Shown: positions 1-46,202 of the stretch, piece by piece
How positions within the stretch are numbered: position 1 is the stretch's first letter
Layout of the letters: every line of letters starts with the position of its first letter
DNA from: Microthrixaceae bacterium
Lineage (GTDB): Bacteria; Actinomycetota; Acidimicrobiia; Acidimicrobiales; Acidimicrobilacustridaceae
DNA: 46,202 nucleotides
Assembly: GCA_947446975.1 (NCBI GenBank)
Contig: CANFHM010000014.1
Span: forward strand, 1 to 46,202
Direction: 5' to 3'
The notes under the pieces: generated by a model
What the model was told of the DNA's origin: nothing
Database searches by the model: none
The model's input: the letters and a program-made list of their open reading frames with translations, nothing else
Program-made: the position numbers and the translations under genes

Positions 1-144
1 CTCATGGCCTACGACAGCCTCGAGCAGTCGTTCATGACCTACAGGATCCGTCGCGACCCGAACTGCCCGGCCTGCTCGATCGATCCCGGCGAGATCGTCA
101 TCGCCGAGTACGACCAGTTCTGCACGCCGCACGCCCGGCACTGA
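1..144 (+). CDS. MoeB/ThiF-type adenylyltransferase, C-terminal fragment
   Basis: The reading frame is open from the first base and ends at TGA 142-144, so the window holds only the last 47 residues. They show a Cys-Pro-Ala-Cys zinc motif after an RRDPN stretch, then a YDQFC ending. This pattern is characteristic of the C-terminus of MoeB/ThiF E1-like enzymes, which adenylate the C-terminal glycine of MoaD/ThiS-type sulfur carriers. The protein stops seven residues after YDQFC, so it lacks the C-terminal rhodanese domain of MoeZ-type relatives. A strong hairpin follows at 149-174. Which pathway it serves (molybdopterin, thiamine or another) cannot be told from this fragment. Confidence 0.75.
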   Translation, partial: LMAYDSLEQSFMTYRIRRDPNCPACSIDPGEIVIAEYDQFCTPHARH

Positions 145-148
145 TCAG

Positions 149-174
149 GTCGGGGCGCCGGTCGGGGCCCCGAC
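149..174. terminator. hairpin terminator after the MoeB/ThiF-type gene
   Basis: An 8-bp perfect G+C-rich stem (149-156 with 167-174) with a 10-nt loop starts 5 nt after the stop codon. There is no U-tract, which is common for actinobacterial terminators. Confidence 0.55.
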
Positions 175-224
175 GTCTGAGCAGCTGACCCGGGGGATGC
201 GGCCCCTCGGGACCGACCCGTTGC

Positions 225-230
225 TAGCGT
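225..230 (+). promoter_or_regulatory. putative -10 box (TAGCGT) for the 780-residue secreted protein
   Basis: TAGCGT fits the TANNNT -10 pattern that recurs before many genes here. It would place the transcript start near 237, giving a leader of about 30 nt before GTG 267. I see no convincing -35. Confidence 0.4.
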
Positions 231-266
231 GTCATCGGGCGGAGGGCTCGGCATCTCGCCGCGCCC

Positions 267-2609
267 GTGTCGACTCCCGAGGCCGAACGAGTGTCCTTCC
301 CCCGTGCACACAACCATGGCAGCACCTCCCGGCGTGGTGGTCGCGCCCGGGTGCTCCCGCTGGTGCTGGGGCTGCTCGCGGTCGTCACGCTGGCCTCGGC
401 CTGTCTGCCCGCTGATCTCACCGCCAAGCTCGTCACGCCCCCCACCAGCGGCCGGGTGCAGGGTGACGGGCCCCTGACCTCGATCTGGAACGCGGCGAAG
501 GAGAAGGCATCCTGCGGGCTCACCCCCGCCCAGCTCTCGGCCATGCTCATCGTGCCCACCTCCTTCGAATCGGGGACGAAGTCGCCTTCCCCGATGACGC
601 TCTCGCGCTGGGACAACGTCAACGTCTGGTCGCTCAACAAGAACCTGTTCCCCTTCGCCGCCACCGATGGTCCGTACACGGGCGCGTTCTACAGCCCGGG
701 CATCGGTCTGTGGCAGTTCGACTCCGCCGGTGGATGGAACCTCACCGCAGCGTCTGCCATCGACACCGACACCGCTGCCATACAGGCGGCGACCACCATC
801 TCGTATCGGTGGTGCAACGCACCCGCCGATCGGCTCGATGATCCCGTTCGCCGTCGGGCGTACGCCTGGGGCGCCTGGTACTACTGCTCCACCGATTCGC
901 GCTGTGAGGACGCCTACAGCTCGTTGCTGGTGGGGGACAAGCTCGACATCGGCTCCGACAGCGCCATCAGCAACCTCGGAGGCATGGAGAAGCGGGTGTG
1001 CAACGTGCTCGGTCTGGGCGAGGGGCTCACCTGCTACTACATCGATCCCTCACGGGCACAGGGCTCGCGCAGCTGGACCTACGGGACCTACGACCCCACC
1101 AGACCCGACTACCTCACCCCGCTCCCGAAGCCGTTCTACGACATCGAGACGGGTGGGAAGGAGTACCGGATCTGGGTGCGCGACGACACCGGATTCGACA
1201 TCGGCATCACGGCGGTCAAGCCCGTCACCTCCAACGCCCGCACCTCGGTGATGTGGAGTCGGGCATCGAACCTGTGCGATATCACGGTGCAGCGCGGCGA
1301 CTGTGCGAAGGCCCGCGTGGCCGACACCCCGTGGGGTCCGCTGACGATCGATCCGTTCGGCAGCTTCGACTCGAGCTCGGTGTCGGTGCTCAACCGGGTC
1401 ACGCTCACCGGTTGGACCATCGACCCGGACACCAACGATCCCACGCCGGTCGACATCTCCGTCGACGGTGCGGTCGTCGCTCGTGTCACCGCCGACAAGG
1501 TGCGCACCGATGTGGCCTCGGTGGTGCCGGGCTACGGCGATGCCCACGGGTTCGAGACAACCGTCGATCTCACCGGCGGCGACCATTCGGTCTGTGTCAC
1601 CGCCGTGAACATCGGCGTCTTCGGCACGGGTGATCGTTCGATGGGGTGCCGCACCGTCTCCATCGTGGGCGAACCGATCGGTGCCCTCGAATCGGTCACC
1701 GCCGCGATCGGTGGCGTGAACCTGCGCGGCTACGCCTTCGACGCGGACACGGATGCTCCGCTGCAGATCCAACTGCTCGCCGATGGTGCGCCCATCACGA
1801 CCTTCAGCGCTGATGTCGCCCGGAACGATCTCGCCGCCGACCATCCGACTTTCGGGGCGGATCATGGATTCTCGCGATTCGTGCGCCTGCGGGCCGGGGT
1901 GCGCAACGTGTGCGCGGTCGCCGTGAACGCTCCTCCCAGCGGTTCCTCGAACACGACCCTCGGCTGCCAGAGCGTCACCGTCGCCGGTCAGCCGTTCGGC
2001 AGTTTCGACTCGCTCTCGACCGCTCCCGGCGGATTCCGGGTGTGGGGCTGGGCCTTCGATCCCGAGACCGCCGACGCGAAGGTCCGCATCACCGTCGACG
2101 GCACACTCGTGAAGACGGCGCTCACCGGCGTGGAACGTCCCGATGTCGGTTCCGTGTACCCGAATCTCGGCATCCGTCATGGATTCAACGCCGTGGTCCC
2201 GACCTCACCGGGCACCCATTCGGTCTGTGTCACGGTCGTGAACGAGGGTCTCGGCGGCACGGATCTGGCCCTCGGTTGTCGTTCCGTCACGGTGGTCGCC
2301 CACTCGCCGATCGGGAATCTGGAGTTCGCGAACCGGGCCTATGGCGGAGTGATCCTCGGCGGTTGGGCGCTCGACCCCGACGCCGTCGGTGCCGTGTCGC
2401 TCGCCGTGTCGGTGAACGGCGCCGCCCCGAAGATGTTCCGTGCCGCCGACCCGCGCCCCGATGTCGGTGCGGTCTATCCGGGGTACGGCGACAACCACGG
2501 GTTCCTCGTGTATGTGGCCATCCCTGCCGCGCCGACCACTGTGTGCGTGCAGCTGCTCAATCTCGGTGCGCCGATGCCCAACAGCACATTGTCGTGTCGG
2601 ACCTACTGA
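267..2609 (+). CDS. secreted or lipid-anchored protein with four C-terminal Cys-containing repeats
   Basis: A 780-residue exported protein. An Arg-rich N-region is followed by a hydrophobic stretch (about 29-45) ending LASAC at Cys46, a lipobox-like site (signal peptidase I cleavage is an alternative). Residues ~70-280 look like a lysozyme/transglycosylase-like domain: a hydrophobic helix then Glu101 in an F-E-S-G context, and GIGLWQ at 145-150. This is only a shape resemblance. Four tandem repeats of about 105 residues follow (about 361-467, 468-574, 575-678, 679-780). Each has a G-W/Y-x-DPD-like strand, a D-V/R-x-D-V-x-x-x-x-P-x-x-G-x-x-HGF core and two Cys about 19 apart, probably a disulfide. 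The same module occurs twice in the muramidase at 6565. The start is uncertain: GTG 267 is used and GTG 291 is the alternative, neither with a good ribosome site. Function unproven; a cell-wall or surface role is inferred. Confidence 0.75.
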   Translation: MSTPEAERVSFPRAHNHGSTSRRGGRARVLPLVLGLLAVVTLASACLPADLTAKLVTPPTSGRVQGDGPLTSIWNAAKEKASCGLTPAQLSAMLIVPTSFESGTKSPSPMTLSRWDNVNVWSLNKNLFPFAATDGPYTGAFYSPGIGLWQFDSAGGWNLTAASAIDTDTAAIQAATTISYRWCNAPADRLDDPVRRRAYAWGAWYYCSTDSRCEDAYSSLLVGDKLDIGSDSAISNLGGMEKRVCNVLGLGEGLTCYYIDPSRAQGSRSWTYGTYDPTRPDYLTPLPKPFYDIETGGKEYRIWVRDDTGFDIGITAVKPVTSNARTSVMWSRASNLCDITVQRGDCAKARVADTPWGPLTIDPFGSFDSSSVSVLNRVTLTGWTIDPDTNDPTPVDISVDGAVVARVTADKVRTDVASVVPGYGDAHGFETTVDLTGGDHSVCVTAVNIGVFGTGDRSMGCRTVSIVGEPIGALESVTAAIGGVNLRGYAFDADTDAPLQIQLLADGAPITTFSADVARNDLAADHPTFGADHGFSRFVRLRAGVRNVCAVAVNAPPSGSSNTTLGCQSVTVAGQPFGSFDSLSTAPGGFRVWGWAFDPETADAKVRITVDGTLVKTALTGVERPDVGSVYPNLGIRHGFNAVVPTSPGTHSVCVTVVNEGLGGTDLALGCRSVTVVAHSPIGNLEFANRAYGGVILGGWALDPDAVGAVSLAVSVNGAAPKMFRAADPRPDVGAVYPGYGDNHGFLVYVAIPAAPTTVCVQLLNLGAPMPNSTLSCRTY

Positions 2610-2614
2610 GTTCG

Positions 2615-2635
2615 CGCCCGATCCCCTCGGGGGCG
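2615..2635. terminator. weak hairpin between the secreted-protein gene and rmlA
   Basis: A 5-bp stem (2615-2619 with 2631-2635) around an 11-nt loop lies just after the stop at 2609. It may be a weak terminator. Confidence 0.3.
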
Positions 2636-2664
2636 TGGCATCGACCGACTGCTAGAAAGTCCGC

Positions 2665-3759
2665 ATGAAGGGTCTCATCCTCTCCGGTGGCGCCGGCACC
2701 CGCCTGCGCCCGATCACCCACACCAGCGCCAAGCAGTTGGTGCCGGTGGCCAACAAGCCGATCCTCTTCTACGGGATCGAGGACATGGTCGAGGCGGGGA
2801 TCACCGAGATCGGGATCATCACCGGCGACACCGGCGCCGAGATCCGCGACGCCGTCGGCGACGGTTCCCGCTGGGGCGCCCACGTCACGTACATCCCCCA
2901 GGACGCTCCACTCGGTCTGGCCCATTGCGTGCTCATCGCCCGGGAGTTCCTCGGTGAGGATGACTTCGTGATGTATCTGGGCGACAACCTGCTGCGTCAG
3001 GGCATCGCCGAGTTCGTGGAACGGTTCGAGGCCGATCGCCGTCTCGCCGACGGCGCCGATGCCACCGCCCCGTCGGCCCAGATCCTGCTGGCGCGGGTAC
3101 CCGATCCGCAGCGATTCGGTGTGGCCGAGATCGGTCCCGACGGCGAGGTGCTCCGCCTCGTGGAGAAGCCGGTCGATCCTCCCTCCGACCTGGCACTCGT
3201 CGGTGTGTACCTGTTCGACCGGAGCATCCATGAGGCCGTGTCGACCATCGAACCCTCGCCCCGAGGGGAGCTCGAGATCACCGACGCCATCCAGTGGCTG
3301 ATCGACCACGACCACCGTGTGCGTCATGAGGTCCTCGACGGCTGGTGGAAGGACACCGGGAAGCTGCAGCCCCTGCTCGAGGGGAACCGACTCGTCCTCG
3401 AGGCGATCGAACCGGCGATCCATGGCTCGGTCGACGCCGACTCGCTGATCGATGGTCGCGTCGTGATCGAGGAGGGCGCCGTCATCATCAACTCGACCGT
3501 GCGCGGTCCCGCCATCATCGGCGAGCGCACCCGCGTCGTGAACAGCTACATCGGACCCTTCACGTCCATCTACTTCGACTGCGAGATCACGAACACCGAG
3601 ATCGAGCATTCGGTGGTGCTCGAGGAGTCCATCGTGCGCGATGTCACCCGGATCGCGGATTCGCTGATCGGCAAGAAGGTCGAGGTCCGTCGCTCGGAGA
3701 CCCGTCCGCATGCCACGCGGCTCATGGTCGGTGACCACTCCGTCGTCGACCTCGCATGA
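2665..3759 (+). CDS. rmlA: glucose-1-phosphate thymidylyltransferase, long form
   Basis: A 364-residue nucleotidyltransferase. The family forms dTDP-glucose from dTTP and glucose-1-phosphate, the first step to dTDP-L-rhamnose. The N-terminal domain has the SGGAGTRLRP signature (7-16) with Lys23 nearby, a GDN metal-binding turn near 107 and VEKP at about 166-169. The last ~110 residues form imperfect hexad repeats typical of a left-handed beta-helix. That extra domain places it with the long RmlA/StrD group rather than the ~290-residue enteric form. ATG 2665 is preceded 6 nt upstream by TAGAAA, an imperfect -10, and has no clear Shine-Dalgarno sequence, so it may be leaderless. It overlaps the next gene by 4 nt. 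The other rml genes lie at 9734-12141. A long-form enzyme could feed another dTDP-sugar pathway, but rmlB, rmlC and rmlD nearby favour rhamnose. Confidence 0.88.
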   Translation: MKGLILSGGAGTRLRPITHTSAKQLVPVANKPILFYGIEDMVEAGITEIGIITGDTGAEIRDAVGDGSRWGAHVTYIPQDAPLGLAHCVLIAREFLGEDDFVMYLGDNLLRQGIAEFVERFEADRRLADGADATAPSAQILLARVPDPQRFGVAEIGPDGEVLRLVEKPVDPPSDLALVGVYLFDRSIHEAVSTIEPSPRGELEITDAIQWLIDHDHRVRHEVLDGWWKDTGKLQPLLEGNRLVLEAIEPAIHGSVDADSLIDGRVVIEEGAVIINSTVRGPAIIGERTRVVNSYIGPFTSIYFDCEITNTEIEHSVVLEESIVRDVTRIADSLIGKKVEVRRSETRPHATRLMVGDHSVVDLA

Positions 3760-5087
3760 ACCGACTTCGCTCGGCGGCGTGTGTCGTCGCGCTCATGGCG
3801 CTCGCCCTCGCACTCGTGATCGGACATGTGCACAGCTACACCGAGGTCTCGCCGGTCGACGAGCTCCAGCACCTCGACTACCTGATCCGTGCCGGTGACG
3901 GGCACCTCGTCGGGCTCGGTGACCTGTTCTCACAGCGCTCTCTCCGACTCGAGACCTGTCATCGGCTCGATGCCGAGTTCGATGCCAAGGTCCCGGCCTG
4001 TGTCACCGATCCTTCGATCGAGCTCGACCCGACGACCTTCCAGGAGAGCGGATTCAACACCGCAGCGATCCATCCGCCCACCTATTACGTGGTCGATGGC
4101 GTGGTCGCCCGTGTGATCGCATCGGTGCTGCCGGTGAAGGACGATCCCCTCACCAACGGTCGGGTGGCCGGTGCGGTGTGGTTGATGGCTGCGGTGGGGG
4201 CACTGTGGTTGCTGCTGCGGGAGCTCGGGGCGAACCGACTCCTCTCATCGGCGCTCATCGCCATCACCATCTCGGCTCCGACGGTGCTGTTCGCCGCCGC
4301 CACCATCAACACCGATGGCACCTCGCTTCTGTGCGGCGCCCTGTTGGTCTGGGCGGTCATCCGATGGGAGCGGGGTCGGCTCCCGATGTGGGTCGTGCTC
4401 GCGGCTGCGGCCCTGTGCGCCGGCACCAAGGTCACCAACCTGATCGCGGTCGCGGTCGTCGTGCTCTACCTGCTCATCAGGTGCAACTGGTCAGCATGGC
4501 GTTCGGCCCGCCCGGAGCGGGAGTTCGTGCGGGTGAACCGTCGTCGGCTGCTGCCGGTGGTCTGGATCAGTGCCACGGCGGTGCTGGTGTCGGGGATCTG
4601 GCAGGTGGTGGCGACTTCCATCGCCATGGTCGCCGGGGCCGATATCCCCATGACCCAGCGCTACACGGTCACACAGTTCCCGATGAGCCAGTTCATCGGC
4701 TCATGGCGCCAGACCTTCGACCCGCTGTTCGGGCCGTATCTCCCGCCCTTCCTGCGCACCGACGCCGTGACTCTCATCTCCGGCCTGATCGCCCTGCTGC
4801 TCATCGTGTTCACCATCGTGGCGATGGTGCGGTCGCCCCGGGGCTCGCGGGATCGGGCACTCGCGTGTGCAGCACTCGCCGCCGCTGCAGTCGCCGGACC
4901 GGCGATCGTGCTGTTCAACTACGGCTTCCAGTCCGTCTATGTCGACATCCCGTTCCGATACGCCCTCGTGGCCGTCCCTGCCCTCATGGCCGCCGCAGCC
5001 GCGGTGCTGCGGGGTCGCTGGGCGACCCTGCTCACGACCGGCCTCGCAGTGGCGAGCGTGGCCAGCGTCGGTATCGCGTTCAGGTGA
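3756..5087 (+). CDS. polytopic membrane protein, GT-C glycosyltransferase-like
   Basis: A 443-residue integral membrane protein with about 10-11 hydrophobic segments, the first at residues ~7-25. A large first extracytoplasmic loop (about 26-130) starts with S-P-V-D-E-L-Q-H. An acidic pair in this position is typical of GT-C enzymes that use polyprenyl-phosphate sugars and of the DUF2142-like family. The loop has two Cys (in ETCH and PACVTD) that could form a disulfide. ATG 3756 overlaps the rmlA stop (ATGA), so the genes are translationally coupled. The position between rmlA and a flippase gene suggests a role in building or modifying a lipid-linked glycan outside the membrane. Substrate unknown. 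The GT-C assignment rests on topology and the DE motif only. Confidence 0.6.
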   Translation: MNRLRSAACVVALMALALALVIGHVHSYTEVSPVDELQHLDYLIRAGDGHLVGLGDLFSQRSLRLETCHRLDAEFDAKVPACVTDPSIELDPTTFQESGFNTAAIHPPTYYVVDGVVARVIASVLPVKDDPLTNGRVAGAVWLMAAVGALWLLLRELGANRLLSSALIAITISAPTVLFAAATINTDGTSLLCGALLVWAVIRWERGRLPMWVVLAAAALCAGTKVTNLIAVAVVVLYLLIRCNWSAWRSARPEREFVRVNRRRLLPVVWISATAVLVSGIWQVVATSIAMVAGADIPMTQRYTVTQFPMSQFIGSWRQTFDPLFGPYLPPFLRTDAVTLISGLIALLLIVFTIVAMVRSPRGSRDRALACAALAAAAVAGPAIVLFNYGFQSVYVDIPFRYALVAVPALMAAAAAVLRGRWATLLTTGLAVASVASVGIAFR

Positions 5088-5153
5088 ACACCGGTGGACC
5101 ACAATGGTCCGTCGAACACGAGGTGCGCCGGCACCGACAGGAGTACCCCCACG

Positions 5154-6479
5154 ATGCCTGATCCGATCCGCAGACTCCGTCACCTCGGTGAGGCCATCCC
5201 GACCGGCACGGTCTCGGTGGGCGTCGGTCTGGTCATCTCCTCGATCACGGCCTATGCGTTCGTGGTGGTGGCGCTGAACGCGCTCGACGGCTCCGCCAAG
5301 GCGGCGTTCTCGGCGTTCTGGGCCGTGGTGTTCGTGATCGGCCCGGGCTTCTTCCTGCCCCTCGAGCAGGAGGTCGCGCGAGCGCTCGCCCATCGTGAGG
5401 CGCAGGGGGAGGGAGGCCGACCCCTCGTCGTTCGGGCCGTGCGCATGGGTGCGATCCTCACCACCGTGCTCGTGGTGGCGGTGCTCGTGGCCACTCCGTG
5501 GCTGTCCACCGAGATCTACCACGGCGACAACCTCTTCGCCCTGAGCCTGTCGCTGTCACTCGTGTCGTTCTGCATGCTGCACCTCACCCGCGGCGTGCTG
5601 GCCGGTGAGGGGCGGTTCCGTTCCTACGGCGAGCTGATCGCCATCGACAGTTCGGTCCGCGTGATGCTCGCCATCGGGTTGGCGTTCGCCGGCGTGCACA
5701 GCGCCGGTCTCTACGCCCTCTGTCTCGGACTCTCCCCGCTCATCGCCCTGCCGATCGTGCTGCTGCGGGGCCGTCCCGACCTCCGCCCCGGACCTGACGC
5801 CCCGATCTCGGAGCTGTCGGCGAATCTCGGCTGGCTGCTCGCCGCCTCGGTCCTGGTGCAGCTCGTCTCCTACGCCCCGCTGCTGGGCGTGAACCTCCTC
5901 TCCACCGAGGCCGACCGCGACATCGTCACCGGTTTCGCATCGGCGTTCTTCGTGGCCCGTGTCCCGATCCTCGCATTCCAGGCGGTGCAGGGGACCCTGC
6001 TTCCGAAACTGGCCGGCCTGGCCGGTGCCGGGCAGCACGACGAGTTCCGCCGGGGGTTCAACCGCCTCATGGTGGTCGTGATCGGCATCGCTGTGCTCGG
6101 CACGCTCGGCGCCTATGTGGCCGGACCCTTCGTGGGCGGGATCCTGTTCAAGGACTTCACGATGTCGGCCTCCTCCCTGGCGCTGCTCGCCGCGGGCAGC
6201 GGGGTGTTCATCGTCGCCCTCACCATGGCGCAGGCACTCGTGGCGCTCGGCGATCATCGCATCACGGCCATCGCGTGGGCGTTCGGTCTCGTCGCCTCAC
6301 TGATCGTCATGGCGACGATCAGCGGGCTCGAACTGCGGGTCGATCTCGGATTCCTCGTCGGCTCGGCGGTGTCGGCACTCGTGATGGGGATCGCCCTGAT
6401 GGCCGAGCAGAAGAAGATGGCGACCACCAGCATCTCGGCGCTGGTCGACGCCATCGAGCACGAACCCATCGAACTCTGA
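5154..6479 (+). CDS. Wzx-like polysaccharide flippase (MOP superfamily)
   Basis: A 441-residue membrane protein with about 12 hydrophobic helices, two of them in the first 80 residues, and the spacing of the MOP/polysaccharide-transporter superfamily, whose members flip lipid-linked oligosaccharides across the cytoplasmic membrane. ATG 5154 is chosen because ACAGGAG (5137-5143) lies 10 nt upstream. The frame extends in-phase to 5094, but that stretch reads as low-complexity polar sequence. The gap from the GT-C-like gene is 66 nt, so the two are probably co-transcribed. An ABC exporter for glycan is also encoded (16464-18535), so this flippase may carry a different lipid-linked product. The C-terminal tail is soluble and acidic. 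Confidence 0.72.
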   Translation: MPDPIRRLRHLGEAIPTGTVSVGVGLVISSITAYAFVVVALNALDGSAKAAFSAFWAVVFVIGPGFFLPLEQEVARALAHREAQGEGGRPLVVRAVRMGAILTTVLVVAVLVATPWLSTEIYHGDNLFALSLSLSLVSFCMLHLTRGVLAGEGRFRSYGELIAIDSSVRVMLAIGLAFAGVHSAGLYALCLGLSPLIALPIVLLRGRPDLRPGPDAPISELSANLGWLLAASVLVQLVSYAPLLGVNLLSTEADRDIVTGFASAFFVARVPILAFQAVQGTLLPKLAGLAGAGQHDEFRRGFNRLMVVVIGIAVLGTLGAYVAGPFVGGILFKDFTMSASSLALLAAGSGVFIVALTMAQALVALGDHRITAIAWAFGLVASLIVMATISGLELRVDLGFLVGSAVSALVMGIALMAEQKKMATTSISALVDAIEHEPIEL

Positions 6480-6550
6480 TCGACCTCCACAACTGATCCC
6501 GCCGCCCCGGCGACGCATCGGCCCGACCCATCCCTGTGGCGCTTCGCCGG

Positions 6551-6556
6551 TACCGT
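6551..6556 (+). promoter_or_regulatory. -10 box (TACCGT) for the GH25 gene, leaderless
   Basis: TACCGT ends 8 nt before ATG 6565, so transcription should begin at or next to the start codon. There is no Shine-Dalgarno sequence. Confidence 0.55.
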
Positions 6557-6564
6557 GGTGGCCC

Positions 6565-7938
6565 ATGCGCAGGTCAGCGTCGGTCCTCATCGCCGCCCTC
6601 CTGCTTCTGGTCGTCGCCGCAACCCCGGCGGGTGCGCTCCTCACCGGCGTCGATGTGGCCAGCTACCAGCATCCCGGTGGCGCGCCGATCGACTGGGTGA
6701 AGGTGCGGGCGGCCGGGCACAGCTACGCGCTGGTGAAGGCCACCGAGGGGACCACCTACACCAACCCGTACTTCGTCGACGACTGGACCGGTGCCGGCGC
6801 GGCCGGGCTCTATCGGGGCGCCTACCACTACGCCCGCCCGGCCCTGCCCTACTCCACCGCACTCGATCAGGCCCGCTACTTCGTGTCGAAGGCCGGTTCC
6901 ATGACAGGAAGGCTCGACATCGGAGCGGTGCTCGATCTCGAGGAGAAGGGGCGACTCACCAGGACCCAGCTGGCGACCTGGACCCGCACCTGGCTCGCCG
7001 AGGTCACACGACTCACCGGTCGTCCGCCGATGATCTACACCGGCTACTACTTCTGGAAGGACGCCGTCGGGAATCCGACCGATATCGGGAGCACCTATCG
7101 CCTGTGGCTGGCGAGCTACCCCGACGATCCCAACAGCACGACCTTCCGGCCACTGGTTCCCGCCGGCTGGTCGAACTGGACCTTCTGGCAGTACCGCTCC
7201 GACGGCACCGTCCCGGGGATCGGATGGCGGGTCGACATGAACCGCTTCTGCTGCGATCTCGCCGCACTCGCCGCCCTGGCCGGCGGGGGGAGCGGTGCCG
7301 GGGCCCCGTTCGGATCCCTCGACGCCGTCTCGACGAGCAGCGGCACGGTCACGCTGAGCGGCTGGGCGGTGGATCCCGACACCGTCGACCCGATCGACGT
7401 GCACGTGTACATCGACGGGCGATGGGGTGGGGCGACGAGGGCTGATGTCGAACGGCCCGATGTGGACGCCGCGCTCAGCGGCTTCTTCGGGCCCGATCAT
7501 GGGTTCCGGGTGAGCCTCCCGGTGAGCGCCGGACTGCACGAGGTCTGCGCCTACGCCATCGACTCCACCGCCGGTACCAATCCCCAGCTCGGATGCCGCA
7601 CCGTGGTCGTCCCCTCGGAGGATCCCTTCGGGAACCTGGAGGTGGCGCTTTCGGTGTACGGCTTCAACTACCTGAAGGGCTGGGCGCTCGACCCGAGCGC
7701 CGACACCCCGATCTCGGTCACGGCCTACCTCTACTCCTTCTCGCTGGGCACCTGGGCCACGGTGCCGATGACCGCTGACCTCGACCGTCCCGATGTGGGC
7801 GCGGCGTACGGCCACGGTTCGGCGCATGGCTACGTGCACCAGGCGCCGCGGCGGGGTGTCGGTGCGCAGTTCGCCTGCGTGGTGGGCACGAACATCGGCG
7901 ACGGATCGAACGCGTTCGTCGGCTGCGCCCTGTTCTGA
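6565..7938 (+). CDS. secreted GH25 muramidase with two C-terminal repeats
   Basis: A 457-residue exported lysozyme-type enzyme expected to cut the MurNAc-GlcNAc bond of peptidoglycan. Residues 1-24 form a signal peptide ending AGA. The GH25 domain (about 25-230) shows G-V-D-V-A-S-Y-Q (D30) and L-D-L-E-E (D124 and E126), the acidic residues expected of the family, then WLASY and FWQY strands and a final DMN. After a Gly-rich linker come two copies (about 247-348 and 352-457) of the Cys-containing HGF repeat also found four times in the protein at 267. The first copy keeps the full pattern. The second is divergent (HGY for HGF) but keeps both Cys. The repeats may bind wall or surface glycan; this is inferred. 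The gene converges on the glycosyltransferase at 7955 with 16 nt between stops. Confidence 0.88.
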   Translation: MRRSASVLIAALLLLVVAATPAGALLTGVDVASYQHPGGAPIDWVKVRAAGHSYALVKATEGTTYTNPYFVDDWTGAGAAGLYRGAYHYARPALPYSTALDQARYFVSKAGSMTGRLDIGAVLDLEEKGRLTRTQLATWTRTWLAEVTRLTGRPPMIYTGYYFWKDAVGNPTDIGSTYRLWLASYPDDPNSTTFRPLVPAGWSNWTFWQYRSDGTVPGIGWRVDMNRFCCDLAALAALAGGGSGAGAPFGSLDAVSTSSGTVTLSGWAVDPDTVDPIDVHVYIDGRWGGATRADVERPDVDAALSGFFGPDHGFRVSLPVSAGLHEVCAYAIDSTAGTNPQLGCRTVVVPSEDPFGNLEVALSVYGFNYLKGWALDPSADTPISVTAYLYSFSLGTWATVPMTADLDRPDVGAAYGHGSAHGYVHQAPRRGVGAQFACVVGTNIGDGSNAFVGCALF

Positions 7939-7959
7939 TCGACGGAAGCGCTGATCAGA
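7934..7959. terminator. small inverted repeat spanning two convergent stop codons
   Basis: TCTGATC (7934-7940) and GATCAGA (7953-7959) pair over a 12-nt loop. Each arm holds the TGA stop of one of the convergent genes. The 7-bp, A+T-containing stem would be a weak bidirectional terminator. Confidence 0.3.
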
Positions 7960-9031
7960 TCCCGGCGATCCGACGCACGGTCCGCCAGTACAGCGCGAGC
8001 GCCCGCTCGATGATGGCGGGTGGCCGAGAACCGGGGAGGTTCCCGGGGCTGAGGTGGGTGGCGAGGAGATCGTCGAAACGGTTCGGGGCCGCGGTGCGGG
8101 CCGCCATGACCGTTGCCCTCCTGCGCCGGATCCGGTGCCGGTCCTGCAGCACCGCCCGGTAGGCACGGAGCTTCTGCGGCAACCAGCCCTCCTTGGCGGC
8201 GAGGGCGAGGAGAGCGAGTTCCATCACCACCAGCAGCGGGGCGATGCCGAGCAGATGTCGGGTGTCGAAGCACGTGAGCGTCGTGACGAGGCGGTTGCGC
8301 TCGAGAAGGAAGTACTTCTCGAGGTTGCGGGAGAACTCGTAGCGATGGACGACGACAGCGTCGGGCACGAACACGACCCGCAGACCCCGCTGCCAGCAGC
8401 GGATGCTGAACTCGGTGTCCTCGAAATAGGCGAAGAAGGAGTCCTCGAGACCGCCGAGCGCATCCCAGAGCTCTCTGGTGCAGGCCATCGCCGCACCGCT
8501 CGCCGAGGCCACGTCGACGACCTCGTCGAAGGATGCCGCTGGTTCGTCGAAGTGCCCGGCCCAGCTCAGACCGAGGAAGTTGATGTCGTTGCCGGCCGAG
8601 TTCATGCGGTCGGGAGCGCTCGCCAGTCGCAGTGAACCCGACGCGATGCCGACGTCCGGTCGCCGCGCCATCTCGCCCAGCGCCGCCAGCGCCCGCGGCT
8701 CGGCGATCGCATCAGGGTTGATCAGTGCGATCACCGCAGCGGTGGCCACAGCCACGCCCAGATTGCACCCCTCGGCGAACCCGGTGTTGCGTTGCGGGCG
8801 GACCACCCGGACCCGGTCGAGACGTTCGAGCTCGGCGATGGTGGACTCGGATCCGCCGTTCTCGACCAGGACCACCTCCACCGAGACACCCTCGGAGTCG
8901 AGGACGGCGTGCACCGACCGCTCCAGCCACGGTTCCTCCCCGTAGACGACGATCACGGCGCTGATGTCGGGAGGCGTCGCGTGGTCGCCGGCGTGGGACG
9001 GTGCGCTGGCCGGGGACGGTGGCTTCTCCAC
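7955..9031 (-). CDS. family 2 glycosyltransferase, rhamnosyltransferase-like
   Basis: A 358-residue GT2 enzyme of the WbbL/rhamnosyltransferase type, cytoplasmic and probably membrane-associated. The GT-A domain begins at ISAVIVVYGEEPW and continues with VLVENGG, RNTGFAEGCN, the metal-site strand ALINPDA and the acidic AYFEDTEFSIR near the end of the domain. A hydrophobic helix follows (LLGIAPLLVVMELALLALAA), then an Arg-rich C-terminus. GTG 9031 is chosen over an in-frame upstream start at 9181 because a -10 box (TAGCGT, minus strand 9044-9039) ends 7 nt before it, while the longer form would run through the promoter and start of the divergent methyltransferase. Sugar and acceptor cannot be read from sequence; rhamnose transfer is inferred from the rml genes nearby. 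Confidence 0.8.
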   Translation of the reverse strand: MEKPPSPASAPSHAGDHATPPDISAVIVVYGEEPWLERSVHAVLDSEGVSVEVVLVENGGSESTIAELERLDRVRVVRPQRNTGFAEGCNLGVAVATAAVIALINPDAIAEPRALAALGEMARRPDVGIASGSLRLASAPDRMNSAGNDINFLGLSWAGHFDEPAASFDEVVDVASASGAAMACTRELWDALGGLEDSFFAYFEDTEFSIRCWQRGLRVVFVPDAVVVHRYEFSRNLEKYFLLERNRLVTTLTCFDTRHLLGIAPLLVVMELALLALAAKEGWLPQKLRAYRAVLQDRHRIRRRRATVMAARTAAPNRFDDLLATHLSPGNLPGSRPPAIIERALALYWRTVRRIAGI

Positions 9032-9038
9032 GGCGTGG

Positions 9039-9069
9039 ACGCTACCAGTCGCCCTGTCAGCACTAACCT
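9039..9069. promoter_or_regulatory. divergent -10 boxes between the GT2 and methyltransferase genes
   Basis: Minus-strand TAGCGT (9044-9039) ends 7 nt before GTG 9031 (leaderless). Plus-strand TAACCT (9064-9069) lies 26 nt before ATG 9096, with a CGGGAG ribosome site at 9083-9088. One promoter is leaderless and the other has a short leader. Confidence 0.55.
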
Positions 9070-9095
9070 GCCCGTTCTTCGACCGGGAGCCTCCG

Positions 9096-9698
9096 ATGGA
9101 ACAGTCAGACACCGCAGGCTCGTGGTACACCGAGCGTCTCCGCACTCGTCCGCAGGCGATGTGGAAACGGGTCATCCCCAACCCGTATCGATGGAACCTG
9201 CGCCGTCTCCGTCCCGGTCGGGTGCTCGACGTGGGCTGCGGCGTGGGCCGGTGTCTCGGCTTCCTCGACGGACACGGTGTCGGGGTGGATCACAACCCGA
9301 CATCGGTGCAGGAGTGTCGAGCCAGGGGATTCGAGGCGTACACCCCCGAGGAGTTCGACACCCTCGATCTCGGGCCCTTCGACACGCTGCTGCTGTCCCA
9401 TGTCATCGAGCATCTCGAGCTCCATGATGCCGAGCAGCTCGTGCGCTCGTATCTGCCCCATGTCCGACCCGGTGGTCGCGTCATCCTGATCACCCCGCAG
9501 GAGGCCGGCCAGCGTTCCGACCCGACCCATGTGCAGTTCATCGACGGCGGATCGGCCCGTGGTCTCATGGCCGCTCTGGGGCTCGGCGAGGTGCGCGTCC
9601 GCTCCTTCCCGTTCCCGCGTCGGGTGGGCCGGATCTTCGTGCACAACGAGACGATCGCCATCGGCACCCTCTCCGGTGCGGCGGGCACCGGCGACTAA
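9096..9698 (+). CDS. SAM-dependent class I methyltransferase
   Basis: A 200-residue protein with the class I methyltransferase fold: motif I V-L-D-V-G-C-G-V-G (43-51), an acidic GVDHN strand after it, the post-motif LLLSHVIEHL and a final strand typical of Methyltransf_11-type enzymes. ATG 9096 is chosen because CGGGAG is 7 nt upstream and a -10 box lies at 9064-9069; the frame stays open to 8964, but that would overlap the divergent gene. The position next to a glycosyltransferase and rmlC suggests methylation of a sugar or glycan terminus, which could matter because the Wzt protein here has an extended C-terminal domain. That link is inference. The stop codon TAA is also the first part of the next -10 box. 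Confidence 0.7.
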   Translation: MEQSDTAGSWYTERLRTRPQAMWKRVIPNPYRWNLRRLRPGRVLDVGCGVGRCLGFLDGHGVGVDHNPTSVQECRARGFEAYTPEEFDTLDLGPFDTLLLSHVIEHLELHDAEQLVRSYLPHVRPGGRVILITPQEAGQRSDPTHVQFIDGGSARGLMAALGLGEVRVRSFPFPRRVGRIFVHNETIAIGTLSGAAGTGD

Positions 9699-9701
9699 CC
9701 T
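9696..9701 (+). promoter_or_regulatory. -10 box (TAACCT) for the rmlC-rmlB-rmlD operon
   Basis: The box overlaps the methyltransferase stop codon. It predicts a short leader holding the ribosome site GCGGGAG (9721-9727), 6 nt before ATG 9734. Confidence 0.45.
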
Positions 9702-9733
9702 CAGCCCGTTCCGATCACCCGCGGGAGCGTGCG

Positions 9734-10300
9734 ATGGCTGAAGTGACCGAATCCGACACGATCGCCGGCGTCTTCATCGTCGATCCCACCATCCACGGCG
9801 ACGAACGCGGGATCTTCGTCGAGACGTATCGCCGCGAATGGTTCCCGCAGGGCCGCGAGATGATCCAGGGCAACCGGGGTGATCGTCAGGCGGGCGCCGT
9901 CGTCGGGCTCCATTACCACCTGCATCAGGCCGATTACTGGTACGTCCCCTACGGCACGGCCCGCGTGGTCCTGCATGACCTCCGGGTCGGTTCGCCCACC
10001 GATGGGGCCACCCAGTCCTTCGACCTCGGCCTCCAGCCCGATGGCACCCATTCGCATCGCGGCATCTTCATCCCGCCGGGTGTGGCCCATGGTTTCGGGG
10101 CGCTCACCGACATGACCATCACCTATCTCGTCGACGGGTACTACAACGCCACCGACGAATGCGGCGTGGCCTGGGACGACCCCGAGATCGCCGCCGACTG
10201 GGGGATCACCGACCCCATCCTGTCCGAGCGGGACCGCACCAATCCTCGTCGGGCCGACATCGAGGCGCAGTGGCGTCCCCATCGCGGGCTGCGGTCATGA
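9734..10300 (+). CDS. rmlC: dTDP-4-dehydrorhamnose 3,5-epimerase
   Basis: A 188-residue cupin-type epimerase that converts dTDP-4-keto-6-deoxyglucose to dTDP-4-keto-L-rhamnose. It shows the D-E-R-G-I-F-V-E-T strand, G-L-H-Y-H with the expected catalytic base at His60, the F-I-P-P-G-V-A-H-G-F beta-barrel signature and Tyr135/Tyr136 in D-G-Y-Y-N at the position of the catalytic Tyr. Length matches the family (about 180-200). The canonical RGLHFQ motif is replaced by VGLHYH, so this is a somewhat divergent member. It starts the rmlC-rmlB-rmlD run, with 34 nt before rmlB. Confidence 0.87.
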   Translation: MAEVTESDTIAGVFIVDPTIHGDERGIFVETYRREWFPQGREMIQGNRGDRQAGAVVGLHYHLHQADYWYVPYGTARVVLHDLRVGSPTDGATQSFDLGLQPDGTHSHRGIFIPPGVAHGFGALTDMTITYLVDGYYNATDECGVAWDDPEIAADWGITDPILSERDRTNPRRADIEAQWRPHRGLRS

Positions 10301-10334
10301 CCATCCCCATCCCAGCACGAGGCGCACTCCACCA

Positions 10335-11288
10335 ATGAAGCTCTTCATCACCGGCGCCGCCGGATTCATCGGATCGAACTACGTGCGTCACGTCCTCGAC
10401 ACCACCGACGACGAGGTCACGGTGTTCGACGCCCTCACCTATGCGGGCAACCTGTCGAGCCTCGCCGATGTCGCCGGGAACCCCCGCTACCGCTTCGTGC
10501 AGGGCGACATCTGCGACCGGGCCGCGGTCACCGCGGCGATGGACGGCCACGATGCGGTGGTGCATTTCGCCGCCGAGAGCCATGTCGATCGTTCCATCGT
10601 CGACCCCGACACCTTCGTGCGCACCAACTGTCTCGGCACCAACGTGATGTGCGATGTCGCCCGCACCGTCGGTGTCGATCGATTCCTGCACATCTCCACC
10701 GACGAGGTGTACGGCTCGATCGAGGAGGGTTCGTTCGTCGAGACCGATCGCCTCGGTCCGCGTTCTCCGTACTCCTCCTCGAAGGCTGGCTCCGATCTCA
10801 TCGCTCTGTCCTATGAGGAGACCTACGGGCTGCCGGTCATCGTCACACGATCGTCGAACAACTTCGGGCCCTACCAGTTCCCCGAGAAGGTCATCCCGCT
10901 GTTCGTCACAAACCTGCTCGATGGTCGGAAGGTCCCGCTCTACGGCGACGGACTCAACATCCGCGACTGGATCTACGTGCTCGACAACTGCGCCGGTGTC
11001 GATCTCGTCCTGCGTCGGGGAGCGGTGGGGGAGATCTACAACATCGGCGGCGGCAACGAGACCACCAACCGCGACCTCACCGACCGTGTGCTCGCCCTGC
11101 TCGGCTGCGGCGAGGAGATGATCGAGTACGTCGAGGACCGTCTGGGGCATGATCGCCGCTACTCGATCGACTGCTCGAAGGCGGCGGCGCTGGGATGGAC
11201 CCCCCAGCGTTCCCTCGACGAAGCCCTCGCCGAGACCGTCGAGTGGTACCGCGCCAATCGGGCGTGGTGGGAACCCTTGAAGGGCTGA
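10335..11288 (+). CDS. rmlB: dTDP-glucose 4,6-dehydratase
   Basis: A 317-residue extended short-chain dehydrogenase/reductase that turns dTDP-glucose into dTDP-4-keto-6-deoxyglucose. It has the NAD-binding TGAAGFIG (6-13), VVHFAAESHVDRS, STDEVYG with the family's catalytic acids after the Thr, the catalytic Y-S-S-S-K (Y146, K150) and SNNFGPYQFPEK, a highly specific RmlB signature. It is slightly shorter than typical (about 330-355). It lies 4 nt before rmlD and is clearly in the same operon as rmlC and rmlD. Confidence 0.94.
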   Translation: MKLFITGAAGFIGSNYVRHVLDTTDDEVTVFDALTYAGNLSSLADVAGNPRYRFVQGDICDRAAVTAAMDGHDAVVHFAAESHVDRSIVDPDTFVRTNCLGTNVMCDVARTVGVDRFLHISTDEVYGSIEEGSFVETDRLGPRSPYSSSKAGSDLIALSYEETYGLPVIVTRSSNNFGPYQFPEKVIPLFVTNLLDGRKVPLYGDGLNIRDWIYVLDNCAGVDLVLRRGAVGEIYNIGGGNETTNRDLTDRVLALLGCGEEMIEYVEDRLGHDRRYSIDCSKAAALGWTPQRSLDEALAETVEWYRANRAWWEPLKG

Positions 11289-11292
11289 TCAC

Positions 11293-12141
11293 ATGCGCGT
11301 CCTGATCACCGGCGCCGGCGGTCAGGTCGGCCGCGAACTCGTCGAGCGATTCCTCGCCCACGGCCGCCATGAGGTGCTGGGCCTCGCCCATGCCGATCTC
11401 GACATCGGTGATCGCGACGCCGTGCTCGGGGTCATCACCGGCACCGCACCGGATCTCATCATCAACCCCGCAGCCTGGACCGCCGTCGACGCCTGCGAAT
11501 CGGATCCGGATCAGGCGTTCCGCAGCAACGCACTGGCTGTCCGTCATCTGGCGGAGGGTGCCCGTCGGGTCGGTGCCCATGTCGTGCACATCTCCACCGA
11601 CTACGTCTTCGATGGCACGAAGGCGGAGCCCTACCACGAGTGGGACACCCCTGCTCCTCGTTCGGTCTACGGCGCATCCAAGCTCGCCGGTGAGCGCGAG
11701 CTCGACCCCGATGCCACGATCCTGCGGACCTCATGGGTCTGTGGCTTCCACGGCGGCAACATGGTCAGGACGATCCTCCGCCTCGCCGGGGAACATGAGA
11801 TCCTCAGCTTCGTCGACGATCAGCGTGGTCATCCGACCTTCGCCGATGATCTCGCCATGATGATCGAACGGCTCGCCGTGGAACGACGTCCCGGCCTGTT
11901 CCATGTCACGAACCAGGGAGCAGTCAGCTGGTTCGAGTTCGCCGGGGAGGTGCTGCGCTGCGCCGGGCTCGATCCCGAGCGGGTCCGGCCGGTGTCCACC
12001 GCCGAACTGCTCCCGGCGCGGCCGGCGCCGCGGCCGGCGAACTCGGTCCTCGACAACGCCGCCCTGCGTCTCTCGGGGATCGAACTCCTCGACGATTTCC
12101 GGGTGCCGCTCCAGCGGCTCGTCACGAGGCTCATGTCGTGA
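11293..12141 (+). CDS. rmlD: dTDP-4-dehydrorhamnose reductase
   Basis: A 282-residue reductase for the last step to dTDP-L-rhamnose, using NAD(P)H. Visible are the Rossmann TGAGGQVG (6-13), INPAAWTAVDACE (close to the family's NxAAYTxVDxAE), ISTDYVFDG, and the catalytic Y-G-A-S-K (Y126, K130). The C-terminal RPANSVLDN matches the substrate-binding RPxxSxLxx motif. Length is normal. The stop overlaps the GTG of the following glycosyltransferase (GTGA), which ties rhamnose supply to its probable user. Confidence 0.94.
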   Translation: MRVLITGAGGQVGRELVERFLAHGRHEVLGLAHADLDIGDRDAVLGVITGTAPDLIINPAAWTAVDACESDPDQAFRSNALAVRHLAEGARRVGAHVVHISTDYVFDGTKAEPYHEWDTPAPRSVYGASKLAGERELDPDATILRTSWVCGFHGGNMVRTILRLAGEHEILSFVDDQRGHPTFADDLAMMIERLAVERRPGLFHVTNQGAVSWFEFAGEVLRCAGLDPERVRPVSTAELLPARPAPRPANSVLDNAALRLSGIELLDDFRVPLQRLVTRLMS

Positions 12142-13496
12142 CCATGACCCCGGGGATCGTGCGTGTCGTCGTGCTCAACTTCAACGGCGGCGATGACACC
12201 CTGCGATGCTTCGACCATCTCGTCGCCACCGAGTGGCCCGAGGAGCAGCTGCAGCTCATCTGTGTCGACAACGGTTCCACCGATGGGAGCGTCGAACGGC
12301 TCCGTGCAGCCCATCCGCAGGTCGAGGTCCGGGCCCAGGCGCGCAACACGGGATTCCCCGCCAACAATCTCGCCCTCGGTGATCTCGAGCAGGTCCGGTA
12401 TGTGGCGCTCATCAACAACGACGCGTTCGTCGAACCCGATTGGCTGGCACCGCTCGTGGCCACCCTCGACGAGGATCCCGGACTCGGGGCGGCCTGTCCG
12501 AAGCTGCTGCTCGCCTCCCGGTTCGCCGAGGTCCGCGTGCAGGGGCCGGTGCTCGTGTCCGAGGGGAGCGGGGGTCGCGACCTCAGCATCCTGCTGCGGG
12601 GATGCGCCGTCGACGGTGTCGATGTCTGGCGCGATCTCCATGTGGCCAGCGGCGGTTGGGGGCGAGAGGCCTCCACCCTCGGGACCTTCGAATGGATCGG
12701 TCCCGACAGCGTCATCCGCATCCCTCTGCCCTCCACCAGCGCCGAGCCGGCCGACGACCCGTCGGCGAACCCTCCGATGGTCGCGCTGCGCATCGACGCC
12801 ACCGAGGCCTGCGAACTCTCGATCGACGGCCGACCCACGGCGGTGCGCCCCGGTGCGTCCACGCTGGTGTTCCCCGCTCCGGCCTCGTCGGTCGATGTGG
12901 TCAACAACGTCGGTTCGATCGTGTTCGAGGATGGCTGCGGTGCGGATCGGGGATGGCTCGAACGCGATCTCGGTCAGTTGGACGAGTCGGTCGAGGTGTT
13001 CGCATGGTGCGGTGGAGCTGTGCTGCTGCGGCCGGCCTACCTCGCTGATGTCGGGCTCTTCGACGAGTCGTTCTTCCTCTACTACGAGGACACCGATCTC
13101 TCCTGGCGGGGCCAGGCGCGGGGATGGCGGTACCGCACGGTTCCCTCGAGCGTCATCCGCCATGTGCATGCCGCCAGCAGCGGCGAGGGCTCGGAGGTGT
13201 TCGCGTTCCATGTCGAACGCAATCGACTGCTCATGCTGGTGAAGAACGCACCGGCGCGAACCGCCGTGCGTCAGGCGCTGCTCCATCTGCGGGCCACGGC
13301 GTCCTATGCGCTGCGCGATGTGATCCGACCCATGCTCCATGCGCATCGTCCCCGCATCACGATCGTGCGGCGTCGACTGCGTTCCTATCTGGGTTTCCTG
13401 GCCCTGCTCCCCGCCACGCTCGCCGAACGCAGGGTGCTGCGCTCACGCCGACTCGTCGCCGACCGCAGGCTCGAACCATGGTTCGTGCGGCGATGA
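12138..13496 (+). CDS. family 2 glycosyltransferase with a beta-rich insertion
   Basis: A 452-residue GT2 of the WbbL/GlfT-like class. The N-terminal GT-A part has VVVLNFNGGDD, ICVDNGSTDGS, NTGFPANN and the metal-site strand LINNDAF (D95). The domain resumes at about residue 287 with AWCGGAVLLRP, FLYYEDTDLSWR (E317-D320) and a His-containing segment. Between them, about 130-287, sits an insertion with alternating hydrophobic residues and many Ser, Thr and Pro, probably a beta-sandwich. The C-terminus is Arg-rich with helices that may bind the membrane. The start overlaps the rmlD stop; ATG 12144 is the alternative. The downstream gene overlaps by ATGA. Coupling to rmlD makes it a likely rhamnosyltransferase (inference). 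Confidence 0.82.
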   Translation: MTMTPGIVRVVVLNFNGGDDTLRCFDHLVATEWPEEQLQLICVDNGSTDGSVERLRAAHPQVEVRAQARNTGFPANNLALGDLEQVRYVALINNDAFVEPDWLAPLVATLDEDPGLGAACPKLLLASRFAEVRVQGPVLVSEGSGGRDLSILLRGCAVDGVDVWRDLHVASGGWGREASTLGTFEWIGPDSVIRIPLPSTSAEPADDPSANPPMVALRIDATEACELSIDGRPTAVRPGASTLVFPAPASSVDVVNNVGSIVFEDGCGADRGWLERDLGQLDESVEVFAWCGGAVLLRPAYLADVGLFDESFFLYYEDTDLSWRGQARGWRYRTVPSSVIRHVHAASSGEGSEVFAFHVERNRLLMLVKNAPARTAVRQALLHLRATASYALRDVIRPMLHAHRPRITIVRRRLRSYLGFLALLPATLAERRVLRSRRLVADRRLEPWFVRR

Positions 13497-15064
13497 CCAT
13501 CCGCACGCCGAACGAGCTCCGGGTCGCGGTCTACGACCGCTTCTGGTCCGTGGCCGGTGGCGGTGAGACCTACGCCGGCACCATCGCCGAGGTGCTCAGC
13601 CTCGATCATCGGGTCGATCTCATCTCCCATGAACCCGTGGATCTCGCCGCGCTCCAGGAACGACTCGGCCTCGATCTCTCCCGGGTGCGGGTGGTGGTCG
13701 TGGATGACTGCGAGCCCATCGAGCGGGTGTCGCGCGGCTACGACCTGCTCATCAACGCCACCTATCGCGACACCAGCCCGAACGGTGCCCGGCGGGGGAT
13801 CTCCATCGTGCACTTCCCGCATCTGCCCACCGCCGGGTTGGCGCCCTGGCAGATCCGGATGATGGGGGTGCTCGCCGGTCCGGCCCGCCGGGCCGCCGGA
13901 CCACTCGAGTTCGACGCCGGCTTCCATCCCGCTGATGTCATCCGCTGGCAGCAGGTGCGCTGGACCAACGGCAGGGGAGTGCTGCGGGCGATGGTCACCC
14001 CGGCCACCACGCGGATCCTCCGGGTGGCGGTGGCACGCTTCCTGCCCGATGGCACTGATCGGCTGGTCCGGGTGCGAGTCGACGGCGAGGATGTCAGCTC
14101 GTTCACCATCACCGCCGCCCGCGGTCGCCGCCAGCTGCTGCGTCCCATGATCGTGGAGGTCCCGGTCGAGGGTCGGCGCGGTGGGGTCACGATCGAGCTG
14201 CTGAGCGAGACCTTCGTGCCAGACACCACCTCCGGCAACGGCGATCAGCGCCAGCTCGGCGTCCCGGTGGTGTGGGCCGGTTTCGGCGCCGGTCCGCTCT
14301 CCCGGCTGCTCGAACCGGTGTCGCTTCTGGCAGGGCCTCGCCGGGGCATGCCGTGGCTCGACACCTATGACCGCATCGTGGCCAACTCCGGCTACGGGGC
14401 CAGTTGGGTGACCCGTCTGTGGAACCGCCGGTGCGAGGTGCTGGTGCCGGCGGTGACCCAGCGACAGGCCGGTGACAAGGCGCCGATCATCCTCTCGGTG
14501 GGCAGGTTCTTCGCCGCCGAACGGGGGCACTCGAAGAAGCAGCTCGAGCTGGTGCGGGCCTTCGCCCGGCTCTCGCCGGCGTTCCCCGACTGGGAGCTCC
14601 ATCTCGTCGGCGGATGCGCACCGCAGGATGCCCCGTATCTCGATCTCGTGCGACGCGCCGCCGAGGGGCTCCCGGTCGTGTTCCACATCGCAGCCACCGG
14701 CGAGGAGCTCGACGAGCTCTACGGGCGGGCCTCGATCTACTGGCACGCCACGGGTCTCGGCGAGGATCTCGAACAGGATCCCGAGCGGGCCGAGCATTTC
14801 GGAATCACCACTGTCGAGGCCATGTCGGCCGGTGCCGTGCCGATCGTCATCCGCGCCGGCGGGCAGCTCGAGATCGTCCGTGAGGGGATCGACGGATACC
14901 TGTTCTCCGATGCGGAGGGTCTGGTCTCCCGCACCCGGCAGGTGATCGAGGATCCGGCGCTGCGCTCGCGACTCGCCATCGCCGCCACGGAACGCGCCAC
15001 GGTGTTCAGCAGGGCGGCGTTCGAGCGGCGACTCCGGACCATGGTCGCCGACGTGCTGCGATGA
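13493..15064 (+). CDS. family 4 glycosyltransferase with a beta-rich insertion
   Basis: A 523-residue GT-B retaining enzyme. The N-terminal lobe has VAVYDRFWSVAGGGETYAG, a nucleotide-sugar GT opening with the Gly-rich loop. The C-terminal lobe has ILSVGRFF, LHLVGG and an E-H-F-G-I-T-T-V-E-A-M-S-A-G box equivalent to the EX7E motif that holds the donor. Residues ~141-266 form an inserted segment with RWTNG at its start and F-V-P-D-T-T ... RQLGV at its end, predicted all-beta. The start is set at ATG 13493, which overlaps the previous stop; ATG 13478 is in frame. It lies in the run of genes starting at rmlC, so it probably acts on the same glycan. Donor sugar unknown. Confidence 0.82.
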   Translation: MTIRTPNELRVAVYDRFWSVAGGGETYAGTIAEVLSLDHRVDLISHEPVDLAALQERLGLDLSRVRVVVVDDCEPIERVSRGYDLLINATYRDTSPNGARRGISIVHFPHLPTAGLAPWQIRMMGVLAGPARRAAGPLEFDAGFHPADVIRWQQVRWTNGRGVLRAMVTPATTRILRVAVARFLPDGTDRLVRVRVDGEDVSSFTITAARGRRQLLRPMIVEVPVEGRRGGVTIELLSETFVPDTTSGNGDQRQLGVPVVWAGFGAGPLSRLLEPVSLLAGPRRGMPWLDTYDRIVANSGYGASWVTRLWNRRCEVLVPAVTQRQAGDKAPIILSVGRFFAAERGHSKKQLELVRAFARLSPAFPDWELHLVGGCAPQDAPYLDLVRRAAEGLPVVFHIAATGEELDELYGRASIYWHATGLGEDLEQDPERAEHFGITTVEAMSAGAVPIVIRAGGQLEIVREGIDGYLFSDAEGLVSRTRQVIEDPALRSRLAIAATERATVFSRAAFERRLRTMVADVLR

Positions 15065-15123
15065 TCGATCCCGGTGCGGCGCTGCCGTCGGTCGATCCCA
15101 CGGGCGCCGATCCGGCCCGCTGG

Positions 15124-15129
15124 TAGTTT
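15124..15129 (+). promoter_or_regulatory. -10 box (TAGTTT) for the GT4 gene at 15136, leaderless
   Basis: TAGTTT ends 6 nt before ATG 15136, with no Shine-Dalgarno sequence between. Confidence 0.55.
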
Positions 15130-15135
15130 CAGCCC

Positions 15136-16422
15136 ATGTCTGCGGCAACCGTGGTGTTCGTCTGTGCCGACACCGTCGGCGAACGGATGGCTGGTCCGGC
15201 GATCCGTTCGGTCGAACTCGCCGCCGTCGTGGCCGCCGCCGGGCATCGGGCGGTCCTCATCGCCCCAGGGGGCAGCGCCCTGGATCGGGAGGGCATCGAG
15301 TTGCGCACCTGGACCGACGCAACCTCGCTCCGCATCGGCCTCTCCGGGGCTGACGTCATCGTCGTCTTCGCCCCGGTGCTCGCCGATCACCTCTGGATGG
15401 CAGCGCTGGGCATCCCGCTCGTGGTCGATGCCTACGACCCGGGACTCCTCGAGACGCTCGAGCAGCGTCGGGGCGAGCCGTTCAACGCCCAGCGCACCTG
15501 GGTCCTCGATGCCGGTCGGCACCTCGTCGAGCCGCTCGCGGTGGCCGATGTGGTGCTCGTCGCCAACGAGCGGCAGCGCCATCTCGTCATGGGCATGCTC
15601 GCGGCGTCCGGTCGCATCGGACCGAGGGTCACGGCGGAGGACCCCACGCTCGAACGGCTCATCCGCTGTGTGCCGTTCGGACTCCCGGCTGCAACGCCCG
15701 ATGGCACTGGTTCGCGTCTTCGCGGCCCGCAGGGCTCGTTCGACGCGGAGTCCTTCATCGCCTACTGGGGTGGAGGTCTCTACTCCTGGCTCGACCCGAT
15801 CACGCTCATCGACGCAGTGGCGTTGGTGGATGACTCCCGGGTGGTGGCGGCGTTCCTCGCCGGACCGCATCCCACGCCGGTGGTGGGTGAACTCCCGCTC
15901 GCCGTCGTCGCCCGTCGTCGCGCCGAGGAGCTCGGGTTGGTCCCGAGCAGGGTCAGCTTCATCGATCAGTGGGTCCCGTATCTCGATCGGGGGGCATGGC
16001 TCTGCGACGCCGATGTGGGGATCTCGCTCCATCACGCTCACGCCGAGACCGAACTCTCGTTCCGCACGCGGGTCCTCGACTACCTGTGGGCCGGCCTGCC
16101 GGTGGTCTGCACCCACGGCGATGTGCTGGCCGAGCTGGTGCAGCAGCGGGGACTGGGCATCGTGGTCCCTCCCGACGATCCCGCAGCTGTGGCGGCGGCG
16201 CTGCGCACCCTCGCCTCCGAGCCCGCTTCCGAGTCCGCGGCACGTCGGGTCAGGATCGCCGACGTGGCCGCCGAGATGACCTGGGAGCGGGTGGCGGCAC
16301 CGCTCGTGCAGTTCTGCGCTGCTCCGATGCAGGCCCCTGATCGTCGTGTCGTCGTCGATGGTGAGGAGCGGCTCGTCGAACGACTCCGCAGGGCGCTGCG
16401 CATCGCCCGAGGTCGAGGGTAG
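15136..16422 (+). CDS. family 4-like glycosyltransferase
   Basis: A 428-residue GT-B protein. The N-lobe starts VVFVCADTVGERMAGPAIRSVELA, like family 4 enzymes whose first loop contacts the acceptor. The C-lobe has FIAYWGGGLYSWLDP, FIDQWVPYLDRG, GISLHHAHAETELSFRTRVLDYLWAGLPVV and a VVPPDDP segment, the usual path of the donor-binding half, although the EX7E box is not canonical. An Arg-rich tail follows. It is transcribed on its own leaderless promoter and ends 41 nt before the Wzm gene. Given the setting it probably adds a sugar to the exported glycan. Specificity cannot be read. Confidence 0.75.
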   Translation: MSAATVVFVCADTVGERMAGPAIRSVELAAVVAAAGHRAVLIAPGGSALDREGIELRTWTDATSLRIGLSGADVIVVFAPVLADHLWMAALGIPLVVDAYDPGLLETLEQRRGEPFNAQRTWVLDAGRHLVEPLAVADVVLVANERQRHLVMGMLAASGRIGPRVTAEDPTLERLIRCVPFGLPAATPDGTGSRLRGPQGSFDAESFIAYWGGGLYSWLDPITLIDAVALVDDSRVVAAFLAGPHPTPVVGELPLAVVARRRAEELGLVPSRVSFIDQWVPYLDRGAWLCDADVGISLHHAHAETELSFRTRVLDYLWAGLPVVCTHGDVLAELVQQRGLGIVVPPDDPAAVAAALRTLASEPASESAARRVRIADVAAEMTWERVAAPLVQFCAAPMQAPDRRVVVDGEERLVERLRRALRIARGRG

Positions 16423-16429
16423 GGACTGG

Positions 16430-16435
16430 TAACGT
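16430..16435 (+). promoter_or_regulatory. putative -10 box (TAACGT) for wzm-wzt
   Basis: TAACGT lies 28 nt before GTG 16464 and predicts a leader of about 22 nt with a ribosome site GAAGGGG (16452-16458). Confidence 0.45.
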
Positions 16436-16463
16436 CATCGGGCGCCTGACGCGAAGGGGCCCT

Positions 16464-17273
16464 GTGACAGCCGCAATCGAGATCTGGACATATCGGAACC
16501 TCATCTACAACCTCGCGCAGCGTGAGCTGCGGGCCCGGTACAAGAAGAGCGTCCTCGGGTGGGCGTGGTCGCTCATCAACCCGGCGTCCACGCTGCTCAT
16601 CTTCAGCCTCGTGTTCGGGGTGTTCCTGAAGCAGATCCCGCCGGCCTTCGGCAACGGCGACACCGGCGTGTTCGCCCTCTACCTGTTCGCCGGTCTCGTG
16701 GTCTGGAACTTCTTCAACGCCACGATCAACGGGTCCATCACGGCGCTGCAGAACTCGGGCCAGCTGCTCAACAAGGTCTACTTCCCGGCATCGTGTCCGG
16801 CCATCGCCAACCTCATGACGGTGATCCTGCAGGGGGTCATCGAGGGGGGCATCCTCGCCGTCGTCATGGTGGTGCTCGGCAACGTCTCCGTCACGTTCCT
16901 GCTCTTCCCGTTCACGCTCCTGCTGCTGGCCCCGTTCGCCCTGGGGATCGGTCTGGCGGTGTCGATCTTCAACGTGTACCTGCGCGATGTCGGCTACCTG
17001 GTCTCCATCGGCATGAATCTGCTCTTCTACGCCACGCCGATCGTCTACCCGGTGACCTCCATCCCCGAGGAGAAGTGGGGTCTGCCGCTGCGGACGATCT
17101 TCTCGCTCAACCCGGTGGCTCAGTTCGTGGGCTGGTCCCGTGACGCCTTCTATCTGCTGCGCTGGCCGAGCCCGGCCAACGTGGCGGTCATGCTGGCGGT
17201 CTCCGTGGGCACGTTCCTCCTCGGCTGGAGCATCTTCTCCTGGCGCTCCAAGAACGTCACCGAGGAACTCTGA
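16464..17273 (+). CDS. wzm: ABC-2 type polysaccharide export permease
   Basis: A 269-residue membrane protein with about six hydrophobic helices and the ABC2_membrane pattern: an amphipathic N-terminus with RELRARYKKSVLGWAWSLINP, a signature of Wzm/TagG-type permeases, then hydrophobic segments at about 36-56, 66-86, 113-140, 144-171, 178-200 and 235-256. It would form the channel that exports an undecaprenyl-linked glycan with the Wzt ATPase encoded next. GTG 16464 is preceded by GAAGGGG. The stop TGA shares a base with the ATG of wzt. Related proteins export O-antigen, teichoic acid or galactan. Confidence 0.9.
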   Translation: MTAAIEIWTYRNLIYNLAQRELRARYKKSVLGWAWSLINPASTLLIFSLVFGVFLKQIPPAFGNGDTGVFALYLFAGLVVWNFFNATINGSITALQNSGQLLNKVYFPASCPAIANLMTVILQGVIEGGILAVVMVVLGNVSVTFLLFPFTLLLLAPFALGIGLAVSIFNVYLRDVGYLVSIGMNLLFYATPIVYPVTSIPEEKWGLPLRTIFSLNPVAQFVGWSRDAFYLLRWPSPANVAVMLAVSVGTFLLGWSIFSWRSKNVTEEL

Positions 17274-18535
17274 TGGCAGCCGAGAAACCGGCCATCCGGG
17301 TCGATCACGTCTCCAAGTCCTTCCGGCGCTACAAGGACCGCCCGGGTTCGCTGAAGGAGATGATCACCAAGTTCCGCATGGAGCGCTGGGAGAACTTCCT
17401 GGCCGTCGACGACGTCTCCCTGCAGGTCGAGCACGGTGAGGTCTACGGGCTGGTCGGGCACAACGGGTCGGGCAAGTCCACGCTCCTCAAGATGATGGCC
17501 AACATTCATCGCCCGACATCCGGCACCATCACCACCGACGGTCGCATCTCCGCCCTGCTCGAACTCGGCGCCGGCTTCCATCCCGATCTCACCGGTCGCG
17601 AGAACATCTACCTCAACGCCTCGATCCTCGGACTCCATCGGCGCGAGGTCGACCTCCTCCTCGACGACATCGTCGACTTCTCGGGCCTGAGCGACTTCAT
17701 CGATTCCCCGGTGCGTCACTACTCCAGCGGCATGTTCGTGCGTCTGGGCTTCGCCGTCGCCGTGCATGTCAATCCGCAGATCCTCATCGTCGACGAGATC
17801 ATCGCCGTGGGCGACGAGGAGTTCCAGCGTCGATGCTTCGAGCACCTCTACAAGCTCCGCAACAACGGCGTCACCATCGTCATGGTCACCCACAGCCTCG
17901 AGATCGTCCGCACGATGTGCGACCGTGCTGCGTGGCTCGATCACGGGAAGCTCATGGCCGAGGGTCGCTCGGTGGATGTCGTGCGCGAGTACCTCGCCCG
18001 GGTCAACGACGCCGAGTCCGAGCGTCAGTTCGAGCTGGATCGGGAGCGGGCTGCTGTCGAACAGGAGGCCCGCCTCCGGGAGAGTCCCGTCGGTGAACCG
18101 GCCGAACGTCTCGTGGCCCTCGGCGAGATCGAACTCATCGATCACAACGGTCGTGAGACCCGCTACCTCGAGACCCATCGCAGCGCCACCATCCGGGTGA
18201 ACTTCGAGTGCCGTCGACCAGTGCGGCGCCCCAAGTTCTCCTTCTCCATCGAGACCCAGGCCGGTGTGCTCGCCTCCAACCAGGGCACCACACCCGATCA
18301 CGGCGAGCAGCCGGAGTACAGCGGGTCCGGTTCGATCGACTTCGTGATGCCCGCGGTCGTCCTCGGCCCGGGGGAGTACAGCCTGTCGGTCGCCGTGCAC
18401 GATTCGGACGGCACCATGGTCGTCGACAAGCGCGAGCGGGTCATCACCTTCCGGGTGGGCACCGATCTCCCGTTCACCGGTGTCACCGATCTCCTCGGCA
18501 CATGGTCCGATCCGCGGTTCGGCGACCCCCGATGA
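17273..18535 (+). CDS. wzt: ABC transporter ATPase for polysaccharide export, with C-terminal extension
   Basis: A 420-residue protein. The ATPase domain (about 1-245) has the Walker A G-H-N-G-S-G-K-S-T (62-70, K68), a degenerate signature HYSSGM, Walker B I-L-I-V-D-E-I-I-A-V-G-D-E and the switch His in VTHS, as in TagH/Wzt-type exporters. Residues ~270-410 form an extra beta-rich domain resembling the Wzt C-terminal glycan-binding domain, which in O9a-type systems recognises the modified non-reducing end of the glycan. Here that makes a chain-end check plausible, and the methyltransferase at 9096 could be the capping enzyme, but neither is shown. It overlaps both neighbours. Confidence 0.9.
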   Translation: MAAEKPAIRVDHVSKSFRRYKDRPGSLKEMITKFRMERWENFLAVDDVSLQVEHGEVYGLVGHNGSGKSTLLKMMANIHRPTSGTITTDGRISALLELGAGFHPDLTGRENIYLNASILGLHRREVDLLLDDIVDFSGLSDFIDSPVRHYSSGMFVRLGFAVAVHVNPQILIVDEIIAVGDEEFQRRCFEHLYKLRNNGVTIVMVTHSLEIVRTMCDRAAWLDHGKLMAEGRSVDVVREYLARVNDAESERQFELDRERAAVEQEARLRESPVGEPAERLVALGEIELIDHNGRETRYLETHRSATIRVNFECRRPVRRPKFSFSIETQAGVLASNQGTTPDHGEQPEYSGSGSIDFVMPAVVLGPGEYSLSVAVHDSDGTMVVDKRERVITFRVGTDLPFTGVTDLLGTWSDPRFGDPR

Positions 18536-21500
18536 GCGACACAGATCCCACTGGTTCCCCCGGTGCCGCCGAGCGGATCGCCCGCGTGGTCGCACCCACC
18601 GATTCCACGGTGCGGGCGGTGCTGCGGGCCGGTCGGCAGCTGGCGCTCGACGGCCGTGAGTACGCGCCCCGCCTCCGCGAGATCTGGGACACCGCCTCGG
18701 ACCCCATCGACCATGAGCCGCACTACCGCTCGTGGCTCGACGCCCGTCGGGGCGATCACGAACTCTTCCTCGAGCGACTCGAACGCGGCGATCTCGACGA
18801 TCGTCAGGTGTCGGTGCAGCTGCTCGTGATGGTCCCCGATGCCGCAGCCGCCGATCGCCTCCCGGCAACGCTGGAATCCCTCGATCAGCAGTGGATCCCC
18901 GACTGGGATCTCACCGTGGTCACGTCGGTGGAGATCCCAGTCGCCACCGATCCGCGGGTGCAGGTCCGACAGTGCGGATCCGAGCGCTGTCTCTCCGAGA
19001 TCGCATCACTGATGCTCGACGGTGATCCGGCGGCCCATGTCGTGGTCCTGCTCGCTGGCGATCGTCTCGAACCGGACTTCCTCCATGAGCTGATCTCGCG
19101 GATCTGGGACACTCCCGAGGCCGCAGTGGTGCACTGGGACGACGATCTCGTCCGGGGCCGTCGCTCCTCGACCGACCCGCTCTTCCGCCCGTCCTGGTCG
19201 CCGGAGATGCTCTACAGCGCCAATCCGCTGGGCCGGTCGTTCTCGGTCCGACGCAGGGAGCTCATGGCGGTCGGCGGACTGGAAGCGGCCCTCGGAGATG
19301 CCGCATGGTGGGATCTCCTGCTCCGGCTCGATCTCGATGCCCAGCAGGTGGCCCGTATCCCCAAGGTGCTCGCGCATCTGCGACGGCGGCCCGAGGTGTC
19401 GGCCAGCGCGGGTGTCGAGCTCGTCGATGCTGCGCTCGCCCGTCGCGGCGAGGCGGGTCATGCCGTCGCCTCCGGTGGTGCCGTTCGGGTCCTCTGGGAG
19501 CTCCTCGACCCTCCGCATGTCACCGTCATCATCCCGACCCGCCACAACGTCGCGATGATGCGCAACTGTCTCCCCACCCTCGCCGCCACCGACTACCCGT
19601 CGTTCGATGTGCTCATCGTCGACAACGGCGGCCGCAGCGCCGAGGCGGAGCAGTGGTATGTCGAGAACTCCTGCGGGCTCGATCTCGAGGTCCTGTGGTG
19701 GGAGGAGGACTTCAACTACTCACGGGTCAACAACGTGGCCGCCGCTCGCTCCCGCGGTGAGGTCCTGCTCTTCCTGAACGACGACACCGAGGCCGTCGAC
19801 CCGGACTGGATGCGCGAGATGGTCTCCTGGGCGGTCCGCCCGGAGATCGGTCTCGTCGGTCTCCAGCTCACCGATGCCGACGGACGCATCCAGCATGGTG
19901 GTGTGGTCGTCGGGGTGGATCGATTCGCATCGCATCTCTTCGTCGGTCTCGAACCGCACACCTCGACGATCTTCGGGTCGACCGACTGGTACCGCGACGT
20001 CCTGTCGGTCACCGGTGCGTGCGTCGCGGTGCGCCGCAGCGTCTTCGAACAGATCGGTGGGTTCGACGAACGATTCGTGCTGTGCGGGAGCGATGTCGTG
20101 CTGGGCCTCGACACGAAGTTCCTCGGCCTGCGCAACCTCGTCACCCCGATGGTCAGGGTGAAGCATCTCGAGTCGGTCACCCGGGGCACGAGCGTCCCCT
20201 CGGGTGATTTCTTCGCCAGCTACTGGCGCTACCAGAAGTATCTGCGGGGCGGCGATCCCTACTTCTCACCCCAGCTGTCCAACCGCACCGGCGCTCCCGA
20301 GCTCGCCCGCCGCAACGAGATCCCCGCGGTCGAGGCGGTGGGGCCCATGCTCGGACGGAACTTCGCCCCGTTCCGCCAGACCTCCACCAGCCGGGAATCC
20401 GAACTGCTGGCCCGATCCTGTCGGGCTGATGACGACGTGGTCGATGCCGTGCGGGCGCGGCACGCCGCCGAAGCCGGCCGCTTCGAGGTCGGCAGCATCA
20501 ACTGGTACTTCCCGGACATCGACAGTCCGTTCTACGGGGGGATCAACACGGCGCTGCGGATCGCCGATCAGCTCCGCTCCACCCATGGGGTGATCAGCCG
20601 GTTCATCATCCAGGGGAACCCCAACCCCGAGTTCTTCCGCTCGGCGCTGGCGGCTGCGTTCCCCTCGCTGCTCGACAGTGAACTCCATTTCCTCACCGGG
20701 CCCGACGATCCGGCGCTGCAGGAGCTCCCCTTCGCCGATGTCTCGATCGCCACGCTGTGGGTCACCGCCTATTCGGTGGCGAGGGTCACCAACACGAGGC
20801 GCAAGTTCTACCTGATCCAGGATTTCGAGCCCTCGTTCTACCCGGCCGGCACCAACTACGCCCTGTGCGAGGAGAGCTACCTGCTCGGGCTCTACGGGCT
20901 GTGCAACACCCAGCGACTCCTCGACATCTACCAGCGCGACTACCGCGGCGTGGGCGGTGCCTTCATGCCGGCCGTGGACCACACCGTGTTCCACGCCCAC
21001 GGGCGTCGTCCCCTCGATCACGAGGGTCCCACCACGGTGTTCATGTACGCCCGTCCCGGGCACTGGCGCAACTGCTGGGAGATCGCCGAGCCGGCGCTGC
21101 TGGCGGTGAAGGCCCGGTTCGGGTCCGATGTCCGCATCGTCACCGCCGGTTCCTGGGCCACACCCGATGAGCTCGGTCAGGGGATCGAACATCTCGGCAT
21201 GCTCGACTACCGCGACACCGGTGAGCTCTATCGCCGTTGCGATGTCGGCATCGCCCTCACCCTGTCGGCCCATCCGTCCTATCTGCCGCTCGAGCTCATG
21301 GCCTGCGGCACGCCGGTCGTGGCCTTCGACAATCCTGCGGGGGACTGGATCCTTCGTCAGGGCCACAACTCCCTGCGCTGTCGGCGCACCGTCGATTCGC
21401 TGGCGGAGGCGGTCTCGTCCCTCGTCGCCGATCCCGGGCTGCGGTTCCGGCTCGGTGCTGCTGCTGTCGACACGATCGCTGATCGGTTCGCCGACTGGAC

Positions 21501-21582
21501 CACCGCACTCGCCGGCGTCCACGACATCCTCTCCGATCCGGAGGGCTGGGTCGGGCCGGTCGCGGGTGCCGAGTTCCCCTGA
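18532..21582 (+). CDS. three-module glycosyltransferase (GT2-GT2-GT4, WsaF-like C-terminus)
   Basis: A 1016-residue protein. Residues ~90-300 resemble a GT2 module with an H-W-D-D-D-L metal-type motif near 202-207. A second GT2 module begins at about 328 (VTVIIPTRHN), with LFLNDDTEAVDPDW near 412-425 and GRIQHGGVVVG, a pair of modules typical of polyfunctional O-antigen transferases. From about 655 (INWYFPDIDSPFYGG) it continues as a GT4 module like the rhamnosyltransferase WsaF, with FIIQG, FYLIQDFEPSFY and a C-lobe ending LPLELMACGTPVVAFDNPAG. ATG 18532 overlaps the wzt stop. Coupled to the exporter, it may extend the glycan by several linkages. Whether all three modules are active is not known. 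Confidence 0.85.
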   Translation: MSDTDPTGSPGAAERIARVVAPTDSTVRAVLRAGRQLALDGREYAPRLREIWDTASDPIDHEPHYRSWLDARRGDHELFLERLERGDLDDRQVSVQLLVMVPDAAAADRLPATLESLDQQWIPDWDLTVVTSVEIPVATDPRVQVRQCGSERCLSEIASLMLDGDPAAHVVVLLAGDRLEPDFLHELISRIWDTPEAAVVHWDDDLVRGRRSSTDPLFRPSWSPEMLYSANPLGRSFSVRRRELMAVGGLEAALGDAAWWDLLLRLDLDAQQVARIPKVLAHLRRRPEVSASAGVELVDAALARRGEAGHAVASGGAVRVLWELLDPPHVTVIIPTRHNVAMMRNCLPTLAATDYPSFDVLIVDNGGRSAEAEQWYVENSCGLDLEVLWWEEDFNYSRVNNVAAARSRGEVLLFLNDDTEAVDPDWMREMVSWAVRPEIGLVGLQLTDADGRIQHGGVVVGVDRFASHLFVGLEPHTSTIFGSTDWYRDVLSVTGACVAVRRSVFEQIGGFDERFVLCGSDVVLGLDTKFLGLRNLVTPMVRVKHLESVTRGTSVPSGDFFASYWRYQKYLRGGDPYFSPQLSNRTGAPELARRNEIPAVEAVGPMLGRNFAPFRQTSTSRESELLARSCRADDDVVDAVRARHAAEAGRFEVGSINWYFPDIDSPFYGGINTALRIADQLRSTHGVISRFIIQGNPNPEFFRSALAAAFPSLLDSELHFLTGPDDPALQELPFADVSIATLWVTAYSVARVTNTRRKFYLIQDFEPSFYPAGTNYALCEESYLLGLYGLCNTQRLLDIYQRDYRGVGGAFMPAVDHTVFHAHGRRPLDHEGPTTVFMYARPGHWRNCWEIAEPALLAVKARFGSDVRIVTAGSWATPDELGQGIEHLGMLDYRDTGELYRRCDVGIALTLSAHPSYLPLELMACGTPVVAFDNPAGDWILRQGHNSLRCRRTVDSLAEAVSSLVADPGLRFRLGAAAVDTIADRFADWTTALAGVHDILSDPEGWVGPVAGAEFP

Positions 21583-21597
21583 ACCCCGAGTCGGTCG

Positions 21598-21618
21598 GCG
21601 GGCTCGGACGTGCCCCGC
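21598..21618. terminator. weak hairpin between the three-module GT and meaB
   Basis: GCGGGC (21598-21603) can pair with GCCCCGC (21612-21618) with one bulged C over an 8-nt loop, between convergent genes. Confidence 0.3.
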
Positions 21619-21621
21619 TGA

Positions 21622-22613
21622 TCAGCTGGTGGTTCCGGTGAACCGATCGAGGAGCTGACGGGCGGCACGGGTCGGGGTGCGGGTGCCGGTGGCCACCGCC
21701 GCCTCGGCGTCATGGAGCAGCTCGGCGACGGCGGGGTCGGCCCGGAACCGATCGAGGAGCGTGTCGCTGATCTCGCTCCAGAGCCATGCGGTGGCCTGCT
21801 GGGCACGGGCAGTGCGCAGCTCGCCGGACTGTTCGAGTGCCTCGGTGAACCGCTCCACCGCCTCCCAGATCTCGACGATGCCGGTGCTGCCGAGCGCCGA
21901 GCAGGACATCACCTCGGTGGCCCAGGCCTGCCATTTCGGTCGCAGGAGATGCACCGCGCCGGCGTAGTCGGCCCGGGTGCGCCCGGCGGCGGCGGCGAGA
22001 TCACCATCGGCCTTGTTCACGACGACGAGATCCGCCAGTTCCATGATCCCGCGCTTGATCCCCTGCAGTTCGTCGCCGCCGGCGGGGGAGACCAGCAGGG
22101 TGAACATGTCGACCATGTCGGCGACCGCCACCTCGGACTGGCCCACGCCGATGGTCTCGATGATCACGACGTCGAAACCGGCGGCCTCACACAGGAGCAT
22201 GGCCTCACGGGTGCGACGGGCGACCCCGCCGAGATGACCGCTGCCCGGTGAGGGTCGGATGAAGACCTCACTGCGATGGGAGAGGTCGGCCATACGGGTC
22301 TTGTCGCCGAGGATCGATCCGCCGGTGCGACGGCTGGAGGGATCGACGGCCAGCACCGCGAGCCGGTGCCCCTGATCGACCACATGGAGCCCGAAGGCTT
22401 CGATGAAGGTGGACTTGCCGACACCGGGAGGACCGGAGATCCCGATCCGGATGCCTGCGCCCGTGCGATCGAGGATCGCCTCGAGCACCTCGTCGGCCAT
22501 CTCGCGATGATCGGCACGCGTGGATTCGGCGAGCGTGATGGCCCGGGCCAGTGACCGACGATCACCGGCCCGGATCCCCTCGATGAGGGCTCCGGCGGTG
22601 TCGACGGTGCGGG

Positions 22614-22617
<4 letters not shown>
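21622..22617 (-). CDS. meaB: MeaB-type GTPase chaperone of methylmalonyl-CoA mutase
   Basis: A 331-residue G3E-family GTPase. It has the P-loop G-P-P-G-V-G-K-S-T (K68), L-A-V-D-P-S-S as the next switch region, [12 protein letters not shown] and V-V-N-K-A-D for guanine recognition. MeaB proteins load adenosylcobalamin into the mutase and protect it from inactivation. GTG 22617 overlaps the mutase stop (GTGA), so the two are coupled. An upstream in-frame start would run into the mutase and is rejected. The product is cytoplasmic. The ArgK name applied to relatives reflects an older misassignment. Confidence 0.9.
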
Positions 22618-24767
<2,150 letters not shown>

Positions 24768-24773
24768 CCGAAC

Positions 24774-24806
24774 AGACTAAGAGCGGGACCCCCCGGGTGT
24801 CATGCT
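24774..24806. promoter_or_regulatory. divergent -10 boxes between the mutase and fetA-like genes
   Basis: Minus TAGTCT (24779-24774) lies 6 nt before GTG 24767. Plus CATGCT (24801-24806), an imperfect match, lies 6 nt before ATG 24813. Both genes look leaderless. Confidence 0.5.
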
Positions 24807-24812
24807 GACGAC

Positions 24813-25553
24813 ATGTCCCTCTCCGCGCACCGCCCGCTGCTTCGATTCGAGTCCGTCTCGGTGGTGGCCGGATCAGGTGCGGCGCTGCTGGTCGATGTCG
24901 ACGCCGAGGTGGTCGCCGGGATGATCACGGTGGTGGCCGGCCCCTCCGGCGCCGGCAAGTCCACCCTGCTGCGTCTCGGCGATCGGCTCGACATCCCGAC
25001 GGGCGGGCGGGTCCTGTTCGAGGGCATCGACATCACGGAGATGGACCCCTGTGCACTGCGGCGCACCATCGGCATGGTGTTCCAGCGGCCCGTGCTGTTC
25101 GCCGGTTCGGTGGCCGACAACCTGCGAGTGGCCGACCCTCATGCATCCGCCGAACGGCTGGAGTCCGCGCTCGAACAGGTCGGGCTCGACGGGTCCCTGC
25201 TCGGCCGCATCGGCGACGACCTCTCGGGAGGGGAGGCTCAGCGGGTCTGCATCGCCCGCACCCTCCTCACCGATCCGAAGGTGGTGCTGATGGACGAGCC
25301 CACCTCCTCGCTGGATCCGGCGAACCGGCGGGCCATCGAATCGTTGGCCCGCGAGCTGGCCGATCGCGGTCTCGGGATCATGTGGGTCAGCCACGATCAC
25401 GATCAGGTGGCCCGGCTGGCGGATCGACTCGTGGTGCTGCGCGATGGTCGTCGGGTGGGGGAGGCCGAGGCGGGCGCCTATCTCGACGATGTCGGCGCTC
25501 TGGAGAGCGACGGGGATGGATCCCACGAGGATCCGCCGGGGGATCTCCCATGA
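24813..25553 (+). CDS. fetA: FetA-like ABC transporter ATPase
   Basis: A 246-residue single ATPase domain: Walker A G-P-S-G-A-G-K-S-T (K49), signature L-S-G-G-E-A-Q-R, Walker B V-V-L-M-D-E-P-T-S-S-L-D-P and the switch His in VSHDHDQ. Domain size matches FetA/YbbL. The clearest evidence is the neighbour: the FetB/YbbM-like permease gene overlaps by 4 nt. In E. coli FetAB exports iron and raises resistance to peroxide stress; the substrate here is inferred. Upstream in-frame sequence to 23694 is antisense to the mutase and not used. An alternative is a phosphate-type ATPase, less likely because no Pst genes are nearby. Confidence 0.8.
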   Translation: MSLSAHRPLLRFESVSVVAGSGAALLVDVDAEVVAGMITVVAGPSGAGKSTLLRLGDRLDIPTGGRVLFEGIDITEMDPCALRRTIGMVFQRPVLFAGSVADNLRVADPHASAERLESALEQVGLDGSLLGRIGDDLSGGEAQRVCIARTLLTDPKVVLMDEPTSSLDPANRRAIESLARELADRGLGIMWVSHDHDQVARLADRLVVLRDGRRVGEAEAGAYLDDVGALESDGDGSHEDPPGDLP

Positions 25554-26338
25554 ACTCCACCCACATCGGATGGGCCGGCCTCGCCGGATCGTTCACGCTC
25601 ATCGTGATCGCCATGGCGTTGTCGGTCTGGCAGCGCCTGCGACTCTCCCGCTCGATCGCGTGGGCGGCGGCCCGAGCGGCGGCCCAGCTGCTCGCCGTGG
25701 GCTGGGCGCTGCGCCTCGTCCTCGATCCCGACGCCTCGGTGCTGTGGGCCTGGGCGTGGGTCGTCGTGATGGTGGTGTTCGCCGGTGCGACGCTGCGACA
25801 GCGGGCCCCCGAGGTGCCCGGCATCTGGTGGCTCGGCACGCTCTCGATGGCCACCGTGATCCTCGTGAGTCTGTCGGTGATCTTCGGGTTCGGCGTGTTC
25901 CCGATCGAGGGGCGCACGATCGTGCCGCTGGCCGGGATGATGATCGGGAACTCCATGACCTCCTGTGTGCTGGTGGGTCGGCGCATCGTGGCCGAGTTCA
26001 GCGAGCGCCGGGACGAGATCGAGGCCCGTCTGGCGCTCGGACAGACCTGGCGCGATGCCGCCCGGCCGTACACCGGGGCGGCGTTGCGCACTGCGCTCGT
26101 CCCGCAGATCGAGACCACCAAGGCGGTCGGGCTGGTGTTCCTCCCCGGGGCCATGACCGGACTCGTGCTGGCCGGGGTCGACGCGCTCGACGCCGTCACG
26201 ATCCAGCTGGCGCTGATGTACCTGGTGCTCGGCTCGGTGGCCACGAGCGTCACCGTCATCGGACTCGGGCTCACCCGGCAGCTGTTCACCCCGGACCACC
26301 GGCTCCGCCGTCTCGACCGCCCGGCGACGAGCAGCTGA
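25550..26338 (+). CDS. fetB: FetB-like (YbbM/UPF0014) ABC permease
   Basis: A 262-residue membrane protein with about six to seven helices and the UPF0014 hallmark region: AAARAAAQLLAVGWAL early, PLAGMMIGNSM in the middle, ALVPQIETTKAVGLVFLPGAMTGL later and a final IQLALMYLVLGSV segment. Only FetB-type proteins carry this set of motifs, so the assignment is firm. Its ATG 25550 overlaps the fetA-like stop. Metal export is known for the E. coli pair. It ends in a region of short tandem repeats (26337-26390). Confidence 0.9.
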   Translation: MNSTHIGWAGLAGSFTLIVIAMALSVWQRLRLSRSIAWAAARAAAQLLAVGWALRLVLDPDASVLWAWAWVVVMVVFAGATLRQRAPEVPGIWWLGTLSMATVILVSLSVIFGFGVFPIEGRTIVPLAGMMIGNSMTSCVLVGRRIVAEFSERRDEIEARLALGQTWRDAARPYTGAALRTALVPQIETTKAVGLVFLPGAMTGLVLAGVDALDAVTIQLALMYLVLGSVATSVTVIGLGLTRQLFTPDHRLRRLDRPATSS

Positions 26339-26390
26339 TGATGAGCAACAGTCGATGATGAGCAACAGTCGATGATGAACAGTCGATGAC
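26337..26390. repeat. short tandem repeat at the fetB stop codon
   Basis: The 17-nt unit GATGATGAGCAACAGTC occurs at 26337-26353 and again, exactly, at 26354-26370. A shortened 14-nt copy follows (26371-26384), then the first bases of a fourth. The first copy begins inside the fetB stop. Confidence 0.85.
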
Positions 26391-26439
26391 GATGCCAGTC
26401 TGAGGCGGCCGGGCCGGATCCGCACCGATGCACGGCCGG

Positions 26440-26445
26440 TAGCCT
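26440..26445 (+). promoter_or_regulatory. -10 box (TAGCCT) for lpdA, leaderless
   Basis: TAGCCT ends 8 nt before ATG 26454, with no ribosome site. Confidence 0.58.
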
Positions 26446-26453
26446 GTCGCTCC

Positions 26454-27812
26454 ATGGCCAAGCGATTCGTGATCATCGGCGGCGGTCCTGCGGGACACAG
26501 CGCCGCCACCTACGCCGCCCGCCTCGGTGCCGAGGTCACGATGATCGAGAAGGACATCGTCGGCGGTGCGGCGCATCTGTGGGACTGCATCCCGTCGAAG
26601 GCGATGATCGCCACGGGCGGTGCCCTGACCCTCATCAACCACGCGAGCTCGATGGGCCTCACCGACGTGTCGGCATCACTCGACTTCGCGGCGCTCCGCG
26701 ACCGGATCTCGGCGATCCGCACCCGACTGGAATCCTCGACGACGAGCCTGCTCGAGAGTCAGGGCGTCACGCTCATCCAGGGCACCGGCAGCCTCGTCGG
26801 ACCGAACCGCGTGGCCGTCGACACCGGCTCGGAGACCTTCGAGATCGACGCCGATGTCATCCTGCTGTCCACCGGTTCTCGTCCCCGACTGCCGGAGTGG
26901 GCGAACGTCGATGGTGAACGGGTGCTCTCCACCCGCGATGCCTATCCGCCGGCGGAGCTCCCGTCCCATCTGATCGTCGTCGGGTCCGGCGTCACCGGGG
27001 TGGAGTTCGTGCACATGTTCTCCTCCTTCGGCTGTGAGGTCACCCTCGTCGTGAGTCGCCAGCAGGTGCTGCCGCTCAAGGATCCCGAGGTCGCCGCAGC
27101 CCTGGAGGATGACTTCCTGCGACGTGGTGTGCGGCTGCTCAAGGGTGCGAGGGCCATCGCGGTGGACCGCGAGCCCGGGTCGGTCACCGTCCGGTGCGAC
27201 GACGGTCGTCAGGTCACCGGGTCGCATGCATTGTTCGCCATCGGATCGCTGCCCAACCACGAGAGTCTCGGGCTCGAGAACGCCGGCGTCACCCACGATG
27301 GTGGCTACATCGTGGTCAACCACAACTGTCAGTCCTCGGTGCCGCACATCTACGCCGCCGGCGATCTCTCCGGGAAGCTCCCGCTGTCCTCGGTGGCCAC
27401 GATGCAGGGCCGCAAGATCGCCGAGCACGCCATGGGTCTCCATGTCGGCCCGCACCGCCACATCGACTACGAGAAGGCGGCCTCCGCCATCTTCACCGTC
27501 CCCGAGATCGCCGATGTCGGCCTCGCCGAGGCGGATGCCTTCGCCGAGGGTCGCAAGATCCGGGTCACGAAGGTCCCGTTCTCGGCGAATGCCAAGGCGC
27601 TCATCGACGAGGACCCCCGCGGGTTCGTCAAGATCGTCTCCGATCCCGCCACCGGTGTGGTGCTGGGGGGATCCATCGTCGGTCGCAACGCCGCTGAGCT
27701 GATCTCGGTGGTGGCGCTCGCCGTCACGGCCGGGCTGCGGGTCCAGGACCTCTACGAGAGCCTGTTCGTGCATCCGTCACTGGCGGAGGCCATCTCTGAT
27801 GCCGCCGAATGA
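26454..27812 (+). CDS. lpdA: LpdA-type flavoprotein disulfide-reductase homologue lacking the redox disulfide
   Basis: A 452-residue FAD-dependent two-dinucleotide-fold oxidoreductase. FAD site: I-G-G-G-P-A-G (8-14). The NAD(P)H site is VVGSGVTGVEF and the second FAD motif is IYAAGDL. In lipoamide dehydrogenases the first half carries C-x4-C; here the segment reads G-G-A-A-H-L-W-D-C-I-P-S-K, so Ala40 replaces the first Cys and only Cys45 remains. It cannot do classical dithiol chemistry. M. tuberculosis LpdA (Rv3303c), which has a similar loss, is an NAD(P)H:quinone reductase; a similar role is inferred. The C-terminal His-Glu pair (HPSLAE) is kept. The stop region overlaps the RDD gene by 14 nt. 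Confidence 0.85.
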   Translation: MAKRFVIIGGGPAGHSAATYAARLGAEVTMIEKDIVGGAAHLWDCIPSKAMIATGGALTLINHASSMGLTDVSASLDFAALRDRISAIRTRLESSTTSLLESQGVTLIQGTGSLVGPNRVAVDTGSETFEIDADVILLSTGSRPRLPEWANVDGERVLSTRDAYPPAELPSHLIVVGSGVTGVEFVHMFSSFGCEVTLVVSRQQVLPLKDPEVAAALEDDFLRRGVRLLKGARAIAVDREPGSVTVRCDDGRQVTGSHALFAIGSLPNHESLGLENAGVTHDGGYIVVNHNCQSSVPHIYAAGDLSGKLPLSSVATMQGRKIAEHAMGLHVGPHRHIDYEKAASAIFTVPEIADVGLAEADAFAEGRKIRVTKVPFSANAKALIDEDPRGFVKIVSDPATGVVLGGSIVGRNAAELISVVALAVTAGLRVQDLYESLFVHPSLAEAISDAAE

Positions 27813-28314
27813 TGGTGTGACGCCGCTCGACGAGCAGCGCCGCACCCCCTCGGCGAAGGACTTCCCGGCCTCCGGGCCGTTCTCGTTGGCCGCGGCGGGC
27901 AACCGGTTCGCCGCCCGGGCCGTCGATCTCTGCGTGGTGGGGCTCCCGGCGCTCGTCTATCTGGCCGCCATCACGACCATCGTCGACGGTTCCCTCCACT
28001 GCGACATCCCCGCCTGGCTCGGCCCGGCGGTCTTCGCCGGTGGTGCGCTCTACGAGGCGCTCTTCGTGTCGGTGGCCGGTCGCACGCCGGGCAAGTGGCT
28101 CTTCGGTCTCCGAGTTGTTCGGCTCGTCGACGGCCGGCGCCCCGACCCCGAGCGCGCACTGCTGCGCGGGATGGTGCCCTGGATGTTCGTGGCCCTGCCA
28201 CTTGGCGTGTTCTCCGTCCCGGCCATGCTCGCCGTGTATGGATGGGTCTCCGGCGAGCTCCATCGCAGCAGCGCCGATCACGCCGCCGGCACGCTGGTCA
28301 TCAGCACCCGCTAG
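27799..28314 (+). CDS. RDD-family membrane protein
   Basis: A 171-residue protein with an RDD-type R-F-A-A-R-A-V-D-L motif at the start of its first helix, then about three hydrophobic segments (about 44-66, 74-94 and 131-150) and the G-R-T-P-G-K-W-L-F-G-L-R-V-V loop that is characteristic of the family. RDD proteins have unknown or varied roles, and some are linked to cation transport. ATG 27799 lies inside the last codons of lpdA in another frame, so they are translated from one message. No function can be assigned. Confidence 0.8.
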   Translation: MPPNDGVTPLDEQRRTPSAKDFPASGPFSLAAAGNRFAARAVDLCVVGLPALVYLAAITTIVDGSLHCDIPAWLGPAVFAGGALYEALFVSVAGRTPGKWLFGLRVVRLVDGRRPDPERALLRGMVPWMFVALPLGVFSVPAMLAVYGWVSGELHRSSADHAAGTLVISTR

Positions 28315-28344
28315 TCGAACGCGTGTCATCAGCACTCGTTCGAC
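28297..28344. repeat. direct and inverted repeats upstream of the DapB-like gene
   Basis: GTCATCAGCAC occurs at 28297-28307 and 28325-28335. GTCGAACG (28314-28321) and CGTTCGAC (28337-28344) form a perfect 8-bp inverted repeat with a 15-nt spacer. The second direct copy lies inside the spacer. This could be an operator or a weak terminator. Confidence 0.6.
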
Positions 28345-28408
28345 GTTCGCTATCGACCCCCGGTGCGGTGGTCACGCTGCCGTGACACCTCTCGGTCGGG
28401 GCAGCGCC

Positions 28409-28414
28409 TAGCGT
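28409..28414 (+). promoter_or_regulatory. -10 box (TAGCGT) for the DapB-like gene
   Basis: TAGCGT predicts a transcript start near 28421. A strong ribosome site GGGGGAGG (28433-28440) precedes ATG 28446. Confidence 0.5.
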
Positions 28415-28445
28415 TCCGTCGTCGATCGATCAGGGGGAGGCAGTG

Positions 28446-29513
28446 ATGTCGCAACGCAGCAGTGAGGTGCTCCGGGTGGTGCAGTGGACCACCGGCAACG
28501 TCGGTCAGCGGTCCGTCCGGGCCGTCGTCGCCAATCCCGATCTGGAGCTCGTGGGCTGCTTCGCATGGGGGCCCGAGAAGGTCGGTCGTGATGTCGGGGC
28601 CCTGTGCGGCATCGACGACGTGGGCATCCTCGCCACCGACGACATCGATGCGCTGCTCGCGCTGCGGCCCGACTGCGTCGTCTACAACCCGAAATGGCCC
28701 GACGTCGATCACATGGTCCGGATCCTCGAGGCGGGTGTGAACATCACCGCCACCGCCGGGTTCATCACCGGGCACGCCCTCGGCGCCGACCGACAGCGCA
28801 TCCTCGACGCCTGCACCCGCGGGGGCAGTTCCATCTTCGGCTCGGGCATGAACCCCGGGTTCGCCAACCTGCTGGGCATCGTCGGGGCCGGGCTGTGCGA
28901 TCGCATCGACGCGATCCGCATGCTCGAATCGGTGGACTCCACCGGCTACGACTCGGCTGACACGGAGCTGTCGGTGGGCTACGGACGGCTGCCCGATGAT
29001 CCGGAGCTCCCGGCGCTGATCGAGCGCGGCACCGCCGTGTTCGGCGATGCGGTGCATCTGATCGCCCGGGCGCTGGGTGTGGAACTCGACGACATCCGAT
29101 GCGAGACCGAGGTGGCGATCACCACCGCCGATCTCGATCTCGGTTCGTGGTCGATCGCCGCCGGTCATGTCGCCGGAGTCGCCGCCAGCTGGCAGGGCTG
29201 GATCGGTGATCGGAAGCTGATCTCCTGCGATGTCCGCTGGCGCAAGGGCCGGACCCTCGAACCCGACTGGCGGGTCGAGCACGGCTACATCGTCGAGGTC
29301 GAGGGGATGCCCACCGTGCGCTCCAAGCTCGAGGTGTACCCGCCGGCCGACTTCGTGGCGCATTCCTTCGCCGACTACATGGTGCTCGGCATGGTGATGA
29401 CCGCGATGCCCGCCGTCAACGCGATCGCATCGGTGTGTGCGGCCGAGCCCGGGATCGTCACCTATCTGGACCTGCCGCTGCCGACACCGAGCGGCTGGGT
29501 GCAGCAGGGCTGA
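28446..29513 (+). CDS. DapB-like NAD(P)-dependent dehydrogenase
   Basis: A 355-residue protein with an N-terminal Rossmann fold: V-V-Q-W-T-T-G-N-V-G-Q-R-S-V, with VGCFAWGPEKVGRDVG after it, a layout typical of the group annotated as dihydrodipicolinate reductase-like or 2,4-diaminopentanoate dehydrogenase-like. G-S-G-M-N-P-G-F-A-N is a further family motif in the substrate domain. ATG 28446 is preferred over GTG 28443 because the ribosome site ends 5 nt before it. The length (355 against about 250-270 for true DapB) and a lone position outside any lysine gene cluster argue against a biosynthetic DapB. The substrate is unknown. It has its own promoter downstream of the repeat pair at 28297-28344. 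Confidence 0.72.
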   Translation: MSQRSSEVLRVVQWTTGNVGQRSVRAVVANPDLELVGCFAWGPEKVGRDVGALCGIDDVGILATDDIDALLALRPDCVVYNPKWPDVDHMVRILEAGVNITATAGFITGHALGADRQRILDACTRGGSSIFGSGMNPGFANLLGIVGAGLCDRIDAIRMLESVDSTGYDSADTELSVGYGRLPDDPELPALIERGTAVFGDAVHLIARALGVELDDIRCETEVAITTADLDLGSWSIAAGHVAGVAASWQGWIGDRKLISCDVRWRKGRTLEPDWRVEHGYIVEVEGMPTVRSKLEVYPPADFVAHSFADYMVLGMVMTAMPAVNAIASVCAAEPGIVTYLDLPLPTPSGWVQQG

Positions 29514-29530
29514 GGTCTCCCCGACGCGCA

Positions 29531-29555
29531 GGAGCCGGCCCTGACGGCCGGCTCC
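29531..29555. terminator. bidirectional terminator between the DapB-like and accA3 genes
   Basis: A perfect 10-bp stem (29531-29540 with 29546-29555) with a 5-nt loop lies between two convergent stop codons. It is one of the two strongest hairpins in the window. Confidence 0.8.
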
Positions 29556-29579
29556 CACCTGCTCCGGATCAGTTCCGGG

Positions 29580-31346
29580 CTACTCGATGACGACGACGAC
29601 ATCGCCGGCGCCGACGGAGTCGCCGGGGGAGACCTTGATCTCCTTGACCGTGCCGGCCTTCTCGGCGGCGATGTTGTTCTCCATCTTCATGGCCTCGAGC
29701 ACACAGACGGTGGCGCCGGCCTCGACCTCCTGGCCGACCTCGACGAGCACCTTGACGATCGTGCCCTGCATCGGGACCGACACCGCACCCGAACCGCCGC
29801 CGGCGCCACCGGCTGCGCCTCCCGCACTGCGTCGGGGACGAGCGGCGCCAGCAGCGGCACCACCGGCGACGACGGCACCGGCCTGCGACTGCGGGACGAA
29901 CACCTTGACGGCGAACCTCTTGCCGTTGACCTCGACGTCGACATCGCGCTGGACCTTCGGCTCGGCGTCGGCGTCGGTGGTGATCGGGGTGGCGCTCACG
30001 CCGGTGAGATCGAGCGTGTCCTCGACCCACTTGGTGGAGTGCGTGGCGTCGGCGAAATCCGGATGTTCGAGGATGGCGAGATCCGCGGGGATCGTGGTGG
30101 CGATGCCCTCGATGCGGAACTCACGCAGCGCCCGCAGGGTGCGGGCGATGGCGGTCGGGCGATCCTCGCCCCAGCAGATGAGCTTTCCGACGAGGTTGTC
30201 GTAGTACTGGCTCACGGTGTCGCCGGACTCGTAGCCGCCGTCCCAGCGGGTGCCGAAGCCAGCGGGCGGGACGAGCGTGGTGATGTCGCCGGGGGAGGGC
30301 AGGAACTTGCCCTCGGCCGGGTTCTCGGCGTTGATGCGGACCTCGATGGCATGGCCCGACAGTGAGATGGAGTCCTGGGTGAACGACAGCGGCAGGCCGG
30401 AGGCGACCCGGATCTGCTCGGCCACGAGATCGATGCCCGACACCATCTCGGTGACGGGATGCTCGACCTGGAGACGGGTGTTCATCTCGAGGAAGTAGAA
30501 CTCGCCGTCCTGGAAGAGGAACTCGACCGTGCCGGCGTTGTAGTAGCCGCAGGCCTTGGCGACCTTGACGGCGGCCTCGCCCATGGCCTGACGGACCTCG
30601 GCGGGGAACGCCGGTGCCGGGCTCTCCTCGATGAGCTTCTGGTGGCGACGCTGGGCGGAGCAGTCGCGCTCGGCGACCCACACGCAGTTGCCGTGGGTGT
30701 CGCCGATGATCTGCATCTCGATATGGCGGGGCCAGGTGAGGTACCGCTCGACGTAGCACTCGTCGCGCCCGAAGCCCTTGAGCGCCTCGCTCTGTGCGGA
30801 GGCGAAGGCCTCGGCGGCCTCATCGGCGCTGCGCACGACGCGCATGCCGCGGCCGCCACCGCCGTAGGCGGCCTTGATGGCGACGGGCCAGCCGAACTCC
30901 TCGCCGAAGGCCACGACCTCGGAGGCGTCGGTGAGGAACTCGGTGGTGCCGGGGACGCCGGACACGCCGGCGGCCTGGGCGGCGATACGGCTCGAGACCT
31001 TGTCGCCCATGACCTCGATGGCGCCGGGGGGCGGGCCGATGAAGGTGACACCGCGCTCGGTGATGGCTCGTGCGAAATCGGTGTTCTCCGAGAAGAAGCC
31101 ATAGCCGGGGTGCACGCCGTCGGCGCCGCTGCGCTCGATGACATCGAGGATGGCCTCGGTGTTCAGGTAGCTCTCGGCCGCAGTGGTTCCGCCGAGGGCG
31201 TACGCCTCGTCGGCGAGTCGGACATGGAGTGAGTCGCGGTCGAGATCGGAGTACACGGCCACGGTGGCGATGCCCATCTCCTGGCATGCACGGATGACTC
31301 GGACTGCGATTTCGCCGCGATTGGCGATGAGGATCTTTTTGAGCAC
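29580..31346 (-). CDS. accA3: acyl-CoA carboxylase alpha chain: biotin carboxylase plus biotin carrier
   Basis: A 588-residue fusion of biotin carboxylase (about 1-450) and biotin carboxyl-carrier domain (about 515-588), joined by an Ala/Gly-rich linker. It has the ATP-grasp G-G-G-G-R-G-M loop, the HPGYGFFSEN region, EMNTRLQVEHPVTE and the E-A-M-K-M biotin site with Lys554. Such chains pair with carboxyltransferase (beta) subunits for acetyl- or propionyl-CoA; no beta gene is in this window. Propionyl-CoA carboxylation would feed the methylmalonyl-CoA mutase at 22614. The GTG start 31346 lies 17 nt from the divergent birA start. A minus-strand CACAAT (31357-31352) 5 nt upstream may be its -10. 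Carrier biotinylation requires BirA, whose gene is next door. Confidence 0.93.
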   Translation of the reverse strand: MLKKILIANRGEIAVRVIRACQEMGIATVAVYSDLDRDSLHVRLADEAYALGGTTAAESYLNTEAILDVIERSGADGVHPGYGFFSENTDFARAITERGVTFIGPPPGAIEVMGDKVSSRIAAQAAGVSGVPGTTEFLTDASEVVAFGEEFGWPVAIKAAYGGGGRGMRVVRSADEAAEAFASAQSEALKGFGRDECYVERYLTWPRHIEMQIIGDTHGNCVWVAERDCSAQRRHQKLIEESPAPAFPAEVRQAMGEAAVKVAKACGYYNAGTVEFLFQDGEFYFLEMNTRLQVEHPVTEMVSGIDLVAEQIRVASGLPLSFTQDSISLSGHAIEVRINAENPAEGKFLPSPGDITTLVPPAGFGTRWDGGYESGDTVSQYYDNLVGKLICWGEDRPTAIARTLRALREFRIEGIATTIPADLAILEHPDFADATHSTKWVEDTLDLTGVSATPITTDADAEPKVQRDVDVEVNGKRFAVKVFVPQSQAGAVVAGGAAAGAARPRRSAGGAAGGAGGGSGAVSVPMQGTIVKVLVEVGQEVEAGATVCVLEAMKMENNIAAEKAGTVKEIKVSPGDSVGAGDVVVVIE

Positions 31347-31350
31347 GCCC

Positions 31351-31357
31351 TATTGTG
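31351..31357. promoter_or_regulatory. overlapping divergent -10 boxes of accA3 and birA
   Basis: Plus TATTGT (31351-31356) lies 7 nt before GTG 31364 of birA. Minus CACAAT (31357-31352), with a C at the first position, lies 5 nt before GTG 31346 of accA3. Both would use almost the same base pairs. Confidence 0.5.
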
Positions 31358-31363
31358 GCCGAT

Positions 31364-32170
31364 GTGCAGGGGTCCTTCGCCACATCAGCCGTTCCGGGCA
31401 CCCGATTCACCGATGTCCGGTGGATCGCCGAGACCGGATCCACCAACGCCGATCTCCTCGATGCGGCCCGTTCCGGGGCCGCCGATGGTCTCGTGCTGGT
31501 CGCAGATCACCAGTCGGCCGGCCGCGGTCGCCTCGATCGGACCTGGGTGGCACCCGCCGGTGCCTCGCTGCTCGTGTCGGTCCTGCTGCGCACATCGCTG
31601 CCCGCCGATCGTCTCTTCCTGCTCCCGATCGCCGCCGGTGTGGCCTCCGCCGAGGCGTGTTCCGAGGTCGCAGGGGTCAGCACCGGACTCAAATGGCCGA
31701 ACGATCTCGTCGTGACCGGTGGCCGGGACGGTGACCGGAAGCTCTCCGGGGTGCTCGCCGAGAGCGTGCTGCGCGACGGCACGGTCGAGGCCGTCGTCGT
31801 CGGGATGGGCCTCAACGTCAACTGGCCCGAGGAGCTCCCGACCGAACTGGCGGCCACCGCCACGGCGCTGAACCTGCTGATCGGGCACAGCATCGACCGC
31901 GAGGGGCTGCTGGTGGCGTGGCTCCGCCGGTTCGATCACTGGCTCTCGGGGCTCGAGTCACCATCGGGCTCCGCTGGACTTCTCGACGCCGCCCGCCAGC
32001 ACTCCGCCACCATCGGACGCACCGTGCGTGTGGAGTTCCCCGATCGTCAGGTCGAGGGAGTGGCGACGGCCATCGACGACGAGGGTCATCTCCGGGTCGA
32101 TCCGCTCGACGGCTCCGACGCTCTCACCGTCGCCGTGGCCGACATCGTGCACATCCGCCCCATCGACTGA
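31364..32170 (+). CDS. birA: biotin-protein ligase
   Basis: A 268-residue BirA-type enzyme that makes biotinyl-AMP and moves biotin to the carrier lysine of a carboxylase. The catalytic domain has A-G-R-G-R-L-D-R-T-W (GRGR at 53-56), LKWPND (K110) and G-M-G-L-N-V-N. There is no N-terminal helix-turn-helix, so it is a group I ligase and not a DNA-binding repressor. The C-terminal SH3-like segment is short. GTG 31364 fits the -10 box TATTGT by the leaderless rule; GTG 31355 in frame would overlap the box. The gene is back to back with accA3, whose product it should modify. Confidence 0.9.
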   Translation: MQGSFATSAVPGTRFTDVRWIAETGSTNADLLDAARSGAADGLVLVADHQSAGRGRLDRTWVAPAGASLLVSVLLRTSLPADRLFLLPIAAGVASAEACSEVAGVSTGLKWPNDLVVTGGRDGDRKLSGVLAESVLRDGTVEAVVVGMGLNVNWPEELPTELAATATALNLLIGHSIDREGLLVAWLRRFDHWLSGLESPSGSAGLLDAARQHSATIGRTVRVEFPDRQVEGVATAIDDEGHLRVDPLDGSDALTVAVADIVHIRPID

Positions 32171-32201
32171 CCGCGGCGTCGGGATCAGCCGACGCGCCGG
32201 T
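32170..32201. terminator. bidirectional hairpin between birA and pabC
   Basis: GCGTCGG (32176-32182) pairs with CCGACGC (32189-32195) over a 6-nt loop. An outer ACCG/CGGT pair could extend it. It sits between convergent stop codons. Confidence 0.6.
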
Positions 32202-33040
32202 CACTCGGAGGCGACAGCAGCGCGGGCGCGATCGATGGCCGGAGAGGTCGGGGGGAACACGAGGTCGTCGACTCCGACCACGGGGACGAGCCCGGTCGAC
32301 GAGGTGGTGAAGACGGCATCGGCCCGGTGCAGATCGGCCGGCCGGAGGTCGCACTCGCGGGCCACACCGTGCTCGACCAGTGCCTCGCGCATCGTGCCGG
32401 CGAGACACCCGGATCCGAGTGTCGGGGTGAGGATCTCGTCGTCGATGACCACGAAGATGTTCGAGGAGGCGCATTCCGAGAGCCGGCCGGTGGTGTCGAG
32501 GAAGAGGGCGTTGCCGAAGCCGTGGGCCGCAGCATGGCGCAGGGCGAACGCGTTCTCCGCCCAGGCGCTGGCCTTGATGCCGGCGAGAGGCGACCGTTCG
32601 TTGCGCGGCCAGGGCACGGTCATGAGCGTGGTGCTCGCGAGTGCCGGTGCCAGATGGTCGATGGTCACGAAGCACAGCGGTCGATCGCCGCGCTGGCGCG
32701 GGCTCACCCCCGCACCGGGTGAGACGGTGATCCGGATCCTCGCGTCGTCGAGGTCGGCCGCGGCGACGAGGGTGTCGATGGCCCCGATGAGTGTCGGATC
32801 ATCGGGTGTGCCGTGGATGGCGAGGCGATCGAGACCCCGGCGGAGTCGGCGCAGATGACGATCGATCATCACCGGTCGGCGTCCCCGCACGACGAGGACC
32901 TCGAACACGCCGTCGCCGAGGAGCAGTCCATGGTCGAGGGCCGACGCAACAGGAGAGTCGGCCGTGACGACGCGACCGTCGATCCAGACGAGGGGAGGCC
33001 GGCCCCGGGCAGGCTGACCCGGGGCCCGATCGTCGGTCAT
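32201..33040 (-). CDS. pabC: aminodeoxychorismate lyase-type PLP enzyme
   Basis: A 279-residue fold-type IV PLP protein. Sites: L-L-L-G-D-G-V-F-E-V in the N-terminal domain, Lys156 in G-I-K-A-S-A-W as the PLP lysine, and the later G-R-L-S-E-C-A-S-S-N-I-F-V-V phosphate-site strand. The fold covers branched-chain aminotransferases, D-amino acid aminotransferases and aminodeoxychorismate lyase. The gene overlaps pabB (ATGA), and that fixes the probable role as PabC, releasing pyruvate from 4-amino-4-deoxychorismate to give p-aminobenzoate for folate. There is no pabA in the window. Confidence 0.82.
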   Translation of the reverse strand: MTDDRAPGQPARGRPPLVWIDGRVVTADSPVASALDHGLLLGDGVFEVLVVRGRRPVMIDRHLRRLRRGLDRLAIHGTPDDPTLIGAIDTLVAAADLDDARIRITVSPGAGVSPRQRGDRPLCFVTIDHLAPALASTTLMTVPWPRNERSPLAGIKASAWAENAFALRHAAAHGFGNALFLDTTGRLSECASSNIFVVIDDEILTPTLGSGCLAGTMREALVEHGVARECDLRPADLHRADAVFTTSSTGLVPVVGVDDLVFPPTSPAIDRARAAVASE

Positions 33041-34074
33041 CGCGGATCAGCGCCTGACGCGATGGAGATGAGATGCGCGGCCTTGAGTTCGGTCTCGGCC
33101 CATTCGTCGGCAGCGGTGGAGTCCCAGGTGATCGCGCCGCCGGTGCCGAAGCACAGCTGATCCTCATTGACCCAGAAGGTGCGGATCGCCACGTTCAGTT
33201 CGCCGATGCAGCGATCGGCGTCCACCCAGCCGACCGCGCCGCAGTACATCCCCCGCGGGACGGGTTCGAGTTCGGCGATCGTCCGCATGGCGGCGATCTT
33301 CGGCGCCCCGGTGATGGATCCGGCCGGGAAGGTCGCATCGAGGAGCTCCCCCCAGCCCATCCCGTCGCTGAGCCTCCCCTCCACCGTGCTCACCAGATGG
33401 GTGAGTCCGGGATGCTCCTCGGCGGTGAGCAGTCCCGGGACCTCCACGGACCCCGAGTCGCAGACCCGACCGAGGTCGTTGCGCACGAGATCCACGATCA
33501 TCACGTTCTCCGCCCGGTCCTTGGCCGTGAACGGCACGCCGGGGGCGGTGGTGCCCTTGATCGGCGAGGATCTGACCGCCCTGCCCGATCGTGAGAGGAA
33601 CAGCTCCGGGGATGCCGAAGCGACCCGAGCGCCGGGCAGTTCGACCGTGGCCGCGTAGGGGGCGGGATTGGCCCGGGCCAGCGCAGCACCGAGGGCGAGC
33701 ATCGAGGCATCGGTGGGGAGCGGGGCGCGCATCGTCCTGGTGAGGTTCACCTGGTACACCTCGCCGGCTCCGATGAGCGAGCGGATCCGCTCCACCCGGC
33801 GATCGAACCCCTCGCGATCGATCGAGGACACCCACGCTGCGCGGTCGGGTCCGCGCCAGATGCCACCGCCCCTCGGGATGCCGCTGGTGGGACGTCGGCG
33901 GGCGAACCGGGCGAAGAGTGGCTCGGCATCGAACGGAGCCACCACGACCCACCATCCCTCCGATTCGAGGGCCCGGGGGTCAGAGGTCAGATCGATGAGG
34001 TCGGTGGCGACGACGCCACCCACGACGGCGATCGGTTCGATGTCGACCGGGAGGGGGAGAGGGACGGTGGCCAC
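33037..34074 (-). CDS. pabB: aminodeoxychorismate synthase component I
   Basis: A 345-residue chorismate-binding enzyme. The C-terminal domain has A-S-P-E-L-F-L, I-K-G-T, MIVDLVRNDLGRV, the G-S-I-T-G-A-P-K substrate loop, and a late G-T-G-G-A-I-T-W segment. It makes 4-amino-4-deoxychorismate using ammonia from a PabA glutaminase, not encoded here. It is shorter than E. coli PabB (453), with much of the N-terminal domain missing, as in many actinobacterial forms. GTG 34074 is chosen since TAGGCT (minus, 34090-34085) precedes it by 10 nt; the frame is open upstream to 34251 but would cross the promoter of the LCP gene. TrpE is an alternative, but coupling to pabC argues for PabB. Confidence 0.87.
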   Translation of the reverse strand: MATVPLPLPVDIEPIAVVGGVVATDLIDLTSDPRALESEGWWVVVAPFDAEPLFARFARRRPTSGIPRGGGIWRGPDRAAWVSSIDREGFDRRVERIRSLIGAGEVYQVNLTRTMRAPLPTDASMLALGAALARANPAPYAATVELPGARVASASPELFLSRSGRAVRSSPIKGTTAPGVPFTAKDRAENVMIVDLVRNDLGRVCDSGSVEVPGLLTAEEHPGLTHLVSTVEGRLSDGMGWGELLDATFPAGSITGAPKIAAMRTIAELEPVPRGMYCGAVGWVDADRCIGELNVAIRTFWVNEDQLCFGTGGAITWDSTAADEWAETELKAAHLISIASGADPR

Positions 34075-34084
34075 GATGGACGGG

Positions 34085-34198
34085 AGCCTATGTGCGCCCG
34101 ACGCCCCCGGTCGCCTGCAGTGACGGGCCTCCGAAGGGGCCAGCAGCGGTGCCCGGCGGGCGGGGTGGGGTGTTGCGCAGATCGGCCGGTAGTACTGT
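34085..34198. promoter_or_regulatory. divergent -10 boxes between pabB and the LCP gene
   Basis: Minus TAGGCT (34090-34085) lies 10 nt before GTG 34074. Plus TACTGT (34193-34198) lies 7 nt before GTG 34206. The ~95 bp between them is G+C-rich with no other feature I can name. No convincing -35 boxes are seen. Confidence 0.5.
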
Positions 34199-34205
34199 CC
34201 CGTCC

Positions 34206-35354
34206 GTGCCGCGACAGACGAGGACCTGGAAGCAGCGCTGTGTGCTGGCACTCAACATCGGGCTCGCCGTCACCTGCCTCATCGCCGCCGGCGGCATCGG
34301 TTGGGCCTACAACGAGGCCAGTGCCCTTCCCCGCATCGATGTGAGCGCGGCCCTGAGCGCCCCGGTGCCAGCGGGCGAACCGGAGAACATCCTGCTCGTC
34401 GGCATCGACGATGGCATGGGCCTCGACAGCAACGACCCCGTCCTCACCGGCCGCTCGGCCACGCTCAACACCGACACGATCATGATCCTGCGCGTCGATC
34501 CCAACAATCAGAAGGCAGCGATGGTGTCGCTGCCCCGGGATCTCTACGTGAATCTCGCCGGGGGCGGGAAGGGTCGGATCAACGAGGCGCTCGCGCTCGG
34601 TGGACCGCAGCGTCTGATCGAGACCATCAAGCAGGACTTCAACATCCCGATCAACCACTACGCGATGGTCAACTTCGCCGGGTTCCGTTCCGTGGTCGCC
34701 GCCGTCGGCGGGGTGCCGATCTACTTCCAGTACCCCTCACGCGACCAGTGGACCGGTCTGTTCCAGTACGACCCCGGCTGCGTCACCCTCGACGGTGATC
34801 AGGCCCTCGCCTACGCACGTTCCCGTCATTTCGAGATCCAGCGCACCCGCAACCGTTGGCAGGAGGATCCCTCGAGCGACTTCGGCCGGATCAAGCGACA
34901 GCAGGAGTTCATCCGGGCGGCGCTGCGCAAGGCCGTGAGCAAGGGCGCCCGCAACCCGTTCGTGCTGCGTGATCTCCTGTCGTTCGCCCAGAAGAGCGTC
35001 ACCCTCGACACCTCGTTCTCCATCCAGAGCCTCGTCGACCTCGGCGCCCAGTTCCGGTCCTTCGATCCCGATTCCCTCGTGACCTACACGCCCCCGGCCG
35101 ACGGCACGATGGTGGGAGCGATGAGCGTCCTGCTGCTGCAGGAATCCGCCGCCCAGCCGATCTTCGACATCTTCCGCGGCACGGCACCGATCATCGACCC
35201 CACGGCCCCGACCACCACGGTCCCGGGCCCGGGGCCGTCGACCACGATCACACCCGGCTCGACCGTGGCACCGTCCACGACCATCCCCCCGAGCACCACC
35301 ACCACGCTCGGCGATTTCGTCCCCCAGACCCCGCAGGGCGGCACCTGTCTCTGA
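34206..35354 (+). CDS. LytR-CpsA-Psr (LCP) family cell-wall polymer ligase
   Basis: A 382-residue membrane-anchored protein. A single N-terminal helix (about 12-32) follows a basic head (TRTWKQR). The LCP domain has I-L-L-V-G-I-D-D, TDTIMILRVDP, the strand AAMVSLPRDLYV with its Arg and Asp, the loop GGKGRINEAL, and DGDQALAYARSR with its Arg. LCP proteins transfer undecaprenyl-linked wall glycans to peptidoglycan. The C-terminal ~55 residues form a Thr/Pro-rich tail, a possible O-mannosylation or wall-spanning segment. GTG 34206 is chosen by the -10 rule; the frame is open upstream to 34092, but that overlaps the divergent promoter. It heads a block of glycosyltransferases. Confidence 0.88.
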   Translation: MPRQTRTWKQRCVLALNIGLAVTCLIAAGGIGWAYNEASALPRIDVSAALSAPVPAGEPENILLVGIDDGMGLDSNDPVLTGRSATLNTDTIMILRVDPNNQKAAMVSLPRDLYVNLAGGGKGRINEALALGGPQRLIETIKQDFNIPINHYAMVNFAGFRSVVAAVGGVPIYFQYPSRDQWTGLFQYDPGCVTLDGDQALAYARSRHFEIQRTRNRWQEDPSSDFGRIKRQQEFIRAALRKAVSKGARNPFVLRDLLSFAQKSVTLDTSFSIQSLVDLGAQFRSFDPDSLVTYTPPADGTMVGAMSVLLLQESAAQPIFDIFRGTAPIIDPTAPTTTVPGPGPSTTITPGSTVAPSTTIPPSTTTTLGDFVPQTPQGGTCL

Positions 35355-35397
35355 TCGTCCCGGTCCGCCCGAGTGCTCGTGGGAGACTGGAGGCCTG

Positions 35398-36531
35398 ATG
35401 GATGAGCGTCTGCGGGTGGCCGTCACCCTCGAGCAGTGCTGGCACCGCGTGCCCGGTGGTACGGCCCGTTCGGCGGTCGAGTCACTCGACGCCCTGCTGG
35501 CCCACGCCGATCCTGAACGCATCGAACTCATCGGCGTCAGTGCGCGTCATCGTCACGGGCCCGGGTCGGCATGGGTCCCCCCGATCGACGTGCGTGCGTC
35601 GCGTCTGCCGCGTCCGGCGCTCTATGCGTCATGGAACCGCTTCCGCCGTCCGACGGTCCCGGCGCTGGTCGGTCCGGTCGATGTCATCCACGCCACCGGG
35701 ATGGCGGTCCCACCGCCCACCTCGGCGCTCGTGGTCACGGTGCATGATCTCGCCTTCCTGCGCGACCCCTCGAAGTTCACCACCCGTGGGGTCCGGTTCT
35801 TCCATCGTTCGATCGAGCTCGCCCGCCGCGACGCGACGCTCATCATGTGTCCCTCACAGGCCACGATCGAGGAGTGTGTGGCAGCCGGGTTCGACCCTGA
35901 CCGACTCCGGCTCGTGCCCTGGAGCGTCAAGCCCGTCGAGGTGGAACCGGTCCGTGTGGAGCAGCTTCGGCGTTCGCTCGGCATCGAGGGTCCGATGGTG
36001 CTGTGGGCCGGCACGATCGAGCCCCGCAAGAACCTGCCGGTCCTGCTCGAGGCGTTCGAGCAGCTCTCGGATCGCACGGCCACGCTCGTGCTGGCCGGGC
36101 CGCAGGGCTGGAACGAGGATCTCTCGGTCCGGCTCCGTGCACTCGGAGATCGTGTGCGCGTGGTCGGGTTCCTGCCCTCCGACGAGCTCCGGGTGATGCA
36201 GACCGCCGCCGACATCTTCTGCTTCCCGAGTCTCCAGGAGGGTTTCGGTCTGCCGGTGCTCGAGGCGATGGCCCAGGGCACCGCCGTGATCACCTCGGCC
36301 GGCACCGCCACGGCCGAGGTCGGTGCCGATGCGGCGGTGCTCGTCGATCCCTCGGACGGAGCGGCACTGGCCATCGCACTCGACTCCCTGCTCGCCGATC
36401 CGGGTGCCCGTGACACCCTCGCCGCGGCCGGACGCGACCGGGCCAGTGCGGTCTACGGCCGCCGGCACCACGCCGAACAGCTGATGGCGGTCTACTCCGA
36501 GGCGGCCGCCCTCCATGGTCGGGGTTCGTGA
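35398..36531 (+). CDS. family 4 glycosyltransferase
   Basis: A 377-residue GT-B enzyme. N-lobe: VAVTLEQCWHRVPGGTARSAVE, with the Gly loop, then VVTVHDLAFL. C-lobe: L-W-A-G-T-I-E-P-R-K-N-L-P and E-G-F-G-L-P-V-L-E-A, the EX7E-type donor site. This resembles mannosyl- and rhamnosyl-transferases. ATG 35398 follows GGAGG (35389-35393) by 4 nt. It lies 43 nt after the LCP gene, with no terminator seen between, and its stop overlaps the start of the next GT4. Substrate unknown. Confidence 0.84.
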   Translation: MDERLRVAVTLEQCWHRVPGGTARSAVESLDALLAHADPERIELIGVSARHRHGPGSAWVPPIDVRASRLPRPALYASWNRFRRPTVPALVGPVDVIHATGMAVPPPTSALVVTVHDLAFLRDPSKFTTRGVRFFHRSIELARRDATLIMCPSQATIEECVAAGFDPDRLRLVPWSVKPVEVEPVRVEQLRRSLGIEGPMVLWAGTIEPRKNLPVLLEAFEQLSDRTATLVLAGPQGWNEDLSVRLRALGDRVRVVGFLPSDELRVMQTAADIFCFPSLQEGFGLPVLEAMAQGTAVITSAGTATAEVGADAAVLVDPSDGAALAIALDSLLADPGARDTLAAAGRDRASAVYGRRHHAEQLMAVYSEAAALHGRGS

Positions 36532-37703
36532 TGGCAGGGGGCGTGGATCCCGGTCGTCGGCGCATCGGGCTCAACCTGCTGTGGCTGGTGCCCGGCGAGG
36601 TCGGTGGCAGCGAGGAGTACACGATCGGACTGCTCGCCGCGGTCGCAGCCCAGATGCCCTCCGATGTCGACCTGATCATCTACGCCAATCGACGTCTGGT
36701 CGAGGCGCATGCCGAGGTGCTGACATCGTTCACCACCGTGGTCGCTCCCGTCAGTGGCAGCTCCCGACCCCTGCGCATCCTCATGGAGTCGACCTGGTTG
36801 GCCGTGCGCTCGCGCGCCGACCATGTCGAGGTGGTGCACCACGCCGGGGGCACGATGCCGCCGATCCGGCTCCGACCCGGGCTGGTCACCCTGCACGATC
36901 TGCAGCCGATCACCCACCCCGAGCGCTTCGGGCTCCTCAAGCGGACCTACATCCGTCTGCTGGCGCCCCGCTCGCTGCGGCGGGCCGTTCGGGTGGTCTG
37001 TCTGTCACGGTTCACGGCCGGCGATGCCATCGCGATCGCCGGGGTGGATCCAGCTCGTCTCGCCATCGTGCCGAGCGGGGTGGAGTTCGACCCGGCCGAG
37101 CCCGGGGTCGCCTCCGTCGATGTGCTCGAGCGACTCGGCCTCCACGAACGCCGCTATCTGCTGTACCCGGCCATCACCTACGAACACAAGAACCATCGGA
37201 CGCTCGTCGAGGCCTTCGCCCGACTCGTGGCTGCCCATCCCGAGCTGCGGCTCGTGCTCACCGGTGGCACGGGTGGTGCCGAGGCGGCACTGCAGGAGCG
37301 GATCACCCGTCTCGGGCTGGCTGATCGTGTCGTGCGCACCGGGCGAATCCCGGCCGCCGACCTCGACACCCTCTACCGGGGGGCGATGCTCATGGCCTTC
37401 CCGTCGAGCTACGAGGGCTTCGGCCTGCCGGTGCTCGAGGCCATGTCACGGCGCTGTCCCGTGGTGGCCAGCGATGTCGGTGGGCTCCCGGAGGTCGGCG
37501 GTGACGCGGTGGATCTCGTGGATCCCTTCGACATCGACGGTTGGGTGGCGGCTCTCGCCCGGGTCATCGACGACCCGGTGCATCGCTCGGCGATGATCGC
37601 CGAGGGCCTAGAACAGTGCGGTCGTCATCGGTGGTCGGATTCGGCCGCCGCCCTCGTGGAGCTCTATCGGCAGCTGCCCCGAACCACTGTCTCCGTGTCA
37701 TGA
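36528..37703 (+). CDS. family 4 glycosyltransferase
   Basis: A 391-residue GT-B enzyme. The N-lobe reads IGLNLLWLVPGEVGGSEEYTIG, the C-lobe YLLYPAITYEHKNHRTLVEAF and then YEGFGLPVLEAMSRRCPVVASD. Start: GTG 36528 overlaps the previous stop; ATG 36531 is in frame right after. The product shares the EGFGLPVLEA block and layout with the preceding enzyme, and the two may add successive sugars. Its stop overlaps the next gene by 4 nt. Substrate unknown. Confidence 0.84.
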   Translation: MMAGGVDPGRRRIGLNLLWLVPGEVGGSEEYTIGLLAAVAAQMPSDVDLIIYANRRLVEAHAEVLTSFTTVVAPVSGSSRPLRILMESTWLAVRSRADHVEVVHHAGGTMPPIRLRPGLVTLHDLQPITHPERFGLLKRTYIRLLAPRSLRRAVRVVCLSRFTAGDAIAIAGVDPARLAIVPSGVEFDPAEPGVASVDVLERLGLHERRYLLYPAITYEHKNHRTLVEAFARLVAAHPELRLVLTGGTGGAEAALQERITRLGLADRVVRTGRIPAADLDTLYRGAMLMAFPSSYEGFGLPVLEAMSRRCPVVASDVGGLPEVGGDAVDLVDPFDIDGWVAALARVIDDPVHRSAMIAEGLEQCGRHRWSDSAAALVELYRQLPRTTVSVS

Positions 37704-38956
37704 ACCTCGTCATCCTCTGCCCGCATTTCGAACCTGATGTCGCTCCCACCGGGTCGGTCATCACCCGGATCGCCCATGAGTTGATCGAACGCGGCCATCG
37801 ACTCCATGTCATCACCGCGCTGCCGTGGTACCAGCGCCATGCCATCGAACCGGGATGGGAGGGCCGGCTCCTGCGCACGGAACGCACCGAGTGGGGGCGC
37901 ATCAGTCGGGTCAATCCGTTCCCGACCGACAAGCGCAACATCCCCGCCCGGGCAGTCGCCTTCGGCGGTTTCACCGCATTGGCCACGCTGGTCGGGCTGG
38001 CCACCCCCATCCGGCCCGACGGTGTGCTCGCCATGTCACCGCCACTGACCCTCGGTCCCGCTGGCGCGGTGGTGGGGCTCGGTCGTCGGGTGCCGCTGGT
38101 GTTCAACATCCAGGACGTGTTCCCCGATGTGGCCGTCGAACTCGGATTGCTCACCGGGGCCCGGGCCATCGCCTCGGCCCGATGGCTGGAACGTCACAGC
38201 TATCGCCGGGCCGATGCGGTCACGGTGCTCTCGGACGATCTCGCCGACAACGTGCGGACCAAGATCACCGAGGGGCTCCAGGGCGGTCGGGCCAGCCGGC
38301 AGGCCGACAAGGTGCGGGTCATCCCGAACTTCGTCGACACCGAGCACATCGTGCCGGCGGCCCATGAGAACGCCTACCGGGCCGAACACGGACTCAGCGG
38401 ACGTCAGGTGGTGATGTACGCCGGCAATGTCGGACTCTCCCAGTCGCTCGATCTCGTCATCACCGCCGCCCGGGCGTTCCTCGAGTCCCGCCCGGAGGTC
38501 ATGTTCGTGATCAACGGGGGCGGAGCGGCCCGACCGGCCCTCGAGGAGCAGGCGGCGCAGCTCCCGAACCTCCGCTTCGTCGACATGGCACCCATCGAGC
38601 GACTCCCCGAGGTGCTCGCCGCGGCCGATGTGCATGTCGTGCCCCTGCGCACCGGTCTGGCCCGGTCCAGCGTGCCCTCCAAGATGTATTCGATCCTCGC
38701 CGCCGGTCGACCCATCGTGGCCAGTGTGGACGAGGGCACCGAGGTGGCCCGCACGGTGGACCAGGCCGGCGCCGGGATCTCCGTGCCCCCCGACGATGCC
38801 CCGGCGTTCATCGCCGCCCTCGAACGGATGCTCGACGACCCGGCGGGGCGGGTCGCGATGGGGGAGTCGGCCCGCCGCTTCGTCGTGGACTGGGCCTCGC
38901 CGGCTGCGGTGGCCGCGGCCTACGAGGAGCTCTTCGTCGAACTGATCTCCCGCTGA
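37700..38956 (+). CDS. family 4 glycosyltransferase, WcaI/WbuB-like
   Basis: A 418-residue GT-B enzyme of the WcaI/WbuB group. N-lobe: LVILCPHFEPDVAPTG, then NIQDVFPDVAVELG, a WcaI-type motif. C-lobe: VVMYAGNVGLSQSLD and PSKMYSILAAGRPIVASVDEGTE, in which the last Glu lies in the donor site. ATG 37700 overlaps the previous stop. Relatives act on colanic acid or O-antigen precursors in the cytoplasm. The end of the gene falls in an 11-bp tandem duplication (38942-38963), whose second copy supplies no coding sequence because the stop TGA lies across the junction. Confidence 0.84.
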   Translation: MNLVILCPHFEPDVAPTGSVITRIAHELIERGHRLHVITALPWYQRHAIEPGWEGRLLRTERTEWGRISRVNPFPTDKRNIPARAVAFGGFTALATLVGLATPIRPDGVLAMSPPLTLGPAGAVVGLGRRVPLVFNIQDVFPDVAVELGLLTGARAIASARWLERHSYRRADAVTVLSDDLADNVRTKITEGLQGGRASRQADKVRVIPNFVDTEHIVPAAHENAYRAEHGLSGRQVVMYAGNVGLSQSLDLVITAARAFLESRPEVMFVINGGGAARPALEEQAAQLPNLRFVDMAPIERLPEVLAAADVHVVPLRTGLARSSVPSKMYSILAAGRPIVASVDEGTEVARTVDQAGAGISVPPDDAPAFIAALERMLDDPAGRVAMGESARRFVVDWASPAAVAAAYEELFVELISR

Positions 38957-38963
38957 TCTCCCG
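38942..38963. repeat. 11-bp tandem duplication at the stop codon of the GT4 gene
   Basis: CTGATCTCCCG is present twice without spacer (38942-38952, 38953-38963). The stop TGA at 38954-38956 is in the second copy. Confidence 0.8.
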
Positions 38964-38988
38964 CTGGGAGAGCGTCTCGCACAGAGGT

Positions 38989-39003
38989 GGCGTCGGCGAC
39001 GCC
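38989..39003. terminator. small hairpin before the His-rich protein gene
   Basis: GGCGTC (38989-38994) and GACGCC (38998-39003) form a 6-bp stem with a 3-nt loop, 33 nt after the GT4 stop. Confidence 0.4.
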
Positions 39004-39035
39004 GGTGCTGATCGGGACGGCTCCGGGTCGGCCGC

Positions 39036-39041
39036 TACGCT
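39036..39041 (+). promoter_or_regulatory. -10 box (TACGCT) for the His-rich protein gene, leaderless
   Basis: TACGCT ends 9 nt before ATG 39051, without a ribosome site. Confidence 0.55.
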
Positions 39042-39050
39042 GTCGCCACT

Positions 39051-39803
39051 ATGGGTAAATCCTCCTCAGCCAAGAAGGTCGCTCGAGCCGCGCGTGCGGG
39101 CGGGGCCACCTCACAGGGCAAGAAGCGCAATCTCCTCTTCCCGATCTCGATCGCCGCCGTCGTCATCGTCGGCGTGCTCGTGGTCGGGCTGGCCCGCAGT
39201 TCGAACTCCAAGGCTGCAGCGGAGGCCCCGGCGGTCACCGACCACTTCCACGCGGCCTACGGCATCTACGTGTGTGACAAGTTCCTCGACCCGCTCACCG
39301 ATCCCGGTGGCGACACGCTCGGCATCCACACCCATGGTGATGGCATCGTGCACATCCACCCCTTCGGCAGTGCCGCCGCCGGCAAGAACGCCACCATGAC
39401 CACATGGGGCAAGACCGATGGGCTCACGTTCTCGAAGAACGGGTTCACGGTCAACGGCACCACCTATGACAACGGGTTCGACTGCAACGGGCAGCCCGCC
39501 AAGGTCAACCTCTACGTGTGGAACGCCGATGACACCTCGGCCGCCCCGCAGGTCGTCAGCACCGCCGACATCGGCGCCTTCCGGTTCAAGAAGGACCGCC
39601 TCGCCATCACGCTCGCCGTGGTGCCCGAAGGCACTGAGGTGCCGCCGCCCACGAGCATCCCGACCCTCGACAACCTGAGCGATGTCGCCGGGGCCACCAC
39701 CACCACCTCGGTGACCGGTTCGGCGAGCGTCACGCCGGGTGTGAGCACCGATCCGGCCGCCACCGCCACCACCACGCCCGTCACCACGGCTCCCGCTCCG
39801 TGA
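39051..39803 (+). CDS. membrane-anchored His-rich protein of unknown function
   Basis: A 250-residue protein that I do not recognise as any named family. A basic head (about 1-26) precedes one membrane helix (about 27-49), and the rest should lie outside. The outer domain opens D-H-F-H-A-A-Y-G (H65, H67), then V-C-D-K (C75) and I-H-T-H-G-D-G-I-V-H-I-H-P (H93, H95, H101, H103). FDCNG follows with C145. The HxH pairs and two Cys look like a metal site, possibly with a disulfide. A Thr/Ala/Pro-rich tail covers the last 45 residues. The stop overlaps the start of the guanylyltransferase gene, so the two are translated together. A transport, sensing or wall role is possible, but none can be shown. 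Confidence 0.8.
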   Translation: MGKSSSAKKVARAARAGGATSQGKKRNLLFPISIAAVVIVGVLVVGLARSSNSKAAAEAPAVTDHFHAAYGIYVCDKFLDPLTDPGGDTLGIHTHGDGIVHIHPFGSAAAGKNATMTTWGKTDGLTFSKNGFTVNGTTYDNGFDCNGQPAKVNLYVWNADDTSAAPQVVSTADIGAFRFKKDRLAITLAVVPEGTEVPPPTSIPTLDNLSDVAGATTTTSVTGSASVTPGVSTDPAATATTTPVTTAPAP

Positions 39804-40804
39804 GGGCGGTCGTCCTGGTCGGGGGCTTCGGCACCCGACTCCGACCTCTGACGTCCACGATGCCCAAGCAGATGCTCCCGGTCGTCGATCGCACGATGAT
39901 CGAACGGGTCGTCGAGACGCTCGGCAGTCACGGGGTCACCGAGGCGGTCCTCTCGCTCGGGTACCGACCCGATGCATTCCTCGAGGCCTATCCCGACGGT
40001 GCCATCGCCGGGGTCCGGCTCACCTATGCCGTGGAGCCCGAACCGCTCGACACCGCCGGGGCCGTCCGCTTCGCAGCCGCAGCGGCCGGCATCGACGACA
40101 CCTTCATCGTCGTGAACGGCGATGTCCTCACCGATCTCGATGTCACGGCGCTGTGGGACTTCCATCGCTCGCACGGCGGCGAGGGCACCATCGCACTCAC
40201 GCCCGTCGACGATCCCTCCCGGTTCGGGGTCGTCCCCATCGATCCCGAGGGCAGGGTCATCGAGTTCGTGGAGAAGCCCGCACCGGGCACCGCACCCACG
40301 AACTGGGTCAACGCCGGCACCTATGTGCTCGAGCCGTCGGTGCTCGGCCGCATCGACGATGGCCGCAAGGTGTCCATCGAACGTGAGACCTTCCCGGCGC
40401 TCGCCGCGGATGGCTCGCTCTATGCCGTGCAGAGCTCGGCCTACTGGCTCGATGCCGGCACCCCCGCCTCGTATCTGCAGGCGCAGCTCGACATCATCGA
40501 CGGGCGCCGGACCACGGTCGAGCACGCCGTCCATGCCGACGCCGCGGTGCATGCCGACGCATCCATCGACCACTCCGTCGTGATGGCCGGCGCGGTCATC
40601 GACGCCGGCGCCACGCTGCGGGACTCCGTCGTGCTCCCGGGTGCCCGTGTCGGTGCCGGTTCCGTGGTCATCGGGTCCATCGTGGGCAGTCGTGCCGTCG
40701 TCGGGCAGGACTGCTCGCTCGAGGGTCTCTCGGTCGTCGGCCATGAGGTCGAACTCGCTCCCGGCACGGTGCTCGACGCCGCCCGGGTCCCCCAGGAGGA
40801 TTGA
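39800..40804 (+). CDS. mannose-1-phosphate guanylyltransferase-like nucleotidyltransferase
   Basis: A 334-residue sugar-nucleotide pyrophosphorylase. N-terminal: V-L-V-G-G-F-G-T-R-L-R-P-L-T and K22, then V-V-N-G-D-V-L for metal binding and F-V-E-K-P at about 155-159. The C-terminal hexad repeats form a short left-handed helix. The set resembles actinobacterial GDP-mannose pyrophosphorylases (ManB/MpgB class). GTG 39800 overlaps the preceding stop. The gmd and rmd genes close by make GDP-mannose the probable product; glucose-1-phosphate thymidylyl or uridylyl transfer remains possible. Confidence 0.8.
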   Translation: MRAVVLVGGFGTRLRPLTSTMPKQMLPVVDRTMIERVVETLGSHGVTEAVLSLGYRPDAFLEAYPDGAIAGVRLTYAVEPEPLDTAGAVRFAAAAAGIDDTFIVVNGDVLTDLDVTALWDFHRSHGGEGTIALTPVDDPSRFGVVPIDPEGRVIEFVEKPAPGTAPTNWVNAGTYVLEPSVLGRIDDGRKVSIERETFPALAADGSLYAVQSSAYWLDAGTPASYLQAQLDIIDGRRTTVEHAVHADAAVHADASIDHSVVMAGAVIDAGATLRDSVVLPGARVGAGSVVIGSIVGSRAVVGQDCSLEGLSVVGHEVELAPGTVLDAARVPQED

Positions 40805-40807
40805 ACG

Positions 40808-41752
40808 ATGCAGGTCGTCGTCACCGGTGGTGCCGGTTTCATCGGTTCCACACTCGTCGATCGTCTGCTCGCCGATGGCCATCGGGTGGCGGTCATCGAC
40901 AATCTCGCCAGCGGGAACCTCGCCAATCTCGACGGCGCCCGGGCCGGGTTCGGTGATGCACTCCAGTTCCACGAACTCGACGTGCGCGACCCCTCGCTGC
41001 CCGAGGTCATGGCCGCCATCGCCCCAGAGGTCGTGTTCCATCTCGCCGCCCAGGCCGATGTGCGGGTCTCGGTGGCCCGTCCGCTGTTCGACGCCGAGGT
41101 CAACGTGCTCGGCGGACTCAACGTGATCGAGTCCGCCCGTCTGGCCGGGGCGCGCAAGGTGGTCGTGGCCTCGAGCGGGGGAACCATCTACGGCGAGCCG
41201 GCCCCCGAGGCCCTGCCGGTGGACGAGTCCCATCCCCAGCATCCGGTCTCTCCCTACGGTGTGGCCAAGAAGGTCACCGACGACTACCTGTTCGCCTTCG
41301 GCGTGCTGCATGGTCTCGATCACGCCTCGATGGCACTCGCCAACGTCTACGGCCCGCGTCAGGACCCCCATGGTGAGGCCGGCGTGGTGGCGATCTTCGC
41401 CGGTCGGCTCCTCGCCGGGGAGCCCTGCACGGTGTTCGGCACCGGTGAGCAGACCCGCGACTTCGTGTTCGTCGATGATGTCGTCGACGCCTTCTGTCGG
41501 GCCGCCGATGCCGGTTCGGGTGTGTACAACATCGGCACCGGGGTCGAGACCTCCGTCAACGAGCTGTACGACGCCATGGCCGCCGCTGCCGGAGTCAGCC
41601 TGCCGGCGGTCCATGCCGAGGCTCGTGTGGGCGAGCTGTCACGTTCCTCACTCGATCCCGGTCGCGCCATGGCCGAGCTCGGCTGGGCGCCGCGCACCTC
41701 GCTCGCCAACGGCAGTGCCGCCGTGCTCGACTGGTTCCGCTCGAGGAGCTGA
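40808..41752 (+). CDS. NAD-dependent sugar epimerase, GalE-like
   Basis: A 314-residue extended SDR enzyme. T-G-G-A-G-F-I-G-S (6-14) binds NAD; VFHLAAQADVRVSV is a family motif; the catalytic Tyr-Lys are in S-P-Y-G-V-A-K (Y150, K154). The short C-terminal part fits UDP-glucose 4-epimerase-like proteins of actinobacteria. ATG 40808 follows a good AGGAGG ribosome site (40795-40800). It ends the operon that starts with the His-rich protein. The substrate may be UDP-glucose, UDP-GlcNAc or a uronic acid derivative. A hairpin follows. Confidence 0.82.
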   Translation: MQVVVTGGAGFIGSTLVDRLLADGHRVAVIDNLASGNLANLDGARAGFGDALQFHELDVRDPSLPEVMAAIAPEVVFHLAAQADVRVSVARPLFDAEVNVLGGLNVIESARLAGARKVVVASSGGTIYGEPAPEALPVDESHPQHPVSPYGVAKKVTDDYLFAFGVLHGLDHASMALANVYGPRQDPHGEAGVVAIFAGRLLAGEPCTVFGTGEQTRDFVFVDDVVDAFCRAADAGSGVYNIGTGVETSVNELYDAMAAAAGVSLPAVHAEARVGELSRSSLDPGRAMAELGWAPRTSLANGSAAVLDWFRSRS

Positions 41753-41778
41753 GCCACCGGCTCGCCCGGTTCCGGGCC

Positions 41779-41799
41779 GCCCGCCCGACCGGGGCGGGC
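41779..41799. terminator. bidirectional terminator between the GalE-like and cofE genes
   Basis: GCCCGCCC (41779-41786) and GGGCGGGC (41792-41799) form a perfect 8-bp stem with a 5-nt loop between convergent genes. Confidence 0.75.
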
Positions 41800-41804
41800 C
41801 GAAC

Positions 41805-42521
41805 TCAGCGGAAGAGGTCCTCCGACGGACGGCGCACGACCTCATCATGGACACTGCCGTCGCGCAGCCACGTGGGATCGACCCCGCGCACCACGGCCAC
41901 GGGGATCCCGGTGGACTTGCCCATCACGAGCTCGGCGGCGGCGGCCAGTTCATCCACCACGGCCACCTCGGTGACCTGCATCTCCCGCCCGAGTGCATCG
42001 GGCGTGCCACGGAGATCGACGACGCCGGCCACACCGGCGCAGCCGATGGCCACATCGGTGACCCCGCGCCGCCAGGGACGGCCGAAGGTGTCGGAGATGA
42101 TCACGCCGACCTCGACCCCGGCCCGATGCCGCAGACCATCACGGATGCGTCGGGCCGATCGGTCGGAATCCACCGGGAGCAGTGCCGCCCAGCCCCGCTC
42201 GACGTTGGAGAGATCGATGCCGGCGTTCGCGCACACGAAGCCGTGGGTGGTCTCGCTGATGATGAGCTCCCCGCGCCGACGAAGGATCCGCACGGATTCC
42301 TGCTCGACGAGTGGCTTGTGGCTCAGGGGGTCGTCGGGGTCGATGGCGACGAGTCGGTTCTCGGCCTTCGAGACGATCTTCTGGGTCACGACGAGGACAT
42401 CGCCGTCCTGCAGGGCGGTGTCCTCGCCCGCAGCTGCAGCGGCGGCGATGACCTCGGCGAGGTTGGTGCCGCCCACGATCTCACCGATCCCGTCGATGCC
42501 GAAGATGCTGAGGCGGCTCAT
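41805..42521 (-). CDS. cofE: coenzyme F420:L-glutamate ligase, single-domain
   Basis: A 238-residue ligase. It adds gamma-linked glutamates to F420-0. Visible are the start FGIDGIGEI, V-L-V-V-T-Q-K-I-V-S-K-A-E, the I-I-S-E-T-T-H-G-F-V-C-A-N-A-G-I-D strand and I-S-D-T-F-G-R-P-W-R near the GTP/metal site. Mycobacterial FbiB carries a C-terminal FMN-binding domain of ~200 residues. That domain is absent here, so the enzyme has the archaeal CofE layout. It overlaps cofD (ATGA), and the two form an operon. Confidence 0.92.
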   Translation of the reverse strand: MSRLSIFGIDGIGEIVGGTNLAEVIAAAAAAGEDTALQDGDVLVVTQKIVSKAENRLVAIDPDDPLSHKPLVEQESVRILRRRGELIISETTHGFVCANAGIDLSNVERGWAALLPVDSDRSARRIRDGLRHRAGVEVGVIISDTFGRPWRRGVTDVAIGCAGVAGVVDLRGTPDALGREMQVTEVAVVDELAAAAELVMGKSTGIPVAVVRGVDPTWLRDGSVHDEVVRRPSEDLFR

Positions 42522-43492
42522 CGGTCGACCTCCAGCACGACGCGGGCGAGCGCTGCCGAGCGATCGGGACTGCTCATGATGGTGGGGGCGACGACGCAGC
42601 GCATGCCCTCGGCCTCCACAGCGGTGGCCAGAGCCGCATCGGCCTCATCGATGATGAGCGTGCTGGCGAACTCCCGATACCGGCGGGCCACGCCGACCAC
42701 GCTCGGTTCGTGGCCGAGTTCGAGCATGAGCCGATCCGCAGGGCCCTTCAGGGCCGCGCCGGCGACGATCGGCGACACCGCCACGACCTGCTCCCGGCGA
42801 GCGGCGACGGCGTCGGCCACCCCGGGCACCGCCATGAGCGGAGCGATCGAGACCAGCGGATTGGAGGGTGCCACCACGATGGTCCGGGCCGAGGCGATGG
42901 CCTCGAGCACTCCGGGGGTCGGGGTGGTGTCCTCGGCGCCGTCGAATCGCACGGCGGAGACGGGCACGCCGTGATGACGCTGCACGAAGTACTCCTGGAA
43001 GCTGATCTCCGAACCGGCGGGCAGCGCCGGCGCATCGGGCGACTCCGGGTGCACGGCGTCGTCCTCGGCGAGGGTCACCATCGTGCGCAGCCGATCACAG
43101 GTGACGGGGATGAGTCGCACGTCCAGACCCCAGGCCCGGGTGATCTCGGCGGTGACCTGCGCCAGATCGGCGCCCTGACCCAGCCGGTGGGTGCGGTACA
43201 GATGGGTGCCCAGATCGCGGTCGCCGAGCCCGAACCAGCTCACCCCGCCGTACTGCTCGAGCATGGCCCGCGCCTGCCAGCTCTCATCGACCAGGCCCCA
43301 GCCGGTGTCGGGATTGATCGCCCCGGCGAGTGTGTACGTGACCGTGTCGAGATCGGGGGAGATCCGCAGTCCGTGGAGTTCGAGATCATCACCGACGTTG
43401 ACGATGGCGGTGAGTTCATCGTGGGGGACGACCAGCATCAGGCCGGCCAGCATCCGGGCGGCGCCGACGCCGCCGGCGAGTGTGAGGATCAC
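42518..43492 (-). CDS. cofD: 2-phospho-L-lactate (phosphoenolpyruvate) transferase
   Basis: A 324-residue CofD/FbiA enzyme. It couples the activated phospho-lactate or enolpyruvyl group to the deazaflavin Fo. Motifs: L-A-G-G-V-G-A-A-R-M (N-terminal), I-V-N-V-G-D-D-L-E-L-H-G-L-R-I-S-P-D-L-D, then W-F-G-L-G-D-R-D and APSNPLVSIAPLM. These match CofD throughout. In the actinobacterial pathway the enzyme uses enolpyruvyl-diphospho-guanosine, giving dehydro-F420-0. The GTG start 43492 is 3 nt after gmd. The genes for Fo synthesis and FbiD are not in the window. Confidence 0.93.
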   Translation of the reverse strand: MILTLAGGVGAARMLAGLMLVVPHDELTAIVNVGDDLELHGLRISPDLDTVTYTLAGAINPDTGWGLVDESWQARAMLEQYGGVSWFGLGDRDLGTHLYRTHRLGQGADLAQVTAEITRAWGLDVRLIPVTCDRLRTMVTLAEDDAVHPESPDAPALPAGSEISFQEYFVQRHHGVPVSAVRFDGAEDTTPTPGVLEAIASARTIVVAPSNPLVSIAPLMAVPGVADAVAARREQVVAVSPIVAGAALKGPADRLMLELGHEPSVVGVARRYREFASTLIIDEADAALATAVEAEGMRCVVAPTIMSSPDRSAALARVVLEVDR

Positions 43493-43495
43493 GGC

Positions 43496-44527
<1,032 letters not shown>

Positions 44528-44559
44528 GGTTTCGGGGGTGCGGAGGCCGGGAATCGGTG

Positions 44560-45459
44560 TCAGTCGAGCAGGCGCCGACGCTCGTCGAGCACATCGGCCA
44601 GGGTGCGTTCGATGGGGATCTCCGGGACCCATCCGGTGGCCCGATGGATGCGGCCGGGGTCGCCCAGCAGCACCGGCGTCTCGACGGGGCGCTGGAGGTC
44701 CGGGTCGGCCTCGAGCTGCATGGGTGTGGCCGCCAAGGCGATGAGCATCTCGGCGAGTTCGGCGATGGCGAGGTCGCGACCGGAGCACACGTTGTAGGCC
44801 CCGCCGGGTTCACCGTGCTCGACGAGCAGGCGATAGGCACGCACCACATCGCGCACATCGGTGACATCGCGACGGGGCGTGAGGTTGCCGACGGTGACGC
44901 TCTGCAGGCCATCGCGTTCGTTGCGGGCGATCCGGTCGGCGATGCCAGGGGCGACGAAGTTCGTGCTCTGCCCGGGACCCAGGTGGTTGAACGCCCGCAC
45001 GCGCAGGACCTCGAGCCCGAACCCCAACCAGGCTTGCAGCGCCAGCTGGTCGGCGGCGATCTTGCTGGCGGCGTACGGGGTGACCGGGCGGAACGGGGTG
45101 TCCTCGGTGATGGGGAGGTCGGCGGGCGTGACCCGTCCGTAGACATCGGCGCTGCTCACCGCGAGCACCCGCGGGGAACCGTTGGCGATGCAGGCCTGCA
45201 GGAGGTTCAGAGTCCCGGTGGCGTTGACCTCGAAACACTCGCGGGGAGCGTTCCAGGAGGCGCCGATATCGCTCCAACCGGCGAGGTGGTACACGACGTC
45301 CGGGCGCACCTCGGCGAGCAGGGCGTCGAGGGCGGTGGGATCCAGCAGATCAGGTCCTGTCGGACGATCGACGCCGATGACGATGTCGCCGCAGGCCTCG
45401 AGGTGTCGGGTCAGGTGCCTCCCGACGAATCCCTCGGCGCCGGTGATCAGAGCCTTCAT
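44560..45459 (-). CDS. rmd: GDP-6-deoxy-4-keto-D-mannose reductase-like SDR
   Basis: A 299-residue reductase of the Rmd type. NAD(P) site: M-K-A-L-I-T-G-A-E-G-F-V-G. Then VVYHLAGWSDIGASW, V-S-S-A-D-V-Y-G, Y-A-A-S-K for the catalytic Tyr-Lys, and F-N-H-L-G-P-G-Q-S-T-N-F-V-A-P plus V-G-N-L-T-P-R-R-D-V-T-D-V-R-D, both close to the Rmd signature. It would reduce GDP-4-keto-6-deoxymannose to GDP-D-rhamnose. ATG 45459 is taken as start over 45471 because GAGGA lies at a better distance. It is transcribed towards gmd. Another SDR use is possible, but position and motifs agree. Confidence 0.87.
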   Translation of the reverse strand: MKALITGAEGFVGRHLTRHLEACGDIVIGVDRPTGPDLLDPTALDALLAEVRPDVVYHLAGWSDIGASWNAPRECFEVNATGTLNLLQACIANGSPRVLAVSSADVYGRVTPADLPITEDTPFRPVTPYAASKIAADQLALQAWLGFGLEVLRVRAFNHLGPGQSTNFVAPGIADRIARNERDGLQSVTVGNLTPRRDVTDVRDVVRAYRLLVEHGEPGGAYNVCSGRDLAIAELAEMLIALAATPMQLEADPDLQRPVETPVLLGDPGRIHRATGWVPEIPIERTLADVLDERRRLLD

Positions 45460-45517
45460 GGGTCGTGTCATCCTCGCAGGTACGTAGGTGCTCGGCCGGA
45501 GCGACGACCGACGTCGA

Positions 45518-45523
45518 AGTCTA
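45518..45523 (-). promoter_or_regulatory. putative -10 box (TAGACT) for rmd
   Basis: TAGACT (45523-45518) lies 58 nt upstream of ATG 45459. Confidence 0.4.
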
Positions 45524-45562
45524 GGACACACCCGATGGGCGGTCGCGGTGCGGTCGTGCCGG

Positions 45563-46202
45563 TCAGCGGGGGAGCGCGGCCCGGTCCGAGATGGCGTCCC
45601 GGTAGAGCTGCACGAGGGAGTCCACGCTGTGGTCCCAGTCGAAGCGGGGGAGTCGATCGATCCCGAGGGCTGTCCGTCGTGCTGCTGCGGCGGGATCTGC
45701 GAGCACGGAGGCGATGGCAGCGGCGAGGTCGGTCGGGTCGGCGGGCTGGGCCCAGGCGGCGCTGTCGCCGAGCACTTCGGGGAGGGCGCCGACCCTCGTG
45801 GCCACGACGGGTGTCCCGAGCGCCAGGGCCTCGAGGGGTGGCAGTCCGAACCCCTCGTAGACCGAGGGGTAGACGAATGCGGTGGCTGCGGCCAGCAGCT
45901 GGTCGCGGCGGGTGTCATCCAGCCAGCCGGTCCGGATGATCCGGGCGGCGTGCGGGGAGCGGCGGATGGCATCGCCGGCTGCCTCGGCCCCCCAGCCGTC
46001 GGGTCCGGCGATCACGAGCAGGAGCTCCGGATGTTCGGTGGCGAGGAGGTCGAAGGCGGCCACGAGGCCCGGGATGTCCTTGCGGGGTTCGATCGTGCCG
46101 AGCGAGAGCAGGAACGGAGTGGGCCCGATGACGGACCGCCCCGCTTCCGCGAGCTGCTGCCGTTCCTCCTCGGACCGGACTCGGGGTGCGCCGTTGTGGA
46201 TC
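45563..46202 (-). CDS. family 4 glycosyltransferase, N-terminus beyond the window
   Basis: The last 213 residues of a GT-B enzyme. The sequence entering the window reads IHNGAPRVR, then L-S-L-G-T-I-E-P-R-K-D-I-P, VIAGPDGWG and V-Y-E-G-F-G-L-P-P-L-E-A-L-A-L-G-T-P-V-V, the donor half with its EX7E block. It lies 103 nt upstream of rmd in the same direction, so it may use GDP-D-rhamnose, but this is only positional. The N-terminal acceptor-binding half is missing from the window. Confidence 0.83.
   Translation of the reverse strand, partial: IHNGAPRVRSEEERQQLAEAGRSVIGPTPFLLSLGTIEPRKDIPGLVAAFDLLATEHPELLLVIAGPDGWGAEAAGDAIRRSPHAARIIRTGWLDDTRRDQLLAAATAFVYPSVYEGFGLPPLEALALGTPVVATRVGALPEVLGDSAAWAQPADPTDLAAAIASVLADPAAAARRTALGIDRLPRFDWDHSVDSLVQLYRDAISDRAALPR

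Follow-up and report, generated by a model that had tools for sequence, protein, structure and literature searches.

A cysteine-paired Ig-like repeat as a putative wall-targeting tail of secreted actinobacterial enzymes

The window analyzed here, a 46,202 nt stretch of a Microthrixaceae bacterium genome, encodes two secreted proteins that share a ~100-residue repeat, which is present across many actinobacteria in 1 to 9 copies per protein (the two genome scans scored at most 24 and at most 16 candidates per genome, and the counts from both are lower bounds). On balance, we favor the interpretation that the repeat is a Cys-paired, Ig-like, non-catalytic tail that tethers secreted enzymes to the polysaccharide of their own wall or surface. 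We infer glycan binding by the tail, the presence of rhamnose in that glycan and an enzymatic role for the N-terminal domain of one of the two proteins, denoted repA below; judged from sequence, the gene context favors a wall-glycan anchor.

Repeat Copies and Their Detection

The initial annotation described four copies in the 267–2609 protein and two in a GH25 muramidase. Both open reading frames are in place, and a profile search confirmed all six copies (jackknife scores in the list are in bits):

267..2609, + strand: repA, 780 aa, open reading frame with an N-terminal domain conserved among relatives and four repeats
384..1340, + strand: repA N-terminal domain, delimited by alignments, putative function; lysozyme-like motifs by eye only
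1344..1658, + strand: repA repeat 1, profile match, jackknife 100.7
1668..1979, + strand: repA repeat 2, profile match, jackknife 89.8
1980..2291, + strand: repA repeat 3, profile match, jackknife 97.5
2295..2606, + strand: repA repeat 4, profile match, jackknife 89.3
6565..7938, + strand: GH25 muramidase with two repeats, 457 aa (PF01183, 8.3e-45, residues 29–219)
7297..7605, + strand: GH25 protein repeat 1, profile match, jackknife 103.3, in AlphaFold model
7615..7935, + strand: GH25 protein repeat 2, profile match, jackknife 53.0, in AlphaFold model

The proposed shared motif is borne out by the alignment of the six copies, in which the 12 invariant columns include both cysteines, the HG of HGF/HGY, and the G and D of the GW-x-x-D strand. 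When each copy was searched with a profile of the other five, the left-out copies scored 53.0–103.3 bits, compared with maxima of 8.7–10.8 bits over 2000 shuffled versions of each copy. In the genome assembly of the window (96 contigs, 88.6% complete), the only profile matches at E<=0.01 are the six window copies.

None of the Pfam or NCBIfam models searched names the repeat, in line with the earlier remark that it has no family name. The profile search of PDB yielded one chance-level match (E 0.41), the first GH25-protein copy has no match in phages at E<=0.01, and a literature search (title or abstract start) found no paper on the repeat. The nearest family is Big_7 (PF17957), which falls below its gathering score of 24.1 for the window: the GH25 tail scores 15.4 bits (E 0.029), the whole GH25 protein 13.5 bits, and repA has no match at E<=1. 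Among the relatives, 17 of 91 tandem pairs match Big_7 at E<=0.1, with the best E of 1.7e-6. Big_7 is likewise Ig-like and partially matches a window copy over ~30 residues, a match that covers neither the RPDV...HGF segment nor the Cys-paired end of the repeat.

Predicted Fold and Cysteine Pair

The AlphaFold model of the tandem (pLDDT 96.5) is an Ig/FnIII-like sandwich in which each copy has seven strands and a single short helix, supporting the beta-module proposed in the initial annotation. Structure comparison with PDB retrieved 121 chains at E<=0.001; the best 50 of these 121 include many Ig/FnIII tandems, with TMq of 0.23–0.49, values that are low perhaps because two domains are aligned at once.

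In the model, the two cysteines sit in consecutive strands, 79–87 and 97–105. Over 628 copies in two sets, both cysteines are present in 604 (192 and 412), neither in 14 (8 and 6), only one in 0 (0 and 0), and 10 (3 and 7) are gapped; some of these copies are counted more than once, as loci of the set with 412 overlap one another and some of the other genomes. Of 20 copies found in other lineages, 15 have a gap in a Cys column and were left out of this count; in the two copies from the class with a single cysteine (L108, L111), the other Cys column is gapped. The all-or-none co-occurrence and the predicted structure together support a disulfide-stabilized domain, as had been claimed; the bond would join the last two strands of the Ig-like domain.

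Partner Domains and Exchange of Tails

Assignment of the window muramidase to GH25 is secure (PF01183, 153.7 bits compared with the cut-off of 27), and its PDB relatives include 1jfx and 6zmv; NCBIfam matches to exodeoxyribonuclease III are weak, far below the cut-off, and were taken as chance. Among the 68 carriers of the repeat in the class (window included; Pfam E<=0.01), 23 contain peptidoglycan-active families, namely GH25 (8), Amidase_2 (8), Glucosaminidase (4), M23 (2) and YkuD (1); families other than wall hydrolases also occur as partners: beta-lactamase-like (5), DUF4185 (4), GH43 (3) and S8 (3). In 105 flanking pieces from 80 further loci (105 of 106 were used, one was dropped; Pfam E<=0.001), GH25 (10), Amidase_2 (10) and SpoIID (6) were found. 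GH18, polysaccharide deacetylase and proteases also occur as partners.

The repA N-terminal domain is kept among relatives and has no Pfam or PDB relative that we could find: the Pfam search returned only three chance-level matches (E 0.13–0.25), no lysozyme among them, and a Foldseek search with a low-confidence query model (pLDDT 59) retrieved nothing at E<=0.001. Homology to SLT/GH23-type lysozymes is not supported (hhalign probability 0.1 with five SLT domains). For the earlier suggestion that repA is a second enzyme-like protein, the conserved domain is borne out, and its enzymatic activity is putative.

The tails on this domain vary. It carries three SLH domains in L221, two repeats plus SLH in L344, and FG-GAP_3-like (propeller-like) arrays in place of the repeat in L345, L346, L347 and L348, where the domain, without the repeat, still lies beside rml genes. 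A comparable exchange is seen in KEQ, a common Micrococcales protein, which is encoded by 110 of the 120 genomes from one family of that order. The repeat forms the tail of 27 of 70 KEQ proteins; 42 other KEQ tails were scanned and include LGFP (11), CBM_4_9 (6), CWB2 (5), PG_binding_1 (2) and LysM (1). Kinship of KEQ with the repA N-terminal domain (hhalign probability 18 over 20 columns) or with SLT (probability 0.5; the KEQ Glu aligns beside the SLT Glu, not significantly) was rejected.

The modules SLH, CWB2, LGFP, LysM and CBM_4_9 have known roles in binding walls or sugars. SLH, CWB2 and LGFP, which are wall anchors by name or general knowledge, occupy the same place on homologous N-terminal domains as the repeat; they are other Pfam families, and the Pfam matches listed for the repeat include none of them. 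As read from the sequences, these exchanges with known wall-binding modules are the strongest point for wall targeting, and it is mainly from them and from the enzyme partners that the putative binding of wall or surface glycan, as initially proposed, gains indirect support.

The same exchanges weigh against the view of the repeats as an inert Ig-like stalk that binds no ligand and spaces the catalytic domain away from the membrane or wall. Ig-like folds are often plain spacers, and both the Ig/FnIII-like fold and the variable copy number would suit such a stalk. However, relatives bear SLH, CWB2, LGFP, LysM and CBM_4_9 in the same position, and a spacer is expected between two functional parts, whereas the array usually forms the C-terminal end of the class carriers; we regard a stalk as unlikely, albeit a serious contender. 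A role as a mere secretion or surface-attachment signal would fit the frequent C-terminal location and the many unrelated passengers but is very improbable, given the internal and N-terminal arrays (e.g., L041, L105, L108, L111, L114, L115, L122) and arrays of up to nine copies.

Gene Context and Linkage to Rhamnose Genes

The two genes are separated by 3.96 kb and flank rmlA, as originally noted, together with a 443-aa and a 461-aa open reading frame; further glycan genes follow:

2665..3759, + strand: rmlA, glucose-1-phosphate thymidylyltransferase (TIGR01208, 466 bits, cut-off 320)
3756..5087, + strand: 443-aa open reading frame, membrane protein by eye
5094..6479, + strand: 461-aa open reading frame, called a flippase in the initial annotation
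9734..10300, + strand: rmlC (TIGR01221, 107 bits, below cut-off 156)
10335..11288, + strand: rmlB (TIGR01181, 437 bits, over cut-off)
11293..12141, + strand: rmlD (TIGR01214, 280 bits, over cut-off)
16464..18535, + strand: polysaccharide-export ABC pair, Wzm/Wzt or TagGH type (sub-cut-off matches NF050109, NF010066)

With rmlA, rmlB and rmlD over their cut-offs and rmlC below its own, this is a dTDP-rhamnose cluster. In NCBIfam, the one library asked, the 443-aa and 461-aa frames have no match at E<=1e-5; the former is placed between rmlA and the next frame in L329, L330, L331 and L333, and homologs of the latter are located nearby in some relatives.

The repA-rmlA-GH25-rmlCBD order recurs in the family of the window. 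In the 27 family genomes (G000, which is the window's own, G102, G134, G264, G326, G401, G441 and 20 more), inspection by eye showed rmlA as the next recognized gene after repA in 24 and GH25 with repeats downstream in 19, one of these split over two contigs; in one of the 24, L340, several frames together make up repA. Among the class carriers, all 7 repA and 7 of the 8 GH25 proteins are encoded beside rml genes, and further rml-adjacent carriers form the L038, L091, L094, L096 cluster, putatively of glucosaminidases. For 45 of the 53 other class carriers, the stretch fetched contains no rml gene; this observation and the partners that are not wall hydrolases imply that the ligand need not be an rml product.

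Of 32 named genomes, chosen from loci that the repeat itself had picked out and mostly containing KEQ proteins, 28 have their nearest repeat protein, among the matches listed, no more than 25 kb from rmlB, compared with 0 of 66 NlpC/P60 places on the rmlB contig (24 of the 32 genomes, by eye; a control weakened by several assemblies in short contigs). Rhamnose specificity drawn from this linkage alone was rejected, because it is overridden by a comparison within KEQ: rmlB lies within 25 kb of 15 of the 27 repeat-bearing proteins and of 26 of the 43 that have another tail, so that repeat tails are no closer to rmlB than other KEQ tails. These distances use a single KEQ copy per genome, the best-scoring or a selected one, and at E<=1e-100 rmlB was not found in four genomes whose KEQ has a different tail. 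In Micrococcales, proximity to rml genes goes with the KEQ enzyme, whichever tail it carries. The expectation that glycan genes would lie near the repeat holds in the window's family, but in Micrococcales the link follows the enzyme.

Proposed Function and Comparison with Known Systems

Under the wall-tether interpretation, the tandem arrays would serve as a wall-targeting tail for secreted enzymes, many of them peptidoglycan-active, and the polymer bound would be a secondary wall polysaccharide or a surface polysaccharide of the producing bacterium. Here it is probably the glycan produced by the neighboring rml, glycosyltransferase and ABC-export genes, and the muramidase activity could thereby be confined to the sites where this glycan is displayed. 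Alternatively, the arrays might bind glycans of the environment or of prey and direct the secreted hydrolases to foreign cells or to polysaccharides used as food. The occurrence of GH43, GH18, polysaccharide deacetylase and proteases among the partners, and of the sugar-binding CBM_4_9 among the exchanged tails, would be compatible with such foreign targets; however, in the window's family two carriers are encoded inside the rml cluster of the organism itself, and SLH, CWB2 and LGFP are anchors to the own wall, which makes this alternative improbable.

For tethering to the own wall there are precedents. GW domains are SH3-like, unlike the Cys-paired Ig-like repeat. In the Listeria autolysin LygA, they are non-catalytic and retain the enzyme on a wall glycopolymer, with an affinity reported to be linked to their number (PMC10335673). 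Another precedent is EpaU of Enterococcus faecalis, whose gene belongs to the EPA rhamnan cluster and which joins a GH25 domain to a wall-binding domain; it binds EPA decorations that are teichoic-like, not the rhamnan itself, and its C-terminal binding part differs between strains (PMC13343894). The window muramidase is also a GH25 domain with a C-terminal tail within a rhamnose-gene cluster. EpaU binding was demonstrated by experiment, whereas that of the repeat is deduced, and the two are likened by architecture and location.

By analogy with EpaU, we tentatively extend the proposal, although we hold this broader version to be rather doubtful: across Actinomycetota, the repeat might be a module by which cells recognize secondary glycans of their own walls, one that unrelated rml-tied wall enzymes (GH25, the repA N-terminal domain, glucosaminidase, KEQ) each acquired, and that lineages exchange for SLH, CWB2, LGFP or propeller tails as the polymer changes, with tail and polymer co-varying. 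If the wall-tether interpretation is right, an unnamed wall-binding domain family would join SLH, CWB2, LGFP, GW and LysM, and more than 100 secreted actinobacterial proteins would gain a predicted role. KEQ would then be a widespread protein associated with the wall and linked to rmlB regardless of tail type, and its tails could be compared with wall sugar composition, making it testable whether wall enzymes swap anchors as the wall glycan changes. Within the window's family, the repA and GH25 arrays are not evolving in concert, given that, among 97 repeats from 13 family pairs, the nearest neighbor lies in the same protein type for 82 and in the other type for 15.

The repeat and its predicted fold

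Both proteins and all six repeats were found where the initial annotation had placed them, and the repeats score far above chance:

267-2609 (+), repA, an N-terminal domain (384-1340) and four copies of a Cys-paired repeat of about 100 residues
6565-7938 (+), GH25 muramidase with two copies of the same repeat (7297-7605 and 7615-7935)

A profile search of the 2.35-Mb, 96-contig genome, of which the window is one entire contig (C14), found no further copies. The consensus of 45 copies is xPxGSLD...GxxxVxGWAxDPDTxxPIxVHVYVDG...A...RPDVGA..P.YG..HGF......G.H.VC.YAIN.G.G.N.LLGCR.V, and the first GH25 copy shares 84% identity with the nearest named locus, in a Microthrixaceae MAG (L124); along with the names of other matches, this points to a probable placement in class Acidimicrobiia.

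Structure prediction for the 213-residue GH25 tandem, with 91 alignment rows as input, yielded a model (mean pLDDT 96.5) in which each copy comprises seven strands and one short helix, with the Cys pair in the last two strands. A Foldseek search with this model retrieved 121 PDB chains at E<=0.001 and, given that Ig or FnIII tandems are many among the matches listed, the predicted fold is not new. The two Cys residues co-occur: both are present in 192 copies of the class set (window included) and neither in 8, with 3 gapped, and the respective numbers for 80 further loci are 412, 6 and 7; no ungapped copy in either set has a single Cys, copies from one protein being non-independent and the two sets overlapping. 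The two are separated by 15-16 residues in 170 of the 193 copies with both that come from the class set and other lineages of the phylum. Together, the predicted model and this co-occurrence lend good support to the earlier proposal of a disulfide-stabilised beta module. The Cys-paired form belongs to a wider family: elsewhere in the phylum, 20 copies were compared, of which one has the pair, 4 have neither Cys and 15 are gapped.

Distribution and partner domains

With the own genome counted, the repeat was detected in at least 14 of 198 genomes sampled across the phylum (E<=0.001) and at least 29 of 296 genomes of the class (E<=1e-6). Of 165 stretches confirmed to carry the repeat, the best 80 were retained; named carriers among 78 loci are, for example, Cellulomonas, Microbacterium, Cryobacterium, Curtobacterium, Agrococcus, Modestobacter and Acidimicrobiia MAGs. 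Some MAG names, e.g., Bifidobacterium breve, appear wrong. Searched with the first GH25 copy, phage records gave no match and plasmid records gave four, two of them on proteins annotated as GH25 lysozyme and CHAP.

Pfam was searched with 68 carriers of the class and with 105 pieces flanking further copies. Peptidoglycan-active families account for 23 matches among the 68 carriers (counted per family, so that one protein may count twice), next to beta-lactamase-like (5), DUF4185 (4), GH43 (3), S8 (3) and CAP (3) domains; many carriers have such other partners or no named partner. Among the unnamed partners, two form the largest clusters: the repA N-domain (17 sequences, two being fragments of a single gene) and the KEQ domain of Micrococcales proteins with variable C-terminal tails (46 sequences, some of them SpoIID-like, e.g., L154 and L185). 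Neither matches a Pfam family at a useful level, and the lysozyme-like identity suggested by motifs received no support from profile comparison. The repA N-domain (alignment A7) has 79 invariant columns in 10 sequences, with several Cys, two Glu and GxGxWQFDSAG; a PDB search found no relatives. In repA (384-450) and most of its relatives in alignment A6, a Cys follows a hydrophobic stretch (e.g., LASAC), but the strict lipobox pattern matches only 1 of 14; repA could be a lipoprotein or not.

Linkage to dTDP-rhamnose genes

In the family of the window, where the repA N-domain is present in 29 of 37 genomes, the recurring order, among genes recognisable by similarity to those of the window, is repA - rmlA - GH25 - rmlC - rmlB - rmlD; in the window and its closest relatives, rmlA is separated from GH25 by two extra genes. 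Elsewhere in the class, in other families, rml genes are adjoined by a cluster (L038, L091, L094, L096) that by inference is a glucosaminidase. For the 53 other class carriers, the fetched stretch contains an rml gene in 8 cases (two being contig-end fragments of the same genome) and lacks one in 45.

For Micrococcales, 32 named genomes of the 78 loci were picked by name after the neighbour list was already known; TIGR01181 identified one rmlB in 31 of these and two in one. The nearest repeat protein, among the matches listed, lies within 5, 10, 20, 25 and 40 kb of rmlB in 9, 14, 27, 28 and 29 genomes, respectively, and on other contigs in 3. Of 66 control NlpC/P60 proteins on the contig of rmlB, none lies within 25 kb, which implies that repeat proteins belong to the rml neighbourhood. 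This placement, however, is due to the KEQ enzyme, not to the repeat, as the following comparison of 70 KEQ proteins, one per genome, makes clear: the enzyme is linked, whereas the tail varies.

Table. Distance from KEQ genes to rmlB
Tail; n; within 25 kb; within 40 kb; farther; other contigs; no rmlB
Repeat; 27; 15; 18; 4; 5; -
Other; 43; 26; 29; 3; 7; 4

Exchange of C-terminal arrays

Within one Micrococcales family, 110 of 120 genomes encode the KEQ protein, which carries at least six different C-terminal arrays (L126-L199, alignment A9; L237-L306). The repeat is present in 27 of the 70 proteins examined, which is not an unbiased frequency because 30 of these were the best-scoring loci (tails clipped 1.5 kb past the domain), the remaining 40 having been chosen at lower ranks. 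The other tails (42 of 43 scanned) include LGFP (11), CBM_4_9 (6), CWB2 (5), PG_binding_1 (2) and LysM (1), the remainder being mostly unnamed. The repA N-domain shows similar variation: outside the family of the window, it is joined to three SLH domains in L221 and FG-GAP-like repeats in L222, and within the family, L344 combines it with two copies of the repeat and then SLH. Also within the family, beside rml genes, four repA tails (L345-L348) are replaced by arrays that Pfam assigns to FG-GAP_3 (three over the cut-off, one below). These arrays look propeller-like, with the repeated unit NADGRLEVF...W, which may resemble PLL-type lectins; the array is possibly a lectin.

Tails that alternate on the same enzyme in the same gene neighbourhood most likely serve a common function, and the named ones among them are wall or sugar binders. 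These swaps support a proposed role of the repeat as an anchor, more than the linkage does. Putative binding of wall or surface glycan, as suggested at the outset, is the best available functional reading. In the literature searched, we found no description of the Cys-paired family or of its exchange with known wall-binding tails. Precedents come from two reports. EpaU of E. faecalis is a GH25 autolysin encoded inside the EPA rhamnan cluster, with a strain-variable C-terminal wall-binding domain that associates with teichoic-like decorations of EPA (PMC13343894), and the GW domains of Listeria LygA bind galactosylated wall teichoic acid with an affinity that depends on GW number (PMC10335673).

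In one relative (L340 and L196, on contig C4 of genome G746), repA and GH25 seem broken into several overlapping repeat-bearing frames, as if frameshifted. Past the glycan cluster of the window, a methylmalonyl-CoA mutase-like gene and a MeaB-like partner are discernible by eye at 21622-24767 (-).
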